Source: Alistipes sp. (GTDB taxonomy: Bacteria > Bacteroidota > Bacteroidia > Bacteroidales > Rikenellaceae). Taken from it: a stretch of 64,000 nt of DNA. Position numbers and translations under genes: made by a program. Numbering within the stretch: the stretch's first letter is position 1; each line of letters begins with the position of its first letter. The stretch spans positions 1 through 64,000 of the forward strand of contig JAGAPT010000017.1 in assembly GCA_017623115.1 (NCBI GenBank), read 5' to 3'. Positions 1 through 64,000 of this stretch are shown piece by piece. The notes beneath the pieces were generated by a model. That model was not told the origin of the DNA. It saw only the letters and a list, made by a program, of their open reading frames with translations, and ran no database searches.

Positions 1-193
1 GCTGCCGGGTACGGTGATGGCCGTGAAGGTCGCCGTAGGCGATACGGTTGCCGTAGGTCAGACGCTGCTCGTGCTGGAGGCCATGAAGATGGAGAACAAC
101 ATCGACTCGGATCGCGCCGGTGTCGTCAAGCAGATCTGCGTGCAGCAGGGTGCTACGGTCATGGAGGGTGATAACTTAATCGTCGTTGAGTAA
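1..193 (+). CDS. Biotin carboxyl carrier protein, C-terminal part (cut by window edge)
   Basis: The last 63 residues of a biotinyl/lipoyl-domain protein, with its start lost to the left. It reads in frame from base 2 and stops with TAA at 191-193. The signature EAMKM is present, and its lysine codon (86-88) is the expected biotin attachment site. The following gene is a sodium-pumping decarboxylase beta subunit. This carrier is therefore probably the gamma/biotin subunit of a methylmalonyl-CoA or oxaloacetate decarboxylase, or the biotin carrier of a related carboxylase. The sequence alone does not decide which substrate. Confidence 0.9.
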
Positions 194-197
194 CGCT

Positions 198-1406
198 ATG
201 TTCACACTGCTTCAATCCTCTAACTTCGCACTCGAAAGCATCGAGAAGTTCTTCTCCTCGATGGGCTTCACGGCCTTCTTTTCCGAGATGGGATGGGGAA
301 ATCTGGTGATGATTCTCATCGCCTTCTTCCTGCTCTATCTGGCCATCAAGAAGGAGTATGAGCCGATGCTCATGATGACCATCGCTTTCGGTATGCTGCT
401 GACGAACCTCCCCGGAGCGGGCCTCTTCCACAGCGAACTCTTTGCCGGAGGCCATGTGCACTGGGCCGAGTTTGCCAATGGAGCCGGTCTGCTCGACTAC
501 CTCTATCTGGGTGTGAAACTCGGCATCTATCCCTGCTTGATTTTTGTGGGCGTGGGTGCCATGACCGACTTCGGTCCGCTGATTGCCAACCCGAAGAGTT
601 TCCTGCTGGGTGCTGCTGCACAGATTGGTATCTTCGCAACCTTCTTAGCCGCCTTCGCCCTGGGCTTCACGCCCGAGCAGGCCGGTTCGATCGGTATCAT
701 CGGTGGTGCTGACGGCCCGACGGCTATCTTCCTCACCTCGAAGCTCGCTCCCGAGTTGCTGGGTCCGATTGCCGTTGCCGCCTACTCGTATATGGCTCTC
801 GTACCGGTGATTCAGCCCCCCATCATGCGTGCGCTGACGACGAAGAAGGAGCGTATGATTAAGATGAGTACGCTGCGTACCGTCTCGAAGAAGGAGCGCA
901 TCCTCTTCCCGATTATCATCGCCACCATCGTTTCGCTCTTGCTGCCCGATGCTGCTCCGCTGATTGGCTGCCTGATGCTGGGTAACCTGATGAAGGAGTG
1001 CGGCGTGGTAGACCGTCTGTCGAAGACCGTGCAGAACGAGTTGATGAACATCGTCGTGATCTTCTTGGGTCTGACGGTGGGTGCTACGGCTACGGCCGAG
1101 GCCTTCCTCAATGCCAAGACGTTGATGATTCTGGCCATGGGTATCGTTGCCTTCGGTGTTGCTTCGGCTTGCGGTGTGCTGTTCGCCAAGTTGATGAACT
1201 GCTTCCTCAAGGAGGGCAGCAAGATCAACCCGCTGATTGGTTCGGCCGGTGTGTCGGCAGTTCCGATGGCCGCCCGTGTCTCGCAGAAGGTGGGTCAGGA
1301 GGAGAATCCTTCGAACTTCCTGCTGATGCACGCCATGGGCCCGAATGTGGCCGGTGTGGTCGGTTCGGCCGTAGCAGCAGGTCTGCTCCTCTCGTTCCTC
1401 GGATAG
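198..1406 (+). CDS. oadB: Sodium ion-translocating decarboxylase, beta subunit (OadB/MmdB family)
   Basis: This 402-residue integral membrane protein has many hydrophobic segments and the family motif [17 protein letters not shown]. The beta subunit removes CO2 from carboxybiotin on the neighbouring carrier and couples this to Na+ export across the inner membrane. I chose the ATG at 198. A TTG at 186 is also in frame but overlaps the end of the biotin carrier gene. The 4-bp gap to that gene implies co-transcription. In Bacteroidales the complex usually acts on (S)-methylmalonyl-CoA in propionate formation. That substrate is inferred, since the alpha subunit lies outside the window. Confidence 0.93.
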
Positions 1407-1428
1407 GCGACCCGCGCCACGTAAAAAG

Positions 1429-1472
1429 ATAACAGCGTAACGGGCTTCACCACCTGTTACGCTGTTATTTTG
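1429..1472 (+). terminator. Rho-independent-like terminator after oadB
   Basis: A perfect 13-bp stem (1429-1441 paired with 1456-1468) has a 14-nt loop and is followed by TTTTG. It sits 23 bp after the oadB stop codon. Confidence 0.75.
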
Positions 1473-1527
1473 TTACGGCTGTTACGACGTTACACCCGTT
1501 ACACCCGTTACGTTGTTACACTGTTAC
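1472..1527. repeat. Array of seven GTTAC units spaced 8-9 bp apart
   Basis: GTTAC begins at 1472, 1481, 1489, 1498, 1507, 1515 and 1523, a near-regular phase of 8-9 bp. The 3' arm of the preceding terminator contains an eighth copy (1456). The array fills the spacer between the oadB terminator and the promoter of the radical SAM gene. Confidence 0.8.
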
Positions 1528-1557
1528 GGTGGTGTTCTTTGTTTGGGATTTTTTTGT

Positions 1558-1565
1558 TATTTTTG
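1558..1565 (+). promoter_or_regulatory. Bacteroidetes -7 box for the radical SAM gene
   Basis: TATTTTTG fits TAnnTTTG. A TTTG at 1538-1541 could be the -33 box, although the 16-bp spacer is shorter than the usual 19-21. The gene starts at 1588. Confidence 0.45.
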
Positions 1566-1587
1566 TACCATCGTACCACCCTGCCTT

Positions 1588-2853
1588 ATGACGAAAGCCA
1601 AAGACATCTACACCTTCCGCGATGCCGAGAAGCAGCTGGGTCCCGTGGCCTTTACGACGATGCTGAAACCGGCCGGCTCGACTTGCAACCTCGATTGCCA
1701 CTACTGCTACTACATAGACAAAGCCGTACAATATGGGGGCAAGCAGGCTGTGATGAGCGACGAGTTGCTGGAACGCTACATCCGCCAATACATCGAGGCC
1801 AATGAGGTCGACCTGGTACAATTCTGCTGGCACGGAGGCGAGCCGCTCCTGCTGGGAATCGATTTCTATCGTCGTGCACTCGCTTTGCAGGAGAAGTATG
1901 CCGACGGCAAGCGCATTGAGAATGTGTTGCAGACAAACGGCACATTGGTCGATGACGCCTGGTGCGACCTCTTCGCTGCGCACCACTTTCTGGTAGGCAT
2001 CTCGTTAGATGGTCCGGAGGATATCCACGATGCGTTCCGCCTGACGAAGGGGGGAGAACCGACCTTTGCACGGGTCATGCAGACCATCGAACGCTTCCAA
2101 CGCCATGGTGTGGAGTACAACACGTTGAGTGTCGTCAATCGGCTGTGTGAGGGGCGAGGGCGAGAAATCTATCGGTTCTTCCGCGACACGGTTCGCAGTC
2201 GGTACATGCAGTTTCTGCCTGCCGTGGAGCACGTAATCGACAAATCCGGCTTTCATCGTCCGCTGATTGTCTCTCCCGAGCACGAGGGAGCCCGATTGGC
2301 CGAATGGTCGGTTTCGGCAGCCGGCTATGGGCAGTTCCTGTGCGACCTGTTTGACGAGTGGGTTGTGCAGGATGTGGGACACTACTTTGTGCAGATGTTC
2401 GATGCTACGTTGGCGCAGTGGTGTGGGGTATCCCCCGGCGTCTGCTCGATGGGCGAGACGTGTGGCGATGCGCTGGTCGTCGAGCACAATGGCGATGTCT
2501 ATTCGTGCGACCATTTCGTCTATCCGGAGTATAAGTTGGGGAACATCAGCGACACCTCGTTGGCTGCGATTTATCGTTCCCGCCAACGGGTCGATTTTGG
2601 CATGGCGAAGCGCAACACACTCCCTGCCGAGTGCCTGCGGTGCACCTACTACGTTGCTTGTCGGGGAGGCTGTCCCAAACATCGTTTTGATACGGGGCGT
2701 GATGGATGTCGCAAAAACTCCTTGTGCGAGGGGCTCTATGCCTATTTCCGACACACAGAGCCCTACATGCGCTACATGCGTGAATTGCTCTCCAAGCAGC
2801 AATCTCCGGCATGGGTCATCCCCTTTGCCCGTAAACGCATGGGGCTGATGTAA
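1588..2853 (+). CDS. Anaerobic sulfatase-maturating-type radical SAM/SPASM enzyme
   Basis: A 421-residue radical SAM protein. The CxxxCxxC cluster motif is Cys33, Cys37 and Cys40 (CNLDCHYC). The C-terminal SPASM region is rich in cysteine, with CLRCTYYVACRGGCPKH near the end. The overall layout matches anSME, which oxidises a Cys or Ser of sulfatases to formylglycine using two auxiliary 4Fe-4S clusters. The start at 1588 gives the standard short N-terminus. The open frame extends back to 1513, but only through the promoter. There is no sulfatase gene in the window, so the partner must lie elsewhere. A maturase for another peptide substrate is possible but less likely. Confidence 0.87.
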   Translation: MTKAKDIYTFRDAEKQLGPVAFTTMLKPAGSTCNLDCHYCYYIDKAVQYGGKQAVMSDELLERYIRQYIEANEVDLVQFCWHGGEPLLLGIDFYRRALALQEKYADGKRIENVLQTNGTLVDDAWCDLFAAHHFLVGISLDGPEDIHDAFRLTKGGEPTFARVMQTIERFQRHGVEYNTLSVVNRLCEGRGREIYRFFRDTVRSRYMQFLPAVEHVIDKSGFHRPLIVSPEHEGARLAEWSVSAAGYGQFLCDLFDEWVVQDVGHYFVQMFDATLAQWCGVSPGVCSMGETCGDALVVEHNGDVYSCDHFVYPEYKLGNISDTSLAAIYRSRQRVDFGMAKRNTLPAECLRCTYYVACRGGCPKHRFDTGRDGCRKNSLCEGLYAYFRHTEPYMRYMRELLSKQQSPAWVIPFARKRMGLM

Positions 2854-2861
2854 ACAGCCCC
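2841..2861 (+). terminator. Terminator-like hairpin at end of radical SAM gene
   Basis: A perfect 7-bp GC-rich stem (2841-2847 with 2855-2861) encloses the stop codon. There is no T-run, so termination is uncertain. Confidence 0.35.
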
Positions 2862-2895
2862 AGCACTCGCCTCTCGCCTCTCGCCTCTCTCCTCT

Positions 2896-2978
2896 TTAAC
2901 CCTGCTGCGCAGGCTTGACTTTGCTGCGGCTCGGCATACTCCGCAAGCGGCCTCTGCACTCGCCTTAATCGCAAAGTT
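2896..2978. repeat. Dispersed intergenic repeat, copy 1
   Basis: An approximately 83-bp block containing CCTGCTGCGCAGG and ending in CGCAAAGTT recurs almost unchanged at 32020-32103, in the same orientation, with only a handful of substitutions. It occupies the space between the convergent radical SAM gene and the end of the fimbrial operon. Pyrimidine-rich CTCGCCTCT repeats precede it. Confidence 0.85.
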
Positions 2979-5900
2979 ACTCTCTCTCCACGTCTCTCAC
3001 GCAGCGGGAACTCGTTGAGAGGTGTCCCCCATCGCCGAGGCTATTCTCCATGTAGATGTTGCGGGAGTCTCGTGCCCAGCCTGTTTTGCGTTGGCCATTG
3101 GGGTCGGTTTCGGTCGGCTTGGGGTTGTTGCCGGCCATACCATACGAGTAGTAGGTGCGGCTGTAGGCCTGCGACACGCCACTCCAGAACGAGGAGGCGC
3201 AGTAGAGGTGCATGATGGTCAACTCACGCTGATTGGGCAGACGATAGCCCTTCGGACAATAGGGGTTGTTACCGAGCGAGCGGTCGAGGTTGGCCTGCAT
3301 CGTGGGGAAGTTGATGGAGGAGAAGGTGGGGCTATCGACCGATGTAGCCTCAAACTGCCAATAGAGGCGGTTCTGCGCCGACAACTCATCCGAGTAGACG
3401 AGGTCGACACCCTCCTGCCCGAGGTAGCGAATCGATTTGGCATTGAGATACTCCAGGTCGAAGAGGGGCACAGCATCGGTACCCTTCACCTGCACATAGT
3501 CGGTAGCCACATCCGTGAGGGAGGCAGCGTCGGAGTCATCCATACCCAGGTTACGCACACAGCGAGTCTCCCAGGTGGTCATACGTCCCCACTGGGTCGA
3601 GCCGGCCAGGTCGCCCGTCGAACAACCCTCCTCGGCCCAGACAACAATCGGGGAGTTGCTGTTCGAGCCCGAGCGGGTACTCGACACGACATGCTGACGC
3701 CACACCGCCTCGTCGTTGCTGGCACGCTCCTGTGCCGAACGCTTATACAGACGCGCCTGGTTGTCGATGCCATCGGCACCCATCCACACCGCCACGAGCT
3801 GCTTAATCGAGGCCATATACCACCGCACCTCACCCGGGTCGATGATGCCGTTACCGTTGTTATCGCGGTTGCGCGCCATGCACGACCATTGCAGGTATTT
3901 GTAGTTGGCATCGCCATCCGAGCCATCCCGCATCTCCGACTCCTCGTTCGTAGCCCGCAGATTGAGGTAGGTATCCCAGCGTTGTCCGACGGCAAATTGG
4001 GTATCGTCAGCCCCCACCAAGCCCCACTCACGGAGCGTATTGAGGCGGCCGTTGTAGTCATCGTCATTACCGCGGTCAACCGCCGTGCCGGGTCCCACAG
4101 CATTGTAGGCCAGGTTCGGGTATTCGTCGGTATGCTCCATACCCCATGCCGTGGTCAGCCCCTCATGATTTTGGTTGTAGACCGACTGTATCGAGCGTTG
4201 CTGAATCGTGTAGGAGGAGCCCACGACCCGACTCTCCTTGTCGAGGCTCTCCTTCATATCCGAGAGGATGTGCATCAGACGCATCTCATCCTGGTTGACC
4301 ACACGTTTCCAGAGCAACGGACCTGCCACCGAGGTGAAGGGGTGCTCCTCGTAGTAGAACTCGTTGACGAAGGCCGTGACGGCCAACTTACCATTGCGGT
4401 CGAAGAGGTTGGCCTCGCCCGCATCGTAGGCACGCTTCTGGTCGCGCAGCAACTTCACCAGCTCGTCGACATACATCGTCTTGCCATCCGACGCAGGATA
4501 GGGATTTCCCGCCGCATCGACCTTCGTGCTGTGGGGGATGTAGAGCTCCCGCTCCTCGGAGTAGATGTTGTTCCACTTCTCGTTGACACGGAACTCCACC
4601 CATTTGAAGTCGAGACCCGTCGTCACATCCGTACCATTCGACACGGTCGGCTTACCCTCTCCAAAGGGGGTGCGGACATACCAGGTCACGTCATCCGCCT
4701 TGATGTATCGCTGGTCGAAGCTCATCACGTGGGTCGTATAGTGGGCATCGCAGTCGAAAATCTCCTGCAAGGCGATGGTTACCTCGCCCGTGGCTCCGGG
4801 GGCATTCTCGGTGATACCCTCCATGTCGTCATTCGAGGTTTCCACCTCGACCCGGATGTCGTTCACGCCATTGACGGTGATGGTATAGGTGTAGGAGGTG
4901 TTTCGTTCGGTCGAGAAGTCGGCCGGACCTGCGTGGGAGAAGTCGCCCAGATGGATGACATAGCGCACCTCGGCATTGAGCGTACACCCCTCCTGGGTGA
5001 TATCGCCCAACTGATAGTCGGTATTCATCACCAGACGTCCCGTCAGCACGACATAGGTCGAGTTGTCGTTGGCATACTCCCACTCGCCATTGAGCCCCTC
5101 CGGGCTCTTCACCTGCCGCTCACGGTCGGCATAGGCGGAGGGTATCTGCTTGGGTTGGAGGGCATTTTCGAGCAGGTAGCACGAGAATCCGTAGCGCACC
5201 TTGTCATCCTCGGTCGTCGAGGCATCGCCCGCATCGTAGACCTCCTCCACCTCGACATTCTTGGTCGGCGTATCGAAGTAGCCCTGTGCCGAGTCGGTGG
5301 TCGGGAGTCCATATTTGGCACGCACCTCGCGGCTCATCAGGTAGGTATCGGCCGAGACGTTGCACACCTGCCACTTCTTGACCTCGAAGGATTCGATATC
5401 GTCGTTGCCCACCTTGACCCAGAAGCGCACCTTGGCATCGAGGCGTTTGAGTTCGAGCGTACCACTCATGGCAGCCGTATTGACGGGCGAGAGTTCACCG
5501 GTCATCGGGAAGTAGCCGCTGCGCTCGACAAACTCCTGATTCAGGGCCACCACCATATCGAGCAGCTCCTCCTCACGCTGGAGACGGTTCAGCGCCTCGG
5601 GCGACATCGAGACCATCTTCGAGTCGATGTTCGCAATGGCAAAGATTTTACACCCCGTGCGTGCCATCGTGTGGAGTTTGACCGTTCCCGAGCACTCCTG
5701 GCTATCGCCTGTCGGCACCGTAACATACCATGCATCCTCGTCAGATGCCTCGACCGCTGCCACCGAGCCCAACGCATCGGCCACGTCGAAGTAGCGACCA
5801 AAGAGCTTGTTGCCGTCGCCATCGAAGAGGTAGAGATAGAGGTTCCACACCTTCGCCTCGTCCGAAATCTCGGGCATCGTTTGGCGCGACACGACCCTAT

Positions 5901-6039
5901 CTGTTGCCGACGACGCACCGAAGCGAACCAGCAACTCCACCGGCTCACCCTCCGCCACGAGCGACGCATCGTCAATCGGCGACTGCGTACACCCGACCAG
6001 CACAAGCAACAAAAACAGGTACCAGACTCTTCTCATCAT
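2977..6039 (-). CDS. Large DUF4906-type fimbrial lipoprotein, probable pilus tip subunit
   Basis: A 1020-residue lipoprotein. Its signal peptide ends in a lipobox, LVLVGC (Cys17). The N-terminal region (about 25-400) is beta-rich and Mfa/fimbrillin-like. Arg48 and Arg52 could serve as maturation sites of the kind cut in type V pilins. The C-terminal third contains CPKGYRLPNQRELTIMHLY, typical of DUF4906 and FISUMP-type domains. It is the last gene of the fimbrial operon, 8 bp after the preceding subunit. Its size and terminal position recall large tip adhesins such as Mfa5, but it has no visible von Willebrand domain. The tip role is inferred from context. Confidence 0.75.
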   Translation of the reverse strand: MMRRVWYLFLLLVLVGCTQSPIDDASLVAEGEPVELLVRFGASSATDRVVSRQTMPEISDEAKVWNLYLYLFDGDGNKLFGRYFDVADALGSVAAVEASDEDAWYVTVPTGDSQECSGTVKLHTMARTGCKIFAIANIDSKMVSMSPEALNRLQREEELLDMVVALNQEFVERSGYFPMTGELSPVNTAAMSGTLELKRLDAKVRFWVKVGNDDIESFEVKKWQVCNVSADTYLMSREVRAKYGLPTTDSAQGYFDTPTKNVEVEEVYDAGDASTTEDDKVRYGFSCYLLENALQPKQIPSAYADRERQVKSPEGLNGEWEYANDNSTYVVLTGRLVMNTDYQLGDITQEGCTLNAEVRYVIHLGDFSHAGPADFSTERNTSYTYTITVNGVNDIRVEVETSNDDMEGITENAPGATGEVTIALQEIFDCDAHYTTHVMSFDQRYIKADDVTWYVRTPFGEGKPTVSNGTDVTTGLDFKWVEFRVNEKWNNIYSEERELYIPHSTKVDAAGNPYPASDGKTMYVDELVKLLRDQKRAYDAGEANLFDRNGKLAVTAFVNEFYYEEHPFTSVAGPLLWKRVVNQDEMRLMHILSDMKESLDKESRVVGSSYTIQQRSIQSVYNQNHEGLTTAWGMEHTDEYPNLAYNAVGPGTAVDRGNDDDYNGRLNTLREWGLVGADDTQFAVGQRWDTYLNLRATNEESEMRDGSDGDANYKYLQWSCMARNRDNNGNGIIDPGEVRWYMASIKQLVAVWMGADGIDNQARLYKRSAQERASNDEAVWRQHVVSSTRSGSNSNSPIVVWAEEGCSTGDLAGSTQWGRMTTWETRCVRNLGMDDSDAASLTDVATDYVQVKGTDAVPLFDLEYLNAKSIRYLGQEGVDLVYSDELSAQNRLYWQFEATSVDSPTFSSINFPTMQANLDRSLGNNPYCPKGYRLPNQRELTIMHLYCASSFWSGVSQAYSRTYYSYGMAGNNPKPTETDPNGQRKTGWARDSRNIYMENSLGDGGHLSTSSRCVRDVERE

Positions 6040-6047
6040 CCACTCTC

Positions 6048-7463
6048 CTAATTAAATTCCACCTCTTCCTCCTTCTCGTTCCAAGGCAAGACGCGGAAAT
6101 TAAACGTATCACTCGTATCGTTGTAGTAGGCATTGATCTCCACCACGATGTGTTGGTTGCGCAACTGCTCACGCATGGGGGTCACGGCCGCCGTCACAGG
6201 GTCGATGACCTCGATTTGGCTGTTGGTCAGCGAGGCGGTCTGCCCGTTGAGTTCCTGGAGCAGCCAATCGCGGGTCGTATTCGACACATTCGCGAAGGAT
6301 ACCGAGCCATTCGTATCGCGCAGATAGTAGCGGCTGCTATAGTAGATACGCAGGTAACCGCTGTTCATACGGAACGTGAGGAGGTTACTGCTTGACGAGC
6401 CGGCTGTTGTACTCCGATAGTAGCGATTGCCGGTCGCCACGTTGGTCATATAGCCGCTGCTCGTACTGCTGAAACGCCACATGGCATGCTCCTGGGAAAG
6501 GGCATCGGTCAACTCCTCCACCACCGCCATCTGGCCATTGCCGTCATCGACCAGATAACGCTTCGTCGAGCGGTTGCGCAACAGATAGGCGGTCGAGGTA
6601 TTGATGGCCGTAGCATCACTCAGGATGCCGCTTCCGACCCCCACGTCGAGGGTCATCGTATAGGTCGAAGCACGATTCTCGAAGAGCACCACCGAATAGA
6701 TGGTCGCCTCGGTATTGGCCGGCACCGACAACTCCGCCCCACCCGTATACTCGGCCAGCGTCGGCAGTGCCCGATAGTTCACCGTCCCGGGCAACACCCC
6801 GTTGTGGGGCAGCAGGTAACCGGTCGAGGGGTTGAAGTTGCTGAACGCGATGTTCTGAATTGCCATCTCCTCATCCGAGTGGTTGAACATCCGCACCTCG
6901 AACCACACCAGCGGGCGCAGCATATCCACCTGTTCGGTGGAGTTTCCGACCCCGATTTTTACCTCCTTGACGGCTGTCAGCAACATCGGATGGGTCGCAT
7001 CCATCGTGGGCGTCGTGCGCCCCGTGAGGGCCGTAAAGAGGGCATCCCGCTCTGCTGCGCCAAAGGTCTGTCCCACGGTCAGCGTTGCGAGCAGCGTGCG
7101 TGCTTCGCTCAGCAGTGTCCGCTCGGTATTGGCATAGGCATAGAGCAGATAGTTACCGATGTCGAGGTTCTGGAAGGTTACCCGACGTATCTGCTGTTCG
7201 CTTCCCGTCAGCCCCGTCAGCTGCACCTTCTCGGAGATCATTCCTACGGGATTCACCAGCACGAGGGTCAAATCCTCCATGCCACCACCCTGCATGAGGT
7301 TGCCATCCCCGGGGGTCACGGCACGGCCTGCGGGGGTCGATGCCACCACCACCGTGAGCGACCCGCGCCCCTCCTTCGGTGGCACCGCAGCCTCCTTCGA
7401 GCAGCCAATCAAGAGCAGCAGCAGCCCGAGTATCCACATCCTATGTCGGTTTCTTCCTCTCAT
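6048..7463 (-). CDS. Fimbrillin-like lipoprotein with C-terminal trefoil-like region
   Basis: This 471-residue predicted lipoprotein has lipobox LLLIGC (Cys21) and a candidate cleavage arginine at 47 (AGRAVTP). Residues about 35-300 read as a fimbrillin-type beta fold with a segment like accessory type V pilus subunits. Residues about 300-440 have repeated aromatic-rich blocks (GNRYYRS, SSRYYLRD, RDWLLQEL) that suggest a beta-trefoil or lectin-like module. I started at the ATG at 7463 because it precedes a proper signal sequence. The longer open frame would run into the upstream gene. Probably a minor or near-tip pilus subunit. Confidence 0.7.
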   Translation of the reverse strand: MRGRNRHRMWILGLLLLLIGCSKEAAVPPKEGRGSLTVVVASTPAGRAVTPGDGNLMQGGGMEDLTLVLVNPVGMISEKVQLTGLTGSEQQIRRVTFQNLDIGNYLLYAYANTERTLLSEARTLLATLTVGQTFGAAERDALFTALTGRTTPTMDATHPMLLTAVKEVKIGVGNSTEQVDMLRPLVWFEVRMFNHSDEEMAIQNIAFSNFNPSTGYLLPHNGVLPGTVNYRALPTLAEYTGGAELSVPANTEATIYSVVLFENRASTYTMTLDVGVGSGILSDATAINTSTAYLLRNRSTKRYLVDDGNGQMAVVEELTDALSQEHAMWRFSSTSSGYMTNVATGNRYYRSTTAGSSSSNLLTFRMNSGYLRIYYSSRYYLRDTNGSVSFANVSNTTRDWLLQELNGQTASLTNSQIEVIDPVTAAVTPMREQLRNQHIVVEINAYYNDTSDTFNFRVLPWNEKEEEVEFN

Positions 7464-7486
7464 CTCTTCTTGCTCACCTTGCACGC

Positions 7487-8557
7487 TTATTGAAAGACAA
7501 TATCTCCGACCGACCCGGCCACCTCGTCCCACTCGGTGGTACGCACCTCGACATCGAAGCGATCGGGCTGCACGGTGATCAGGTAGATGTATTTGCGACC
7601 GGCACGCCACACCATATCGTTACCCGCACTATCCTTGGTCGGCAATTCAAGGGTCATCGTCACCGTATCGGTCGTGGTCCACTTCACATCGACCGTAAAG
7701 GTGATGGAGGGTTTGGCAACCCCCTCGCCCACCACCAACGATTGGGGCAGGAAGAGGTCAAACTCCTCGGGGTAATCATCCGTCGAGGCCGGAATCACCC
7801 TTCCTTCGGCCGAAGACCACTCACGCAGACGCTCCGAGTTGAAGATGTTCACCGGATCGACATAGCTGCGCGACCCCTCGGCATAGACCCAGTCGTGGGT
7901 CACATCGGGCTGTTCGTCGGTCGAGTCATAGGGCAAGGCACCGATGTAGTTCAGGCTCGTGAAGAAGTAGTTCTTGAGGCGGTACTCGCACTCCGCATCC
8001 ACCGAGCAGAACTTCACGGCCACCGCTGCCAGCGTATGGTGGAATTGCAGCGGCACGGGTTGTCCGTTGTTACCGGCCGGACACCGCGTATAGGCGACCA
8101 TCAGGTCCTCGTTGCGGGTCAGCATGCTGTATTCGAGGGCTAACGTGCGGGCCGAGGCGGTACCCATCACCGGGGCTTCGGCCGGCCAATAGGCACGGAA
8201 CTCGTAGTTGCCGCCGGGTTGCCAATACTGCACCGGGTCGTAGTTCCACCCCGAGGGTGAGGGTGCTGCGCCATTGTAACGCACACGCACATTGCGAAAG
8301 ACCTCACGCCGATCGCCTGCGGCATTGTACACCCAATCGCCATAGACGGCCAACGCATGGGCTCGGAAGTCGCTCTGGTCGGTTTGGCCAATCAGCGTGG
8401 CAGCACGCCCCTTGACCTTCGGCTCCGTACCAAAGGTAATGGCACGCGGTGCATCGGGCTGCGGCTCGGGACGGGGCTCAACGCTCCCCTCCGACTTGCT
8501 GCAACCTGCGCTCCACGCCACGACGACGAGCATCGCCAGAAGCCATCTGTTCCACAT
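7487..8557 (-). CDS. Fimbrillin family lipoprotein
   Basis: A 356-residue Mfa-like protein with signal peptide MWNRWLLAMLVVVAWSAGC (lipid Cys19) and a candidate maturation site at Arg51 (KGRAAT). The fold markers are FRAYWP, FHHTLAAVAVKF and a C-terminal strand with TEWDEV, all typical of fimbrillins. The start at 8557 gives the clean signal peptide. A further in-frame start at 8608 adds charged residues before it. It follows the major subunit by 114 bp and precedes the next subunit by 23 bp. Likely a minor structural subunit of the type V pilus. Confidence 0.8.
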   Translation of the reverse strand: MWNRWLLAMLVVVAWSAGCSKSEGSVEPRPEPQPDAPRAITFGTEPKVKGRAATLIGQTDQSDFRAHALAVYGDWVYNAAGDRREVFRNVRVRYNGAAPSPSGWNYDPVQYWQPGGNYEFRAYWPAEAPVMGTASARTLALEYSMLTRNEDLMVAYTRCPAGNNGQPVPLQFHHTLAAVAVKFCSVDAECEYRLKNYFFTSLNYIGALPYDSTDEQPDVTHDWVYAEGSRSYVDPVNIFNSERLREWSSAEGRVIPASTDDYPEEFDLFLPQSLVVGEGVAKPSITFTVDVKWTTTDTVTMTLELPTKDSAGNDMVWRAGRKYIYLITVQPDRFDVEVRTTEWDEVAGSVGDIVFQ

Positions 8558-8671
8558 ACGAGGTCTATTCACTTTTTTTTCGTCATTAGGGGATAGCAAG
8601 GGGGTCAACCCTTACTATCCAATCCATTGTCCACGAGGAACAAAGGTGTTTTTTACAGTTGATAGGTTCGA

Positions 8672-9796
8672 TTAGATCGAGATTACGCCATCGACATTCT
8701 CCCAGTCGACAACAGCCGGAGCGAAGTGAATCTCATCACCTGCCGGGTCGATATCAATCGTGTAGGTGATGTTCTTACCCATCTCCCAAGCCGGCACGGC
8801 GGGGAACTCGACAAACTCCTTCGTCACAGGCTCCTGCAGCACCGTAGCACTCTGACCACCCGGAGCGGTCGTCGTAATCGAGTACTCGATGGTAATCGAC
8901 TGAGCACCTACTGCAAGTGCCTGCGGCAGGATGAAGTAGTTCTGGGCGGGCTGTGCGCTACCGGCACCATAGGTGCGGGCCGTCGTCGTCAGCACCTGGT
9001 CAACCTCCCACGACTTCGACACGGTCGAGCTCGTATTCGACCATACGTTGTAGGGCACCGTCGTAATCGTGTTCTGCCAATCAACCACCGTAGCACCGGC
9101 ATCGTGCTTATTGACAGTCTTCAGCGTCACGCTACCCGTGTCGTAGATACCGTTGATGGTAATCTTGTGTACCGTTACCTCCCACTTCGTTACGGCATCG
9201 GGCGACTCGTTCTTGTTGTCCAGACGGAAGACCTTCACCAGGAAGTTCAACTTGGCCAAGGCGTGGTGGAAGAGGGTCGGAACACCCGTAAAGCCATAGT
9301 TCACGGTGTTGGCCGTCTGCTGCATCGCCTTATCCGAGTAGAGCAGGTCGACCGGATTGGCAGCGTCTACCTTGAACTCCTGATACCGCAACGTCTGCTG
9401 CACATCGCTATCGCTAATCTGGGGAACAGCCGCATTAGCCGCATCGGCATTGTAGGGTGCATAGCTGATGAAGTCGAGGTGACCCTGCGTCGGCCAGAAA
9501 TAGGTCTCATCCTTTGCAGCCCAGTAGCCGTTACCATCGGCAATCTTGTAGACAACCTCGGCATTGTCGATGTAGGTCGAGTGCACGCCGGGGGTCTCCG
9601 AGTTCTCGTAGTAGGCGTAGGTACCGAAACTCTGATTCGTCGGATAGGCTACCTCGGCACGAGCCTGTGTCGGCTTGTACTTCGCCACCTCGAAGGTGAT
9701 CTCCTGCCGGCCGTCACCGACCTTGGCACCATCCTCCTTCACGCAACCGGTGAGTGCTACACCCACGAAGGCTGCCAAAAACATCCATTTTTTCAT
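8672..9796 (-). CDS. Major fimbrillin (Mfa1-like) of a type V pilus
   Basis: A 374-residue lipoprotein precursor with lipobox VALTGC (Cys18). TQARAEVAYP around residue 46 matches the trypsin-like (R|A) processing site of type V pilins, where removal of the acylated propeptide allows strand exchange. Other fimbrillin features are the FISYAPY block, FHHALAKLNFLV, and a C-terminal strand VVDWENVDGVISI that could act as the donor strand. It follows the anchor-type gene by 73 bp, and 114 bp precede the next subunit, spacing that would allow separate control. It is called major subunit by position and by its clean fimbrillin architecture. Confidence 0.82.
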   Translation of the reverse strand: MKKWMFLAAFVGVALTGCVKEDGAKVGDGRQEITFEVAKYKPTQARAEVAYPTNQSFGTYAYYENSETPGVHSTYIDNAEVVYKIADGNGYWAAKDETYFWPTQGHLDFISYAPYNADAANAAVPQISDSDVQQTLRYQEFKVDAANPVDLLYSDKAMQQTANTVNYGFTGVPTLFHHALAKLNFLVKVFRLDNKNESPDAVTKWEVTVHKITINGIYDTGSVTLKTVNKHDAGATVVDWQNTITTVPYNVWSNTSSTVSKSWEVDQVLTTTARTYGAGSAQPAQNYFILPQALAVGAQSITIEYSITTTAPGGQSATVLQEPVTKEFVEFPAVPAWEMGKNITYTIDIDPAGDEIHFAPAVVDWENVDGVISI

Positions 9797-9869
9797 TGTT
9801 GAAAAGGTTTGAGTGATTGTTTGTTAATTAAAGTTATTTGTGAGTTTAATTATTATTGCTTGTTCTTTG

Positions 9870-10916
9870 TCAATGTTTTGGTCCAATCGGAATCACCTCT
9901 TCGACATCCTCCCAATCATCTACCTCGGGGTTAAAACCGCCGCCCGTATCGGGATAGATCGGTGCCGGAATATCCCACACCTCGTCGATGAGTAACCAGT
10001 GTCGCTCACGCGCATCCTCGGTGGCGAATATCGGCGTCATATCGACCACCTTCTGGTGTTTCTCGCCATCGCGGGTCAAGACGCTGATCACGACCCGCAG
10101 TTCGCTCTTCGAGGCATCGAGCCGCCCGAAGGTATTGAACGTACCACACAGCACCGACTGATTCGCCTCCTCGATGCGGGGGTCGGTGCTTTGGTGCATC
10201 TCGAAGTAGACCGATATCGGCTCCTCCTCCATGCGCTCGTTCACGCCAAAACGGTTGGCCGGCACCAAGCCCGAAAGCACCGCTACACCGGCGGCATTGG
10301 CGGCCATATGGTCGGGGCTCGTGATACGGATCTGTATATAATAGGTATCGACCACCGTGTGAGCATCGAGGTCAATGCGCATCACATCGGGGTGGATATC
10401 GACCTGCAAGGGGGTTTTACGTGCCACCATCAGGTGGTCGGGCTGGTAGCAGACACGGCCTATCTCATCGGCACGACTGCCAAAGCGGGCGTAGAGTTTC
10501 TCGGAGACCTCCTGCGTATAGCCATAGATATTGTCGTAGTGCTCCTCGTCATCGATCTGCACCGTCTCGAGGTCGAAGTTGTAGCTCAGCACCCGATACG
10601 CCCCCGGAGCGAGGCGAATAGCTGCCCCCAACGTCTCGTAGCCACGCTCGTCGATGGTGCGGTTGGTCAGGAAGCCCTGTGAGAGAATCGGTGTTCCCTC
10701 GGAGCCATAAATCAAGGCTCGCAACGCCTCGGAGGTAATCTCGGGACGTGCGACCGCCTCATTGTAGATGTTGCAGGTGACGTTGTTGATACCCTCCGTC
10801 ACGAGGTGCACGTTGAGCAGTGCCCGATCCTCGGGGTCGGTCAACGGACGACGATGACACGCCACGCCAAGCAGCGCAACGCACAGCACAACCGCTATCC
10901 ACCCCATCCGTATCAT
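9870..10916 (-). CDS. FimB/Mfa2- or DUF5119-like fimbrial lipoprotein, probable anchor
   Basis: A 348-residue lipoprotein whose signal peptide ends in LLGVAC (Cys20). It reads as a two-domain beta protein of the DUF5119/FimB-Mfa2 type, with the early motif NVHLVTEGINNVTCNIYNE and a C-terminal DDWEDVEEVIPI. In type V pili such proteins stay lipidated and anchor the fibre to the outer membrane. The ATG at 10916 overlaps the TGA of the DUF3575 frame (ATGA), so the two are translationally coupled. Which of the two families it belongs to cannot be settled by eye. Confidence 0.72.
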   Translation of the reverse strand: MIRMGWIAVVLCVALLGVACHRRPLTDPEDRALLNVHLVTEGINNVTCNIYNEAVARPEITSEALRALIYGSEGTPILSQGFLTNRTIDERGYETLGAAIRLAPGAYRVLSYNFDLETVQIDDEEHYDNIYGYTQEVSEKLYARFGSRADEIGRVCYQPDHLMVARKTPLQVDIHPDVMRIDLDAHTVVDTYYIQIRITSPDHMAANAAGVAVLSGLVPANRFGVNERMEEEPISVYFEMHQSTDPRIEEANQSVLCGTFNTFGRLDASKSELRVVISVLTRDGEKHQKVVDMTPIFATEDARERHWLLIDEVWDIPAPIYPDTGGGFNPEVDDWEDVEEVIPIGPKH

Positions 10917-11431
10917 CGGCGACCTCCTTTCTTCTTGGTGTACGAGAGGTGCAGCGGCCACACCAACGCCACCTTGAGTTTCGTCGGGCCGAACCAGTTT
11001 TTCCGCCCATGGTCGTAGTGGTCGCGCCACAATTCGCTGTAATCATCGGCCGGGAAGTAGTGGCGGTAGGCCGTCGAGAGCCACCCCACCGAGAGGGAAA
11101 ATTCGAGGCGGAAACGGCGTGAGAGCGACATCACATAGCCATAGGTCACACCTGCCGACCAAAATTCGCCCTGGTAGCAGGCATCATAATCGCGCTGGAA
11201 GTCATATTTGCCCGACATGCCGTAGAGCCCCAGGAAGTGGCCACGGAACTTGTGGGCGTGGTAGTGATTTTCACGGAACCAATAACGCCCCTCGACCCCC
11301 ATTTCCCAGAGTTGGAGGCAATACTTGTTGCCCGTCTCCCACCACGGGAACACATCCTCGACAGCCACCGACCAGTGGTTGCCAATGGGCACCTCGACCT
11401 CGAAGTTCAAGGCCGTGGCAAGGTCGTACAA
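10913..11431 (-). pseudogene. DUF3575 outer-membrane barrel, C-terminal half of a frameshifted gene
   Basis: The frame encodes a DUF3575 domain (NLLYD, EVPIGNHWSVAVED, WFGPTKLKVALVWP), an outer-membrane barrel usually found in fimbrial loci. It has no ATG. The first possible start is a TTG inside the domain, and conserved residues TIGLKTN lie upstream of it, still in frame back to the C8 tract at 11471-11478. In related proteins DUF3575 follows an OmpA-like domain in one chain, and here that domain is encoded by the preceding frame. Insertion of one C in the tract would join the two halves. This is therefore either an off-phase allele, a mutation or a sequencing error. Confidence 0.8.
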
Positions 11432-11442
11432 CAGATTGGTTT

Positions 11443-12165
11443 TTAGCCCAATGGTGAGTGTATCACGCTCGGGGGGGGTACCGGCAGTGGCGGCAGAAGC
11501 TGCACCTTATGCAGCCTTGTCGGCTCAATGACCCACGATGTAGCCACACCGGGTGCCGGCAGGGCAATCGGCTCGCGCAGCGCAATGGGATGCGAATGCA
11601 CGATGCAGACCATCGAGTTACGAATACGCGGGTAGTAGGTTTTGTAGAGGTAGCGGTAGACCGGGTCGTTGGTCAGGCGACGCTTCTTGGTGGCAATCGG
11701 CACCGTGTTGTCGTCGATGATGCCGAGTACCCGCTCGATGGAGGCTGCAGACAACTCCTCGTCGCGCTGCACATGTTTGCGCAGTTGTTCCCACGACTCC
11801 CCCTCGTGGTTGACCGTCAGGCGGTCGCCCAGTGCAGGATAGTGCTCCTCCATATAGGCACGCATGGCGCGGGCACGCCGTTGCGAGAGGCGTTGGTTGT
11901 GGTAGTAAGGACCCTCGGGCGAGGATTGGGAGATGATACCCACCGAGTCGATATGCGCGATACCGATGGAGTCGATACGCTGGCGGATGAGCGACAAGGC
12001 ACGGTCGTTACCCAGATAGAGCGTGTCTAACACGGCATTATCCCAACGGAAGTGAAGTTCGGTAAAGAGGCTGTCGGTCTGCATCTGGCGAGGTCGCTCA
12101 CCAGGCGTTTGCGCCACCGCACACCATGCCATGCACGAGAGCCACACCACAAACCCATATTGCAT
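11443..12165 (-). CDS. OmpA-like periplasmic domain protein, N-terminal half of frameshifted OmpA/DUF3575 gene
   Basis: The 240-residue frame begins with a signal peptide (MQYGFVVWLSCMAWCAVAQ) and carries an OmpA-like peptidoglycan-binding domain with the typical SQSSPEGPYYHNQRLSQRRA motif. The last residues after the C tract (SVIHSPLG) are out of character and end 28 bases later. The real product is probably one chain of about 417 residues continuing into the DUF3575 barrel. I chose the start at 12165 because the frame further upstream covers the promoter. As first gene of the operon it would supply an outer-membrane component for pilus assembly. Confidence 0.8.
   Translation of the reverse strand: MQYGFVVWLSCMAWCAVAQTPGERPRQMQTDSLFTELHFRWDNAVLDTLYLGNDRALSLIRQRIDSIGIAHIDSVGIISQSSPEGPYYHNQRLSQRRARAMRAYMEEHYPALGDRLTVNHEGESWEQLRKHVQRDEELSAASIERVLGIIDDNTVPIATKKRRLTNDPVYRYLYKTYYPRIRNSMVCIVHSHPIALREPIALPAPGVATSWVIEPTRLHKVQLLPPLPVPPPSVIHSPLG
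11471..11478. repeat. Homopolymer G8 (C8 on coding strand) at the frameshift point
   Basis: Eight consecutive G on the plus strand. With eight C the coding strand reads ...GTA CCC CCC CCG AGC and stops at 11443. With nine it would read ...CCC GAG CGT GAT and enter the DUF3575 frame. Confidence 0.95.
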
Positions 12166-12203
12166 CCAATTTTTCACCACTTCACACAAGCGAAAATTAT
12201 TGC

Positions 12204-12235
12204 CAAAATTAGCAAAAAAATCCTGCGTTGGCAAA
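12204..12235 (-). promoter_or_regulatory. Promoter of the fimbrial operon
   Basis: On the minus strand, TTTG (12235-12232) and TAATTTTG (12211-12204) are separated by 20 bp. This is an almost ideal Bacteroidetes -33/-7 pair. Transcription would begin near 12197, which supports the translation start at 12165. Confidence 0.75.
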
Positions 12236-12252
12236 TTTTAGACCCACAATTC

Positions 12253-12261
12253 GGGGGGGGG
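12253..12261. repeat. Homopolymer G9 (C9 on minus strand) upstream of fimbrial promoter
   Basis: Nine consecutive G on the plus strand lie 17 bp upstream of the -33 box of the fimbrial promoter. Confidence 0.95.
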
Positions 12262-12308
12262 TAGCGCCACTTTTTTTGTCTTTTCTACTCCAAAAAGCCG
12301 CTATCTAC

Positions 12309-12345
12309 AAAAAAAAAACGACCAACAGGATAAAACCGTCGGTCG
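12309..12345 (-). terminator. Terminator of gadB
   Basis: On the minus strand an 8-bp stem with one mismatch (12345-12338 with 12326-12319) is followed by ten T. It lies 25 bp past the gadB stop. Confidence 0.75.
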
Positions 12346-12369
12346 GCAGGAGGAAAAAGCCGTCAGTTA

Positions 12370-13785
12370 TCAATGGGTAAACACGCGCCCCTTCTGCTTT
12401 ATTTGCTGCTCATATTTCAGGCGCGAAGGGGTCGGATACTGCAACCGGTCGAACTCCTCGACGGCATTGCGAATATCGGTCAACAGCTGGTCGGCCATAT
12501 CCCGCGAGAAACCCTGTCGCACGACCACACGCATGACGACCATCTGCTCGATGTTCTTCGGCATCGTGTAGGCGGGCACCATCCAACCACTCTGCTTCAG
12601 TTTATCCTGCAAATCGTAGAGCGTCCACTTCGCCGTTTTTTCATACTTGGGACACATCTGCCAGATGAAGAGCGGATTCTCAACCTCCTGCGAGTAGTTG
12701 CGGAAGCAGGCCATCTTGCCAATCTGTTCGTGGCAGTAGCGGGCCACCTCCATCGAGGTCTGCTGAATGGTTCGATAGCCCTCCTCGCCATAGCGGATGA
12801 AGTTGTAGTATTGCCCCAGAATCTGCGCTGCAGGACGCGAGAAGTTCAAGCCCACCTGCGTGATGTTGGCACCGAGGTAGTTCACCGAGAAGGACATCTC
12901 CTCGGGCAGATACTTCTTATCACGCCACACGACCCAACCCAGGCCCGGATAAACGAGGCCGTATTTGTGTCCCGAAGTAGAGATCGAGTAGACCCACTTC
13001 AGGCGGAAATCCCACTTGCAGGCCGGCTTCGTGAAGGGGAGGATGAAACCACCCGAGGCGGCATCAACGTGTATCGGTATCTCGTAGCCCGTCTTCTTGT
13101 TGTAAGCCTCGAGTGCCTTGTCGAGTGCCTCGACATCGTCGTTCAAGCCCGTCCACGTCACACCACAGATGGGCACGATGCAGATGGTGTTCTCATCGCA
13201 CATGGCCAACGCCGCCTCAGGGTCGAGCGTCAGATGCTCCTCCGTGAGGGGCACGGTGCGCAGTTCGATCTGCCACAACTGACAGAACTTCTCCCACACG
13301 ACCTGATAGGCCGAGCTCATCACTAAATTGGGCTTGTCGCAGGGTTTGCCCTGTGCCTTGCGGCGGGCTCGCCAACGGAGCCAGGCTGCTACACCTCCCA
13401 GCATGCAGGCCTCCGAAGAGCCGATGCCGAGGGCACCCGTCTTCCACTCGTTTTTCTCGGGGGTATGCCACAGGTTGGCAAGGATGTTCAGGCAACGGCC
13501 ACACATCACCGCCACACGCGGATACTCCGTCTCGTCGATGTAGTTGATGTTAATCGCCTCGTTCATCAGGCGTGTCGCCTCCTCCTCCATGTAGGTGGTC
13601 ACGAAGGTCGCCAGATTCAGTTCGGGGCGGGTCTCGGCATAGGTTTCGTCCTTGACCAGCCGATAGGCAGCCTGGGGCGTGGTACCCTTCTCGGGAAGCG
13701 TCTCGGTAGGTGCTGCACCGCGCAGGGCAGCTGTCGAATAGACCTCAGTGGTGAGGTTGTCGCGCTGTTTTTGTTTGTTCATCAT
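12370..13785 (-). CDS. gadB: Glutamate decarboxylase
   Basis: A 471-residue PLP enzyme converting glutamate to GABA and CO2, which consumes a proton and supports acid tolerance. The PLP lysine is in SGHKYGLVYPG (Lys274), and HVDAASGG is the cofactor-binding Asp motif. Length and layout match E. coli GadB, including a C-terminal His (FTH), a position that in E. coli helps close the active site at neutral pH. Start codons at 13785 and 13782 are equivalent. The gene stands alone: no GadC antiporter, glutaminase or regulator is adjacent. It is divergent from the SPFH gene. Confidence 0.95.
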   Translation of the reverse strand: MMNKQKQRDNLTTEVYSTAALRGAAPTETLPEKGTTPQAAYRLVKDETYAETRPELNLATFVTTYMEEEATRLMNEAININYIDETEYPRVAVMCGRCLNILANLWHTPEKNEWKTGALGIGSSEACMLGGVAAWLRWRARRKAQGKPCDKPNLVMSSAYQVVWEKFCQLWQIELRTVPLTEEHLTLDPEAALAMCDENTICIVPICGVTWTGLNDDVEALDKALEAYNKKTGYEIPIHVDAASGGFILPFTKPACKWDFRLKWVYSISTSGHKYGLVYPGLGWVVWRDKKYLPEEMSFSVNYLGANITQVGLNFSRPAAQILGQYYNFIRYGEEGYRTIQQTSMEVARYCHEQIGKMACFRNYSQEVENPLFIWQMCPKYEKTAKWTLYDLQDKLKQSGWMVPAYTMPKNIEQMVVMRVVVRQGFSRDMADQLLTDIRNAVEEFDRLQYPTPSRLKYEQQIKQKGRVFTH

Positions 13786-13806
13786 AACGCTGTGTTTTGA
13801 AAGATA

Positions 13807-13833
13807 TGCCTCCAATGAGGCACAAACTGTGCC
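13807..13833. promoter_or_regulatory. Two overlapping inverted repeats upstream of gadB
   Basis: TGCCTCcaatGAGGCA (13807-13822) and GGCACAaacTGTGCC (13819-13833) share four bases, so only one hairpin or cruciform can form at a time. A weak -7 box on the minus strand (TATCTTTC, 13805-13798) lies next to them. They may be an operator or attenuator for gadB. Confidence 0.4.
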
Positions 13834-13900
13834 AAACACACACACCTCCCCTACGCCTGAACGGCTCCCGAAAAATAATTAAAAAAAATGGTCGAAAAAA

Positions 13901-13933
13901 TTTGGAATTTCGGTTTTTTATGCACTATCTTTG
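13901..13933 (+). promoter_or_regulatory. Promoter of the SPFH operon, with inverted repeat at the start site
   Basis: TTTG (13901-13904) and TATCTTTG (13926-13933) are spaced 21 bp apart. Directly after the -7 box is GTGATAT (13933-13939), paired with ATATCAC (13947-13953). This perfect 7-bp inverted repeat covers the expected transcription start and could be an operator or a 5' leader hairpin. Confidence 0.65.
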
Positions 13934-13970
13934 TGATATCAAAATAATATCACTAAAAACCGACACAATT

Positions 13971-14930
13971 ATGGAGAACAAGAACTACACCTACACGGGT
14001 TGGAAATGCAACGGCATTGTTGTGCTGTTGCTCGATTTGGTCCTCATGGGACTCGCTATCTGGTCGATTGTCGAAGGAGGCACACGTCTCGATGCCGGCA
14101 ACCTGCCCTACGGCGGATGGTTTCTCGGTGGCGGTATCGCCGCTCTAATCTTGTCCCTCGTCAACCTGGGCGGATTCATGCTCCTGGAGCCCAACGAGGC
14201 GCGCGTGATGCTCTTCTTTGGCGAGTATCGCGGCACCTTCTACACGACCGGATTCTGGTGGGTAAACCCCTTCCTCTCGGCCAAAAACATCTCGATGCGT
14301 GCCCGCAACCTCAATGTCGACCCCATCAAGGTCAACGACAAGACGGGTAACCCGATTATGATTGGCCTGGTGCTCGTATGGCGCATCAAGCAGGATGATA
14401 TTTACAAGGCGGTCTTCGAGATTGATGCCGCCACGGCTGATGGCACGCCCGTCTCGGCCTCGAAGCGCATGAACATCCTCGAAAACTTTGTTTCGGTGCA
14501 GTCGGATGCAGCCCTGCGTCAGGTGGCAGGCTGCTACGCCTACGACAACAACGATGCGAAGAGCGAGGAGCTGACCCTCCGCTCGAACAGCGAGTCGATC
14601 AACGAGCAGTTGGAGCGCACGCTGAATGAGCGTTTAGCCATGGCGGGTATCGAGGTGATGGAGGCGCGTATAAACTACCTCGCCTATGCTCCCGAGATTG
14701 CCGCCGTGATGTTGCGTCGTCAGCAGGCCGATGCCATTATCTCGGCCCGTGAGAAGATTGTCGAGGGTGCTGTTTCGATGGTCAAGATGGCCTTGCAGCA
14801 GCTCTCCGAGGAGGAGATCGTGGAGCTCGACGAGGAGCGCAAGGCAGCCATGGTATCAAACCTCTTGGTCGTATTGTGTGCTGACGAGGCCGCAACGCCG
14901 GTGGTCAATGCAGGCACTTTGCACCACTAA
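13971..14930 (+). CDS. SPFH/band 7 domain membrane protein
   Basis: A 319-residue stomatin-like protein. Two hydrophobic segments lie at about residues 12-34 and 45-65, followed by the SPFH domain (LEPNEARVMLFFGEYRGTF, NVDPIKVNDKTGNPI, LERTLNERLAMAGIEVMEARI) and a helical tail (ADAIISAREKIVEGAV). Such proteins form membrane-bound oligomeric scaffolds that organise proteases or lipid domains. The start at 13971 follows the mapped promoter. The frame also extends upstream, but through the promoter. The gene heads a four-gene cluster with an RHH protein, a membrane protein and a sirtuin. No specific partner protease is visible. Confidence 0.85.
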   Translation: MENKNYTYTGWKCNGIVVLLLDLVLMGLAIWSIVEGGTRLDAGNLPYGGWFLGGGIAALILSLVNLGGFMLLEPNEARVMLFFGEYRGTFYTTGFWWVNPFLSAKNISMRARNLNVDPIKVNDKTGNPIMIGLVLVWRIKQDDIYKAVFEIDAATADGTPVSASKRMNILENFVSVQSDAALRQVAGCYAYDNNDAKSEELTLRSNSESINEQLERTLNERLAMAGIEVMEARINYLAYAPEIAAVMLRRQQADAIISAREKIVEGAVSMVKMALQQLSEEEIVELDEERKAAMVSNLLVVLCADEAATPVVNAGTLHH

Positions 14931-14937
14931 AAAGAGG

Positions 14938-14980
14938 AAAGAGCAAAGAGGAGAGAGGAGAATGTGTTTTGGGCGTACTC
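14938..14980. repeat. Dispersed intergenic repeat (reverse orientation copy)
   Basis: The reverse complement of this block matches 31980-32022 with about two differences over 43 bp, including the core GAGTACGCCCAAAACA and a polypyrimidine arm. It lies between the SPFH and RHH genes. Confidence 0.8.
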
Positions 14981-15033
14981 GCAAAATTCCCAAAACTCGC
15001 AAAATTCCCAATCCTCCCAATCCTCCCAATCCT
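14977..15033. repeat. Tandem repeats upstream of the RHH gene
   Basis: Two 17-bp units, ACTCGCAAAATTCCCAA (14977-14993 and 14995-15011), are followed by three 9-bp units, CCCAATCCT (15007-15033). They end 18 bp before the start codon of a ribbon-helix-helix gene. Confidence 0.8.
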
Positions 15034-15051
15034 CCCATTTGAAGCCATAGC

Positions 15052-15249
15052 ATGGAAAAAGTTGCACAAAAGAGTTTCGTGCTGCGCATCGATGCAGCGA
15101 CGATGAGCGAGTTGGAGCGTTGGGCCGAGGATGAATTTCGCTCGGTCAACGGCCAACTGCAATGGCTCATTGCCGACGCCCTGCGTCGTAGCGGACGCTT
15201 GAAGAAATCGAAAAAAAACAAACAAGATGATACGCCTGCCCAACCTTAA
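15052..15249 (+). CDS. Small ribbon-helix-helix (Arc-type) protein
   Basis: A 65-residue protein with the pattern KSFVLRIDAATMSELERWA followed by DEFRSVNGQLQWLIADALRRSG. These read as the beta-strand and two helices of an Arc-like RHH DNA-binding fold, with a basic lysine-rich tail. Such proteins are often found beside SPFH genes in Bacteroidales. It could be a local transcriptional regulator, as short tandem repeats lie just upstream of its start. Its last 23 bases overlap the next gene in another frame, implying coupled translation. Confidence 0.75.
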   Translation: MEKVAQKSFVLRIDAATMSELERWAEDEFRSVNGQLQWLIADALRRSGRLKKSKKNKQDDTPAQP

Positions 15250-15751
15250 CCGCATGCGTGCCGCCAAGCGTGAGCAACAGCGCATCGTGGCACGTTTCGA
15301 GCGCATGGAAAAACGCAATCGTCGCATTACGAATTGGCGAAAAATCATCGGTGGAATCATCCTCTTGCTGATTCTCATACCGCTACGCTCCGACGACCCG
15401 AATATCGCCCACGGCATTGCGAGTTGGTGCGCCATCGCAGCCTACCTCCTGCTGGGGCTCTACGATTGGCATCGGTTCGCTCCCCTCACTCGTTGGCGCA
15501 AAGCCTCATCGATGGCCGTAGGTGGAGGGGGCGCATTACTCGTCATCCCCTTCATTCTCCTCCTCTTTGGGAAAATCAGTTGGCAGGAGGATCGCACCTT
15601 CTACCTCCTGATGTGGGGTGGCGCCTTGCTGATGGGCATTTTGCTGCTCGTCAGCCGCTACCAAACCCGTCGCATCAAGGCCGAGAGTGCCGAGGCGATT
15701 GAGCAGATGCGTCGTCGTGAAATGCGACGTAAAAAATTGGAACTGTTATGA
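15227..15751 (+). CDS. Conserved four-helix membrane protein of unknown function
   Basis: A 174-residue protein. A basic, helical N-terminus (about 1-40) is followed by four hydrophobic segments (about 41-55, 64-82, 98-116 and 125-145). The C-terminus is highly charged and arginine-rich (EAIEQMRRREMRRKK), and both ends are predicted to be cytoplasmic. I recognise no named family. It overlaps the RHH gene upstream by 23 bp and the sirtuin downstream by 4 bp (ATGA), so it belongs to this cluster and probably works with the SPFH protein at the membrane. Confidence 0.75.
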   Translation: MIRLPNLNRMRAAKREQQRIVARFERMEKRNRRITNWRKIIGGIILLLILIPLRSDDPNIAHGIASWCAIAAYLLLGLYDWHRFAPLTRWRKASSMAVGGGGALLVIPFILLLFGKISWQEDRTFYLLMWGGALLMGILLLVSRYQTRRIKAESAEAIEQMRRREMRRKKLELL

Positions 15752-16452
15752 AAAAAATCGTCGTATTTACCGGTGCCGGCATCTCGGCCGACAGCGGGCT
15801 GAAAACCTTCCGCGACAGTGATGGTCTGTGGGCCGAATACCGCATCGAGGATGTCTGCACCCCCGAAGCGCTGGCCCGCAACCGCGCCCTCGTCGTCGAG
15901 TTCTACAACAAGCGTCGTCGCGAATTGGAGCACACCCTGCCTAACGCTGCTCATCATGCCGTAGCAGCGTTGGAGCAGCACTTCGAAGTCGAAGTCATCA
16001 CCCAAAATGTGGATGACCTGCACGAACGTGCCGGATCGAGCCGCATCACCCACCTGCATGGCGAGCTGCGAAAACTCCGCTCATCGCGCAACCCCGAGCT
16101 GATTGTTCCGTGTGAGGGCTGGGAGCAAAAACTGACCGACACGGCTCCCGATGGCTCACTCCTACGACCCCACATCGTCTTCTTTGGCGAGTCGGTGCCG
16201 ATGTTCGACCAAGCCTGCAAGGTTGCCGCCACAGCCGATGTGTTCGTCGTTGTAGGCACGTCGCTGGCCGTCTACCCCGCCGCTTCGCTCGTGCATTACA
16301 TCCGCCCCGAAGTACCTATCTACCTCGTCGACCCCGGCACACCCGATGTGCGCCTCATTCGCAATCCGCTGACCCACATCCGCAAACGGGCAGCCGAAGG
16401 AGTGCCCGAGTTAGTCACAAGGTTGGTCAATGCGTTGAAAATTGAAGCGTAA
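15748..16452 (+). CDS. cobB: NAD-dependent protein deacylase, Sir2/CobB family (zinc-less type)
   Basis: A 234-residue sirtuin with the NAD-binding motif GAGISADSG (residues 9-17), TQNVDDLHERAG, and catalytic His104 in HLHGEL. GTSLAVYPAA completes the Rossmann part. The enzyme removes acyl groups from lysines, producing nicotinamide and O-acyl-ADP-ribose. The four cysteines of the usual zinc knot are absent; the region reads RKLRSSRNPELIVPC. This is seen in other Bacteroidales CobB-like proteins, so loss of zinc need not mean loss of activity. It is the last gene of the SPFH cluster. Confidence 0.92.
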   Translation: MKKIVVFTGAGISADSGLKTFRDSDGLWAEYRIEDVCTPEALARNRALVVEFYNKRRRELEHTLPNAAHHAVAALEQHFEVEVITQNVDDLHERAGSSRITHLHGELRKLRSSRNPELIVPCEGWEQKLTDTAPDGSLLRPHIVFFGESVPMFDQACKVAATADVFVVVGTSLAVYPAASLVHYIRPEVPIYLVDPGTPDVRLIRNPLTHIRKRAAEGVPELVTRLVNALKIEA

Positions 16453-16477
16453 GTCTTTCGTGCTTACGCTTTTTTTT
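16445..16477 (+). terminator. Terminator overlapping the sirtuin stop codon
   Basis: A perfect 9-bp stem (16445-16453 with 16463-16471) has a 9-nt loop and ends in a T-run reaching 16477. The stop codon lies inside the 5' arm. Confidence 0.85.
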
Positions 16478-16509
16478 CGTACCTTTACGCAAATTTAGTT
16501 ACAAAAGAG

Positions 16510-17271
16510 ATGTTGGAGCAATACGATACATTCTTAGCCATTATGGCTGTCATAGCCGTGGTGGTCTTTGTAGCCCTGCAATTTGTCGAAGCAGGCTATG
16601 GCTATCTGTTCAACCCGAAGTTTGGCCGCCCCATCTCGAACAAGGTAGGCTGGGTCTTGATGGAGAGCCCTGTATTTATCGCCATGACCCTCCTCTGGTG
16701 GTGTTCCGAGCGTCGATTCGAGGCAGCACCGCTCGTGCTCTTCCTGCTCTTCCAAAGCCACTATTTCCACCGCTCGTTCATCTTCCCGCTGCGCCTGCGC
16801 GGCAACTCGAAGATGCCCCTCGGCATTGTCGCAATGGGCATGCTCTTCAACACGCTCAACGCCCTGATGCAGGGCGGCTGGATCTTCTACCTCGCCCCCG
16901 AGGGGTTCTATGCCGACTGGTTTTCTAAGCCCTACATCTACCTCGGAGGGGCGATTTTCCTCCTCGGCATGGCCATCAACCTCCACTCCGACCACATCAT
17001 CCGCTCACTCCGCAAGGAGGGCGACACACGCCACTATATCCCCTATGGCGGCATGTTCCGCTATGTATCGTCGGCCAACTACTTCGGTGAGTTGACCGAG
17101 TGGATCGGCTTTGCCATCGCATCATGGTCGTGGGCAGGCGTGGTCTTCGTGCTGTGGACCTTTGCCAATCTGGCACCGCGTGCCGCCTCGTTGCGTCGTC
17201 GCTATGCCGCAGAGTTCGGCGAGGAGTTCACCCGCCTGAATCGCAAACGCATCCTTCCGTTCATCTATTAG
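16510..17271 (+). CDS. Steroid 5-alpha-reductase family membrane enzyme
   Basis: A 253-residue polytopic protein of the SRD5A family. The near-diagnostic motif GGMFRYVSSANYFGELTEW matches the NADPH-binding and catalytic region of human SRD5A enzymes. LLFQSHYFHRSFIFPLR is a second conserved block, and about six hydrophobic segments are present. The family reduces the delta-4 double bond of 3-oxo steroids to the 5-alpha (allo) configuration. It lies 4 bp upstream of a BaiCD-like flavoenzyme gene and in the same run as a short-chain dehydrogenase. That is the gene set linked to iso-allo bile acid formation in Parabacteroides and Odoribacteraceae. Substrate is inferred from that context. Confidence 0.88.
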   Translation: MLEQYDTFLAIMAVIAVVVFVALQFVEAGYGYLFNPKFGRPISNKVGWVLMESPVFIAMTLLWWCSERRFEAAPLVLFLLFQSHYFHRSFIFPLRLRGNSKMPLGIVAMGMLFNTLNALMQGGWIFYLAPEGFYADWFSKPYIYLGGAIFLLGMAINLHSDHIIRSLRKEGDTRHYIPYGGMFRYVSSANYFGELTEWIGFAIASWSWAGVVFVLWTFANLAPRAASLRRRYAAEFGEEFTRLNRKRILPFIY

Positions 17272-17275
17272 GATT

Positions 17276-18502
17276 ATGGAATCGAAACTCTTTACTCCGT
17301 TCCAATTGGGGCCTTTGACCCTCCGCAACCGCACGATTCGCTCGGCGGCGTTCGAGTCGATGGGCAAGGACTTCGGCCCGACCGAACAGCTCAAAAACTA
17401 CCATGTGAGCGTGGCTCGGGGCGGTATCGGCATGACGACCCTCGCCTATGCCTCGGTAAACCGCAGTGGCGTCTCGTTCAACAAGCAGTTGTGGCTGCGT
17501 GAGGAGATTGTCCCTGCGTTGCGCGACATCACCGATGCCATTCATGCCGAGGGGGCTGCCGCAGGCATCCAAATCGGCCACTGCGGCAACATGACTCACT
17601 GGTCGACGGCCGGCTCGTTCCCCGTATCGGCCTCGAACGGATTCAACCTCTACTCCCCCACCTTCCATCGTCGTCTACGTGCCTCGGAGTGCATAACCAT
17701 GGCGAAGGATTTCGGCAAAGCCGTGGTTACGGTACACGAAGCAGGTTTCGACTCGGTCGAGGTGCATGCCGGACACGGATACCTCATCTCGCAATTTTTA
17801 TCGCCCTACACCAACCATCGGCGCGACGAGTTTGGCGGCTCACTCACAAACCGCATGCGCTTTATGCAGCTGTGTCTGACCGAGGTGATGGAGCAGGCTA
17901 CCCGACTCGGAATGGCCGTGCTGGTCAAGCACAACATGGAGGACGGCTTCAAAGGGGGTATCGAGGTCGAGGAGTCGATCGAGATTGCCAAGGAGATCGA
18001 ACGCCTCGGCGTACACGGCATTGTCCTCTCATCGGGCTTCGTTTCGCGTGCCCCGATGGCGGTGATGCGTGGTCGCATCCCCACCAAGACGATGGGCTAC
18101 TACATGGGATGGAACGAGTGGTTGCAGAAAATCGTCGTCTCGCTCTTTGGGCAGTGGATGATCAAGCAATACGACTTCAAGGAGTGCTTCTTCCTGGAGA
18201 ATGCCAAGCGATTCCGTGAAGCACTGCAGTTGCCGTTGGTCTATGTCGGAGGCTTGGTATCACGCGAGGGCATCGAACGTGTTCTGGGCGAAGGGTTTGA
18301 GTTGGTGCAGATGGCGCGTGCCTTGATTAACGACCCTGCATTTGTCAATAAGATGCGTGAAGGCGATCTCACAACCCGCTCGGGGTGCGACCACCGCGAC
18401 TACTGCATCGCCCGCATGTATTCACGCGATATGCAGTGTTGCCACAACTGCACCGAGGAGATTCCCGAGCGACTATGGCGCGAACTGCGAAAGATTAAAT
18501 AG
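17276..18502 (+). CDS. NADH:flavin oxidoreductase, BaiCD-like enoate/5-beta-reductase
   Basis: A 408-residue old-yellow-enzyme TIM barrel: FTPFQLGPLTLRNR at the N-terminus, HAGHGYLISQFLSPY and FGGSLTNRMRF for FMN and substrate binding, then VGGLVSR. Near the end a cysteine-rich stretch (GCDHRDYC, QCCHNC) could hold the 4Fe-4S cluster known in BaiCD. The protein stops soon afterwards, so it lacks the C-terminal FAD/NAD domain of the larger 2,4-dienoyl-CoA reductases. It probably reduces 3-oxo-delta-4 steroids or bile acids to the 5-beta form, in competition or balance with the adjacent 5-alpha-reductase. Confidence 0.85.
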   Translation: MESKLFTPFQLGPLTLRNRTIRSAAFESMGKDFGPTEQLKNYHVSVARGGIGMTTLAYASVNRSGVSFNKQLWLREEIVPALRDITDAIHAEGAAAGIQIGHCGNMTHWSTAGSFPVSASNGFNLYSPTFHRRLRASECITMAKDFGKAVVTVHEAGFDSVEVHAGHGYLISQFLSPYTNHRRDEFGGSLTNRMRFMQLCLTEVMEQATRLGMAVLVKHNMEDGFKGGIEVEESIEIAKEIERLGVHGIVLSSGFVSRAPMAVMRGRIPTKTMGYYMGWNEWLQKIVVSLFGQWMIKQYDFKECFFLENAKRFREALQLPLVYVGGLVSREGIERVLGEGFELVQMARALINDPAFVNKMREGDLTTRSGCDHRDYCIARMYSRDMQCCHNCTEEIPERLWRELRKIK

Positions 18503-18504
18503 GG

Positions 18505-19314
18505 ATGAAACGAGGTCAAATTGAAAAAGGGTCAGCCTGGGCACTTGTTACGGGTGCCGGCTCGGGTATCGGACGTTGCTATGCACAACGGTTAGCGACC
18601 TTGGGATACAACCTCATCATAGTGGGCAATCAGGAGCTCCCGCTCCGCACGGCCGCCGAGGAGATTGCTCGCCAGGCAGGTGTTCTGGTTCGCCCATTAG
18701 CACTCGACTTAGCACGTATCGATGCGGCCGAGGAGTTGTATGAGGCCGTGGCTGCAGCCGGTATCGAGATTGATGTGCTGATTAACAACGCCGGCATCTT
18801 CTCCTTCTGCGATGTTCTCTCGACCGACGAGGAGCGCATCGAGCGCATCCTGCTCCTGCACGACATGACCGCCACGAAGCTCTGTCGCCGCTATGCCACC
18901 CGCATGATGGAGCGTGGCATTCGTGGTTACATCCTCAATATGTCCTCCTATTCGCTCTGGATGCCCTTCCCCGGATTGGCCGTATATAGTGCCTCAAAAG
19001 CCTATCTGAAAGCCTTCTCGGTGGCCTTCTCGAAAGAGGTCGAGGAGCACGACATCCACGTTACGGCCATCTGTCCGGCCGGTGTTGCCACCGACCTCTA
19101 TGGCCTTCCCCCGAAGCTGCAACGCCTCGGCATCCGTGTCGGAGGGTTAATCACGGCCGACCACTGCGCCCGCCGTGGGTTGAGTGCATTGTGGCGTAGT
19201 GTGCGTTGCTCGGTGCCCGATTGGTGGAACCGTCTCTGGATTCCGCTTCTGGTGAGCCTTCCGATGTGGATGTTACGTCCTCTACGTCGTTATACCATGA
19301 AATTTCAAAAATAG
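18505..19314 (+). CDS. Short-chain dehydrogenase, probable hydroxysteroid dehydrogenase
   Basis: A 269-residue SDR with TGAGSGIG (residues 16-23), NNAG (94-97) and the catalytic triad Ser148, Tyr161 and Lys165 (YSASK). The C-terminus (about 237-262) is hydrophobic and basic (WNRLWIPLLVSLPMWMLRPLRR), suggesting membrane attachment like that of 17-beta-HSD type 3/12 enzymes. It starts 2 bp after the flavoenzyme gene and ends where a HAD gene begins. In the homologous clusters this position is a 3-beta-hydroxysteroid dehydrogenase acting on 3-oxo bile acids. That specificity is inferred and not readable from sequence. Confidence 0.85.
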   Translation: MKRGQIEKGSAWALVTGAGSGIGRCYAQRLATLGYNLIIVGNQELPLRTAAEEIARQAGVLVRPLALDLARIDAAEELYEAVAAAGIEIDVLINNAGIFSFCDVLSTDEERIERILLLHDMTATKLCRRYATRMMERGIRGYILNMSSYSLWMPFPGLAVYSASKAYLKAFSVAFSKEVEEHDIHVTAICPAGVATDLYGLPPKLQRLGIRVGGLITADHCARRGLSALWRSVRCSVPDWWNRLWIPLLVSLPMWMLRPLRRYTMKFQK

Positions 19315-19938
19315 ATGATGTTGCAATCGATTAAAAATATTGTCTTCGACCTCGGAGGGGTCATCGTCGACCTGGAACTGGAGCGTGTCCGTGAAGCCTT
19401 CCGCGAGATTGGTATGCCCCGCATGGCCGCCCTGATGGACCCCTGCTACCCGGCAGCCGTCAACGAACTGCTCGAACGAGGAGCTATCACCTGGGAGGAG
19501 GCGTGCGACGAGATGCGTCGTATCGACAACCTCCCGACCGTTACCAACGAGCAGATAGCCTGGGTCTACGCCGAGTTCCTCGCCCGTGTTGATGAACGCA
19601 AAATCGAGCAAATCGAGGCACTGCGCAAACAGGGCTACCGCACCTATATGCTCTCGAACACCAATCCGGTAGCCTACGAGGTGGTACGTCAACACTTTCT
19701 GCGTGCCGGCCGACAAATTGAGGCGTGTTTCGACGAGATTTGTCTCTCGTTTGAGATGAAAATGCTCAAACCCGACCCGCAGATCTTCGAGGAGTTGATT
19801 CGCCGCACAGGGATCCGTCCCGAGGAGTCGCTCTACATCGACGATGGAGCCCGCAATGCGGATGCTGCCCATGCGCTCGGCTTCCACATCTTCTGTCCCC
19901 CGACCAATGGGCAGTTTGGGCAGTTGTTTGAGGAGTAG
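19315..19938 (+). CDS. HAD superfamily hydrolase (YihX-like)
   Basis: A 207-residue HAD-IA phosphatase. Motif I is VFDLGGVIVD, motif II is MLSNTN, motif III is a lysine in KMLKPDP, and motif IV is YIDDGARN. The second Asp of motif I is replaced by Gly (DLGG), as in the YihX/epoxide-hydrolase N-terminal subgroup. It starts directly after the SDR stop codon, so it is co-transcribed with the steroid-reductase genes. A role there is not evident, and it may be a general sugar-phosphate phosphatase. Confidence 0.85.
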   Translation: MMLQSIKNIVFDLGGVIVDLELERVREAFREIGMPRMAALMDPCYPAAVNELLERGAITWEEACDEMRRIDNLPTVTNEQIAWVYAEFLARVDERKIEQIEALRKQGYRTYMLSNTNPVAYEVVRQHFLRAGRQIEACFDEICLSFEMKMLKPDPQIFEELIRRTGIRPEESLYIDDGARNADAAHALGFHIFCPPTNGQFGQLFEE

Positions 19939-19983
19939 CGAGTTTTTATTCGGCCACAAGCGTGGTGGTTCAAAAAAAATGAT

Positions 19984-19991
19984 TACCTTTG
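19984..19991 (+). promoter_or_regulatory. -7 box for tRNA-Pro
   Basis: TACCTTTG, 14 bp before the mature tRNA. No clear -33 TTTG is present. Confidence 0.5.
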
Positions 19992-20005
19992 CGCCATCAA
20001 ACACT

Positions 20006-20080
20006 CGGGGTGTAGCGCAGCCCGGTTAGCGCGTCTGGTTTGGGACCAGAAAGTCGCAGGTTCGAATCCTGTCTCCCCGA
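20006..20080 (+). tRNA. tRNA-Pro (anticodon TGG)
   Basis: A 75-nt cloverleaf: acceptor 20006-20012 with 20073-20079 (one T-T mismatch), anticodon stem 20034-20038 with 20046-20050, anticodon TGG at 20041-20043, and T-loop GTTCGAATC. The 3' CCA is not encoded. Confidence 0.95.
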
Positions 20081-20097
20081 CAAACTGAAACAAGCAA

Positions 20098-20125
20098 AAT
20101 CCCGCATGTAAGATGCGGGATTTTT
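20098..20125 (+). terminator. Terminator of tRNA-Pro
   Basis: A perfect 10-bp stem AATCCCGCAT/ATGCGGGATT with a 5-nt loop is followed by TTT. Confidence 0.85.
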
Positions 20126-20193
20126 GTATAGAGCGGAAAGGCGTCACGCAGTGGGCTCTGCCCACGAAGCAGCCAATCTCTCCCCGACAAAGA

Positions 20194-20228
20194 AAACAGA
20201 AAGCCTTGCATCGCAGGATGGCAAGGCT
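20194..20228 (-). terminator. Probable terminator of mltG
   Basis: On the minus strand the stem AGCCTTGC (20228-20221) pairs with GCAAGGCT (20209-20202), followed by a T-rich tail. It starts 27 bp past the mltG stop. Confidence 0.55.
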
Positions 20229-20254
20229 GTTCTTCTGGATAAGGCTTTCGATCA

Positions 20255-21283
20255 TTACTTAATCTTACGGCGATTCAATTCTGCGGCATAGGCCTTCGCA
20301 TTTCGCTTATGCTCGGCAAAGGTGCGGGCAAAATTGTGATATCCGTCAAAGGTGGGGCGAGCACAGAAGAAGAGATAATCGTGCTGCTCGAAATTGAGCA
20401 CCGACTCAATGGCCTGCTTGCTCGGCATGCAAATCGGCGAGGGAGGCAACCCCTTGTTGACATAGGTATTATAGGGCGACTTATACTTCAGGTGTTTATG
20501 CAGGATACGGCGCAGCTCAAAGTTCTGCATCGCATATTTCACCGTCGGGTCGGCCTGCAGAGGCATTCCCTTGCGCAGGCGATTGATGTAAACACCGGCC
20601 ACACGCGGCATCTCATCCGCTTGACGAGTCTCTTCATAGACAATCGAGGCCAAGGTCATCACCTCCCAGCGCGACAACCCCGAGCGTTTGCGTTTGGCAT
20701 CCCGCTCCTCGCTCCAGAAACGTGCATACTCACGCTCCATGCGTGCAATCAGCTCCTCGGGCGTCGTGGTCCAATAGACCTCGTAGGTATCGGGCAGGAA
20801 CATCGCAAAATGTTTCAGCGAATCGAGTCCGGTCGACGGCTTTCCCTGCGTCGTACCTATCAGCGCACGATGAATGGCCACCGAATCGGCATCGATCTGA
20901 CCGGCCAACTTCGCCGCCAACTGAGCCGGAATACGCACATTGTTCATCGTCAAACGGACCGGAGTCTGTATGCCCAACTTCAACGCACGCACCACCTCTA
21001 TCACATCCATCCCGGGGGTCAGCAGGTAGTGTCCGGGCTTAAAGGTCTGCTCCAGATTCAGTCGCTTGGCATAAAGACGAAATGCAGCTCGATGCTTCAG
21101 ATGCGGCATCAGCGAATCGTTCAGCGCCTGATAGTCGGCATGGCGGCTCAGGAACAACTCATACGTCTCACGCACAGCATTTCCCCGAAACTGCACAATC
21201 CCAATCACGGCCATCAATGCACCAAGCACTACCCCACCGAGAAACACCCGGCACAACACCACGCGAAGTGAATTTTTCTGCAT
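20255..21283 (-). CDS. mltG: Endolytic murein transglycosylase
   Basis: A 342-residue inner-membrane protein with one N-terminal membrane segment (about 10-30) and the YceG/MltG domain: ASIVYEETRQADEMPRVAGVY carries the catalytic Glu, then INRLRKGMPLQADPTVKYA and NTYVNKGLPPSPI. MltG cleaves nascent glycan strands and sets their length. Its length is normal for the family. It is a single gene between the tRNA and SRP RNA on the other strand. Confidence 0.93.
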   Translation of the reverse strand: MQKNSLRVVLCRVFLGGVVLGALMAVIGIVQFRGNAVRETYELFLSRHADYQALNDSLMPHLKHRAAFRLYAKRLNLEQTFKPGHYLLTPGMDVIEVVRALKLGIQTPVRLTMNNVRIPAQLAAKLAGQIDADSVAIHRALIGTTQGKPSTGLDSLKHFAMFLPDTYEVYWTTTPEELIARMEREYARFWSEERDAKRKRSGLSRWEVMTLASIVYEETRQADEMPRVAGVYINRLRKGMPLQADPTVKYAMQNFELRRILHKHLKYKSPYNTYVNKGLPPSPICMPSKQAIESVLNFEQHDYLFFCARPTFDGYHNFARTFAEHKRNAKAYAAELNRRKIK

Positions 21284-21297
21284 CTTTTTCTATTTTT

Positions 21298-21329
21298 TTT
21301 GCAAAGATAGGGATTTTTTTCTACTTTTG
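21298..21329 (+). promoter_or_regulatory. Promoter of the SRP RNA
   Basis: TTTG (21298-21301) and TACTTTTG (21322-21329) are separated by 20 bp. The RNA 5' end at about 21336 falls 7 bp after the box, as expected. Confidence 0.8.
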
Positions 21330-21335
21330 TGCCCC

Positions 21336-21431
21336 GGGTGAGTCTTATACGACCAGCTCCTGCAGAATCCCCCAGGTGTGGAAGCAAGCAAGGGTATGCG
21401 GTTGTAGCGGTGCGATATAATCAGCTCACCC
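21336..21431 (+). ncRNA. ffs: Signal recognition particle RNA (small bacterial type)
   Basis: An approximately 96-nt RNA whose ends GGGTGAG and CTCACCC pair. The conserved apical region CCCAGGTGTGGAAGCAAGCA (21371-21390) is the Ffh-binding hairpin with its GGAA loop, and AGGGTATG closes the other strand. A run of six T follows. It scaffolds Ffh for co-translational targeting of membrane proteins. Confidence 0.9.
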
Positions 21432-21442
21432 TTTTTTCATCT

Positions 21443-21474
21443 AACGGCCCTGCTTCCTGTGGAGCCGTTTTTTT
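21443..21474 (+). terminator. Second terminator after SRP RNA
   Basis: Stem AACGGC (21443-21448) with GCCGTT (21464-21469), followed by T-rich sequence. Confidence 0.6.
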
Positions 21475-21519
21475 ATTTTTTTGAGGGAGGAGGGCTTTCC
21501 GCTTCGCTATTCCCAATAA

Positions 21520-21545
21520 AAAAGAGTTCCCGAGGGAACTCTTTT
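21520..21545. terminator. Bidirectional terminator between SRP RNA and tatC
   Basis: A perfect palindrome AAAAGAGTTCCC-GA-GGGAACTCTTTT gives a T-run on either strand. It lies 21 bp beyond the tatC stop. Confidence 0.8.
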
Positions 21546-21566
21546 GTTACCAATTCAAGGCCTCCA

Positions 21567-22343
21567 TCAGCGTTTAGCCACCAAGATACCCGCCTCATAG
21601 AGGAGATACAGCGGCAGAAAGACCACCATCAACGTAAAGGGGTCACCCGAAGGAGTGATAAATGCCGACAAGACCAGCAATGCCACCACTGCATAGCGGC
21701 GGAACTCCCCGAGCATACCTCGATTGACCACACCAAGGCTCGACAGCAACCACGTCATCAGTGGCAACTCAAAGACCAACCCCATGATAAAAATCATCCC
21801 CAGGAAATTGCTCATGTAGGAGTGGAGCGCAATCTGATTGGCGATGGTCGTGCTCAACTGATACTCGGCCAGAAAACGGAACGTGAGCGGAAATACCAGC
21901 AGATAGCCTACGGCACATCCCAGGAAGAACATCACCGTACCGGCTAAAAAGGCCACCGAGACACTCTTGCGCTCGTGCTGATAGAGTGCCGGGCTGATAA
22001 ACCGCCATATCTCATAGACCAGATAAGGGAAGGCAACCATCAAGGCCAACCAAAACGAGGTGCTGATATGGGTGGTGAACTGCGATGCCAATTTGATGTT
22101 GATAATCTCCACCGCAAAGGTATCTGCTGCCATCTGCGGAAAGAGCCCCGTGGCAGCAAGCCACCGATAGAGCACAAAGTCGGAGGTGGTGGGAGCCATG
22201 ACAAAGTGCTCGAAGAGATAGGGCATGGCAATAAAGCCCCCTATCACGCCGACCAGCAGCACGACAACCACACGAAACAGACACCACCGCAAATCTTCGA
22301 GGTGCGACCAGAAGGTTTTTGTCTCCTCCGTCATACCTTCCAC
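21567..22343 (-). CDS. tatC: Sec-independent protein translocase TatC
   Basis: A 258-residue inner-membrane protein with six membrane segments. The TatC hallmarks are FWSHLEDLRWCLFR near the N-terminus and VYEIWRFISPALYQHER in the cytoplasmic loop. It binds twin-arginine signal peptides and, with TatA, moves folded proteins across the inner membrane. It starts 3 bp after tatA. Starts at 22343 and 22334 are both possible; I took the longer one because it still leaves a gap after the tatA stop. Confidence 0.95.
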   Translation of the reverse strand: MEGMTEETKTFWSHLEDLRWCLFRVVVVLLVGVIGGFIAMPYLFEHFVMAPTTSDFVLYRWLAATGLFPQMAADTFAVEIINIKLASQFTTHISTSFWLALMVAFPYLVYEIWRFISPALYQHERKSVSVAFLAGTVMFFLGCAVGYLLVFPLTFRFLAEYQLSTTIANQIALHSYMSNFLGMIFIMGLVFELPLMTWLLSSLGVVNRGMLGEFRRYAVVALLVLSAFITPSGDPFTLMVVFLPLYLLYEAGILVAKR

Positions 22344-22346
22344 GAC

Positions 22347-22541
22347 CTATTTCTTCTCGTTTCCGGCCTCCTCGATATCCTTCTCGATGCCGTTCACACC
22401 CTCTTTGAAGCTGCGAACGCCTTTACCGATACCCTTCATCAGTTCGGGAATCTTGCGGCCACCGAAAATCAGCAAAATAACCAATGCGATAATGACAATC
22501 TCGGCCATGCCCAAATTGCCCAAGAACAATAACTTACTCAT
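22347..22541 (-). CDS. tatA: Twin-arginine translocase subunit TatA
   Basis: A 64-residue protein with one N-terminal transmembrane helix (MAEIVIIALVILLIFGG), the conserved GG-hinge, and an amphipathic helix (KIPELMKGIGKGVRSFKEGV) with an acidic tail. It forms the translocation pore with TatC, encoded 3 bp downstream. No separate TatB is seen, so this is probably a minimal TatAC system. Confidence 0.93.
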   Translation of the reverse strand: MSKLLFLGNLGMAEIVIIALVILLIFGGRKIPELMKGIGKGVRSFKEGVNGIEKDIEEAGNEKK

Positions 22542-22580
22542 AATCTTTTCGTTTAAGGTTTATAATCATCTATTTAGTTT

Positions 22581-24296
22581 CTAAAATGTCAGTCGTACAC
22601 CCACCAGGGCATTGATGCCATATTCGGGCATCGTAGGCAGGTCATACAGGTCGCTATTGAGCAGGTTGCGCCCCTCCACAAACAGCGCCATCATGCCCGA
22701 CATGCGCCACTCAAAGTCGAACTGTACATCCACAGCCGAAGGCATCTTATAGCGGTCAATAAGTCGCTCTTCGATGACTTTTGTGTCATCACTCATCACC
22801 ATCGACCACCAACGCTCGCCCTGCATCACAGCCCGCAAGCCCACACGCACCTTACGACCCTCATAGCGAACGCCACATTCTGCTTCCCACTCGGGGGCTC
22901 CGTGTTGCAACTTATGCTCATCGTCGTAGGCATAGAACCGCGCAGCTGCATCCAGCACCCAGTTGGTAGCCGGTCGATAGGTCACCTCGGCACCCATCGT
23001 ATAGCGCGTCTGACGCTCCTGCCAGGGCACGAACCAACCGGCAGCATACATCGTCGGAGCAGCCTCATCGAGCACCGGCAACAGCCAATAGATATGGTCA
23101 TCCTGCAAGGCCCCCTCCAAATAAGCCCGATAGCGGAATCGGTTATTCTTCGAGTAGCCCATCAAACCACCGCGCACGGCCCACTCGGGGGTGCTCTTCA
23201 TGAGCCACGTCGATGCAGGCAGGTAGGGATTTTGCGTAGCCAACGACTGAAAATCATTCGTCTGCAACCGTCCATCCATCTCCACAAAGGGTTTTACGGC
23301 CGTTTTTATCAGGTTGAACTCCAGGCGCAGATAAGGGAACACGTAGTGTTTCGTGCGCTCCTCGGTCGCTGTTTCGCTGCGATTGTAGTAGTAATCGACA
23401 CCCACCTCCATCGACGACCGCGCGAGGTGACGGGCATAGCGTATCGTACTCGAGAGCAGATGTTCATCCACATTCTCCAACGCACGACCTCCCCACATCC
23501 AGGTATAGCCCAAGCCTATATCAAATCGGCTCTTGGCAAAGGCTCGTGCCACACGCCCCTGCACCCCGAAGTTGCTTTGTCGACCGCGTTCGGCCACACC
23601 AATCGGATCGCTGTGGTCATAAAAGAGGTCTCCGGCCACCTTAAACTCGAAGTTGGTGCGGGATAAATCCTGAAAATCATCACCCACACGCACCGTGGCT
23701 GCCACATCCGAGTAGCCCACCTGATCGCCCGGCACATGTTTCCACTCCGACGGATAGTGCGCACCATAGCGGTGGAACAGGCGATGGTCATAGTGCACAT
23801 CTCCCTCCACGATATGGCGACCCAGGTATTTTCCGGCCGCCGCACCAACCCGATTGGTCATGCGGGTCGAATTGTTTTTCAATCCGAAATCATTCTTTAT
23901 CTTGGCATAACGGCCCTCGTGATTCAGATAACCCAACGCATAGCCCGTACCGGGATTTTGTGTCGAGGCATAGACATCGACCACCGACTGCAACGGATAG
24001 CCCACACCCGCCTTTACATAGAACGGATTGGGCCGGTTGAACTCCCAATAGGTGACCCGTGCAGGCTGTATCGGGCGAGTTGCCAACCTCGTCTGCAACG
24101 ACAACGGGGTTATCGTATAATCAATTTCGGGGCGCAACTGCATCGTATCGGTCTTATCGGGACGAATCGCCAATTTTGTCGCCGGCTCAAGGCTCGGTAC
24201 ATAATTTTTCGACACCTCGACCTGTTTCTCGACCTGCGCCATCACGCTCCACGGCACCATCACCGCAAGCATTCCTATGATCCACCACTTCTTCAT
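22581..24296 (-). CDS. Outer-membrane beta-barrel protein without plug domain (TonB-receptor-like)
   Basis: A 571-residue protein with a signal peptide cleaved after Ala-Gln (MVPWSVMAQ). Residues about 25-75 look like a short periplasmic segment; the rest has alternating-strand, aromatic-rich patterns of a large barrel and ends in a terminal Phe strand (ALVGVRLTF). NLLNSDLYDLP resembles the last strands of TonB-dependent receptors. No plug or carboxypeptidase-like domain is present. Its ATG overlaps the stop of the upstream TPR gene (TAATG), so the two are coupled. The TPR protein may act as its periplasmic partner. Transport function is unknown. Confidence 0.75.
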   Translation of the reverse strand: MKKWWIIGMLAVMVPWSVMAQVEKQVEVSKNYVPSLEPATKLAIRPDKTDTMQLRPEIDYTITPLSLQTRLATRPIQPARVTYWEFNRPNPFYVKAGVGYPLQSVVDVYASTQNPGTGYALGYLNHEGRYAKIKNDFGLKNNSTRMTNRVGAAAGKYLGRHIVEGDVHYDHRLFHRYGAHYPSEWKHVPGDQVGYSDVAATVRVGDDFQDLSRTNFEFKVAGDLFYDHSDPIGVAERGRQSNFGVQGRVARAFAKSRFDIGLGYTWMWGGRALENVDEHLLSSTIRYARHLARSSMEVGVDYYYNRSETATEERTKHYVFPYLRLEFNLIKTAVKPFVEMDGRLQTNDFQSLATQNPYLPASTWLMKSTPEWAVRGGLMGYSKNNRFRYRAYLEGALQDDHIYWLLPVLDEAAPTMYAAGWFVPWQERQTRYTMGAEVTYRPATNWVLDAAARFYAYDDEHKLQHGAPEWEAECGVRYEGRKVRVGLRAVMQGERWWSMVMSDDTKVIEERLIDRYKMPSAVDVQFDFEWRMSGMMALFVEGRNLLNSDLYDLPTMPEYGINALVGVRLTF

Positions 24297-27280
24297 TACT
24301 CATTCAATTTTTGGATACGCGCCTGTGCATCAGCCACAATACCATCATCGGCCGGTGAATAGCCATCGGCCACACTCTGATAGGTTGCACGCGCCTGGAA
24401 CAGGTCGCCCTTCTGCACATAGAGATCGCCCAGCAACAGATAGGCTTTGGCCAACCAATAGGCCTTCGGCATGCGCTTCGAGTAGGCAAATATCGCCTGT
24501 TCGGTCTTCTCCTTATCACCGGCCCCATCAGCATAATCGTGCTCAATCACATAATACGCAGCGGCCGAACCCTCCTTCGTAGAGACATCCGAGGCCAACT
24601 CCTGGTAAAGTGCATGAGCGGCCTCCGTGCGACCTTCGCCACGCATCTGCTCAGCCCAGGCAAATTTCGCCTCCCGATGCGCCGTAGCACCGGCATCGGT
24701 ACACTTCAGCACATCGGCTGCCATCGCTGCAATCTGCGCCCGATCGCCAACAGCCATCGTTGCCCGCACGTAGCGTGTCATGGCCGCTTCACGTTCGGCA
24801 GCCACGGTCGACACAGCGTAGAGTTGGCGATAAGCCGTTGCAGCCTCGGCATAACGCTCATCCTCCCAGCACATCCGCGAAAGGGTCTGCAGCGCCTGCA
24901 ACGTATATTGATGCGAGCCCAGATTGGCCAATTCAGACAGCGTCGAGATAGCCTCGGCACGTTGCTCCGACACGAGGTAACAATCACTCAGATAGTACAA
25001 CGCATCGGCACGATAGGCTCCCTTTGGATAGCTCTTCAAATAGCTGCGTAACGACCGCTCGGCATCGCTACGACGATCAGCCAGATAGAGTTTCTGCGCC
25101 GCAGCAAACGACAAGGAGTCTCGAGCCACCTCCGAGAGGTCGCGCTCGACACCCACCTCCTCGGCATAGGCAAAGTAGCCCTCCACATCGCCATCCGAAA
25201 CATAGATATCCCGAATGCCATGCAGGGCCTCACGCGCTTCGGCCGATTGGGGAGCCGAGGCTACCACCTTCCGATAGGCTGCCAGCGACTTCTCCTTCTC
25301 GCCCAGATTCTGGTAGGCCAAGCCCAAATCGGCATAGGCCTGTGTGCAACGGCTCGATTGCGGATATTTCGCCACAAAGCGTTCCAACTGCACAGCTCCC
25401 TCTGCATAATTCTCACGCGCAATGCAGGTGCGACCCAGATCGTAATGTGCCTCTTCGAGGTAATTGCCTTTTCCTTGGCGGACAATCTGTTGCAGCGCAG
25501 CCTGTTTCTCGGTAACACGTCCCAAGACACCCAGCGTAACGGCACGTTTATAGGCGGCATAATCGCTACCTACACCCCCTTGCGTCATGGTCTGCTGGTA
25601 ACGACGCAATGCCTCGTCGAAACGACGATCGGCATAAGCCGTATCGCCCAAACGATTCAGTGCATCACACCGATAAGCATCGTTGTACGTATAGGTATTG
25701 ATAAACTGTTTGAAAGCCGTCTCCGCCTGCGTCATGCGCTCCTGCGAGAAATAACAATATCCCAGGTTATACAACGCCAGGGCATATTCACGCTCGGCAC
25801 GAGGTGCACGCCCCAGATAGGCATTGTAGTTGGTAACGGCTTGTGCATAATTGCCCTCGCCATAGGCAATCTCACCCTGCCAGAAATTACTCAAAGCCGT
25901 ATAGCGCGGACTTACGCCCAGCGACAGCGTCTCGGTCAGATACCTCTTCGCTGCCTCCGTATCCTCCGCCTCATAGGCCTCCAAAGCACGGAAGTAGGTG
26001 ATCTTCTGCAAGGCTGCACGCAGCTCGGCATCCATCGCAGGCATCGCCTTGATGGCTCGATAGGCCGCGTCATAATCGCGAGAATTATAATAGGCGGCAA
26101 TGAGCAACGTGCGCGCCTCTCCTACACGCGGTGAGCGGGGATATCGCTCGACATAGCGACCCAAGACATGGATCGCTCCATTAAAGGCACCTCCGCCCAA
26201 CTCATATTGCAGTTTGGCGTAGTTGAAGAGGGCATCTTCGGCAATCGTACCATCCAGCGCATCATCGGTCGCCATGGCAAAGGCCTGCATAGCAGCCTCC
26301 TTATTGCCTTGTCGCAGGTAGCAATCGGCCAAATGATACGAGGCGTTCTGCGTCAAGGCATCCTCCGGCCCACAGGTTTTGCGCAACCACGCAGCAGCCT
26401 CCTCATGGCGAGCCAATCGATAGAGCGAGAAGCCACGCAGGTAGTTGCAATCCCGATTCTCCTCGCCTCCTACAGCCTGATAAGTATCCAAATGCGCCAA
26501 GGTCTTGCGATAATCTTCCAGATGGAACCACGACTCGGCTAAAATCCGCTCCAGCTCGGTTCGACGCTCCCCCACAGCTCGTACAGCCAGAGCCTCGCCA
26601 CGTTCGGTGACATAGGCATAATTGCCTTGGCGGAACTCGATTTGCAAGAGGTAGTAAGGAGCCAACTCACCATACGCATCGCTTGCTTGCAGGCGCGCAA
26701 AGGCCTCTTTCGCCTCATCCAACCGGCCTTCGGCATAGTCGATATATCCCTGATAATAACGGGCATGGTCGGCATATTCGCTCTCGGGGCGAATCCGTGC
26801 AAAATAGGTTTCAGCCTCCTCATAGTTCTTCTCCGCAAAGGCCACATACCCCATACGGATGTTGTATCGTTCGCGTTCGGAACGGCTCAACGCTTGATAA
26901 TCACACGCAGCATAACTTGCCCTCGCCTGCTCCATATTCCCCTGCGCACAATAATAGGAGCCCAGCGCATAGCGTACAGCGTTATTTCGGGTCGAGGCCG
27001 GATAGCGTTTCGAGAAGGCTGTCAGGGCCTGCTCGGCATCCCGACTACCCAACTCGACCGCACATACCGCCAGATAAAAATCAATCTCCTCACGGGCTGT
27101 TTGTTGGGTGGGTGTGAGCCGTTGTTGTGCCTCACGGAACGCATGACGAGCATCGCTCCACCGCCCAAACTCATAGAGTTCACGACCTCGATTGAGCCAT
27201 GCAGCCACCCCATCCTCCGAGGCGACGGCCATCCATGCCGACAACAGCACCATCAAACCCACTATCACGATTCTACGCAT
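24296..27280 (-). CDS. Large periplasmic TPR-repeat protein
   Basis: A 994-residue protein with a signal peptide (MRRIVIVGLMVLLSAWMAVAS). The mature part is almost entirely tetratricopeptide or TolA-binding-type helical repeats of about 34-37 residues (for example ALYNLGYCYFSQERMTQAE and AHYDLGRTCIARENYAEGA). I started at the ATG at 27280, because an earlier one at 27304 would overlap the preceding gene and spoil the signal sequence. A protein-protein scaffold role in the periplasm is inferred. The translationally coupled barrel downstream suggests envelope assembly or substrate capture. Confidence 0.85.
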   Translation of the reverse strand: MRRIVIVGLMVLLSAWMAVASEDGVAAWLNRGRELYEFGRWSDARHAFREAQQRLTPTQQTAREEIDFYLAVCAVELGSRDAEQALTAFSKRYPASTRNNAVRYALGSYYCAQGNMEQARASYAACDYQALSRSERERYNIRMGYVAFAEKNYEEAETYFARIRPESEYADHARYYQGYIDYAEGRLDEAKEAFARLQASDAYGELAPYYLLQIEFRQGNYAYVTERGEALAVRAVGERRTELERILAESWFHLEDYRKTLAHLDTYQAVGGEENRDCNYLRGFSLYRLARHEEAAAWLRKTCGPEDALTQNASYHLADCYLRQGNKEAAMQAFAMATDDALDGTIAEDALFNYAKLQYELGGGAFNGAIHVLGRYVERYPRSPRVGEARTLLIAAYYNSRDYDAAYRAIKAMPAMDAELRAALQKITYFRALEAYEAEDTEAAKRYLTETLSLGVSPRYTALSNFWQGEIAYGEGNYAQAVTNYNAYLGRAPRAEREYALALYNLGYCYFSQERMTQAETAFKQFINTYTYNDAYRCDALNRLGDTAYADRRFDEALRRYQQTMTQGGVGSDYAAYKRAVTLGVLGRVTEKQAALQQIVRQGKGNYLEEAHYDLGRTCIARENYAEGAVQLERFVAKYPQSSRCTQAYADLGLAYQNLGEKEKSLAAYRKVVASAPQSAEAREALHGIRDIYVSDGDVEGYFAYAEEVGVERDLSEVARDSLSFAAAQKLYLADRRSDAERSLRSYLKSYPKGAYRADALYYLSDCYLVSEQRAEAISTLSELANLGSHQYTLQALQTLSRMCWEDERYAEAATAYRQLYAVSTVAAEREAAMTRYVRATMAVGDRAQIAAMAADVLKCTDAGATAHREAKFAWAEQMRGEGRTEAAHALYQELASDVSTKEGSAAAYYVIEHDYADGAGDKEKTEQAIFAYSKRMPKAYWLAKAYLLLGDLYVQKGDLFQARATYQSVADGYSPADDGIVADAQARIQKLNE

Positions 27281-27296
27281 CGTATCACTTTTTTTT

Positions 27297-28403
27297 CTAC
27301 TCAATATCCAAACAATTATACTTTCCCCGAATAACGCCGTCTTCCAACTCTACCAGCCCATTTTGAGCACGCAGCATCGTCTTCATGGTCGAGCCATCGA
27401 TATTATAACAGGGAATCTCCACCTCTCCAATCGCAATGGTTTTCAACCCATAGAGGGGCTCGGGAGTCAAACACACTACGGCATCACCTGCAGCCGTCAC
27501 CCGCTCCGCCAACCGTTTCATCCGGTCGGCACACGCCGCAGGTATGCTGTTCCAATCAGTGATGCACAACATGTAGAGACGACCGGAGCGGGTCAGCAAC
27601 TCCTCCGTTACATCGCCGTCCGCATTGTGTACGGCAAATTCGCTAATCAAAGGACGCACCACGCTTGTTTCGCTCTCGACATAGGTATCTACCCACTCCC
27701 ACTTCTCGCTATTCTGCCACTCGGTATCCTCCAGACGAAACTCACGCACCTTACCGTTTTTACGATTGCGGTAGATGAGTATCGTCTCCGTATGCTCATC
27801 GGGGGCATTGGTCTGTGCCACCATCGCCTTGTGGATATTCACGCCCACGCGATAAGGCAGGAAATCCACGAGTGGCAGATGACGATAGCAATAGTAACCC
27901 AGCATCATCGAGCCCACAAAGAAGAGGCACATGAGTGCCAACTCGGCCTTACGGAACGAGAAGATGCGGTCGGGACGATAACGCCACCACACCACCACCG
28001 CCATCGGCAGAGCAATCAGATTTTTCAGGAAGGTTTGCCAAGGCGTCAGTTTAATCGCCTCGCCGAAACATCCGCAATCCTCGACCGGCAATACCGTGGC
28101 ACTGAGGAAGGTGATAACCGTAAATATCAGCATCGAGGCCAGCGCAAAAATCGACACCATGCGGATACGTACCTTGAAGAGCAACATACACCCCATCATC
28201 AACTCTGCACCACACAGCCAGATGGAGAAGGCCATGGCTGCCGGACGCAGTGCATCCCATCCGTAGATGGTCAGGTACTCATTCACTTTAAGTGCCGTGC
28301 CCCACGGGTCTATCGTCTTCGTAAATCCCGACACGATGAAGGTCAGTGCCAGAATCGTACGGCAGACGTGCGATAAGAGTTTTATGAATCGTTTATTGCG
28401 CAT
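27297..28403 (-). CDS. DoxX/MauE-family membrane protein with extra-membrane C-terminal domain
   Basis: A 368-residue protein similar to the BT_3928 family. The first about 180 residues hold four to five membrane helices of DoxX/MauE type, with FIVSGFTKTIDPWGTALK and a Cys pair in VEDCGCFGEAIK. The remainder is a soluble domain without clear assignment, possibly thioredoxin-fold-like (LYMLCITDWNSI). MauE/DoxX proteins are linked to disulfide or quinone redox chemistry, so the Cys pair may be functional. The gene begins 11 bp inside the end of tmk. Confidence 0.75.
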   Translation of the reverse strand: MRNKRFIKLLSHVCRTILALTFIVSGFTKTIDPWGTALKVNEYLTIYGWDALRPAAMAFSIWLCGAELMMGCMLLFKVRIRMVSIFALASMLIFTVITFLSATVLPVEDCGCFGEAIKLTPWQTFLKNLIALPMAVVVWWRYRPDRIFSFRKAELALMCLFFVGSMMLGYYCYRHLPLVDFLPYRVGVNIHKAMVAQTNAPDEHTETILIYRNRKNGKVREFRLEDTEWQNSEKWEWVDTYVESETSVVRPLISEFAVHNADGDVTEELLTRSGRLYMLCITDWNSIPAACADRMKRLAERVTAAGDAVVCLTPEPLYGLKTIAIGEVEIPCYNIDGSTMKTMLRAQNGLVELEDGVIRGKYNCLDIE

Positions 28404-29085
28404 CTTCGGTCAGCAGCGGGTTTAGCAGGGTTTCTATCTTCTTAAAAATACCTTCGGGCGTATCCATCGCCCCCTCTTCATCACAGCAATTCACCACCTG
28501 CAAATCATGATTTGCTGCCGCAGCATCGAGGTAGACCTCTCGAACCTGCTGTTGCAGGAGCAGCGAAGCCTCGTGAATATCGGCTCCACCCTTCAAATAA
28601 TCACGGTCTTCGCCCTCACGCTGCTCGGTCAATTTGCGTGTCGTAAACGAGAAGGGAACATCCAGAAAGAGCGACAAATCGGGACGAGGAATTTGATGGT
28701 GGCTGTATTCCAAATCGAGAATCCACGCCATCAGTCGGTCTCGCTCCTCGCCTTTGGGCAGTTTGGCACATTGATAGCCGATGTTCGAGTAGACATAGCG
28801 GTCCAGAATCACCACCTTGCCCTCGTCGAGCCATGTGCGAATCTGCGAGGCCGCCTCGGCGCGGTCGCCAGCATAAATCAGTGCTACCAAATAGGGATTC
28901 ACCTCGGCAGCCGACCCAAACTCACCACGCAGAAAACGGGCAATCAAATCGCCATACACCGGAGCATCGAACCGCGGAAAGTGTAGGTACGCACATGCCG
29001 CACCACGTGCCTCAAACAGCGCAGTCAGTTTTTTGATTTGGGTCGATTTTCCGGCTCCATCCAGCCCCTCCAATACAATCAGCAT
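28393..29085 (-). CDS. tmk: Thymidylate kinase
   Basis: A 230-residue P-loop kinase phosphorylating dTMP to dTDP. The Walker A motif is EGLDGAGKST (residues 6-15), LDRYVYSNIGYQ carries the DR(Y/F) substrate motif, and DLSLFLDVP precedes the lid region. The protein is slightly longer than the roughly 210-residue average. It lies 51 bp after sufS and overlaps the next gene by 11 bp. Confidence 0.93.
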   Translation of the reverse strand: MLIVLEGLDGAGKSTQIKKLTALFEARGAACAYLHFPRFDAPVYGDLIARFLRGEFGSAAEVNPYLVALIYAGDRAEAASQIRTWLDEGKVVILDRYVYSNIGYQCAKLPKGEERDRLMAWILDLEYSHHQIPRPDLSLFLDVPFSFTTRKLTEQREGEDRDYLKGGADIHEASLLLQQQVREVYLDAAAANHDLQVVNCCDEEGAMDTPEGIFKKIETLLNPLLTEDAQ

Positions 29086-29136
29086 TCCTTCTATTCTCTT
29101 TTAAGTTTGGTTCTTGTCGTTCTTGTTCCGGCTCGG

Positions 29137-30354
29137 CTATCGCAGCATGCGCACAGCTCGCTTCACACCGCCCACCAGCGCATCAATCTCCGCCGCCGTG
29201 TTATACATCGCCAACGAGGCACGGCACATACCTTGTACTCCGTAATGCGCCATCACCGGCTCGGCACAATGCTGCCCTGTACGCACAGCAACACCCAATT
29301 TATCGAGAATCATGCCCATATCATAGCCGTGCACCCCCTCGACATTAAACGATAGGATAGCGCATTTATCGGCCTGTGTGCCATAGATGCGCAGTCCCTC
29401 GATGCGTTGCAACTCGTCGGTTGCATAGCGCAGCAGTGCCTGTTCGTGCGCCTCCACCTCCGTGCTATCGAGCGACTGCACAAACCGAATCGCCTCACCC
29501 AAGGCAATCGCATCGATATAATTGGCCGTACCGGCTTCGAAGCGCAACGGCACATCAGCATAGGTGGTTCGCTCGAACGACACCCGATTGACCATATCGC
29601 CACCGCCCATAAACGGAGGCATCGCCTCCAGCAGGGCCCGCTTGCCATAGAGGACACCGATACCCGTCGGGCCATAGAGTTTATGTCCCGAGAAGGCGTA
29701 AAAATCGCAATCGAGCGATACCACATCGACGCCTCCATGCACCACGCCCTGACATCCATCGACCAGCACACATGCCCCCACGGCATGCGCCGCAGCAATC
29801 AACTGCTGCAAATCGGGACGTGTGCCCAGTGTATTCGAAGCCTGGGTGACTGCCACCATCTTCGTATGGCTATCCAATAGTGCAGGCAGTCGTTCCAACA
29901 TCAGCCGACCCTCATCATCGAAAGGTAACACCCTGATTTCGGCACCGCGTCGTTCGGCCAGAAGTTGCCAGGGTACGATATTGGAGTGGTGCTCCATCTC
30001 GCTGACCACGATATTATCGCCTGCCGAGAGGAACTTCTCGCCCCAGGCATAGGCTACAAGGTTGATGGAGGCCGTAGCACCGGCTGTAAAGATAATCTCC
30101 TCAGCCTGACGAGCCCCGATGAATCGAGCAACCTCCTTTCGAGCCTCCTCATACCGCTCGGTAGCCATCTCCGAGAGGTAGTGTACACCTCGGTGGATAT
30201 TGGCATTGAGTGTTCGATAGAGCGTATCAAGCGTACGAATCACCACCTCGGGTTTTTGCGCCGTGGCACCACTATCCAGATAGACCAGCGGTTTTCCGTA
30301 AACCTGCTGCTCCAACAACGGGAACTCCTTGCGTATGGTCGCTACATCAAACAT
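29137..30354 (-). CDS. sufS: Cysteine desulfurase SufS
   Basis: A 405-residue PLP enzyme. The PLP lysine is Lys225 (FSGHKLYGPTG) and the catalytic Cys363 lies in RTGQHCAEPVM, the group II desulfurase signature. It moves sulfur from cysteine to the SufBCD scaffold for Fe-S cluster assembly. The ATG overlaps the sufD stop (TGATG), and it is the last suf gene. No SufE or SufU shuttle is adjacent. Confidence 0.96.
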   Translation of the reverse strand: MFDVATIRKEFPLLEQQVYGKPLVYLDSGATAQKPEVVIRTLDTLYRTLNANIHRGVHYLSEMATERYEEARKEVARFIGARQAEEIIFTAGATASINLVAYAWGEKFLSAGDNIVVSEMEHHSNIVPWQLLAERRGAEIRVLPFDDEGRLMLERLPALLDSHTKMVAVTQASNTLGTRPDLQQLIAAAHAVGACVLVDGCQGVVHGGVDVVSLDCDFYAFSGHKLYGPTGIGVLYGKRALLEAMPPFMGGGDMVNRVSFERTTYADVPLRFEAGTANYIDAIALGEAIRFVQSLDSTEVEAHEQALLRYATDELQRIEGLRIYGTQADKCAILSFNVEGVHGYDMGMILDKLGVAVRTGQHCAEPVMAHYGVQGMCRASLAMYNTAAEIDALVGGVKRAVRMLR

Positions 30355-31172
30355 CAGATACGCTCCAATTTATGCTCTAAGGCTGCCAGCAGGGCTGCGC
30401 ACAACTCCTCGCAACCACACTGCATCACCAGGTCACCCACAAAACCGGCCAACTGCACACGACGTGCCTGCGCCTCGCTCAAGCCGCGTTGACGCATGTA
30501 GTAGAGGGCCTCTTGGTCCATCTGCCCCACCGTAGCACCGTGCGAACACTTCACATCATCGGCATAGATCTCCAGCTGTGGCAGGGTATCGATACGGGCC
30601 GTCTCGCTCAAGAGCATATTACGGTTCTGCTGATAGGCATCCGTGCGCTGTGCATCGGGAGATACGTAGACCATACCCCGGAACTCCCCGACAGCCTCAC
30701 CACCGGCCAACCCACGTACCACAGACGAGCTGTGGCAGTCGGCTACATTGTGGTTCGTGCGCAGGTGCATCACAGCATGCTCCTTGTCGCCCACCGTCAA
30801 GACACCATTGACCTCACTCTCGGCAAAGGCACCATTCAGGTTGATGGTGTAAGCCGCACGCGCTGCACCCAACTCCACCGTCGTCAACTTGAAGCGACTC
30901 GATGCGGCTTGCTCAACCTGCATCTCGGCAAAGGCCTCTGCACGGAAGAGTTCGACCATCTCCACCTGCGCCCCTTCAGCCAACGTAAAACGCAGGTCAG
31001 CTGTCGTGGGGTCGTCATGCACCACCACCATGCGCAACTTGGCTCCGGCAGCAACCTCCACGGCCAATGAGGCCGGATTGAGCACCACCTGCGGCTCGGC
31101 AACCGACTCCTCGACCCGAAGAGTTGTCCTCTCGACACGCTGCAACGAGGCTATATAGTCGTTTACACTCAT
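30354..31172 (-). CDS. sufD: Fe-S assembly protein SufD (short form)
   Basis: A 272-residue SufB/SufD-fold protein with the core signature YADDVKCSHGATVGQMD and the C-terminal helices. SufD is normally around 420-450 residues. This one lacks the N-terminal helical domain and begins almost at the beta-helix core. The sufC stop is 6 bp upstream, so no longer start exists. The His of KCSHGAT, important in SufD, is kept. It should form the SufBCD scaffold with the neighbours. Confidence 0.9.
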   Translation of the reverse strand: MSVNDYIASLQRVERTTLRVEESVAEPQVVLNPASLAVEVAAGAKLRMVVVHDDPTTADLRFTLAEGAQVEMVELFRAEAFAEMQVEQAASSRFKLTTVELGAARAAYTINLNGAFAESEVNGVLTVGDKEHAVMHLRTNHNVADCHSSSVVRGLAGGEAVGEFRGMVYVSPDAQRTDAYQQNRNMLLSETARIDTLPQLEIYADDVKCSHGATVGQMDQEALYYMRQRGLSEAQARRVQLAGFVGDLVMQCGCEELCAALLAALEHKLERI

Positions 31173-31178
31173 CGTTTC

Positions 31179-31931
31179 TTACTCCTTATAGTCGTTGATA
31201 AGCCAATCGTATCCCTCTTTTTCGAGTTTCAAGGCAAGCGATTTATCGCCCGTATAGATGATACGACCCTGGTACAACACATGGACAAAGTCGGGCACGA
31301 TGTAGTCGAGCAGACGCTGATAGTGGGTAATGACCACCGTAGCATTCTCCTCCGTGTGAAGTTTCGTCACACCCGTGGCTACAATGCGCAGTGCATCGAT
31401 ATCCAGACCCGAGTCCGTTTCATCCAGGATAGCCAACTTCGGATCGAGCATCGCCATCTGGAAAATCTCATTCTTCTTCTTCTCGCCACCCGAGAAGCCC
31501 TCGTTGACGGCACGTGCCGTGAGTTTCGAATCGAGTTCGACAATCTTTGCCTTCTCACGCATCAGTTTCAGGAACTCGCCAGCCGAGAGTGGCTCTTCGC
31601 CACGGAATTTGCGCTGCTCGTTGACTGCCAACTTCATGAAATTGGCCATCGTTACACCCGGAATCTCTACCGGATACTGAAAACCAAGGAAGAGTCCCAT
31701 ACGGGCACGATCCTCAATCGACAAGGCCTGCAACTCCTCACCCAGGAACTCCATCGAGCCCTCTGTGACGGTAAACTTCTCATTGCCGGCCAACACCGAC
31801 GCCAAGGTCGACTTTCCCGAGCCGTTCGGCCCCATGATAGCGTGTACCTCACCGGCCTTTACCTCCAGATTGATGCCACGCAGAATCTCTTTGCCATCGA
31901 CCGATGCGTGCAGATTAGTTACTTTAAGCAT
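31179..31931 (-). CDS. sufC: Fe-S assembly ATPase SufC
   Basis: A 250-residue ABC-type ATPase: Walker A GPNGSGKST, signature FSGGEKKKNEI, Walker B LAILDETDSGLD. SufC binds SufB and SufD and powers conformational change during cluster assembly. Length and motifs are standard. It is separated from sufB by a 195-bp spacer holding a dispersed repeat, unusual inside a suf operon. Confidence 0.97.
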   Translation of the reverse strand: MLKVTNLHASVDGKEILRGINLEVKAGEVHAIMGPNGSGKSTLASVLAGNEKFTVTEGSMEFLGEELQALSIEDRARMGLFLGFQYPVEIPGVTMANFMKLAVNEQRKFRGEEPLSAGEFLKLMREKAKIVELDSKLTARAVNEGFSGGEKKKNEIFQMAMLDPKLAILDETDSGLDIDALRIVATGVTKLHTEENATVVITHYQRLLDYIVPDFVHVLYQGRIIYTGDKSLALKLEKEGYDWLINDYKE

Positions 31932-31979
31932 ATTGTGTTTGTTTTATTTTTTTCTGTTTAGGAGTTTTGGGAGTTTTGG

Positions 31980-32103
31980 GAGTACGCCCAAAACATATTC
32001 TCCTCTCTCCTCTTCGCTCTTTAATCCTGCTTCGCAGGCTTGACTTTGCTCCGGCTCGGCATACCCCGCAAGCGGCCTCTGCCCTCGCCTTAATCGCAAA
32101 GTT
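31980..32103. repeat. Composite dispersed intergenic repeat (full copy)
   Basis: Two blocks lie side by side. 31980-32022 matches 14938-14980 in reverse orientation, and 32020-32103 matches 2896-2978. A perfect 8-bp hairpin GTTTTGGG/CCCAAAAC (31973-31980 and 31987-31994) lies at its left end, and CCTGC-TTC-GCAGG in the middle. It sits between sufB and sufC. Confidence 0.85.
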
Positions 32104-32126
32104 CCTCTTTGCTCTCTCCTCTTTTT

Positions 32127-33575
32127 CTATCCCACCGACCCTTCGAGGTTCAGTGCCAGCAGTTTTTGTGCCTCGACAGCAAACTCCATCGGCAATTTGG
32201 CCAACACCTCACGGGCATAGCCATTGACAATTACCCCCACCGCATCCTCGGTCGAGAGGCCACGCTGGTTGCAATAGAAGAGTTGGTCGTCCGAGATTTT
32301 CGAGGTAGTCGCCTCGTGCTCCAGGATGGCCGTGCGATTGCGGCAATCGATCTCGGGGAAGGTGTGTGCACCACACTTATCGCCAATCAGGAGCGAGTCG
32401 CACTGCGAGTAGTTGCGGGCATTTTCCGCCCCCTTTGCCACGCGCACCAAGCCACGATAGGCATTTTGGCTCTTGCCGGCCGAGATACCCTTCGAGACGA
32501 TACGCGAACGGGTGTTGCGGCCGATGTGAATCATCTTCGTGCCGGTATCGGCCTGCTGGAAGTTGTTGGTCATGGCCACCGAGTAGAATTCGCCCACCGC
32601 GTTATCCCCCAGCAGCACGCAACTCGGATACTTCCATGTGATGGCCGAGCCCGTCTCGACCTGCGTCCACGACAGGCGTGCATTCTCCCGACACAGACCT
32701 CGCTTCGTAACAAAGTTGTAGACACCACCTTTGCCCTCCTTGTCGCCCGGATACCAGTTCTGTACTGTCGAGTACTTCACCTCGGCATCACGCTCGACGA
32801 CGATCTCGACCACGGCAGCATGCAACTGATTCTCGTCACGCTGCGGAGCGGTACACCCCTCCAGGTAACTCACATAAGCCCCCTCGTCGGCCACGATGAG
32901 CGTGCGCTCGAATTGTCCCGTGCCGGCGGCATTGATGCGGAAGTAGGTCGAGAGCTCCATCGGGCAACGTACCCCCTTCGGAATGTAGCAGAACGAGCCA
33001 TCGGAGAAGACCGCAGCATTGAGTGCTGCATAGAAGTTGTCGGTATGAGGCACGACGCTCCCCAAATACTTTTTCACCAGCTCGGGATGCTCTTTGATGG
33101 CCTCCGAGATGGAGCAGAAGATGATGCCCTTCTCGGCCAACGTCTCCCGGAAGGTGGTCTTGACCGATACGGAGTCCATCACCGCATCGACCGCCACACC
33201 CGCCAACGCCATCTGCTCTTCGAGCGGAATGCCGAGTTTGTCGAAGGTACGTTTGAGTTCTGGGTCTACCTCATCCATCGACCCGAGCTTCTTCTTGGGC
33301 TTGGGTGCTGCGTAGTAGATGATATCCTGAAAGTCGATTTCGGGGATGTCGAGATGGGCCCACGTCGGCACCTTCATCGTCAGCCAGTGACGATAGGCTT
33401 TCAGGCGTTGTTCGAGCATCCACTCGGGCTCCCCTTTCTTCGCGGAGATAGTGCGGATGACCTCCTCGCTGAGTCCGCGCTGGATAAACTCGGTCTCGAT
33501 ATCGGTCGTAAAACCGTATTGATACTCGCGGTCGGCCAGACCCTCCAATATATCTTTTTCGTTCTCTTTTGCCAT
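32127..33575 (-). CDS. sufB: Fe-S assembly scaffold SufB
   Basis: A 482-residue scaffold protein: [55 protein letters not shown]-type segment, and the C-terminal [23 protein letters not shown] region carrying the cluster cysteine. I started at 33575 (MAKENEKD), which gives the usual length. The open frame extends to 33713 through the upstream spacer. SufB is the site where the Fe-S cluster forms and is the first gene of the suf run. Confidence 0.96.
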
Positions 33576-33593
33576 AGTACACAAAATATCACG

Positions 33594-33601
33594 CAAATTT
33601 A
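33594..33601 (-). promoter_or_regulatory. Candidate -7 box for sufB
   Basis: On the minus strand TAAATTTG lies 18 bp before the sufB start codon. The only nearby TTTG (33619-33616) gives a 14-bp spacer, so the assignment is tentative. Confidence 0.4.
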
Positions 33602-33733
33602 CAAAATCTTTCCGACAAAACATAGTAAGAGCCTTGCAAATTCGATGCGAAGCATCGAGAAAAAGAGCGAAAACAACGAACAGGAGGAGCGAGACGGGCG
33701 CAAAAGAGTTCAAAGGCTATTGACAAAAAAATC

Positions 33734-33945
33734 ACCGCCGAATCCGCAGCATACTTAGCGTATGTGAGGATTTCGGCGGTAAGTATAACGAAGGGACGGA
33801 TTTCTCCGTCCCTTACAATCAATCATCAGAAATGGCTTAAACGAATGAATTTCAAGGCTTGCGAATGGTCGTAAAGCGGAGCATACAAACGTATGTGAGC
33901 ATTTAAGACCAAAGCGTAACGCAGAAATTCGTCGTTTAGGACATT
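33734..33945. repeat. Nested palindromic element upstream of sufB
   Basis: Three hairpins cover most of the 368-bp gene-free stretch. (1) 33734-33780: 47-nt imperfect hairpin ending ACCGCCG/CGGCGGT with CATAC-ttagc-GTATG at the tip. (2) 33791-33814: perfect 10-bp stem AAGGGACGGA/TCCGTCCCTT. (3) 33831-33945: long imperfect palindrome whose tip is again CATAC-aaac-GTATG. No open frame or known RNA was recognised. The remainder (33602-33733) shows only a small TCGATG/CATCGA palindrome. Confidence 0.75.
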
Positions 33946-35290
33946 ACTCGATACCCTTAGCCTTCTTATAAAGCGTGTTGTACGTGTTGTACTTATCCAT
34001 CATGCCGGCCTCGTCACGCAGACGGAAGCAGAGCGACTTGAGGAACTCCAGCGTATCGGGGTCATTCGGCTTAATCTCATTGGCCTTCTCGAAGCAGGGA
34101 ACAGCAGCCATATAAACCTCGTTTACGGCCTTCAAATCGGCATCATAAGCAGCCTGGCTGCTATACGGACGCTCGTTCACCTCCTTATTCAAGGCATCAC
34201 CCTTCAGCGTGTAGAATACACCCAGGTAGTAGTTACCCTCGAACACCTCGGGCTGCAACTCAACGACCTTCTTGAACGAGGAAATCGACTCGTCGTAGTT
34301 CTTCAGTGCATAGAAGACACGACCACGGCCAAACCACAACTCGGCATTCTCGGGATTCTCGGCCAGCGACTTGTCAATCATGGCTACGAGGTCGGCGGGG
34401 TCACCAACACCCTCCTCAGCCGTGTAAAGCTGCATCAGACCCTCCAGAATACGCTCGTTCTTCGGGAACTTCTCGATACCGGCCAAAAGCGCATCCTTTG
34501 CCTTCATCACGAATGCCTTATCCGTCTCTTTCTGACCATAGTAGCAGTGGAAGAGGTAGTAGTAGATGCTACCCTCCTCGTCAGCATAGCCCAATGCCAG
34601 CGCCTGGTTCAGATACTCGGCACCCTTCACAAACGAAGCGGGGTTCTGCGGACCATCCATCGTGTAGAGGTAACCGGCATAGTATACCAACTGCGGGTCG
34701 GCATTGCCATAAGCGGGGCTCTCCTGTGCCTTATAAGCTAACATGTAAGCATCAGCAGCATCGGTATAGCGACCGGCATCGATACCCGTATTACCGGCCT
34801 GCGAGCAGAAATCGCTGATCTGCTGCAAACCCTCCTTCACCTTCTCAGCCTGCTTGGCGTCCAACTCGTAAGCCTTGTTGTAGGCCTCGATAGCGGTCGG
34901 GATAGCGTTTGCCACAATCGACTTCTTCTGGCTCCAGGTTACCACCTTGCCACCCTGCAGGTAAGCCGTGAAATAGGGATATGCCCAAGCCTCATACTCA
35001 CGACCGACCAACGTAGCGGCCTCCACCGTCTTCGGCTCACCGGCAGTCAGTTTGAGCATCATGCCCTCCATGCCAACAAAGACATCCTTCGTAGGAGCCG
35101 TTGCAGCCTCATAGTAGGCCTTACCACGGTTGAGCCATGTAGCAGCCTTTGCACTCTTCTTTGCATCAGCCACATCCGCATCACTCTTCTCGAGTTTTGC
35201 CACGATAGCCGATTTGTTCACTTTCTGAGCCTGTGCCACCGGAGCAGCCAACAGGACGGCGGCCAATGCCACCCAAATCATTCTTTTCAT
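33944..35290 (-). CDS. Periplasmic TPR-repeat protein encoded beside gyrA
   Basis: A 448-residue protein with a cleavable signal peptide (MIWVALAAVLLAAPVAQAQ). The mature chain is alpha-helical with several tetratricopeptide repeats, clearest in ELWFGRGRVFYALKNYDES followed by FKKVVELQPEVFEGNYYLG. It follows gyrA by 26 bp on the same strand, a pairing often kept in Bacteroidales. A scaffold or envelope function is likely, but its partner is unknown. Confidence 0.85.
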   Translation of the reverse strand: MKRMIWVALAAVLLAAPVAQAQKVNKSAIVAKLEKSDADVADAKKSAKAATWLNRGKAYYEAATAPTKDVFVGMEGMMLKLTAGEPKTVEAATLVGREYEAWAYPYFTAYLQGGKVVTWSQKKSIVANAIPTAIEAYNKAYELDAKQAEKVKEGLQQISDFCSQAGNTGIDAGRYTDAADAYMLAYKAQESPAYGNADPQLVYYAGYLYTMDGPQNPASFVKGAEYLNQALALGYADEEGSIYYYLFHCYYGQKETDKAFVMKAKDALLAGIEKFPKNERILEGLMQLYTAEEGVGDPADLVAMIDKSLAENPENAELWFGRGRVFYALKNYDESISSFKKVVELQPEVFEGNYYLGVFYTLKGDALNKEVNERPYSSQAAYDADLKAVNEVYMAAVPCFEKANEIKPNDPDTLEFLKSLCFRLRDEAGMMDKYNTYNTLYKKAKGIE

Positions 35291-35316
35291 TGTCTTATGA
35301 ATTTAAGGTTTTACTT

Positions 35317-37890
35317 TTAGTTCTCTTCCTGGATTGCTTCCGTTGCCACCTCGGCCTGCGGAGCACTCTCGGTCTGCGGAGCGCCCTCCACAACTACAGC
35401 CTCCTCGGTCGGCTCATCCTCCTCGGACTTCGGCACAACGACTACCGAGGCAATCGAGTCGCCCTCACGCAGGTTGATAATCTTCACACCCTGCGTAGCA
35501 CGGCCGGCCAGACGAATCTGCTCAACACCGGTGCGGATAGCAATACCCGAACGATTGATAATCATCAGGTCGTTCTCATCCGTCACAGCCTGCATCGAGA
35601 CGAGTTTTCCGGTCTTCTCCGTGACATTAATCGTGCGAACACCCTTACCGCCACGGTTCGTGATGCGATACTCATCGAGGTCGGTACGCTTACCATAACC
35701 GTTCTCGCTCAACACCAGCACATCCTTCTTGGCATCGGGCTCGATGGCAATCATGCTGACTACCTCATCGTCCTCCTCAATCGAGATACCACGCACACCG
35801 GCACCTGTACGACCGATGGCACGCACGGTCTGCTCGTTGAAGCGGATGGCCTTACCATTGCGGGCTGCGATGAGCAGTTCGGCATTTCCGCTGGTGATGG
35901 TTGCATCGAGCAACTCGTCACCCTCACGCACCGTGATGGCATTGATACCATTCTGACGCGGACGCGAATAGGCCTCCACCAAGGTCTTCTTAATCGTACC
36001 ACGACGAGTGCACATCACGATGTAGTAGTTGTTCAGGAACTCCTCATCTTTCAGGTTCCACACGTTGATGTAGGCACGCACCTTGTCGTTCTGCGCAATC
36101 TGTATCACATTCTGGATAGCACGTCCCTTCGACGAACGGGTACCCTCGGGAATTTCGTATACCTTGAGCCAGTAGCAACGACCCTGCTCCGTGAAGAAGA
36201 GCATCGTATTGTGCATCTGGGCTACATAGATATGTTCGATGAAGTCCTCATCACGCGTAGCACTACCCTTCACACCGACACCGCCACGATGCTGGGCACG
36301 ATATTCGCTCAGCGGCGTGCGCTTGATGTAACCCATGTGCGAAATGGTAATCACCACATCCTCATTGGCGTAGAAGTCCTCAGGATTGAACTCCTCGGCG
36401 GCATAGACAATCTCCGTACGACGCTCATCGCCATACTTCTCTTTGATTTCGAGCAGCTCGTTCTTCACCACCTCGAACTGCAAAGCTTCGCTGGCCAGAA
36501 TATCAGTCATCCGCTGAATGAAGGCGATGAGCTGGTCACGCTCGGCAATCAGTTTGCCATGCTCCAGACCGGTCAGTGCACGCAGACGCATCTCGATGAT
36601 GGCGGCTGCCTGAATCTCGTCGAGGGCAAAACGCTCCATCATGCGCTGCTTGGCCTCATCGGGATTCTTCGACGAGCGGATGATGTGTACAATCTCGTCG
36701 ATGTTATCCTGGGCGATCAAGAGACCCTGCACGATGTGCAGACGCTCCTCGGCCTTGCGCTTGTCGTAGTGGGTGCGACGCACCACCACATCGTGGCGAT
36801 GGTTCACGAAGTGCATCACCAGGTCACGCATCGGCAGCAACTGCGGACGCCCATTGACCAAAGCGATGTTATTCACGGCAAACGAGGTCTGCAACGGCGT
36901 ATCCTTGTAGAGCGTATTGAGCACCACGCTGGCCATGGCATCCTGCTTGACGATAATCACGATGCGCAGACCATTGCGGTCCGACTCGTCGTTGATGTAA
37001 GAGATGCCCTCCAACTTCTTGTCGTTGATCATGTCGGCAATCTTCTTGATCATCTCGGCCTTGTTGACCATGTAGGGAATCTCCGTCACGACGATACACT
37101 CACGACCCGAAGGCAGCGTCTCAATCTCGGTCTTGGCACGCATCACCACGCGGCCGCGACCCGTGAGCATCGCCTCTTTCACGCCCTCATAGCCATAAAT
37201 CTGGGCACCGGTCGGGAAATCGGGAGCCTTAATGTACTGCAACATCTCCTCGCCCGTAATTTCGGGGTTGTCGATGTAGGCGCAGCAGGCATCGACCACC
37301 TCCGAGAGGTTGTGCGGAGCCATATTGGTTGCCATACCAACGGCAATACCGCTTGCGCCGTTGACAATCAGCAACGGAATCTTAGTCGGCAGCACCGTGG
37401 GTTCGGGAATCGTATCGTCAAAGTTCAAGGTCCAATCGACCGTCTCCTTGTCGATATCGGCCATCACCTCATCCGTGATTTTCTTCATACGGGCCTCGGT
37501 ATAACGCATGGCTGCCGCCGAATCACCGTCCATCGAGCCGAAGTTACCTTGACCCTCGACCAACGGATAACGCATCGACCAATCCTGCGCCAAACGTACC
37601 ATGGCCTCATAGACCGACGAGTCACCATGGGGGTGGAACTTACCGAGCACATCACCGACGATACGGGCCGACTTACGCGTCGGTTTATCGTGCGTCAAGC
37701 CCAGCTCGGCGCTCATATCATAGAGGATACGGCGATGCACGGGCTTCATACCGTCACGCACATCGGGCAATGCACGCGACACGATGACCGACATCGAGTA
37801 GTCGATGTAGGCCGTCTTCATCTGTTCTTCGATATTGACCTGGACAATACGTCCGACCAAACCGCTATTCTTTTCTTCTTCAGGTGTCAT
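35317..37890 (-). CDS. gyrA: DNA gyrase subunit A
   Basis: An 857-residue type II topoisomerase subunit. The catalytic tyrosine is Tyr130 ([10 protein letters not shown]). The quinolone region reads [14 protein letters not shown], with Ser91 at the E. coli Ser83 position and Glu at the Asp87 position. The beta-pinwheel C-terminal domain includes ITNRGGKGV, the GyrA-box position, and ends in an acidic tail. Introduces negative supercoils with GyrB, whose gene is not in the window. Confidence 0.96.
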
Positions 37891-37935
37891 TCGTTCGAGT
37901 TATTCGAGTTTATACCTTTCTATACTATTAACGAA

Positions 37936-37967
37936 CAAAAATACGCTTTATTTTCGATTTAAGCAAT
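37936..37967 (-). promoter_or_regulatory. Candidate promoter of gyrA
   Basis: On the minus strand TATTTTTG (37943-37936) is preceded, 20 bp upstream, by ATTG (37967-37964), one base off the -33 consensus. It lies 46 bp before the gyrA start. Confidence 0.5.
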
Positions 37968-38165
37968 TTTCAAGATAAAAAATTCATCTTTTTCGGGTTC
38001 ATTCGCTCCAAAGCCCCCTGTTTTTGCCCCTTTTTAGCCGATTTAAGCCATTTTGCAGTTCGGCATCGACCCCCTGACGGCATTTTTTCCATCCCCACCC
38101 CTCTTTTTCGTCGTGGTATTGTTTTTGCTTCCTCCAGTACCGAATCATTTAATACTCTACAACGT

Positions 38166-38636
38166 ATGGTCCCTGTAAAAAATCAGACATGGTTGCCGAG
38201 CCTCTTCGGCGACTTCTTTGGCGAAGATTGGATGCCGTTGCATCGCAAGCAGCATGCCGCTCCGGCGGTCAACATCATCGAGCACGAGAAAGAGTACCGC
38301 ATCGAGGTAGCCGCTCCGGGCATGTGCAAGGAGGATTTCTCGGTACGCATCGAGCACGAGAATCAGTTAGTCATCGCCCTCGAAAAGAGCAGTTGCAAGA
38401 CGAAGGACAATGGCGAAAAAGAGTCCTCGGAGAAGAGCGAAGCGGCACAAAAGGAGCCCACCTATCTACGTCGTGACTTTACCTATCAATCGTTCCGACA
38501 GAGTTTCATCCTGCCCGAGGAGGTCGACAACACGAAGATTGATGCCAAGATGCACCACGGCGTGCTGACCATCTGTCTTCCCAAGAAAGCCCCCTCGGAG
38601 AAGGCCCCCGTATCCCGTCGCATCGAGATCAAATAA
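38166..38636 (+). CDS. Small heat shock protein, Hsp20 family
   Basis: A 156-residue chaperone with an alpha-crystallin domain (VNIIEHEKEYRIEVAAPGM through GVLTICLPKK). A charged Lys/Glu/Ser insert (about 78-96) lies inside the domain, and a short tail ends in IEIK. It holds unfolding proteins in a refoldable state. It is a single gene between gyrA (divergent) and lolA (convergent). The 275-bp region upstream is AT-rich and holds the gyrA promoter; I could not assign the hsp20 promoter with confidence. Confidence 0.92.
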   Translation: MVPVKNQTWLPSLFGDFFGEDWMPLHRKQHAAPAVNIIEHEKEYRIEVAAPGMCKEDFSVRIEHENQLVIALEKSSCKTKDNGEKESSEKSEAAQKEPTYLRRDFTYQSFRQSFILPEEVDNTKIDAKMHHGVLTICLPKKAPSEKAPVSRRIEIK

Positions 38637-38645
38637 CCCTCAACC

Positions 38646-38676
38646 AAAAGACCGGCAGCCTGGCTACCGGTCTTTT
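38646..38676. terminator. Bidirectional terminator between hsp20 and lolA
   Basis: AAAAGACCGG-c-AGCC-t-GGCT-a-CCGGTCTTTT is a near-perfect palindrome with T-runs on both strands between convergent genes. Confidence 0.88.
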
Positions 38677-38679
38677 CTA

Positions 38680-39288
38680 TCATCGAAAGTCAATCAACTC
38701 GTACGTTGCATAACGGGTTGCATCATAGGGAGGAAGCGGCTCTTTCAATGCCTCAACGCGCTTAATCCGTACATCCACCCCGAGGCCATCCTGCTCATAG
38801 CGCATCTTGGTCGGCAACATCCGTTTGGCATCGAGCCACAGGCGGATATGCCCCGACTCCTGTTGAGGGGTCAGCAACAACACAATCGCATCGGCCGTGT
38901 CGGACAGCACCGCAGCCTCCGCATCGGTTGCCATCGCCCAGGCACGGGCGGGATTCGACAGCAGATTCGTGCTCTCCTGCTCGGTCTCGGTCAGTGTTAT
39001 CTCCCGACGTGCATGGTTCACTTCGTAGCGTGCCTCGGCATCGCCCCACACCTCAACATCCTCCATCGTTATCCGATAACGCTCGCCATCCACTGTCATC
39101 GTTCCGGCAAAGGTCATTCCCTCGGCCTCCACCGAGAACTCGGCTGCATAGCCACCCAACGCCTCAACCGCTTGTTTCATGCGCTCCAGCAACTGCTCGG
39201 CACGATTTTGTCCCATCACGTTCCACACGCACAAAGCACACAAAGCGCAACAAAGCGACCACATCCAACGCATCTTCATCCGCATCAC
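38680..39288 (-). CDS. LolA-like outer-membrane lipoprotein carrier
   Basis: A 202-residue protein with signal peptide and a LolA-type half-barrel pattern (EALGGYAAEFSVEAEGMTFAG, LLLTPQQESGHIRLWLDAK, LPTKMRY). LolA shuttles lipoproteins through the periplasm from LolCDE to the outer membrane. It starts 10 bp after ftsK, an arrangement common in Bacteroidetes. Several N-terminal Met codons (39288, 39285 and 39279) are possible starts. Confidence 0.8.
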   Translation of the reverse strand: MMRMKMRWMWSLCCALCALCVWNVMGQNRAEQLLERMKQAVEALGGYAAEFSVEAEGMTFAGTMTVDGERYRITMEDVEVWGDAEARYEVNHARREITLTETEQESTNLLSNPARAWAMATDAEAAVLSDTADAIVLLLTPQQESGHIRLWLDAKRMLPTKMRYEQDGLGVDVRIKRVEALKEPLPPYDATRYATYELIDFR

Positions 39289-39298
39289 TCCTCCTTAC

Positions 39299-41935
39299 TT
39301 AAAAGAGTCCCAACTCCTGCAACTTTGCCTCTAACGAGGGGCTGTCATGGAACAGCACATCACGCGGTTTGGCACCCTGCTGACGACCTACAATACCAGC
39401 TCGTTCCAACTGCATCATGATACGACCGGCTCGATTGAAGCCCACCTCATAGTTACGCTGAATCATCGACGTAGAGATCGATCCGCTCTGCACCGCATCG
39501 CGCGCAATCTCGGCAAAGAGCGCATCGTATTTCTTAGGAGCCATATCGACCTCCTCGCTACCCATCGCAGCATCGCCCCCTTCGGGTACATAGTCGGGCA
39601 GTGCATAGGCCTCCGTATAGCCCTGCTGCTTGGAGATGTAATCCACAATACCCTCCACCTCCTTGGTCTCCACCAAGGCACATTGGATACGGGTAATCTC
39701 ACCATCCTTCGAGAAGAGCATATCACCGCGACCGATCAGTTGATTGGCACCCGGGCGATCCAAAATCGTGCGCGAGTCGATCATCTGCATCACGCGGAAA
39801 CCGATACGCGCGGGGAAGTTCGCCTTGATACCACCCGTGATGACCTTCACATCGGGACGCTGCGTAGCGATGATGAGGTGAATACCCACCGCACGCGCCT
39901 TTTGCGCCAGACGCATCACGGGACGCTCCACCTCGCGCGCCATCATAATCAGGTCGGCAAACTCATCGACCACCACCACGATATAGGGCATGTAGCGGTG
40001 CCCCTTCTCGGGATTGAGGCGACGTGCCGTAAACTTCTCGTTGTACTCGACGATATTGCGTGCCGTAGCATGGCTCAACAACTCCAGACGGCTATCCATC
40101 TCCGTACACAGCGAATTGAGCGTATAGACCGCCTTCATCGGGTCGGTGATAATCGCCTTATCTTCGGACTCCATCTTGGCCAAGAAGTGTCGCTCCAGTT
40201 TCCCATAGACCGAGAACTCCACCATCTTCGGGTCAATCATCACCAGCTTCAACTGCGAGGGGTGCTTGTGGTAGAGCAACGAGGTGATAATGGCATTCAG
40301 GCCGACCGATTTACCCTGACCCGTAGCACCGGCCACCAACAGGTGCGGCAACTTCGCCAGGTCGAAGCAGAAATTCTCGTTCTGAATCGTGCGACCAATC
40401 ACCACGGGCAGTTCGGCCTTTTGAGCAAACTCAAAGAAGCGTTTCGAGCGCACAGCCGAGTACATCGACACGATTTGCTTATCCCGATTCGGCACTTCGA
40501 TACCAATCGTTCCCTTGCCCGGAATCGGGGCAATAATACGAATACCCAACGCTTTGAGGCTCTGCGCAATATCCTGCTCCAAGCCCTGAATCTTCGAGAT
40601 TTTGACACCCTGCGCCTGCACAATTTCGTAGAGCGTCACGGTCGGGCCGACGGTCGCCTTGATTTTCTGAATCGGAATACCGAAGTTGGCCAACGTCTCC
40701 TCGATTTTCGTCTTGTTCTCGAAAATCTCCTCCGACGACACCTCCGACGAAGAGGCGTAATCCTCCAGCAGCGTCACGGGCGGTTTGCGATAGGTCAGCA
40801 AATCTTTGGTCGGATCGTAAGCCTCCATGGCCAACTCACGTTTCGTAGCAGCCACATCCGCCTTGGGTTCCTCGACCGTAATAACCAGACCCTCCGTCTC
40901 CTCTCCGGCAGGGTTCGATGCTGCAGCCATCGGTGCAACCTCGGCCGGAGCAGATGTCGGTTCAGCAGGCTGCTCCTCCGTCAGTTTCGACAGGTCTATC
41001 TCCGTAAACGGCCCATCACTCTTCGGTGCTGCCGGCTTGACAGGTTGCGGTTGTTCCAATTCGACCAACCCTCCGGAGCCCATCACCACACGTGGCTCGG
41101 GAATGCGTAAATCCACCTCACGGAAGGGGTTCTCCTCTTCTGCCTCCACCTTTTCGGGCTCCAGCGGAGCATCCATATCCTCGCTCGGCACAGGCTCCTC
41201 AACACGTGGTGGGATCGGTGTCACACGTGGTTGCTCGGTGGCGGCAACAGGCTGTTCCTCCACCACCGACACCTCGTCTTGGTTCGACGCATGGTGCAAC
41301 ACCTTATCCATCAACTGACCACTCTTATCTACAGCCACCTGTCCGGCTCGATTGACCGTATCAATAAAGTTACGATTGATAAAAACTCCGGTCAAAATCC
41401 ATCCGCCCAAGAGCAAAATCGTTGTTCCGAAACCACCAATATGGGTGGTCAGCAATTTTGCCATCGCAATGCCGAATGCTCCGCCCCATCCGGTCGAGGC
41501 GCACAAGCTCCACTTCGTGCCAAAGGCAAAGCCGAGGGTCAGCGAACCGAGCAACATCACCACAATAAACGAGAGTGCGAAGTGGTTAATCAGCAGCGGC
41601 TTTTGACGGATAATCCGAATGCCGAGCATCAAAACAACAATCGGCAGTAGCACTCCGAACAAGCCGAAACTTGCATCCACCAACAACACGCCGAGGCGTG
41701 CACCGGCCCAGCCACAGAGATTCTGCGGCGTAACACCCAGCGTTTCACGCTCGACAGAGGTCATCTGCAGCCCACTCTGATCGGCCTGCCAACAAACAAA
41801 ATGGGAGACCACAGCCGCTGCAGCAAAGAGCCCGATAAAGGCTATCAACAGACCGGCAATCCAACGTGCACTATCCCGATTGGAGCGTTGCACCTGTTGG
41901 CGACCATTTCCGGAGGTTTTATGTTTTGATGTCAT
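39299..41935 (-). CDS. ftsK: DNA translocase FtsK/SpoIIIE
   Basis: An 878-residue DNA pump at the division septum. Four N-terminal membrane segments (about 25-45, 80-110, 120-142 and 165-187) are followed by an acidic, proline-rich linker (about 215-385). The motor domain has Walker A GATGQGKSVGLN and Walker B YIVVVVDEFADLIMM. The C-terminal gamma winged helix (DAVQSGSISTSMIQRNYEVG) reads KOPS-type signals. It clears chromosome dimers during division. Confidence 0.96.
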   Translation of the reverse strand: MTSKHKTSGNGRQQVQRSNRDSARWIAGLLIAFIGLFAAAAVVSHFVCWQADQSGLQMTSVERETLGVTPQNLCGWAGARLGVLLVDASFGLFGVLLPIVVLMLGIRIIRQKPLLINHFALSFIVVMLLGSLTLGFAFGTKWSLCASTGWGGAFGIAMAKLLTTHIGGFGTTILLLGGWILTGVFINRNFIDTVNRAGQVAVDKSGQLMDKVLHHASNQDEVSVVEEQPVAATEQPRVTPIPPRVEEPVPSEDMDAPLEPEKVEAEEENPFREVDLRIPEPRVVMGSGGLVELEQPQPVKPAAPKSDGPFTEIDLSKLTEEQPAEPTSAPAEVAPMAAASNPAGEETEGLVITVEEPKADVAATKRELAMEAYDPTKDLLTYRKPPVTLLEDYASSSEVSSEEIFENKTKIEETLANFGIPIQKIKATVGPTVTLYEIVQAQGVKISKIQGLEQDIAQSLKALGIRIIAPIPGKGTIGIEVPNRDKQIVSMYSAVRSKRFFEFAQKAELPVVIGRTIQNENFCFDLAKLPHLLVAGATGQGKSVGLNAIITSLLYHKHPSQLKLVMIDPKMVEFSVYGKLERHFLAKMESEDKAIITDPMKAVYTLNSLCTEMDSRLELLSHATARNIVEYNEKFTARRLNPEKGHRYMPYIVVVVDEFADLIMMAREVERPVMRLAQKARAVGIHLIIATQRPDVKVITGGIKANFPARIGFRVMQMIDSRTILDRPGANQLIGRGDMLFSKDGEITRIQCALVETKEVEGIVDYISKQQGYTEAYALPDYVPEGGDAAMGSEEVDMAPKKYDALFAEIARDAVQSGSISTSMIQRNYEVGFNRAGRIMMQLERAGIVGRQQGAKPRDVLFHDSPSLEAKLQELGLF

Positions 41936-41990
41936 AAGCTATTCTTCAACTAAACGTACTACAATCCTTGTTTTTACAACCCGCCATTCG

Positions 41991-42764
41991 CTATTCGGCC
42001 AATGCCTTCTCCTGCAAGCGACGGCGATAGGGCTCATCGGCAAAAGTTTCAAAGCGATAATCCGGGCAATGCCCCTCCTCGGCACGCAGTGCATATTGAT
42101 CGAGCAACTGCCCTACCCGACGAGCCACCGCCTGCGAGGAATCGACAAACGTCACCGCATACCCCTCGGCCACCTTCCGCATCGTATCGAGCAGAAACGG
42201 GTAGTGCGTACACCCCAGCACGATGTGGTCCGCACCCCGCTGCAACATCTCGTGCATCGCCTCCTCGACACAGCGCACCGCCTCTGCGCTCACTTCGGCA
42301 TCGCGCTCTACCAATTCGACAAAGCCCTTTCCGGCTGCCGTAATCACCTCGATATCGGCTCCATATTTGGCAGCTGTGCGGCGAAATAAATCCCCATCCA
42401 GGCTCCGCTCCGTGGCCAACACGCCCACAACCCGACTTTTGGTTGCCAGGCAGGCCGGTTTCACAGCCGGCTCCATCCCCACAATCGGCATCGGGGCATA
42501 TTTTGCCCGCAACGCATCAATGGCAGCAGCCGTAGCCGTATTGCAGGCTACCACGACCATTTTACACCCCATCGCAACGAGGTGTCCGACCGCCTCATCG
42601 GCCAAGCGAGCCACCTCCTCACGCGAACGCGAACCATAGGGACAATTTTTACCGTCGCCCAGATAGATCAACGACTCCTCCGGAAGTGCGCGTCGCACCT
42701 CCCGCCAGACCGTCAGACCGCCCAGCCCCGAATCGTAGATGCCTATGGGAGCGTTATTTGCCAT
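41991..42764 (-). CDS. murI: Glutamate racemase
   Basis: A 257-residue enzyme supplying D-glutamate for peptidoglycan. IGIYDSGLGGLTV opens the protein, and the two catalytic cysteines are Cys74 (VVACNTATAA) and the one in VLGCTHYPFL. Length is normal. It lies between aroK (30 bp) and ftsK (55 bp) on the same strand. Confidence 0.96.
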   Translation of the reverse strand: MANNAPIGIYDSGLGGLTVWREVRRALPEESLIYLGDGKNCPYGSRSREEVARLADEAVGHLVAMGCKMVVVACNTATAAAIDALRAKYAPMPIVGMEPAVKPACLATKSRVVGVLATERSLDGDLFRRTAAKYGADIEVITAAGKGFVELVERDAEVSAEAVRCVEEAMHEMLQRGADHIVLGCTHYPFLLDTMRKVAEGYAVTFVDSSQAVARRVGQLLDQYALRAEEGHCPDYRFETFADEPYRRRLQEKALAE

Positions 42765-42794
42765 GCCAAATAAAGTAACAATCCAAAAAAAGAG

Positions 42795-43316
42795 CTATGC
42801 GTGCTTCAGTGCCTTGACCAACGCCTCAAGAATCGTATCATCATCCATCGGCTCGCAGTCGAGAATCAATGCAGCCTCGGCATATTTTGCCTCGCGCGAA
42901 GCCATATCTGCCCGCATAAACTGCACCAACTCCTCATCATTCAACCCCCGCAGGCGAGGTCGCTTCTGCCGTCCGTAAGGACTCAGGCGCGAGGCGATAT
43001 TCTCGGCCGAGCGTCGCAGGTAGACCGTCAAGCCCACCTCGTTCATGCGGGTCATGTTATCCTGCCACATCGGCAATCCGCCTCCCGTGGCAACCACGGC
43101 CGCTCCACGCGCAATCACCCGTTCCAAAGCCTCTCGCTCCAATTGGCGGAATCGCTCCTCACCCTCGTAGCGAAAGATATCGTAGACCGTAGCCCCTTCC
43201 ACCTCCTCCACCAACGCATCGGTATCGACATAAGGTACTCCCAGACGGCGAGCAATCTTCCGTCCGATGGTGCTCTTTCCGCACCCCATATACCCCACCA
43301 AAAAGAGCGGTCTCAT
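42795..43316 (-). CDS. aroK: Shikimate kinase
   Basis: A 173-residue P-loop kinase: MRPLFLVGYMGCGKSTIGRK holds Walker A, DTDALVEEVEG the shikimate-binding Asp, and VVATGGGLPM the GGG motif. It phosphorylates shikimate at the 3-OH in the chorismate pathway. It follows parC by 16 bp. Confidence 0.96.
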   Translation of the reverse strand: MRPLFLVGYMGCGKSTIGRKIARRLGVPYVDTDALVEEVEGATVYDIFRYEGEERFRQLEREALERVIARGAAVVATGGGLPMWQDNMTRMNEVGLTVYLRRSAENIASRLSPYGRQKRPRLRGLNDEELVQFMRADMASREAKYAEAALILDCEPMDDDTILEALVKALKHA

Positions 43317-43332
43317 GCGTCGGTATCCGTCG

Positions 43333-46131
43333 TTAAAAGAGGTTTAGCTGTGCAGGGTCGAGCAGTTCATCGTCATCGCCACGCGGACGCTCCACCTCAA
43401 AGGGGACACTGCCCGTCGGCGGAATCGGCTGCACGGGGGTTAAATCGATCTCCTCAGTGAGTTCGATAACCGTCGGCTCGGCCTCCACGCCCATCGCTTC
43501 TTCCTCCGCTACGACATCCGTTGCCTCCTCCGTCTGCAGCTCCTCGTCAGGAAGTTCCGGCTCGATAAAGCGCACCGTAGCCACATCAAAGGTCGACAGG
43601 CGTTTACCTTTGGCCTGCGGGCTCTTCACGCCCACAAACGTATCGACATCGAACGTATCTGCCGGACGATGTTCGTAGGCTCCCTTGTAGGTGAGTTCCA
43701 CGCTGGCTCCCATGCGCTCGGTGACGGCAATAAACATGCTCGTCTCATCAAGGAACGGCTGCAACTTCTCGGTCAGGCGAATCGAGAAACGCTTCAAATA
43801 GTAATAGTTCTGCTCGTTGTCGAAGTAACACAACGAATAGACCGTCTCGGGGCGGAAGCGACTCACATAAATCGTATCATCGGGGAAGTGTTGTCCCACA
43901 TCGAAGCCCGTTACATAGTATTGGTTGCGAGCCGTCCATACGAGCAGTTTATCATCCCCCTTGAATTCACCCAGCAGCAGACCTCGGCCATCCGTATTGA
44001 GACGACGAATATCCTCGTCGTACCAGATATTCTGACCGCCCAAGGTCGACGTACCTCGCTCCTTGAGCACAATCTTATGCAAGCCATAGCGCGAGAAGAG
44101 ATTACCCTGACTCTGGCGTCCCTTGATAGCCAATGTCGAGAAATCCAAATCGACGATGAGCTTCTTCAAACGGGGACGTGGCTTGAAGTAGACCTTCAGC
44201 ACCTCAGCCTCGCCATTCGGATTGACCGACATATAGAGAATCTCGCTCTTGGGCGTCCCCTTGGTCATGTCATAGGCCTTGTCGCGCGTCACCGACTTAA
44301 TCGGGCAGCGTTTCATCATAATCGGGCCATTCTTACCATCCCGATAGAGCACGTTGTAAATCGTGCGTTCATCGTTGCGTTTGAAGACTCCGATGTAGTA
44401 GATGTTCTTCTCGAAAAAGGCCTTATCCGACACCTTCGTAATCACATAGCGACCATCCTTCGTAAAGACAATCACATCGTCGATATCCGAGCAGTCGCAG
44501 ACAAACTCGGCATCCTTCATCGACTTACCAATACCGAAGAATCCCTCGGCGCGATCGACATAGAGTTTGGCATTCGAAACGGCCACCTTCGTAGCCTCAA
44601 TCGTATCGAAGGTACGCAACTCGGTCAAACGCTCCTTGCCCTTGCCATACTTCTCGCGAATACGCTCGTAGTAGGCAATGGCATAGTCGGTCAGGTGTGC
44701 CAGCTCATGCTTCGTCTGCTTGATGTCGGCCTCGATCTGCTTGATCTCGTTATCGGCCTTCTCGCTGTCGTAGCGCGTGATGCGGATAAACTTCAACTCG
44801 GTGAGGTGCTGCACATCTTCGAGCGTAACCTCCTTTTTCAGGAGCTTCTTGAAGGGCTCCAACCCCTTATCCACCGCCTCATAGGCTGCCTCGCGCGTGC
44901 GACAACTCTCCATCAGCTGGTAGAGTTTGTTCTCGATAAAGATGCGCTCCAACGAGGCCGTATGCCAGGCTCCGTTCAGCTCATCGAGCTTGATCTCCAA
45001 CTCGCGTCCCAGGAGGTACTTCGTGTGGTCAGCCGAGCGACGCAGAATATCACTCACGCCCATAAAGTGCGGCTTATCGTCCCAGATCACGCAGGCGTTC
45101 GGCGAGATCGAGACCTCGCAGTCGGTAAAGGCGTAGAGGGCGTCGATCGTCTTGTCCGAAGACTCGTCGGCCGCCACCTGAATCACAATCTCGACCTTGT
45201 CGGCCGTCAGGTCATCGACCTTGCGAATCTTGATCTTACCCTTCTCGTTGGCCTTCAAGATCGACTCCTTGATCGACTCCGAGGTGGTCGAGAAGGGGAT
45301 CTCCGTAATGGCCAGCGTGCGCTTGTCGATCTTCGAGATCTTCGCACGAACGCGCACCGCTCCACCGCGCAAGCCGTCGTTGTAGCGGCTCACATCGGCC
45401 ATACCGCCCGTCGGGAAGTCGGGATAGAGCTGAAAATCCTCGCCTTTGAGGTGGGCGATACAGGCCGCAATCAACTCGTTGAAGTTGTGCGGCAGGATCT
45501 TCGACGCGAGACCCACGGCGATACCCTCGGTACCCTGCGCCAACAGCAGCGGGAACTTCACGGGAAGCGTCACGGGCTCCTCCTTGCGGCCGTCATAGGC
45601 CATCATCCACTCGGTCGTCTTCTTGTTGAAGACCACATCGAGGGCAAACTTCGTCAGGCGCGCCTCGATGTATCGGGCTGCGGCAGCTCCATCGCCCGTG
45701 AGGATATTGCCCCACGAACCCTGGCAGTCGATCAGCAGATCCTTCTGCCCGAGCGTCACGAGGGCCGTCTCGATCGAGGCGTCTCCGTGCGGGTGGTAGG
45801 CCATCGTCTGACCGACGATGTTGGCCACCTTGTTGTACTTGCCGTCCTCCATCTGGCGCATCGTATGCAGAATACGACGCTGCACGGGCTTCAAACCATC
45901 GGCCAGGTGCGGCACGGCGCGTTCCAGGATCACATACGAGGCGTAATCCAAAAACCAGTTCTTATACATGCCCGTCAGGCGGTGCACGCCGCTCTCGTCC
46001 TGCATCAGACGGTCGAACTTCGCAGCCTTACCCGAGGGTACAACCTCGCTCTCGACCGCCTCGATGGCCTGATCGGCAGCCTCGGTCAGCTGCTCCTCCT
46101 GCATGGGGTTCATATCGTGTTCGCTTGCCAT
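43333..46131 (-). CDS. parC: Topoisomerase IV subunit A (GyrA/ParC family)
   Basis: A 932-residue type IIA subunit. Catalytic Tyr154 lies in AAARYIEARL, and the quinolone region reads HPHGDASIETALV, with Ala at the E. coli ParC Ser80 position, as is usual in Bacteroidetes ParC. The C-terminal region is divergent, with a long acidic tail after about residue 850. It pairs with the ATPase subunit encoded 6 bp upstream. Decatenates daughter chromosomes. Confidence 0.93.
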   Translation of the reverse strand: MASEHDMNPMQEEQLTEAADQAIEAVESEVVPSGKAAKFDRLMQDESGVHRLTGMYKNWFLDYASYVILERAVPHLADGLKPVQRRILHTMRQMEDGKYNKVANIVGQTMAYHPHGDASIETALVTLGQKDLLIDCQGSWGNILTGDGAAAARYIEARLTKFALDVVFNKKTTEWMMAYDGRKEEPVTLPVKFPLLLAQGTEGIAVGLASKILPHNFNELIAACIAHLKGEDFQLYPDFPTGGMADVSRYNDGLRGGAVRVRAKISKIDKRTLAITEIPFSTTSESIKESILKANEKGKIKIRKVDDLTADKVEIVIQVAADESSDKTIDALYAFTDCEVSISPNACVIWDDKPHFMGVSDILRRSADHTKYLLGRELEIKLDELNGAWHTASLERIFIENKLYQLMESCRTREAAYEAVDKGLEPFKKLLKKEVTLEDVQHLTELKFIRITRYDSEKADNEIKQIEADIKQTKHELAHLTDYAIAYYERIREKYGKGKERLTELRTFDTIEATKVAVSNAKLYVDRAEGFFGIGKSMKDAEFVCDCSDIDDVIVFTKDGRYVITKVSDKAFFEKNIYYIGVFKRNDERTIYNVLYRDGKNGPIMMKRCPIKSVTRDKAYDMTKGTPKSEILYMSVNPNGEAEVLKVYFKPRPRLKKLIVDLDFSTLAIKGRQSQGNLFSRYGLHKIVLKERGTSTLGGQNIWYDEDIRRLNTDGRGLLLGEFKGDDKLLVWTARNQYYVTGFDVGQHFPDDTIYVSRFRPETVYSLCYFDNEQNYYYLKRFSIRLTEKLQPFLDETSMFIAVTERMGASVELTYKGAYEHRPADTFDVDTFVGVKSPQAKGKRLSTFDVATVRFIEPELPDEELQTEEATDVVAEEEAMGVEAEPTVIELTEEIDLTPVQPIPPTGSVPFEVERPRGDDDELLDPAQLNLF

Positions 46132-46137
46132 AGTCGT

Positions 46138-48000
46138 TTAGTTTTCCTGCTCGACGAGGTCCTCCTCGACACGCAGGTTGTTAATGATGAAGCCTTGACG
46201 CTCGAAGGTATTCTTACCCATGTAGAACTCCAAGAGGTCATGAATCGGGTCGTCCTTCGTGATGCGTACCTTGTCCAGACGCATCTTCTCGCCGATGAAG
46301 TTCTTAAACTCCTTGTCCGAAATCTCACCCAGACCTTTGAATCGGGTAATCTCGGCCGACGCACCGCACTTCTTGACCGCCTCCTGACGCTCCTCCTCCG
46401 AGTAGCAGTAGAAGGTCTCCTTCTTGTTGCGGACACGGAACAAGGGGGTTTGCAGGACATAGAGGTGGCCGCGGCGAATCACCTCGGGGAAGAATTGCAG
46501 GAAGAAGGTGGTGATCAGCAGACGAATGTGCATGCCATCGACATCGGCATCGGTTGCCACAATCACCTTCTCGTAACGCAGGTTGTCGACATCGTCCTCG
46601 ATGTTGAGTGCCAATTGCAGGTACTTGAACTCGTCGTTCTTATAGACCACCGCCTTCGACTGCCCGTAGCAGTTGAAGGGCTTACCACGCAGCGAGAAGA
46701 CCGCCTGCGTATGGGCATCGCGGCACTTGGTCACGGACGACGAAGCCGAAAGACCCTCCGTGATAAAGATCATCGTCTTATCGGCCAAATCGCTCTTATC
46801 GTTGCGGTGGATCTTGCAGTCGCGCAGCTTGGGGTTGTTCAGCGAGACCTTCTTGGCCGTCTCACGTGCCTGTTTCTGTACCCCCGAGATCGCCTTGCGC
46901 TCCTTCTCGTTCTCGACGATCTTCTTCTGAATCGCCTGCGCCGTATCGGGGTGCTTATGCAGGTAGTCGTCGAGGTGCTTTGCGAGGAAGTCGCCCACAA
47001 ACGAGCGAATCGTAACACCCGGAACAGCCTCCTTCGAGCCGAACTTCGTCTTGGGCTGGTTCTCGAACTGCGGATCCTCGACCTTGATGGCTACGGCCGC
47101 CACGATCGAGGTACGGACATCGGACGGATCGTAATCCTTGTGGTAGAACTCTTTCAGCGTGCGGGCAATCGCCTCGCGGAAGGCCGCCTGATGCGTACCG
47201 CCGTGGATCGTGTGCTGCCCATTGACAAACGAGTAGTAGCTCTCGCCATAGCCCGTGCCGTGGGTGATCGCCACCTCGATATCCTCGCCGATGAGGTGAA
47301 TCGGCGGGTAGAGGGGGTCCTCCGACATATTCTCGTTCAACAGATCGAGCAGACCGTTCTTCGAGGTGTAGCTCACGCCGTTCAAGACGAGCGTCAGCCC
47401 CAGATTCAGGTAGCTGTAATTGCGGATACGCTGCTCGATGTACTCCATGTTGTAGGTGTAGGAGCCGAAGATCTCCTCATCGACCTCGTAGGCGATGTAG
47501 GTACCGTTCTTCTCCGTCAGGCCGCTCTCCCACTTCTCGCTCTGCTTGATGCCGCGCTCGAAGGTAACCGTGCACGCCTCACCGTCGCGCACCGAGCGCG
47601 CCGTGAAGTGGCTCGAAAGGTAGTTCACAGCCTTCACGCCGACACCGTTCAGACCGACCGTCTTCTTGAAGGCCTGTCCGTCGTACTTGGCACCCGTGTT
47701 CATCTCGCTCACGGCTGCCGAGAGTGATTTGAGGGGGATACCACGGCCGTAGTCGCGCACCGAAACGGTCTTCTCGCGCACCTCGATCTCGATGCGCTTG
47801 CCGATGCCCATGATAAACTCGTCGATCGAGTTGTCGATCACCTCCTTGATCAAGACATAGAGTGCCTCGTCGGGGAGCGATCCGTCGCCAATCGTGCCCA
47901 CATACATACCCGGACGCAAACGCAGGTGTTCGCGGGGGGAGAGGGTTTTGATCGCGTCGTCGTCGTAGTTAGCGATGTTATTTTTCTGCAAATCTGCCAT
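46138..48000 (-). CDS. parE: Topoisomerase IV subunit B (GyrB/ParE family)
   Basis: A 620-residue ATPase subunit: EVIDNSIDEF and GRGIPLKSLSAAVSEMNTGAKYD form the GHKL ATP site, FITEGLSASSS is the family's EGLSA form of the EGDSA motif, and DADVDGMHIR carries the Toprim DxD. I started at the ATG at 48000. An in-frame TTG at 48012 is less likely. The subunit order, with parE just before parC, supports topoisomerase IV rather than gyrase. Confidence 0.93.
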   Translation of the reverse strand: MADLQKNNIANYDDDAIKTLSPREHLRLRPGMYVGTIGDGSLPDEALYVLIKEVIDNSIDEFIMGIGKRIEIEVREKTVSVRDYGRGIPLKSLSAAVSEMNTGAKYDGQAFKKTVGLNGVGVKAVNYLSSHFTARSVRDGEACTVTFERGIKQSEKWESGLTEKNGTYIAYEVDEEIFGSYTYNMEYIEQRIRNYSYLNLGLTLVLNGVSYTSKNGLLDLLNENMSEDPLYPPIHLIGEDIEVAITHGTGYGESYYSFVNGQHTIHGGTHQAAFREAIARTLKEFYHKDYDPSDVRTSIVAAVAIKVEDPQFENQPKTKFGSKEAVPGVTIRSFVGDFLAKHLDDYLHKHPDTAQAIQKKIVENEKERKAISGVQKQARETAKKVSLNNPKLRDCKIHRNDKSDLADKTMIFITEGLSASSSVTKCRDAHTQAVFSLRGKPFNCYGQSKAVVYKNDEFKYLQLALNIEDDVDNLRYEKVIVATDADVDGMHIRLLITTFFLQFFPEVIRRGHLYVLQTPLFRVRNKKETFYCYSEEERQEAVKKCGASAEITRFKGLGEISDKEFKNFIGEKMRLDKVRITKDDPIHDLLEFYMGKNTFERQGFIINNLRVEEDLVEQEN

Positions 48001-48036
48001 TGACAAATTCAAAAGTATGCGTTATGTAGTTTTCTG

Positions 48037-48789
48037 TTATTGCTCCTGTTTCAGTGCCTCGAGCGTGGCGATCATCTTTTCGCGCGTAGCGTCGGAGAGC
48101 TCACGCAGCGGCTCGTTCTGCAACTGCTCCACCGAGATCGGGTCGAGGATCTGCAGCGTGATGCGGTTCCGCCAATTGAACAAGATGCTCTTGGGGCGCA
48201 AAACCGTGCGCGTACCGTGCAGGACGATCGGCAGGACCTCCACCTCGTTGCGCTTGGCCAGGTCGAAGGCTCCCGGGTTGAAACGACCCATCTGGCCCGT
48301 CTTCGAGCGCGTACCCTCGGGGAAGATCGCAATCGAGACTCCGCGATCCAGCCACATCTTACCCTCGGCGCGCAGCTGTTCGAGTGCCTGCGTTGCACGA
48401 CCACGGTTGATCAGGATATCGCCGTGCAGGTAGAGGAACTGCCCGAAATAGGGAGCCTTCACCACCTCGATCTTCGAGACCCAGCGATACTCCAAACGCA
48501 GGAAGTAGAGCACCACAATATCGAAGAGCGAGTTGTGGTTCATCACAATCACATAGGGCTTCTTCGGATCGACCTTCTCCCACCCGACGACGCGGTGCGA
48601 CCAGCAGGGGGGCACCACCATAAAGCAGCGCACCAGGGCACGCGAACAGAGGTGTACCACCGTGCGGCGGCGATCAAAGGGGTAGCAGAGCACCAACGCC
48701 ACGGCCGAAAGCACCAAAAAGAGGGTGCAGAGCACTACCGCGTAGAGGTAGAGCAGGAGCGAGTAGAGGATATTTGCAATTTTCTTCAT
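48037..48789 (-). CDS. plsC: 1-acyl-sn-glycerol-3-phosphate acyltransferase
   Basis: A 250-residue membrane-bound acyltransferase. An N-terminal hydrophobic region is followed by MNHNSLFDIVVLYF (HxxxxD-type catalytic motif as HNSLFD) and the substrate motif FPEGTRSKTGQMGRF. Transfers an acyl chain to lysophosphatidic acid in phospholipid synthesis. It heads the seven-gene minus-strand run that continues with parE, 36 bp away. Confidence 0.93.
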   Translation of the reverse strand: MKKIANILYSLLLYLYAVVLCTLFLVLSAVALVLCYPFDRRRTVVHLCSRALVRCFMVVPPCWSHRVVGWEKVDPKKPYVIVMNHNSLFDIVVLYFLRLEYRWVSKIEVVKAPYFGQFLYLHGDILINRGRATQALEQLRAEGKMWLDRGVSIAIFPEGTRSKTGQMGRFNPGAFDLAKRNEVEVLPIVLHGTRTVLRPKSILFNWRNRITLQILDPISVEQLQNEPLRELSDATREKMIATLEALKQEQ

Positions 48790-48828
48790 AGTTCAAAAGG
48801 GGGATAGCAACCCATCAGAATCAATCCG

Positions 48829-48836
48829 CAAAATTA
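48829..48836 (-). promoter_or_regulatory. Candidate -7 box for plsC operon
   Basis: TAATTTTG on the minus strand, 40 bp before the plsC start. No convincing -33 box is visible. The rest of 48790-49075 is AT-rich intergenic DNA between divergent genes. Confidence 0.4.
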
Positions 48837-49011
48837 TAAATTTTCTTTGTATATACCTATAATAAACGCAGAGAAAGTTTTCAACATCTTTTCCACGTTC
48901 ACCACCCCTGCAAGGCACCCCGGCCTCTCCCCATCCGCAGCACAAAATTACATCCCATAAGCGACAAAAGCTGTCAGTAAAACTTTTTTTTTCAAAAATT
49001 TAGTTCTATGT

Positions 49012-49044
49012 ATTGCAAAGTATATTTATTTTTGCATATCTTTG
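49012..49044 (+). promoter_or_regulatory. Promoter of outer-membrane receptor gene
   Basis: TATCTTTG (49037-49044) has ATTG (49012-49015) 21 bp upstream. A second TAnnTTTG (TATTTTTG) at 49027-49034 partly overlaps the same region. The gene begins at 49076. Confidence 0.55.
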
Positions 49045-49075
49045 CCGAAGAAAATAACAATAAACACAAAATAGT

Positions 49076-51421
49076 ATGAAAAAATTATTTCTCACCACAC
49101 TCGTAATCTGCGCTGCCCTCGCACAGTTATTTGCCGCACAGCAAACGCCCGCCTTCGGGCGCATCATCGACGACAGTGGCAAGGGTGTCGACTTTGCCAC
49201 CGTCATCCTCCTCGCAGGCGAGGAGCAAATCTACGGTACAACCACCGATGCCGAAGGGCACTTTTCCCTCGTAGCACCCTCCGGCCACTATACGCTCACC
49301 GTGCAGCATCTCAACTACGAAACAACATCGAAAGAGATTGAGATGAATGATGGTATTCGTTTAGATAATATCGTATTAATACCTTCATCAAATCGTATTG
49401 ATGCAGTGGTTGTTTCGGCCCAGTTGATTCGTCGTGAAGCCGATCGTTTCATCGTCGATGTAGCCAACTCCACCGCTTCCCTTGGCAAGAATGGCGTTGA
49501 ACTCCTGGAGCGCGCTCCGGGTGTTTGGATTACCGACGACAAAATCTCCATCAACGGTAAATCCGGCTCGAAAGTTTACATCAACGACAGAGAGGTGAAA
49601 ATGAGCGGAGAGCAACTGATTACCTATATCAAAACTTTACGTGCAGAAGAGATTCAGAAAATCGAAGTCATCCCCACCTCCGGAGCCGATTACGATGCCG
49701 ACTCGGCCGGCGGAATCATCAAAATCACCCTGAAACGTCAACGTGAAAATGGAGCCCAAGGGTCGGTGCAACTGTGGAGCACCCACAACCAATTTGGTGA
49801 AAATTGGAATCCCTCGGCCAACATTGCCCTACACAGCGGCCGGTTAGATGTCAATGCGGCGGCTTGGTTCTCCGACCAACGCGCCGAGGCTCAGGCTCAT
49901 GAGCAGACCACCTATCACACCAGCGGTTCACAGCTAACCTCGCAATCGCATCTCGACAACGACCATCAAGACTACGGCGGTCGTCTGGATGCCGTATACG
50001 AAGTATCGAAAAAGCACTCCATCGGTTTAGGTGGCCGCTTTACCCGGATGCATAATGATGAAGTAAACCGCTCATCCTCCTTATTGCGAGGCGAGACATT
50101 CAACCAGGAGACCGACTCCCGATTTCTGGGGCATGACAACGAGCGGGATATGCGAGGTACCTTTAATTATATCTGGAAAATCGATACCCTCGGTTCGACC
50201 CTTAAACTTTTGGCCGACTATCAGGTACGCAAAAACAACAACCGCCATAACAATCAGAGTTGTGTAAATGGGCTTGATTCGCTCTACCGCGACCTCACCG
50301 CATCCACCTACCGCATGGCGACCACCAGCCTCGCATGGGAGCAACACCTCAACAAGCGCATCATCGTGCAGGCAGGAGCCAAGTACACCTACTATCGGAT
50401 GCAGTCGAAGGCCCTCTACGAATACGAAAAAAGCGCACAATGGCTCGTCAACGAGCGGGAGAGTTTCGACATCGACTACAACGAACAGATTGTTGCCCTC
50501 TACGGCATCGTGCGGGCCACTTTCAACCGTTGGGGCGTAGTAGCCGGCCTGCGTGGCGAGTACACCCGCACCGAAAGCGACGGCACGAAACTCGGCAAGG
50601 ATTACTGCTCGCTCTTCCCGAATATCAACCTCCACTACAACCTCGAAAAGAGTGGCAAGCACATGCTCATCGCTCAATATGCCCGTAAGATTTCACGCCC
50701 GTCGTTCTGGCAACTCAACCCACAACGCAATCAGATTTCGGACTACACCTACCAAACAGGAAACCCGTTGCTCGAGCCCTCGTTTACCCACGATATCAGC
50801 CTCACGTTTGTCGGATGGCACAAATATACGCTGACGGCCGGCATCAACCTGCAAACGGATGAAATTCAACAGAATTTCCTCTCCGACCCGAATGACCCGA
50901 ACATCATCTATATCAACCACATCAACTACAAGGATACCCGCCAGTATTACCTCAACCTGAATACACCGCTGCAACTCACCAAATGGTGGGAGGCCAACGC
51001 CAATCTGACCTATGTAGCATGGGAGCAACGGGTGTCGGTCGACGCCCCCATCAAACTCCACCACATGCTATCGACCTATGCCTCGACCACCTTCACGCTG
51101 CCTGCCAAGTTCTATATCGACCTTTCGTGGAATTACCACAACCGCATCACGATGGGCAATGCCGTCATCGGTGCAGCACACATGATCAATGGCTCCCTCA
51201 AGAAACGCTTTGGCGACCGCTTCACGCTCACCTTCGCCGTGCGCAACCTCTTCAATGCGCAGCAGGATATCGGTGCCCAAAACGAGCAGTTCAACCGCTA
51301 CTACACCCTGCAACAATTTTGGAGCGAGCGACAGTTCAACTTCGGGCTTATTTGGAACTTCAAGAGCGGCAAAGCCTTTCGCCAACGCACCCTCGAAAAG
51401 TCGGAGGATAACCGCATGTAA
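49076..51421 (+). CDS. Outer-membrane beta-barrel receptor with CarboxypepD_reg-like domain
   Basis: A 781-residue protein with signal peptide (MKKLFLTTLVICAALAQLFA). A CarboxypepD_reg-like domain (about 25-105; GRIIDDSGKGVDFATVILL) is followed by a plug-like region (VELLERAPGVWITDDKISIN, VIPTSGADYDADSAGGIIKI) and a large barrel. The layout fits the outer membrane beta-barrel family 3 of TonB-receptor relatives. No SusD-like partner is adjacent, so carbohydrate uptake is not indicated. Substrate is unknown. It is a single gene with its own promoter. Confidence 0.85.
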   Translation: MKKLFLTTLVICAALAQLFAAQQTPAFGRIIDDSGKGVDFATVILLAGEEQIYGTTTDAEGHFSLVAPSGHYTLTVQHLNYETTSKEIEMNDGIRLDNIVLIPSSNRIDAVVVSAQLIRREADRFIVDVANSTASLGKNGVELLERAPGVWITDDKISINGKSGSKVYINDREVKMSGEQLITYIKTLRAEEIQKIEVIPTSGADYDADSAGGIIKITLKRQRENGAQGSVQLWSTHNQFGENWNPSANIALHSGRLDVNAAAWFSDQRAEAQAHEQTTYHTSGSQLTSQSHLDNDHQDYGGRLDAVYEVSKKHSIGLGGRFTRMHNDEVNRSSSLLRGETFNQETDSRFLGHDNERDMRGTFNYIWKIDTLGSTLKLLADYQVRKNNNRHNNQSCVNGLDSLYRDLTASTYRMATTSLAWEQHLNKRIIVQAGAKYTYYRMQSKALYEYEKSAQWLVNERESFDIDYNEQIVALYGIVRATFNRWGVVAGLRGEYTRTESDGTKLGKDYCSLFPNINLHYNLEKSGKHMLIAQYARKISRPSFWQLNPQRNQISDYTYQTGNPLLEPSFTHDISLTFVGWHKYTLTAGINLQTDEIQQNFLSDPNDPNIIYINHINYKDTRQYYLNLNTPLQLTKWWEANANLTYVAWEQRVSVDAPIKLHHMLSTYASTTFTLPAKFYIDLSWNYHNRITMGNAVIGAAHMINGSLKKRFGDRFTLTFAVRNLFNAQQDIGAQNEQFNRYYTLQQFWSERQFNFGLIWNFKSGKAFRQRTLEKSEDNRM

Positions 51422-51461
51422 CCATAAGTTTATTGCACTATAGATAAAAAAGTTCAACACA

Positions 51462-51496
51462 GAAGAGGGGTGCGGCTGATGGTCGCACCCCTCTTC
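51462..51496. terminator. Hairpin terminator between convergent genes
   Basis: A perfect 13-bp stem GAAGAGGGGTGCG/CGCACCCCTCTTC with a 9-nt loop lies between the receptor and lemA ends. T-rich sequence follows on both strands. Confidence 0.75.
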
Positions 51497-51517
51497 CCTA
51501 TTGTTTCTCGTTGCGCT

Positions 51518-52093
51518 TTAGAACTGCACCGTCGGCACAGCAGCGGCCACCTCATCTGCCTCAAAATAGGCCTTCTTATCGAAGCCAAACATGCCGGCAA
51601 CAAGATTCGACGGGAAACGACGTACAGCCACGTTATACCCCTGCACCACCTCATTAAACGCACGACGTGCTACGGCAATACGATTCTCCGTACCCTCCAA
51701 TTGCGCCTGCAACTCCAGAAAATTCTGGTTCGCCTTCAAGTCGGGATAGTTCTCGGCAATGGCAATCAGGCGACCCAACGCCGAACGCACCTCACCCTGT
51801 GCTTGCTGATACTCGGCCAGTTTCTCGGGGGTCAGCTCCTCGGCAGTCATATTGATCGACGTAGCTGCCGCGCGTGCCGCAACCACCGATTCGAGTGTTT
51901 CGCTCTCATGGGCAGCATACCCTTTCACCGTATTCACCAAATTCGGAATCAGGTCAGCACGACGCTGATACTGCGTTTCGACATTCGACCAGGCCGAAGT
52001 CACCTTCTCCTCCTTGGACACCAGCCCGTTATAGGTCGAATAGCAACCAATTGCCAACAGGGCTATTACACCCCACAAAATCCACTTTTTCAT
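51518..52093 (-). CDS. LemA family protein
   Basis: A 191-residue membrane-anchored protein: one N-terminal hydrophobic segment (WILWGVIALLAIGC, possibly a lipobox), then the LemA core (AWSNVETQYQRRADLIPNLV, YPDLKANQNFLELQ, FNEVVQGYNVAVRRFP). Function is not well known. LemA genes are typically paired with a TPM-domain gene, as here. Confidence 0.92.
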   Translation of the reverse strand: MKKWILWGVIALLAIGCYSTYNGLVSKEEKVTSAWSNVETQYQRRADLIPNLVNTVKGYAAHESETLESVVAARAAATSINMTAEELTPEKLAEYQQAQGEVRSALGRLIAIAENYPDLKANQNFLELQAQLEGTENRIAVARRAFNEVVQGYNVAVRRFPSNLVAGMFGFDKKAYFEADEVAAAVPTVQF

Positions 52094-52123
52094 CTTTTTA
52101 TCTGTTTTAAGTTAAACTATTTT

Positions 52124-53029
52124 CTACCATCGTGAACCAGCACCGCCACCACCAAAGTGTCCGCCACCGAATCCACCGCCAAAACTACCTCCGCCACCAA
52201 AGCCTCGGCCACCACCGAAGCCTCCGATAAAGGGACCACCGGCACTGCCATTCGAACCTCCATGCTGCTGTTTATAGACCTTCTTGGCACGCTTGACACT
52301 CGCGCCGCAATGACCACAGCGGAAGGTCTGTTCATAGAGGCTATACAGCAAGGTATCTTTCACAAAGCGTTGCGCTACAAATTTCAGTTTGGGGCGACCG
52401 CAATGCGGGCAGCGACTGGCAAAATACCACACCAACACCAAGCATCCCAGCGACAGCACAACCACAAAGAGGAGCAGTAGCCAGACATCCACCACATCGG
52501 ACTCCTCGGGAAGTGGCTCTCCGCCCTGCAAAATGGAGGCGACAGCCTCGACACCGGCTACCATGCCGGCACTATAATCACCTTCCCGAAATGCGGGAAG
52601 CATCACCTGCATCTGAATGCGTTTACTCAAAGCATCGGGCAGGATTCCCTCCAGGCCATCACCCGTCACGAAACGAATCTCACGAGCGGACTCTACCAAC
52701 AAAATACCCAGGCCATTATTGCCGTCAGCTCGTCCAACGCCCCAAGTCGAAAAGAGCTCGATGGCAAATGAAAAGACATCCTCCGAAGCGATCTCCCGCA
52801 CCGCCACCACAGCCACCTCGGCGACTCGTTGTGCGCGCAGTGAATCGCACACGGCGTCGATACGCGCCACCGCCTCGGCCGACAAGATACCATCCGGATT
52901 CGACACATAGCGCAAGCGGTTTTGCTGCTGCACATGGGGAATCTCCGCTACCCGATAGGCAGCCGCCGACAACGACCCTATCGCCATCAACGCCCACATA
53001 CACAGCATATATTTCAGGAATCGCCTCAT
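52124..53029 (-). CDS. TPM-domain protein (YgcG-like) with zinc ribbon and Gly-rich tail
   Basis: A 301-residue membrane protein. A signal or anchor segment is followed by a TPM domain (about 40-165; VSNPDGILSAEAVARIDAV, NNGLGILLVESAREIRFVTG), a transmembrane helix (about 185-205), a zinc-ribbon-like part (CPHCGRP and CGHCGAS) and a glycine-rich C-terminus. The pairing with LemA 30 bp downstream is a conserved module of unknown role in the envelope. Confidence 0.88.
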   Translation of the reverse strand: MRRFLKYMLCMWALMAIGSLSAAAYRVAEIPHVQQQNRLRYVSNPDGILSAEAVARIDAVCDSLRAQRVAEVAVVAVREIASEDVFSFAIELFSTWGVGRADGNNGLGILLVESAREIRFVTGDGLEGILPDALSKRIQMQVMLPAFREGDYSAGMVAGVEAVASILQGGEPLPEESDVVDVWLLLLFVVVLSLGCLVLVWYFASRCPHCGRPKLKFVAQRFVKDTLLYSLYEQTFRCGHCGASVKRAKKVYKQQHGGSNGSAGGPFIGGFGGGRGFGGGGSFGGGFGGGHFGGGGAGSRW

Positions 53030-53041
53030 AGTTGCTCCGAT

Positions 53042-54331
53042 TTATCGTTGTTGCACCAGCACACGGTAGCTCCACGGAGCCATCACCTCGCTTACGTGCT
53101 CCGCCAAACGATAGTTACGCTCGGCAAAGAAATCCCGATAGGTACCGGCATAGATACCCGTATTGTATTCCGCCTGAATGGTATAGGGCGAAAGGTTCAT
53201 CACGGCAATCACCCGATTATCAGCCACCTCACGCACCAAAATCATCAGACAATCTTCGGCATTGTTGTGAATCTCACACCATGAGCCACCCTCACCTCCT
53301 GCCGCCAAGGCTCGATTCTCGTGGCGCAGACGAATCAATCGACGATAACGACTCGTAGCCTGATTCGCCCGATAACAGGGGATGGGGTCGCGGTCGAAGA
53401 AGGCAAAGACATGGTCGTAGCCCACCTCCTGGCCGGTATAAATCAGCGGCAACGCCTGCGGTACGACAAACGTAAAGAGCGACATCACCTCATGAGCCGC
53501 CCCCATACGCGAAAACTCGGTGCCGTTCCACGAATTTTCATCGTGATTCGAGGTAAAACTCATCCGCATGGCCGAATGCGGGAAAGAGTTGTTGTACAGA
53601 TGGTTTCGCAGTTCGGTAACACGCACCTGCTGCTGTGCCACATCGTTCATCAGATGGTGCATCTGCCAGCCATAGTAGGCATTAAAACCACCCTGCTCAC
53701 ACAACGGAATCTCCTCGGCTTCAGCCAAGAAGAACAGATCGGGTTTCAACGCACGCAGACGACGGGTAACATAGCACCAGAAATCGGTCGGCACCAACAT
53801 CGCCATATCGCAGCGGAACCCATCCACGGCATGCTCTCTGACCCAAAAAGCCATCGCCTCGTATTGTCCTTCCCAAAGGGCCGGATTTGCGTAATTGAGC
53901 TTTGCCGTATCGCTCCAATCACAAGGGATTTTCGGTTCGCCATTTTCGTATTCGTACCACTCGGGGTGCTCGGTCAGCCAACGAGCATCGCGCGCTGTAT
54001 GGTTAGCCACCCAATCGAGCAGTACCTTCATACCCAGCCGATGCGCCTCTTCGACAAAGGCATCGAAGTCGGCCATCGTACCCATATCTGGATTCACGGC
54101 ACCATAATCGCGTATCGAATAATAGGAGCCAAGCGAACCCTTACGAGCCTCCTCGCCAATCGGATAGATCGGCATCAGCCAAATGGCATCAATGCCCATG
54201 CGGGCGAGGCTTTTCAATCGTCGTTGCGCCGCACGCAGTGTCCCTTCGCGGGTCAATTGGCGGACATTCATCTCGTAGAGGACAGCCCGATAACTCCAGT
54301 CCGGATGGTTCATATCTATTGCTTTTTTCAT
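53042..54331 (-). CDS. Alpha-amylase family glycoside hydrolase (GH13), cytoplasmic
   Basis: A 429-residue GH13 enzyme. Catalytic residues by position: nucleophile Asp175 (GFRCDMA), acid/base Glu204 (FFLAEAEEIP) and Asp264 (TSNHDENSW). I started at the ATG at 54331. Upstream codons in the frame run through the promoter. There is no signal peptide, so it probably acts on stored or imported alpha-glucans inside the cell. It is 12 bp upstream of the TPM gene. No sus-type partners are near. Confidence 0.88.
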   Translation of the reverse strand: MKKAIDMNHPDWSYRAVLYEMNVRQLTREGTLRAAQRRLKSLARMGIDAIWLMPIYPIGEEARKGSLGSYYSIRDYGAVNPDMGTMADFDAFVEEAHRLGMKVLLDWVANHTARDARWLTEHPEWYEYENGEPKIPCDWSDTAKLNYANPALWEGQYEAMAFWVREHAVDGFRCDMAMLVPTDFWCYVTRRLRALKPDLFFLAEAEEIPLCEQGGFNAYYGWQMHHLMNDVAQQQVRVTELRNHLYNNSFPHSAMRMSFTSNHDENSWNGTEFSRMGAAHEVMSLFTFVVPQALPLIYTGQEVGYDHVFAFFDRDPIPCYRANQATSRYRRLIRLRHENRALAAGGEGGSWCEIHNNAEDCLMILVREVADNRVIAVMNLSPYTIQAEYNTGIYAGTYRDFFAERNYRLAEHVSEVMAPWSYRVLVQQR

Positions 54332-54445
54332 CGTTTTGGTTGCCAAAGATACGTTTTTTTTCACAATTTCATTGCGCAAAAGCAAAAACAGCCCTCTTTC
54401 CACAAAAATCATCATCACAGATTTTCAAAATCGGGGAATTATATT

Positions 54446-54453
54446 TAACTTTG
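54446..54453 (+). promoter_or_regulatory. -7 box of the polysaccharide export genes
   Basis: TAACTTTG, with a T-rich -33-like stretch (TTTT, 54422-54425) 20 bp upstream. The gene starts at 54488. Confidence 0.5.
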
Positions 54454-54487
54454 TGCGATTATATGTTGTCTTAAACACACAGAACGA

Positions 54488-55282
54488 ATGAAACTTTTTC
54501 GCACGTTGACGATGGTAATGGTGGTGGTGCTCGCAACCTCATGTGCATCCCACAAGCGTATTTGGTATTTGCAGGATGCCATTCCCTACACCCCCGAGCA
54601 GATCGAGCAACAAGGGCAGATTCGTATTCAGCCCTTCGACCGACTCACCATTGTAGTCAACAGCAAAGACCCCGAGCTGGCCGTGCCGTTTAATGCCGCC
54701 ACCTCATACAATGCGCTTTCCCCCCTGGGAACAAGCTCCTATACCAACAATTCGCTGCAGATCCGCACGGTTGACGAGCAAGGTTTCCTCGACCTGCCCA
54801 TCTTAGGACGTGTCGAGTGCAAGGGATTAACTCGCAGCGAGTTGGCCAACAAAATTGCCCAATTGATTATCGACGGCGAATACATCAACGACCCGACGGT
54901 CAACGTGCAGTTTGCCGACATGAAAATCTCGGTCTTGGGTGAGGTGGCTCGTCCGGGACAATTTGCCATCACCAACGACAAAATCACCATCTTCGATGCG
55001 TTGGCCATGGCCGGCGACATGACCGTGTATGGTATTCGCAGCGATGTAGCCGTACACCGCGAAGTCAATGGGGTGCGTACCATCGAGTACCTCGACTTGA
55101 CCTCGAAGGAGATTTTCCACTCCCCCGCTTTCTACATTCAGCAAAACGATATCATCTACGTCAAACCGAATAAGTACAAAGCTCAATCGGGTGAAATCAG
55201 CCAAAACCGTAGTTTCTACATCTCGCTGATTTCGACCGCCATCTCGATGGCAACGCTTATCGTCACCATCTCCAAACTGTAA
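54488..55282 (+). CDS. Polysaccharide export outer-membrane lipoprotein (Wza-like)
   Basis: A 264-residue lipoprotein (lipobox LATSC, Cys18) with a Poly_export domain (QIRIQPFDRLTIVVNSKDPE) and an SLBB region (VLGEVARPGQFAITNDKIT). A C-terminal hydrophobic helix (ISLISTAISMATLIV) resembles the Wza membrane-spanning helix. It is followed at 21 bp by the Wzc-like gene. Together they form the outer-membrane channel and inner-membrane co-polymerase of a capsule or exopolysaccharide exporter. Confidence 0.9.
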   Translation: MKLFRTLTMVMVVVLATSCASHKRIWYLQDAIPYTPEQIEQQGQIRIQPFDRLTIVVNSKDPELAVPFNAATSYNALSPLGTSSYTNNSLQIRTVDEQGFLDLPILGRVECKGLTRSELANKIAQLIIDGEYINDPTVNVQFADMKISVLGEVARPGQFAITNDKITIFDALAMAGDMTVYGIRSDVAVHREVNGVRTIEYLDLTSKEIFHSPAFYIQQNDIIYVKPNKYKAQSGEISQNRSFYISLISTAISMATLIVTISKL

Positions 55283-55303
55283 ATTGCGAAAAACTTTTGT
55301 TTC

Positions 55304-57748
55304 ATGACCGAACAACCCATTATACCCCAGCAGAGCCACAGCGAAGACTCCATTGAATCCATTACCCTGCATGATGTGATTCAAATCTTCTTCAACAACT
55401 GGCGTTGGTTTGTCATTTCGTTGGTTTTGTGCCTTGGCTTTGCCTATTTCTACTTGGCCAGCACGCCCCGTATCTACAAACGCGAGGCTGTGTTGCTCAT
55501 CAAGGACACCCGCAAAGGTGGCGACCTCGAAATCGGAGCCTTCAGCGATTTGGCCGGTTTTCAGAGCCGTCGCAGCGTTGACAATGAACTCTACATCATC
55601 CAGTCGCGTCGCTTGATGATGGAGGTGGTCGAGCGTCTGAATCTGACTACCACCTACTCGGCCAAGAAGCGGTTGCGCACCTACGACCTCTACAAGTCGT
55701 CGCCCATTGATGTTACCTTCATCAACCACGACGACAAACACTCGAAAGCACTCTCCATCACACCCAAACCCGATGGTTCGATTCTGCTCAGCGACTTCGA
55801 GGATCGCTATATCGAGGGTCGCGAAAAACGCATGAAAATCAACGCTCAATTCGGTGATACGATTGCGACCCCGATCGGTCAGGTTGTTGTGGCACCTACC
55901 ATCTACCTCGATTCAACCTTCCACGACTACGCCATTCGTGTTGTGAAACGTCCGCAGGATATCACAGCCAACGCTTATCGCAAAATGGTACAAAGTGGTA
56001 TCGTGAATAAGTTGGCTTCCGTCGTGTCGCTTTCGATGAGTTCGGCTTCGCCGCGTCGTGCCGAAGATGTCCTCAACACGCTCATTGCCGTCTACAACGA
56101 GGATGCCATCAAAGACAAGCAGAGCATCTCGAAAATCACAGCCGAATTTATCACTGCCCGTTTGGAGGTCATCGGCCGTGAATTGGGCGAGGTAGACCGC
56201 GACATCGCCAACCTCAAACAGAGCAACCGCATCATCGACATCAAGTCTGAAGCAACGCTTACGGCCAACGAAAGTTCGCGCTACAAGGCCGAAAGCCTCT
56301 CGCTCGAGAATCAAATCACCGTTGCCGAATACATTCGCACCTATCTGCAAGACCCTGCCAAAGTGGGCGAATTGATTCCGATGGTCGCCTCGATCCAAAA
56401 TCAAGGCATCTCGAATCAGATTAACAACTACAACGAGGCTATCCTGCGACGTCAGAAGTTGCTGGCCAACAGTTCGCAGAACAACCCGATTATTCAGGAG
56501 TTGAATCAGGTGCTGACCGCCACTCGCCACTCGATTATCGCCTCGCTCAACTCGCATATCTCGACCCTCGACATGCAGCGTGATGCCATGCGCAGCGAGG
56601 AGAGTTCGATTAACCGTCGCATCTCCAGCATGCCCTCGCAGGAGAAGTTGATGCTCGATGTAGCCCGTCAGCAGAAGATTAAAGAGGAGCTGTTCCTCTA
56701 CCTCTTGAATAAGCAGGAGGAGACGCAACTCAACTTCGTCATTGCCGAGAGTAACTCGCGCATCATCGACTTGGCTTATGGTAGCAACATTCCCATCTCG
56801 CCGCGTCCGATGATTATTCTGATATTGGCTGTGATGATTGGTCTGGCTTTCCCCTTCGGCATCTTCTTCCTCATCGGCATCCTCGACACCACGATTCGTG
56901 GTCGTCGCGATATCGAGAAGTACACGAGCATCCCCTTCCTGGGCGATATTCCGACCGCCGACGCCAATGGCATCTCGCGCCAGGGTGTAGCCGTTCGTGA
57001 AACGGGTCGTGATGCTGTCTCGGAGGCATTCCGTCTCTTGCGCTCGAATATGACCTTCATGAATATCTCGTCGGGCAAGGAGATTCAAACAGTACTCTTC
57101 ACCTCGTCGAATCCCCATGCCGGTAAGACCTTCGTTGCCACGAACCTCGCCATGACACTGGCTATGGCCGGCAAGAAGGTGCTGCTCATCGACCTCGACC
57201 TGCGTCGTCATGCCTTCTCTTCGCAGATGGGCCATGGCCACAGCAAGCGCGGTATCACCAGCTATCTTTCGGGTAGTGCTACCATGGAGAACATCATCGA
57301 AAAGAGTTCGATTCACGACAACTTCGATGTGATTTATGCCGGTATTCAGCCCCCCAACCCGGCCGAGATTCTGCTCTCGGATCGTCTTGACAGTCTCTTC
57401 ACCGAGCTGCGTTCACGCTACGATTACATCTTCATCGACTCGACACCATCGATGTCGGTTGCCGATGCCATCATCTGCGATCGCTTGTCCGACCTTACGA
57501 TTTATGTCGTTCGCGAGGGTGTACTCGACCGCCGTCAGCTACCCGACATCGAGCGTCTGTACCGCGAGAAGAAGTTCCACAACATGAGTATCGTACTCAA
57601 CAGCACCAGCGCCCATCGTCACGGCTACGGATATGGTTATGGGTACGGATATGGCTACGGATATGGTTACGGCGACACGGAATATACCGAGCCAAGCTAC
57701 CGCAAGCGTATCGGGAAACTATTCGGACGTCTGTTCGGTAAACGATAG
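55304..57748 (+). CDS. Polysaccharide co-polymerase/tyrosine autokinase (Wzc-like)
   Basis: An 814-residue Wzz/BY-kinase fusion. TM1 lies at about 34-53, then a periplasmic coiled-coil region with GNVR-like part, TM2 at about 502-526, then the kinase. Walker A (SNPHAGKTF) has Lys608, and Walker A' (LLIDLDLRR) starts near residue 627. The tyrosine-rich C-terminal tail contains eight consecutive Gly-Tyr pairs (about 774-789) before DTEYTEPSY. Phosphorylation of this tail normally controls chain length and assembly. No Wzb-type phosphatase or glycosyltransferase is adjacent. Confidence 0.92.
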   Translation: MTEQPIIPQQSHSEDSIESITLHDVIQIFFNNWRWFVISLVLCLGFAYFYLASTPRIYKREAVLLIKDTRKGGDLEIGAFSDLAGFQSRRSVDNELYIIQSRRLMMEVVERLNLTTTYSAKKRLRTYDLYKSSPIDVTFINHDDKHSKALSITPKPDGSILLSDFEDRYIEGREKRMKINAQFGDTIATPIGQVVVAPTIYLDSTFHDYAIRVVKRPQDITANAYRKMVQSGIVNKLASVVSLSMSSASPRRAEDVLNTLIAVYNEDAIKDKQSISKITAEFITARLEVIGRELGEVDRDIANLKQSNRIIDIKSEATLTANESSRYKAESLSLENQITVAEYIRTYLQDPAKVGELIPMVASIQNQGISNQINNYNEAILRRQKLLANSSQNNPIIQELNQVLTATRHSIIASLNSHISTLDMQRDAMRSEESSINRRISSMPSQEKLMLDVARQQKIKEELFLYLLNKQEETQLNFVIAESNSRIIDLAYGSNIPISPRPMIILILAVMIGLAFPFGIFFLIGILDTTIRGRRDIEKYTSIPFLGDIPTADANGISRQGVAVRETGRDAVSEAFRLLRSNMTFMNISSGKEIQTVLFTSSNPHAGKTFVATNLAMTLAMAGKKVLLIDLDLRRHAFSSQMGHGHSKRGITSYLSGSATMENIIEKSSIHDNFDVIYAGIQPPNPAEILLSDRLDSLFTELRSRYDYIFIDSTPSMSVADAIICDRLSDLTIYVVREGVLDRRQLPDIERLYREKKFHNMSIVLNSTSAHRHGYGYGYGYGYGYGYGYGDTEYTEPSYRKRIGKLFGRLFGKR
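57623..57670 (+). repeat. Eight tandem GGNTAY hexamers in the kinase tail
   Basis: A 48-bp in-frame tandem repeat encodes (Gly-Tyr)x8 at the C-terminus of the Wzc-like kinase. Copy-number changes would keep the frame while altering the number of tyrosines. Confidence 0.9.
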
Positions 57749-57754
57749 CAACTT

Positions 57755-58144
57755 ATGGCCATTCAGGATGCAATTATAGCCATCGACTTTGATGGTACGG
57801 TTGTCACACACGCCTATCCCGAGATTGGCGACGACATCGGAGCCGTACCCGTGTTGAAAGAGCTGACCGCCAATGGTTGCCGGCTCATTCTCAACACGAT
57901 GCGCAGTGGTGACCTACAAAAGGAGGCCGAGGCGTGGTTTCGTAAAAACAACATTCCACTCTACGCCACCAACGAGAATCCGAAGCAACATCGTTGGACC
58001 AAATCCCCCAAGGTACACGCCGACCTTTATATCGACGATAGTGCTTTAGGGTGTCCGATTAAGTTCATCGACGGGGCTCGTCGTCCGGTTGCCGACTGGG
58101 TGCGTATCCGCGAACAGTTGGTCAAAGAGGGGTTTCTGGATTAA
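57755..58144 (+). CDS. Small HAD-like hydrolase (BT_0820 type)
   Basis: A 129-residue HAD-superfamily protein with motif I IAIDFDGTVV, LNTMRSG as motif II, and YIDDSALG as motif IV. It is a C0-type protein without a cap domain, like the structurally studied BT_0820 family. It begins 6 bp after the kinase gene. A phosphatase role is likely; the substrate is unknown. Confidence 0.88.
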   Translation: MAIQDAIIAIDFDGTVVTHAYPEIGDDIGAVPVLKELTANGCRLILNTMRSGDLQKEAEAWFRKNNIPLYATNENPKQHRWTKSPKVHADLYIDDSALGCPIKFIDGARRPVADWVRIREQLVKEGFLD

Positions 58145-58153
58145 CCTCCCGCA

Positions 58154-58194
58154 ATAAAAAACACCCGACTGAGATTCAGTCGGGTGTTTTTTAT
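58154..58194. terminator. Bidirectional terminator
   Basis: ATAAAAAACACCCGACT paired with AGTCGGGTGTTTTTTAT, 17 bp perfect with a 7-nt loop, between convergent genes. Confidence 0.92.
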
Positions 58195-58207
58195 GCCATA
58201 GGGAAGG

Positions 58208-59119
58208 CTATTCCCACAACTTTTCGGGATACTTTCCTGCGGCAATATACTCCTTGATAGCGGCTACGAGGGCCGGTTTATCCTCCTTATAGGTAACACC
58301 ATGCCACTGTGCATCGGAACGCAGCACGCGCAACTCCGAGGTACCGTCAGCAATCAGTTTGTTGACCATCGTCGGGATGTAGAACTCCCCTTTCAGGTGG
58401 TCGGGATTCTCCGCGAACCACTGCTTGAAGTAGTTCTCCGTGTGGGCGAAGTAGTCGGGAGTAAAGCCAAAGAGGTTCATCGATACAGGCGTATCCTCGG
58501 CTAAAGGCTCATCCTCACCCAAGTCATGGAAGACGATTTGCCCATCGGCCATGCGCTCGATTTTCGTGCGCTCGACCATCGAGGTAAGATTCCCGTTGGC
58601 ATCCACACCGCAGACACCACGTGAAACGGTACCATTCTCCGAGAGGGTCAGGTTGAGATTATAGGCCACCATGCAGTAGCGGTCGTGCGCCTCACCGAGT
58701 TCGGAGAGATAAGCACCGATGGTCTGATAAGCCTCGGCACCATAGAAGTCATCGGCATTGATGACCGCAAAGGGCTCTTTGACTACCTCTTTGGCCATCA
58801 GCACCGCGTGGTTCGTACCCCACGGCTTGACACGACCTTCAGGCACCGTGCACCCTTCGGGCAGATAGTCGAGTTCCTGGAAGACAAACTCCACCTCAAT
58901 CTTGCCGCCAAAGCGTTCGGGCGAGAAGACCTCGCGAAACTCCTTCTCAAAGGCATGACGAATCACAAATACCACCTTCCCGAAGCCGGCGCGAATGGCA
59001 TCGTAAATCGAATAATCAATGATGGCCTCGTTGTTGGGGCCTACACCGTCCATCTGCTTCAGCGAGCCGTAGCGCGACCCCATACCGGCAGCCAGGACCA
59101 ATAAAGTCGGTTTTACCAT
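58208..59119 (-). CDS. Sugar nucleotidyltransferase family protein
   Basis: A 303-residue NTP_transferase-fold protein: VLAAGMGSRYGSLKQMDGVG is the nucleotide-binding loop, KPWGTNHAVLMAKEV and VINADDFYG follow. The variant GMGSRYGSLKQ (Leu-Lys-Gln instead of Lys-Pro) is usual for this Bacteroidetes subgroup, which lacks a clear substrate assignment. It faces the export genes across a terminator and may supply NDP-sugars for polysaccharide synthesis, though this is inference. Confidence 0.85.
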   Translation of the reverse strand: MVKPTLLVLAAGMGSRYGSLKQMDGVGPNNEAIIDYSIYDAIRAGFGKVVFVIRHAFEKEFREVFSPERFGGKIEVEFVFQELDYLPEGCTVPEGRVKPWGTNHAVLMAKEVVKEPFAVINADDFYGAEAYQTIGAYLSELGEAHDRYCMVAYNLNLTLSENGTVSRGVCGVDANGNLTSMVERTKIERMADGQIVFHDLGEDEPLAEDTPVSMNLFGFTPDYFAHTENYFKQWFAENPDHLKGEFYIPTMVNKLIADGTSELRVLRSDAQWHGVTYKEDKPALVAAIKEYIAAGKYPEKLWE

Positions 59120-59152
59120 GATTTATTTCGTATTAATTGGTTTCGAATCATA

Positions 59153-59160
59153 CAAAGGTA
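59153..59160 (-). promoter_or_regulatory. -7 box of the nucleotidyltransferase gene
   Basis: TACCTTTG on the minus strand, 33 bp before the start. The -33 region CTTG (59185-59182) is one base off consensus at a 21-bp spacing. Confidence 0.5.
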
Positions 59161-59204
59161 GAAAAAATCGCGTAAAAAGCACAAGAGAATCGACTAAAAA
59201 TGGT

Positions 59205-59212
59205 TATCTTTG
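59205..59212 (+). promoter_or_regulatory. -7 box of the M23-like gene
   Basis: TATCTTTG, 25 bp before the start codon at 59238; no clear -33 box. Confidence 0.45.
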
Positions 59213-59237
59213 CGTTTTACAAGGTAAAAAGTCGACG

Positions 59238-60107
59238 ATGAATATTTTCAAACAGATAGCCCGCTTCTGGGTTAACCTCTTTCGTAAGCGTCGCATCTCG
59301 GTGCTCAACGCCACAGATCGGAGCGAGGAGTGGCACACCCACCTCTCACCGGCATCCCTTTTTGCTGCCTCCGTATCGTTGCTCCTGATGCTCTTCATCA
59401 TCATCTTGATGTTGGTGGCCTACACCCCCGTTTTGGAGCTTCTGCCCGGCTATCGCACCGAGGCCAACCGCTCGCGTGAAAGCCTCGTGCAGAACATCAT
59501 CCGCCTCGATTCGATGGAGCGTGTGATGAACGACATGATTACCTACAACCGCAACATAGCGATGATTATGGCCGGCAAATCGCCCGTGGCACGTACCATC
59601 ATCTCATCGGACAGCACCCGCACAAGCAAGATTCTGGTGATGCCTTCGGCCGAGGATTCGCTGCTGCGAGCCCAGATGGAGGGCGACGGACCCTATGCGT
59701 TGGCCGGCGATGGTTCATCGTCACGTCGAGCCCTGCGCGAGGCCGTTGAGTTGGTAACACCGGTCGAGGGGCTTGTCACCGACCATTTCAACATCGAGGA
59801 GGGGCGTTTCGGGGTGCGCATCGCATCTCCCTCGGCAGCCCGTCTGACGGCTATCGACGATGGCTCGGTCATTGCGTCACAATGGACGCCCGAGAGTGGT
59901 CATCAATTGATTATTCAGCACCGAGGTAACCTCTTGGCTATTTACAAGAATTTGTCGCAACCGCTCGTCGCCACCGGCCAGGCCGTGCGCACCGGAGAGT
60001 TGATTGGCTACACGGCCGAGAGCGAGGCGGGACAAACCAAGCCCTTCGAGTTGGAACTTTGGCACAACGGAAAGGCTGTTGACCCCGAGGGATACATTGT
60101 TTTCTAA
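59238..60107 (+). CDS. M23/LytM-like membrane protein, probably inactive
   Basis: A 289-residue inner-membrane protein with one membrane helix (about 36-60), a short helical linker and a C-terminal LytM-like domain (about 170-289; GVRIASPSAARLTAIDDGSVI, QLIIQHRGNLLAIYKNL, GELIGY). The metal ligands of active M23 peptidases (HxxxD and HxH) are not present: the HLHFE position reads PFELELW. I infer a non-catalytic role, as for EnvC- or NlpD-type activators of amidases. The start at 59238 follows a TATCTTTG box. It precedes dxr. Confidence 0.8.
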   Translation: MNIFKQIARFWVNLFRKRRISVLNATDRSEEWHTHLSPASLFAASVSLLLMLFIIILMLVAYTPVLELLPGYRTEANRSRESLVQNIIRLDSMERVMNDMITYNRNIAMIMAGKSPVARTIISSDSTRTSKILVMPSAEDSLLRAQMEGDGPYALAGDGSSSRRALREAVELVTPVEGLVTDHFNIEEGRFGVRIASPSAARLTAIDDGSVIASQWTPESGHQLIIQHRGNLLAIYKNLSQPLVATGQAVRTGELIGYTAESEAGQTKPFELELWHNGKAVDPEGYIVF

Positions 60108-60119
60108 CCAGTGCGGAGC

Positions 60120-61289
60120 ATGAATCAACAGACAAAGATGAAACAAAGAATCGCCATCTTGGGCTCTACGGGCTCCATCGGTGTCCAGACCCTTGATATA
60201 GCCCGCGAAAATCCCGACCGCTTCGAGGTGCGGGTACTCACCGCCCATCGGAATTGGCAACGGTTAGCCGAGCAGGCTCGGGAGTTCGATGTCGACACGG
60301 TGGTCATTGCCGACGAACAATATTATGGTCCGCTGAGCGAGGCTCTTGCCGACACCGACACCAAGGTCTATGCCGGCGAGGAGGCGGTAGCGCAAGTTGC
60401 CGGAGGTGGCGATACACAGGTCGTGGTCAACGCCTTGGTCGGCTATGCAGGCTTGGCACCCACGGTAGCGGCTTTGCGTGCCCGCAAGAAGCTCGCTTTG
60501 GCCAACAAGGAGTCGTTGGTCGTAGGTGGTGAGCAGGTGATGCGTCTGGCTCGTGAGCAACAAGCCCCGATTATCCCGATTGACTCGGAGCACTCGGCCA
60601 TCTTCCAATGTTTGGTGGGCGAACGCTCCCCGCTGCGTCGACTCATCATCACATGCAGTGGCGGAGCCTTCCGTGATCTGCAGCGCGAGGAGTTGGCCCA
60701 CGTTACGGTCGAGCAGGCACTGCGCCACCCACAATGGGACATGGGGGCGAAGATTACCATCGACTCCTCGACCCTCGTCAACAAAGGCTTCGAGGTCATC
60801 GAAGCGCATTGGTTATTTGATGTGCCGGCCGAGCAAATCAGCGTCATTCAGCATCCGCAATCCATCATCCACTCGATGGTCGAGTTTGAAGATGGAGCCA
60901 TCAAAGCACAACTCGGCACCCCGGATATGCGCATGCCCATCAGTTATGCCCTGCTCTTCCCCGAGCGAGCCCACCGCCCCGGTGAACGATTCAACTTCAT
61001 GAATCATCCACAGCTGACCTTCTCGGAGGTTGACCGGCTGAAATATCCGGCACTGGATATCGCCTACGATTGTCTGCACCGCGGGGGCACGGCAGCCTGC
61101 GTCATGAATGGCTCGAATGAGGTGGCCGTAGCAGCCTTCCTGAATCGAAAATGTGCCTGGCTCGACATTGTTCGCGCCATCGAATATGCCCTCGGCAAGG
61201 CTACCTTCACCGCAACCCCCTCGTGGGAGGATTATGCTGCCTCGAATGAGGAGGCTCGACGTTTGGCAGCCGAGTACCTACACTTGTAA
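60120..61289 (+). CDS. dxr: 1-deoxy-D-xylulose 5-phosphate reductoisomerase
   Basis: A 389-residue MEP-pathway enzyme. IAILGSTGSIGVQTLDI binds NADPH, LANKESLVVGGE and IPIDSEHSAIFQCL carry substrate and metal ligands, and GAKITIDSSTLVNKGFEVIEA follows. Converts DXP to MEP for isoprenoid synthesis. Start codons at 60120 (ATG) and 60138 (ATG, the more usual distance to the Rossmann motif) are both possible; a GTG at 60111 is less likely. It is 12 bp after the M23-like gene. Confidence 0.96.
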   Translation: MNQQTKMKQRIAILGSTGSIGVQTLDIARENPDRFEVRVLTAHRNWQRLAEQAREFDVDTVVIADEQYYGPLSEALADTDTKVYAGEEAVAQVAGGGDTQVVVNALVGYAGLAPTVAALRARKKLALANKESLVVGGEQVMRLAREQQAPIIPIDSEHSAIFQCLVGERSPLRRLIITCSGGAFRDLQREELAHVTVEQALRHPQWDMGAKITIDSSTLVNKGFEVIEAHWLFDVPAEQISVIQHPQSIIHSMVEFEDGAIKAQLGTPDMRMPISYALLFPERAHRPGERFNFMNHPQLTFSEVDRLKYPALDIAYDCLHRGGTAACVMNGSNEVAVAAFLNRKCAWLDIVRAIEYALGKATFTATPSWEDYAASNEEARRLAAEYLHL

Positions 61290-61301
61290 ACAACACACAA
61301 C

Positions 61302-62618
61302 ATGGATACACTGATTAAGATTCTACAATTCTTCCTCTGCTTCACGGTTATCGTGGGACTGCATGAGATGGGCCACTACCTGATGGCTCGTCTGTTCAAG
61401 ATTCGTGTCGAGAAGTTCTACATCTTCTTCGACCCTTGGTTCTCGCTCTTCAAATTCAACTACAAGGGCACCGAGTATGGCCTGGGCTGGTTGCCGTTGG
61501 GTGGCTATGTCAAGATTGGCGGCATGATTGACGAGTCGATGGACAAGGAGCAGTTGGCACAGCCCGTGCAGCCGGATGATTTCCGAGCAAAACCGGCTTG
61601 GCAACGCTTCCTGGTGATGATTGCCGGCGTGGTGATGAACCTCCTGACGGCAATCGTTATCTATTGTGCAGTCTGCTACACGTGGGGAGAGAGCTACTTC
61701 TCGAACGAAGATGCCCACTGGGGCTACAATTTCAACGAAGCCGGACATCAACTCGGTTTCCGTGATGGCGATAAGTTCCTGACCATCGGAGGGGAGACAA
61801 TTGACAACTATGCCGTGATTGCCAACAAGTTGCTGCTCGTCGATGGCGATGTGGAGGTTGTCGTTGAACGCGATGCGACCCCTACTACCCTGCACTTAAA
61901 CTTCGAACAGCTCATCGAGATGCGTCGTGCCAAGGGATACGAGAACCTGCTGACACCGCGGGCCCCCTTCATCATCGACAGCGTAGCTGTCGCCTCGGCT
62001 GCCGCTTTACAGGCAGGCGACCAGGTAATTGGCGTTGGTGAAACCACCACGGGATTGGACCAAGCAGCCATCTATCGCGCCCTCAAAGCGGCTGCCGGCA
62101 GGGAGATTCTGCTGCATGTCGTGCGAGGTGCAGACTCGTTGCAATTCAACCTTCCCGTCTCGGAGGAGGGCAAATTGGGCGTCATGATTCGCAATCCGCT
62201 GGAGTTACGCACCCGACAATATACCCTGCTGGAGTCGATTCCGGCCGGTATCGAGCGAGCAGGCAAGACGATCGCCTCCTATTGGGAGCAGCTGAAACTC
62301 ATCGTCAAACCCCAAACCAAGATGTACGAGGAGTTGGGAGGATTCATCGCCATCGGCAGCATCTTTGCGCCCGAATGGAATTGGCTCGACTTCTGGCTCA
62401 AGACCGCCTTCTTGTCGATTATCCTGGCTGTGATGAACATCCTGCCGATTCCGGGTCTCGACGGTGGCCACGCCATCTTTACCTGCTGGGAGATGCTCAC
62501 CGGACGTAAGGTCAGCGACCGCATCCTGGAGATTGCGCAATACATCGGATTGGCCATTCTGCTCGTGCTGTTGCTCTATGCCAATGGCAACGACATCTAC
62601 CGATTCTTCATCAAATAG
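61302..62618 (+). CDS. rseP: Site-2 membrane protease RseP
   Basis: A 438-residue intramembrane zinc protease with HEMGH (His21, Glu22 and His25) in the first helix and NILPIPGLDGGH carrying the third ligand Asp. The middle contains PDZ-like segments (about 110-310). It cleaves anti-sigma factors or signal-peptide remnants in the inner membrane. It follows dxr by 12 bp, a very common pair. Confidence 0.95.
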   Translation: MDTLIKILQFFLCFTVIVGLHEMGHYLMARLFKIRVEKFYIFFDPWFSLFKFNYKGTEYGLGWLPLGGYVKIGGMIDESMDKEQLAQPVQPDDFRAKPAWQRFLVMIAGVVMNLLTAIVIYCAVCYTWGESYFSNEDAHWGYNFNEAGHQLGFRDGDKFLTIGGETIDNYAVIANKLLLVDGDVEVVVERDATPTTLHLNFEQLIEMRRAKGYENLLTPRAPFIIDSVAVASAAALQAGDQVIGVGETTTGLDQAAIYRALKAAAGREILLHVVRGADSLQFNLPVSEEGKLGVMIRNPLELRTRQYTLLESIPAGIERAGKTIASYWEQLKLIVKPQTKMYEELGGFIAIGSIFAPEWNWLDFWLKTAFLSIILAVMNILPIPGLDGGHAIFTCWEMLTGRKVSDRILEIAQYIGLAILLVLLLYANGNDIYRFFIK

Positions 62619-62631
62619 TTTGACACGAACC

Positions 62632-63129
62632 ATGAAATTTTGGTTTTACACCCTGCTCGCCTCACTCACGTTAGCAGGTTGCTCGAAACAAGAGGATGTC
62701 TTCTACTCGACGGTTTACCCCGTTACGGAGATTCAGGTGCAGTACACGACCCAGAAGAGCGAAAGCGACTATCTGGCACAACTCGAGGAGTTGACAGCAG
62801 CGGCAACAGCGGAGGCTCCCGTAAAGGCCGGAGGCTACTACCACCTCGATTTCAGCCGCCACAACGGCGGTGAACTCTATGTGATGCCAAATGAGGGCAG
62901 CGAGGTTATCAGCGGCGAGTTCGACAAGAAACCCGCATCGGATAAGATGACTTTCCGCTATGGGGAGCAGGCGTATGAGGTACACATCACCTCATATACC
63001 AACACCGAGGAGATTCGTTGTGTCTGCTTCGAGGTCGACCTAACCGAGGCTTATAAGCAGGCCTACCAAATCGAAGACGAATCTTTCAAACTGATTCGTC
63101 GCGAATTGACGGCACATATCTACGATTAA
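62632..63129 (+). CDS. Small lipoprotein of unknown function
   Basis: A 165-residue lipoprotein (MKFWFYTLLASLTLAGC, Cys17) in the rseP-radA gap, 13 bp after rseP. The mature part is acidic and beta-rich without a family I know. It may be a surface or periplasmic factor tied to the rseP region, but nothing in sequence shows its role. Confidence 0.8.
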   Translation: MKFWFYTLLASLTLAGCSKQEDVFYSTVYPVTEIQVQYTTQKSESDYLAQLEELTAAATAEAPVKAGGYYHLDFSRHNGGELYVMPNEGSEVISGEFDKKPASDKMTFRYGEQAYEVHITSYTNTEEIRCVCFEVDLTEAYKQAYQIEDESFKLIRRELTAHIYD

Positions 63130-63149
63130 CACTGCACAAACAGACGACG

Positions 63150-64000
63150 ATGGCAAAGGTTAAAAAGGCTTTTTTCTGCCGCAGCTGCGGCTTCGAGGCT
63201 CCCAAATGGTTGGGCAAATGTCCCTCGTGTGGCGAGTGGAACTCCTTCACCGAGGAGGTTATTGCCCGCGAGAGTGCCACCCCTTCCCTCGCGGCAGCGG
63301 CATCGCTACAACGAGGCTCGCGACCGCAACCCATTCGGGAGATTCGCGAAAGCGACCATCGTCGCATTGACACGGGCAACGCTGAAGTCAATCGCGTACT
63401 CGGAGGAGGCGTTGTCCCCGGTTCGCTTGTGTTGTTGGGTGGAGAGCCCGGCATCGGTAAATCGACCCTGTCGTTGCAACTTGCGCTGGCACACAACGGA
63501 CTGAAAACGCTCTATGTATCGGGCGAGGAGTCCGCTGAGCAGATTCGCATGCGTGCCGACCGCATCGGCATCTGCAACGAGCAGTGCCTCATCTATCCCG
63601 AAACCTTGTTGGAGAATATCACTGCGCAGATTGTCGAAGAGCAACCTCATGTGGTGATTATCGACTCGATTCAGACCATCTATTCCGAGAGCATCGAATC
63701 GTCGGCAGGCAGCGTATCGCAAATCCGCGAATGTGCCGCCACACTCCTCAAATATGCCAAAACGACCGGTACGGCCATCTTCATCATCGGCCATATCACG
63801 AAAGATGGCACGATTGCAGGCCCCAAGATTCTGGAGCACATCGTCGATGTTGTCCTGCAATTCGAGGGGGATGCCAACAACTGCTACCGCATCCTCCGAG
63901 GCATCAAGAATCGCTTTGGAGCCACCTTTGAAATTGGCGTTTTCGAGATGCTCGACCACGGGCTGCGCAGTGTCGACAACCCCTCGGAAATCCTATTGTC
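63150..64000 (+). CDS. radA: DNA repair protein RadA, 5' part (cut by window edge)
   Basis: The first about 283 residues of RadA, running off the right edge. It has an N-terminal zinc finger (FFCRSCGFEAPKWLGKCPSC), Walker A in GGEPGIGKSTL and the RadA-specific KNRFG motif. RadA assists branch migration in homologous recombination. Starts at the ATG at 63150. The Lon-like C-terminal domain is outside the window. Confidence 0.95.
   Translation, partial: MAKVKKAFFCRSCGFEAPKWLGKCPSCGEWNSFTEEVIARESATPSLAAAASLQRGSRPQPIREIRESDHRRIDTGNAEVNRVLGGGVVPGSLVLLGGEPGIGKSTLSLQLALAHNGLKTLYVSGEESAEQIRMRADRIGICNEQCLIYPETLLENITAQIVEEQPHVVIIDSIQTIYSESIESSAGSVSQIRECAATLLKYAKTTGTAIFIIGHITKDGTIAGPKILEHIVDVVLQFEGDANNCYRILRGIKNRFGATFEIGVFEMLDHGLRSVDNPSEILL

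Follow-up and report, generated by a model that had tools for sequence, protein, structure and literature searches.

The window, which is the whole 64,000-nucleotide stretch analyzed here (contig C4:1-64000 of an Alistipes sp. draft genome of 2.19 Mb in 60 contigs), has on its minus strand an OmpA-like/DUF3575 gene that is divided between two reading frames. The change of frame falls at a run of eight C (C8; 11471..11478) in the linker between the two parts of the gene, as determined by reading the sequence and by alignment to a homologous protein, P0002. The N-terminal half (11446..12168), consisting of a signal peptide and a predicted OmpA-like peptidoglycan-binding domain, begins at an ATG at 12168, is out of frame past the tract and reaches a stop at 11446. 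The C-terminal half (10913..11470) consists of DUF3575, a predicted outer-membrane beta-barrel, and is encoded in another frame, which is open from ~11506 and has its stop at 10913. Both assignments are based on Pfam, open reading frames and fold matches. The DUF3575 (PF12099) match was 1.1e-37, with 129.5 bits relative to a cut-off of 21.1, and the OmpA match of the N half was sub-threshold, at 20.3 bits relative to a cut-off of 27.2.

P0002 was identified when proteins were searched with the N half, to which it has 98% identity over 96% of the query. It has 417 residues and is the representative of 28 member sequences. When it was aligned to the window, residues 1-232 matched one frame (98%) and residues 231-417 matched another (100%), with the switch of frame coinciding with the C8 tract. 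No further lesion relative to P0002 was observed in either half, both of which are 98-100% identical to it. P0002 is not the window's own protein, as the two differ at several positions in the N half. These data bear out an earlier note on this DNA, which had located the split exactly at C8 and had proposed that the restored chain would have 417 residues, the length of the full-length P0002. The note had also claimed that the C-terminal half has no ATG of its own, and on reading the sequence there was none at the junction or start of that half. Full-length homologues, which it suggested should be sought, are present, including P0002 with its 98%-identical N half.

Upstream of the gene there is a second tract, C9 (12253..12261, minus strand), seen on reading the sequence, which may have some role; several orthologues likewise have upstream tracts. 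Bacteroidales promoters have a -7 box, TAnnTTTG, and we take TAATTTTG at 12204..12211 (minus strand) to be a putative -7 box based on its resemblance to that motif and its position in the sequence. The genes that follow are all on the minus strand. The stop of the DUF3575 half and the start of the next gene share an ATGA overlap (10913..10916) with GGAGG just before it, and that next gene encodes a DUF5119 lipoprotein-like protein (9870..10916). It is followed by two fimbrillin-like genes (Mfa_like_1; 8672..9796 and 7487..8608), a lipoprotein-like operon gene (6048..7463, with an approximate start, as the longest ORF extends to 7610, and weak Pfam matches) and a gene for a 1020-residue protein with a FimA match of 3.2e-5 (2977..6039). 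The operon therefore has two Mfa_like_1 matches and one FimA match above the Pfam cut-offs. As in the FimA/Mfa-type pilus operons of Bacteroidales, fimbrillin-like genes lie downstream, and the pilus of this operon is predicted from its genes. No role of OmpA-like/DUF3575 proteins in FimA/Mfa-type pili was described in the literature searched, including the available portion of PMC10434189. The sole tRNA gene found in the window, tRNA-Pro (TGG), is at 20006-20081.

Structure prediction for the whole protein depended on the depth of the alignment, with the mean pLDDT being 59 with six sequences and 86.9 with 60 sequences. In the predicted fold of P0002 (residues 28-407), a peptidoglycan-binding domain is followed by a disordered, proline-rich linker that contains the tract, and then by an OmpA/OprF-like barrel. 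This is an OmpA in reversed domain order: the predicted protein does not have the barrel first and the binding domain second, as in OmpA and OprF, but has its barrel at the C end. The tract is thus predicted to fall between two folded domains.

A single C8 run in 64 kb is unremarkable in itself, as base composition alone predicts 1.24 exact C/G runs of eight bases, and 86 of 100 shuffles of the window contained as many C7 words. What is notable about C8 is its position at the change of frame, together with the distribution of run lengths in the genome as a whole.

P0002 matched 24 of 180 genomes of the same genus at E <= 1e-60. The gene was in one open frame in the 23 matching genomes other than the window's, and only in the window's genome were there two matches. 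Two of the 23, G050 and G051, were matched in the C half only, with open frames of 507 and 450 residues, respectively. In 16/23 of the orthologues, a C/G run of at least seven was present no more than 300 bases from the start of the open frame. In the window's genome, ~1.4% of random stretches of 600 bases would have such a run, but the count is not an independent test since the orthologues are related. When named genomes were scanned using the N half there was no match; matches were obtained by alignment search. In a second clade of orthologues, the run was mostly G8-G10 and directly behind the signal peptide. The phase of the tract relative to the codons varied at constant length, for example GGG GGG GGG AAT in L104 and CGG GGG GGG GAT in L102, which points to selection on the DNA and not on the glycines. 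In another locus, L107, the run is broken by one A and the gene is in frame.

Thirteen loci were read in three frames, and 11 were scored, with L148 and L151 being omitted as their tracts precede the start. In six loci (L140, L141, L143, L145, L167 and L191), all with G9, the leader and domain were in frame. The leader was out of frame in five: L103 and L146 (G10), L147 (G8), L160 (G9) and L149 (C9), the last being from a Bacteroidales MAG. As the loci scored in this way had first been picked for having a tract, an unselected control of 80 named loci was added, of which 79 were used (one was near a contig end) and which did not include L103. In this set, the leader was present solely out of frame in 4/15 loci with a C/G run of at least eight within 150 bases and in 0/64 loci that had no nearby tract; the 11 loci that gave no leader, one of them with a tract, were kept in these denominators.

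Two pairs of close relatives were informative about the effect of tract length. The proteins of L103 (from G198, a single contig of 3,377,718 bases) and L104 (from G052, and the same gene as L140) are 95% identical over residues 29-431, and at the same spot have G10, out of frame, and G9, in frame, respectively. The second pair is known from proteins only: P0009 (420 aa) and P0008 (217 aa) have the N half in common, and the tail of P0008 including its stop is the linker of P0009 read one base out of frame, a fit that was obtained with 0/3000 shuffled tails; the two differ by one base in the same run of the linker. At the level of sequence, tract length differs between the close relatives of both pairs and sets the frame. 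In L103, the leader region and its G tract also appear to be duplicated upstream of the gene, with G9 and G10 in similar sequence (bases 1264-1451).

An alignment of the gene bodies revealed three breaks among the loci compared, two of them at a tract (the window and L103) and one without a tract (L165); L195, which had matches on both strands, was not scored as a break. PPP was present anywhere in the linker in 8/60 aligned proteins, and in five of these (P0002, P0007, P0009, P0049 and P0119) it is directly before the domain. P0017 (237 aa, 7 members) also terminates in the linker after PPP, and could be a fixed truncation as a whole close relative of it was not found. A more distant homologue, L172, has a C14 run inside an open frame at the linker (base 2997). 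The earlier note had considered that phase variation would be refuted if the frame of relatives were broken elsewhere in the gene. In relatives the tract is mostly behind the signal peptide, and the linker position was observed only in a sub-clade. We take these differing sites to reflect a tract that recurs and shifts its position, and not to be a refutation.

The pilus gene is one of many genes in the genus with such a tract nearby, as most Alistipes genomes have dozens of C/G runs of nine bases. In the window's genome there were 3, 10 and 34 exact C/G runs of 7, 8 and 9 bases, compared with ~168, 42 and 11 expected based on the base-step frequencies of the window, and also four runs of ten and two of eleven. 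Across 37 Alistipes genomes the exact runs of 7, 8 and 9 numbered 243, 326 and 781, versus 608, 149 and 62 in 24 genomes from other families of this order, and nine was the commonest of these three lengths in 28/37 Alistipes genomes versus 1/24 genomes of the other families. Seven Alistipes genomes were also counted individually for runs of 8, 9 and 10, which numbered 32/122/7 in G198, 7/109/7 in G109, 2/72/2 in G053, 23/86/2 in G023, 8/52/1 in G114 and 0/13/1 in G203, with G104 (40/39/0) being an exception to the peak.

A rough gene call placed 40 of the 50 tracts in the window's genome outside genes. Automatic calls of coding tracts covered 10/50 tracts from this genome, and 15/90 from five other genomes (G198, G109, G023, G053 and G114). 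The 90 tracts consisted of all 19 runs of ten in those genomes, 44/86 nines and 22/23 eights from G023, and three nines and two eights from the others. Hand reading reassigned three intergenic tracts of the window's genome (L046, L062 and L079) to leaders and showed two more tracts to be in frame there, L041 (nine) and L059 (eight), and the call of one 43-residue gene (L061) is doubtful. About 38 of the 50 tracts are outside genes.

The length of the coding tracts was associated with their frame. Tracts of nine were in frame in 13 cases and out of frame in one, and tracts of other lengths were in frame in two and out of frame in nine (p = 2.4e-4, or 4.9e-4 without the window's own tract). The exceptions are L228 and L232, in frame at ten, and L257, out of frame at nine, whose leader is doubtful. 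Genes in frame at nine in the window's genome include those for four SusC-like receptors (L039, L053, L062 and L081), a leader protein (L079), an ECF sigma factor (L041), an AraC-type regulator (L080) and a protein whose match to pectate lyase is sub-threshold (L045). Three genes with non-nine tracts are out of frame in that genome: the pilus gene at C8, a SusC-like receptor whose leader is in a different frame at C10 (L046, base 1590), and a Plug-domain protein that is cut at G10 (L050, base 1568), the piece behind its tract having no Pfam match. L059, whose product is presumably a UvrA-like protein, is a counter-example in the same genome, as it is in frame at G8. In other genomes, a receptor barrel (L223) and a lipoprotein-like phosphodiester glycosidase (L229) are each interrupted at a run of ten, and two-component regulator propeller proteins from two other Alistipes genomes (L230, L234 and L235, base 902) are out of frame at ten. 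In G023, two genes are thrown out of frame by runs of this length. Several of the coding tracts fall in the signal peptide. With respect to action at the cell surface, the genes affected are mixed: they include those of SusC-like receptors, lipoproteins and sensor propellers, and with them those of the sigma factor and the AraC-type regulator.

The peak at nine persists outside genes, where there is no frame at stake and where, for the same reason, a tract cannot switch one. No longer flanking motif was found around the tracts, save a T after the G strand in 32/50. On the G strand, the three bins that span 20-80 bases downstream contained 3, 6 and 3 promoter boxes for 140 tracts, with ~1 expected in each, an association so weak that most intergenic tracts are unexplained as promoter switches. 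Neither flanking motifs nor promoter boxes account for the peak. It may represent a balance of mutations by which tracts revert to nine, or the nine-base run may itself have a function. Loss of mismatch repair was considered as a cause of the tracts and rejected, as a MutS1 match was present in 61/61 genomes searched (57 above the cut-off) and the MutS1 gene of the window's genome is interrupted solely by contig ends. With MutS1 present, high rates of slippage are not to be assumed.

Several explanations for the broken frame in the window were weighed. That the tract length is an error of assembly or sequencing, and the organism's gene is whole, is unlikely in our judgment, and yet has points in its favor: the closest public relative, P0002, is whole, the genome is a draft in many contigs, and, according to the part of PMC4235727 available, short reads are highly error-prone at C/G runs of at least eight. 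Such error weighs on single copies and less on a pattern drawn from many records, and while it would account for this copy it leaves the recurrent tracts, the out-of-frame leaders elsewhere and the peak at nine unexplained. A fixed frameshift, which would make the gene a recent pseudogene with no return to the intact frame, we regard as improbable. Truncated N halves do form clusters of their own, as exemplified by P0017, but the near identity of both halves to P0002 with no other lesion, and the location of the break at a type of tract that recurs in this gene, argue against it here.

It is more improbable still that the C run is a site of programmed slippage by the ribosome or RNA polymerase, giving a short and a full-length protein from one template. 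The run is situated in a predicted disordered, proline-rich linker where slippage would do no harm, as would suit such a site. Against this, most relatives encode the protein in a single frame, and in relatives with a broken frame the tract mostly follows the signal peptide directly, so that the short protein would be no more than a leader.

Overall, we consider it likely that C8 is a contingency tract prone to slippage, by which the first gene of the predicted FimA/Mfa-type pilus operon is switched on and off, with this copy probably in the OFF state. Slipped-strand phase variation would explain why tracts recur, why a single site is found both in and out of frame, and which types of gene are affected. 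Changes in tract length during replication would shift the reading frame, and OFF cells would then make the peptidoglycan-binding half alone, without the barrel. Since the next gene starts in the ATGA overlap, its translation would be expected to drop in OFF cells if the two are coupled, and pilus assembly may perhaps be reduced in them too. Reversible switching and the OFF phenotype are what we infer from sequence. The earlier note had suggested that the pilus may be switchable and that this copy is OFF; the first suggestion gains from the whole homologues, the breaks at tracts in relatives and the pattern across the genus, and the second probably holds for the copy as assembled.

This type of variation resembles known systems in some respects and differs from them in others. 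In Campylobacter jejuni NCTC11168 there are 29 loci with poly-G/C tracts of at least seven (PMC4965091, from the portion available), and C. jejuni is without mismatch repair according to the accessible text of PMC4235727. On the same partial sources, the contingency loci of C. jejuni are like the proposed ones of Alistipes in that there are many C/G homopolymers per genome and that they lie in the frames of genes that are at least partly surface-related. In contrast to C. jejuni, Alistipes is a genus of the Bacteroidota that has kept MutS1, most of its tracts are outside genes, and their lengths have a sharp peak at nine. Phase variation in Bacteroides, including that of SusC/SusD proteins, is by DNA inversion (PMC11868660, as far as its available text describes), and the likeness to Alistipes is in the phylum and in the types of gene targeted, for example those of SusC-like receptors. 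Unlike in those systems, no inversion is involved in the break described here, as the halves are collinear and it is their frame that differs. In Neisseria, fetA and porA have repeat tracts in their promoters (PMC4235727, in the part seen), and the Alistipes pilus gene also has a C tract upstream. It differs from them in that its C9 precedes the putative -7 box, and in that promoter boxes in Alistipes are weakly associated with tracts.

A broader proposal, which we put forward tentatively as possible, is that Alistipes has a switchboard based on slippage, in which dozens to more than 100 tracts per genome are kept at nine and nine is the usual ON length. Switching would occur preferentially in the signal peptide of SusC receptors, lipoproteins and proteins of the pilus operon, and a process that is neither selection for frame nor loss of mismatch repair would restore nine even between genes. 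Two loci, L160 and L149, which are out of frame at G9 and C9, respectively, argue against nine always being ON. The literature matches listed included no report of a slippage switchboard of this kind in Bacteroidota, nor any of repeat-tract phase variation in Alistipes, with subscription papers being mostly outside the search. If the proposal is true for pili, SusC receptors and sensors, surveys based on inverted repeats would overlook a whole layer of phase variation, and some “pseudogenes” in Alistipes assemblies would be OFF states. It would also pose a question in mutation biology, namely what holds dozens of tracts at nine despite MutS. Among the tracts between genes in the window's genome, we also noted two C8 runs that are located within short repeats (L054, bases 1525-1625).
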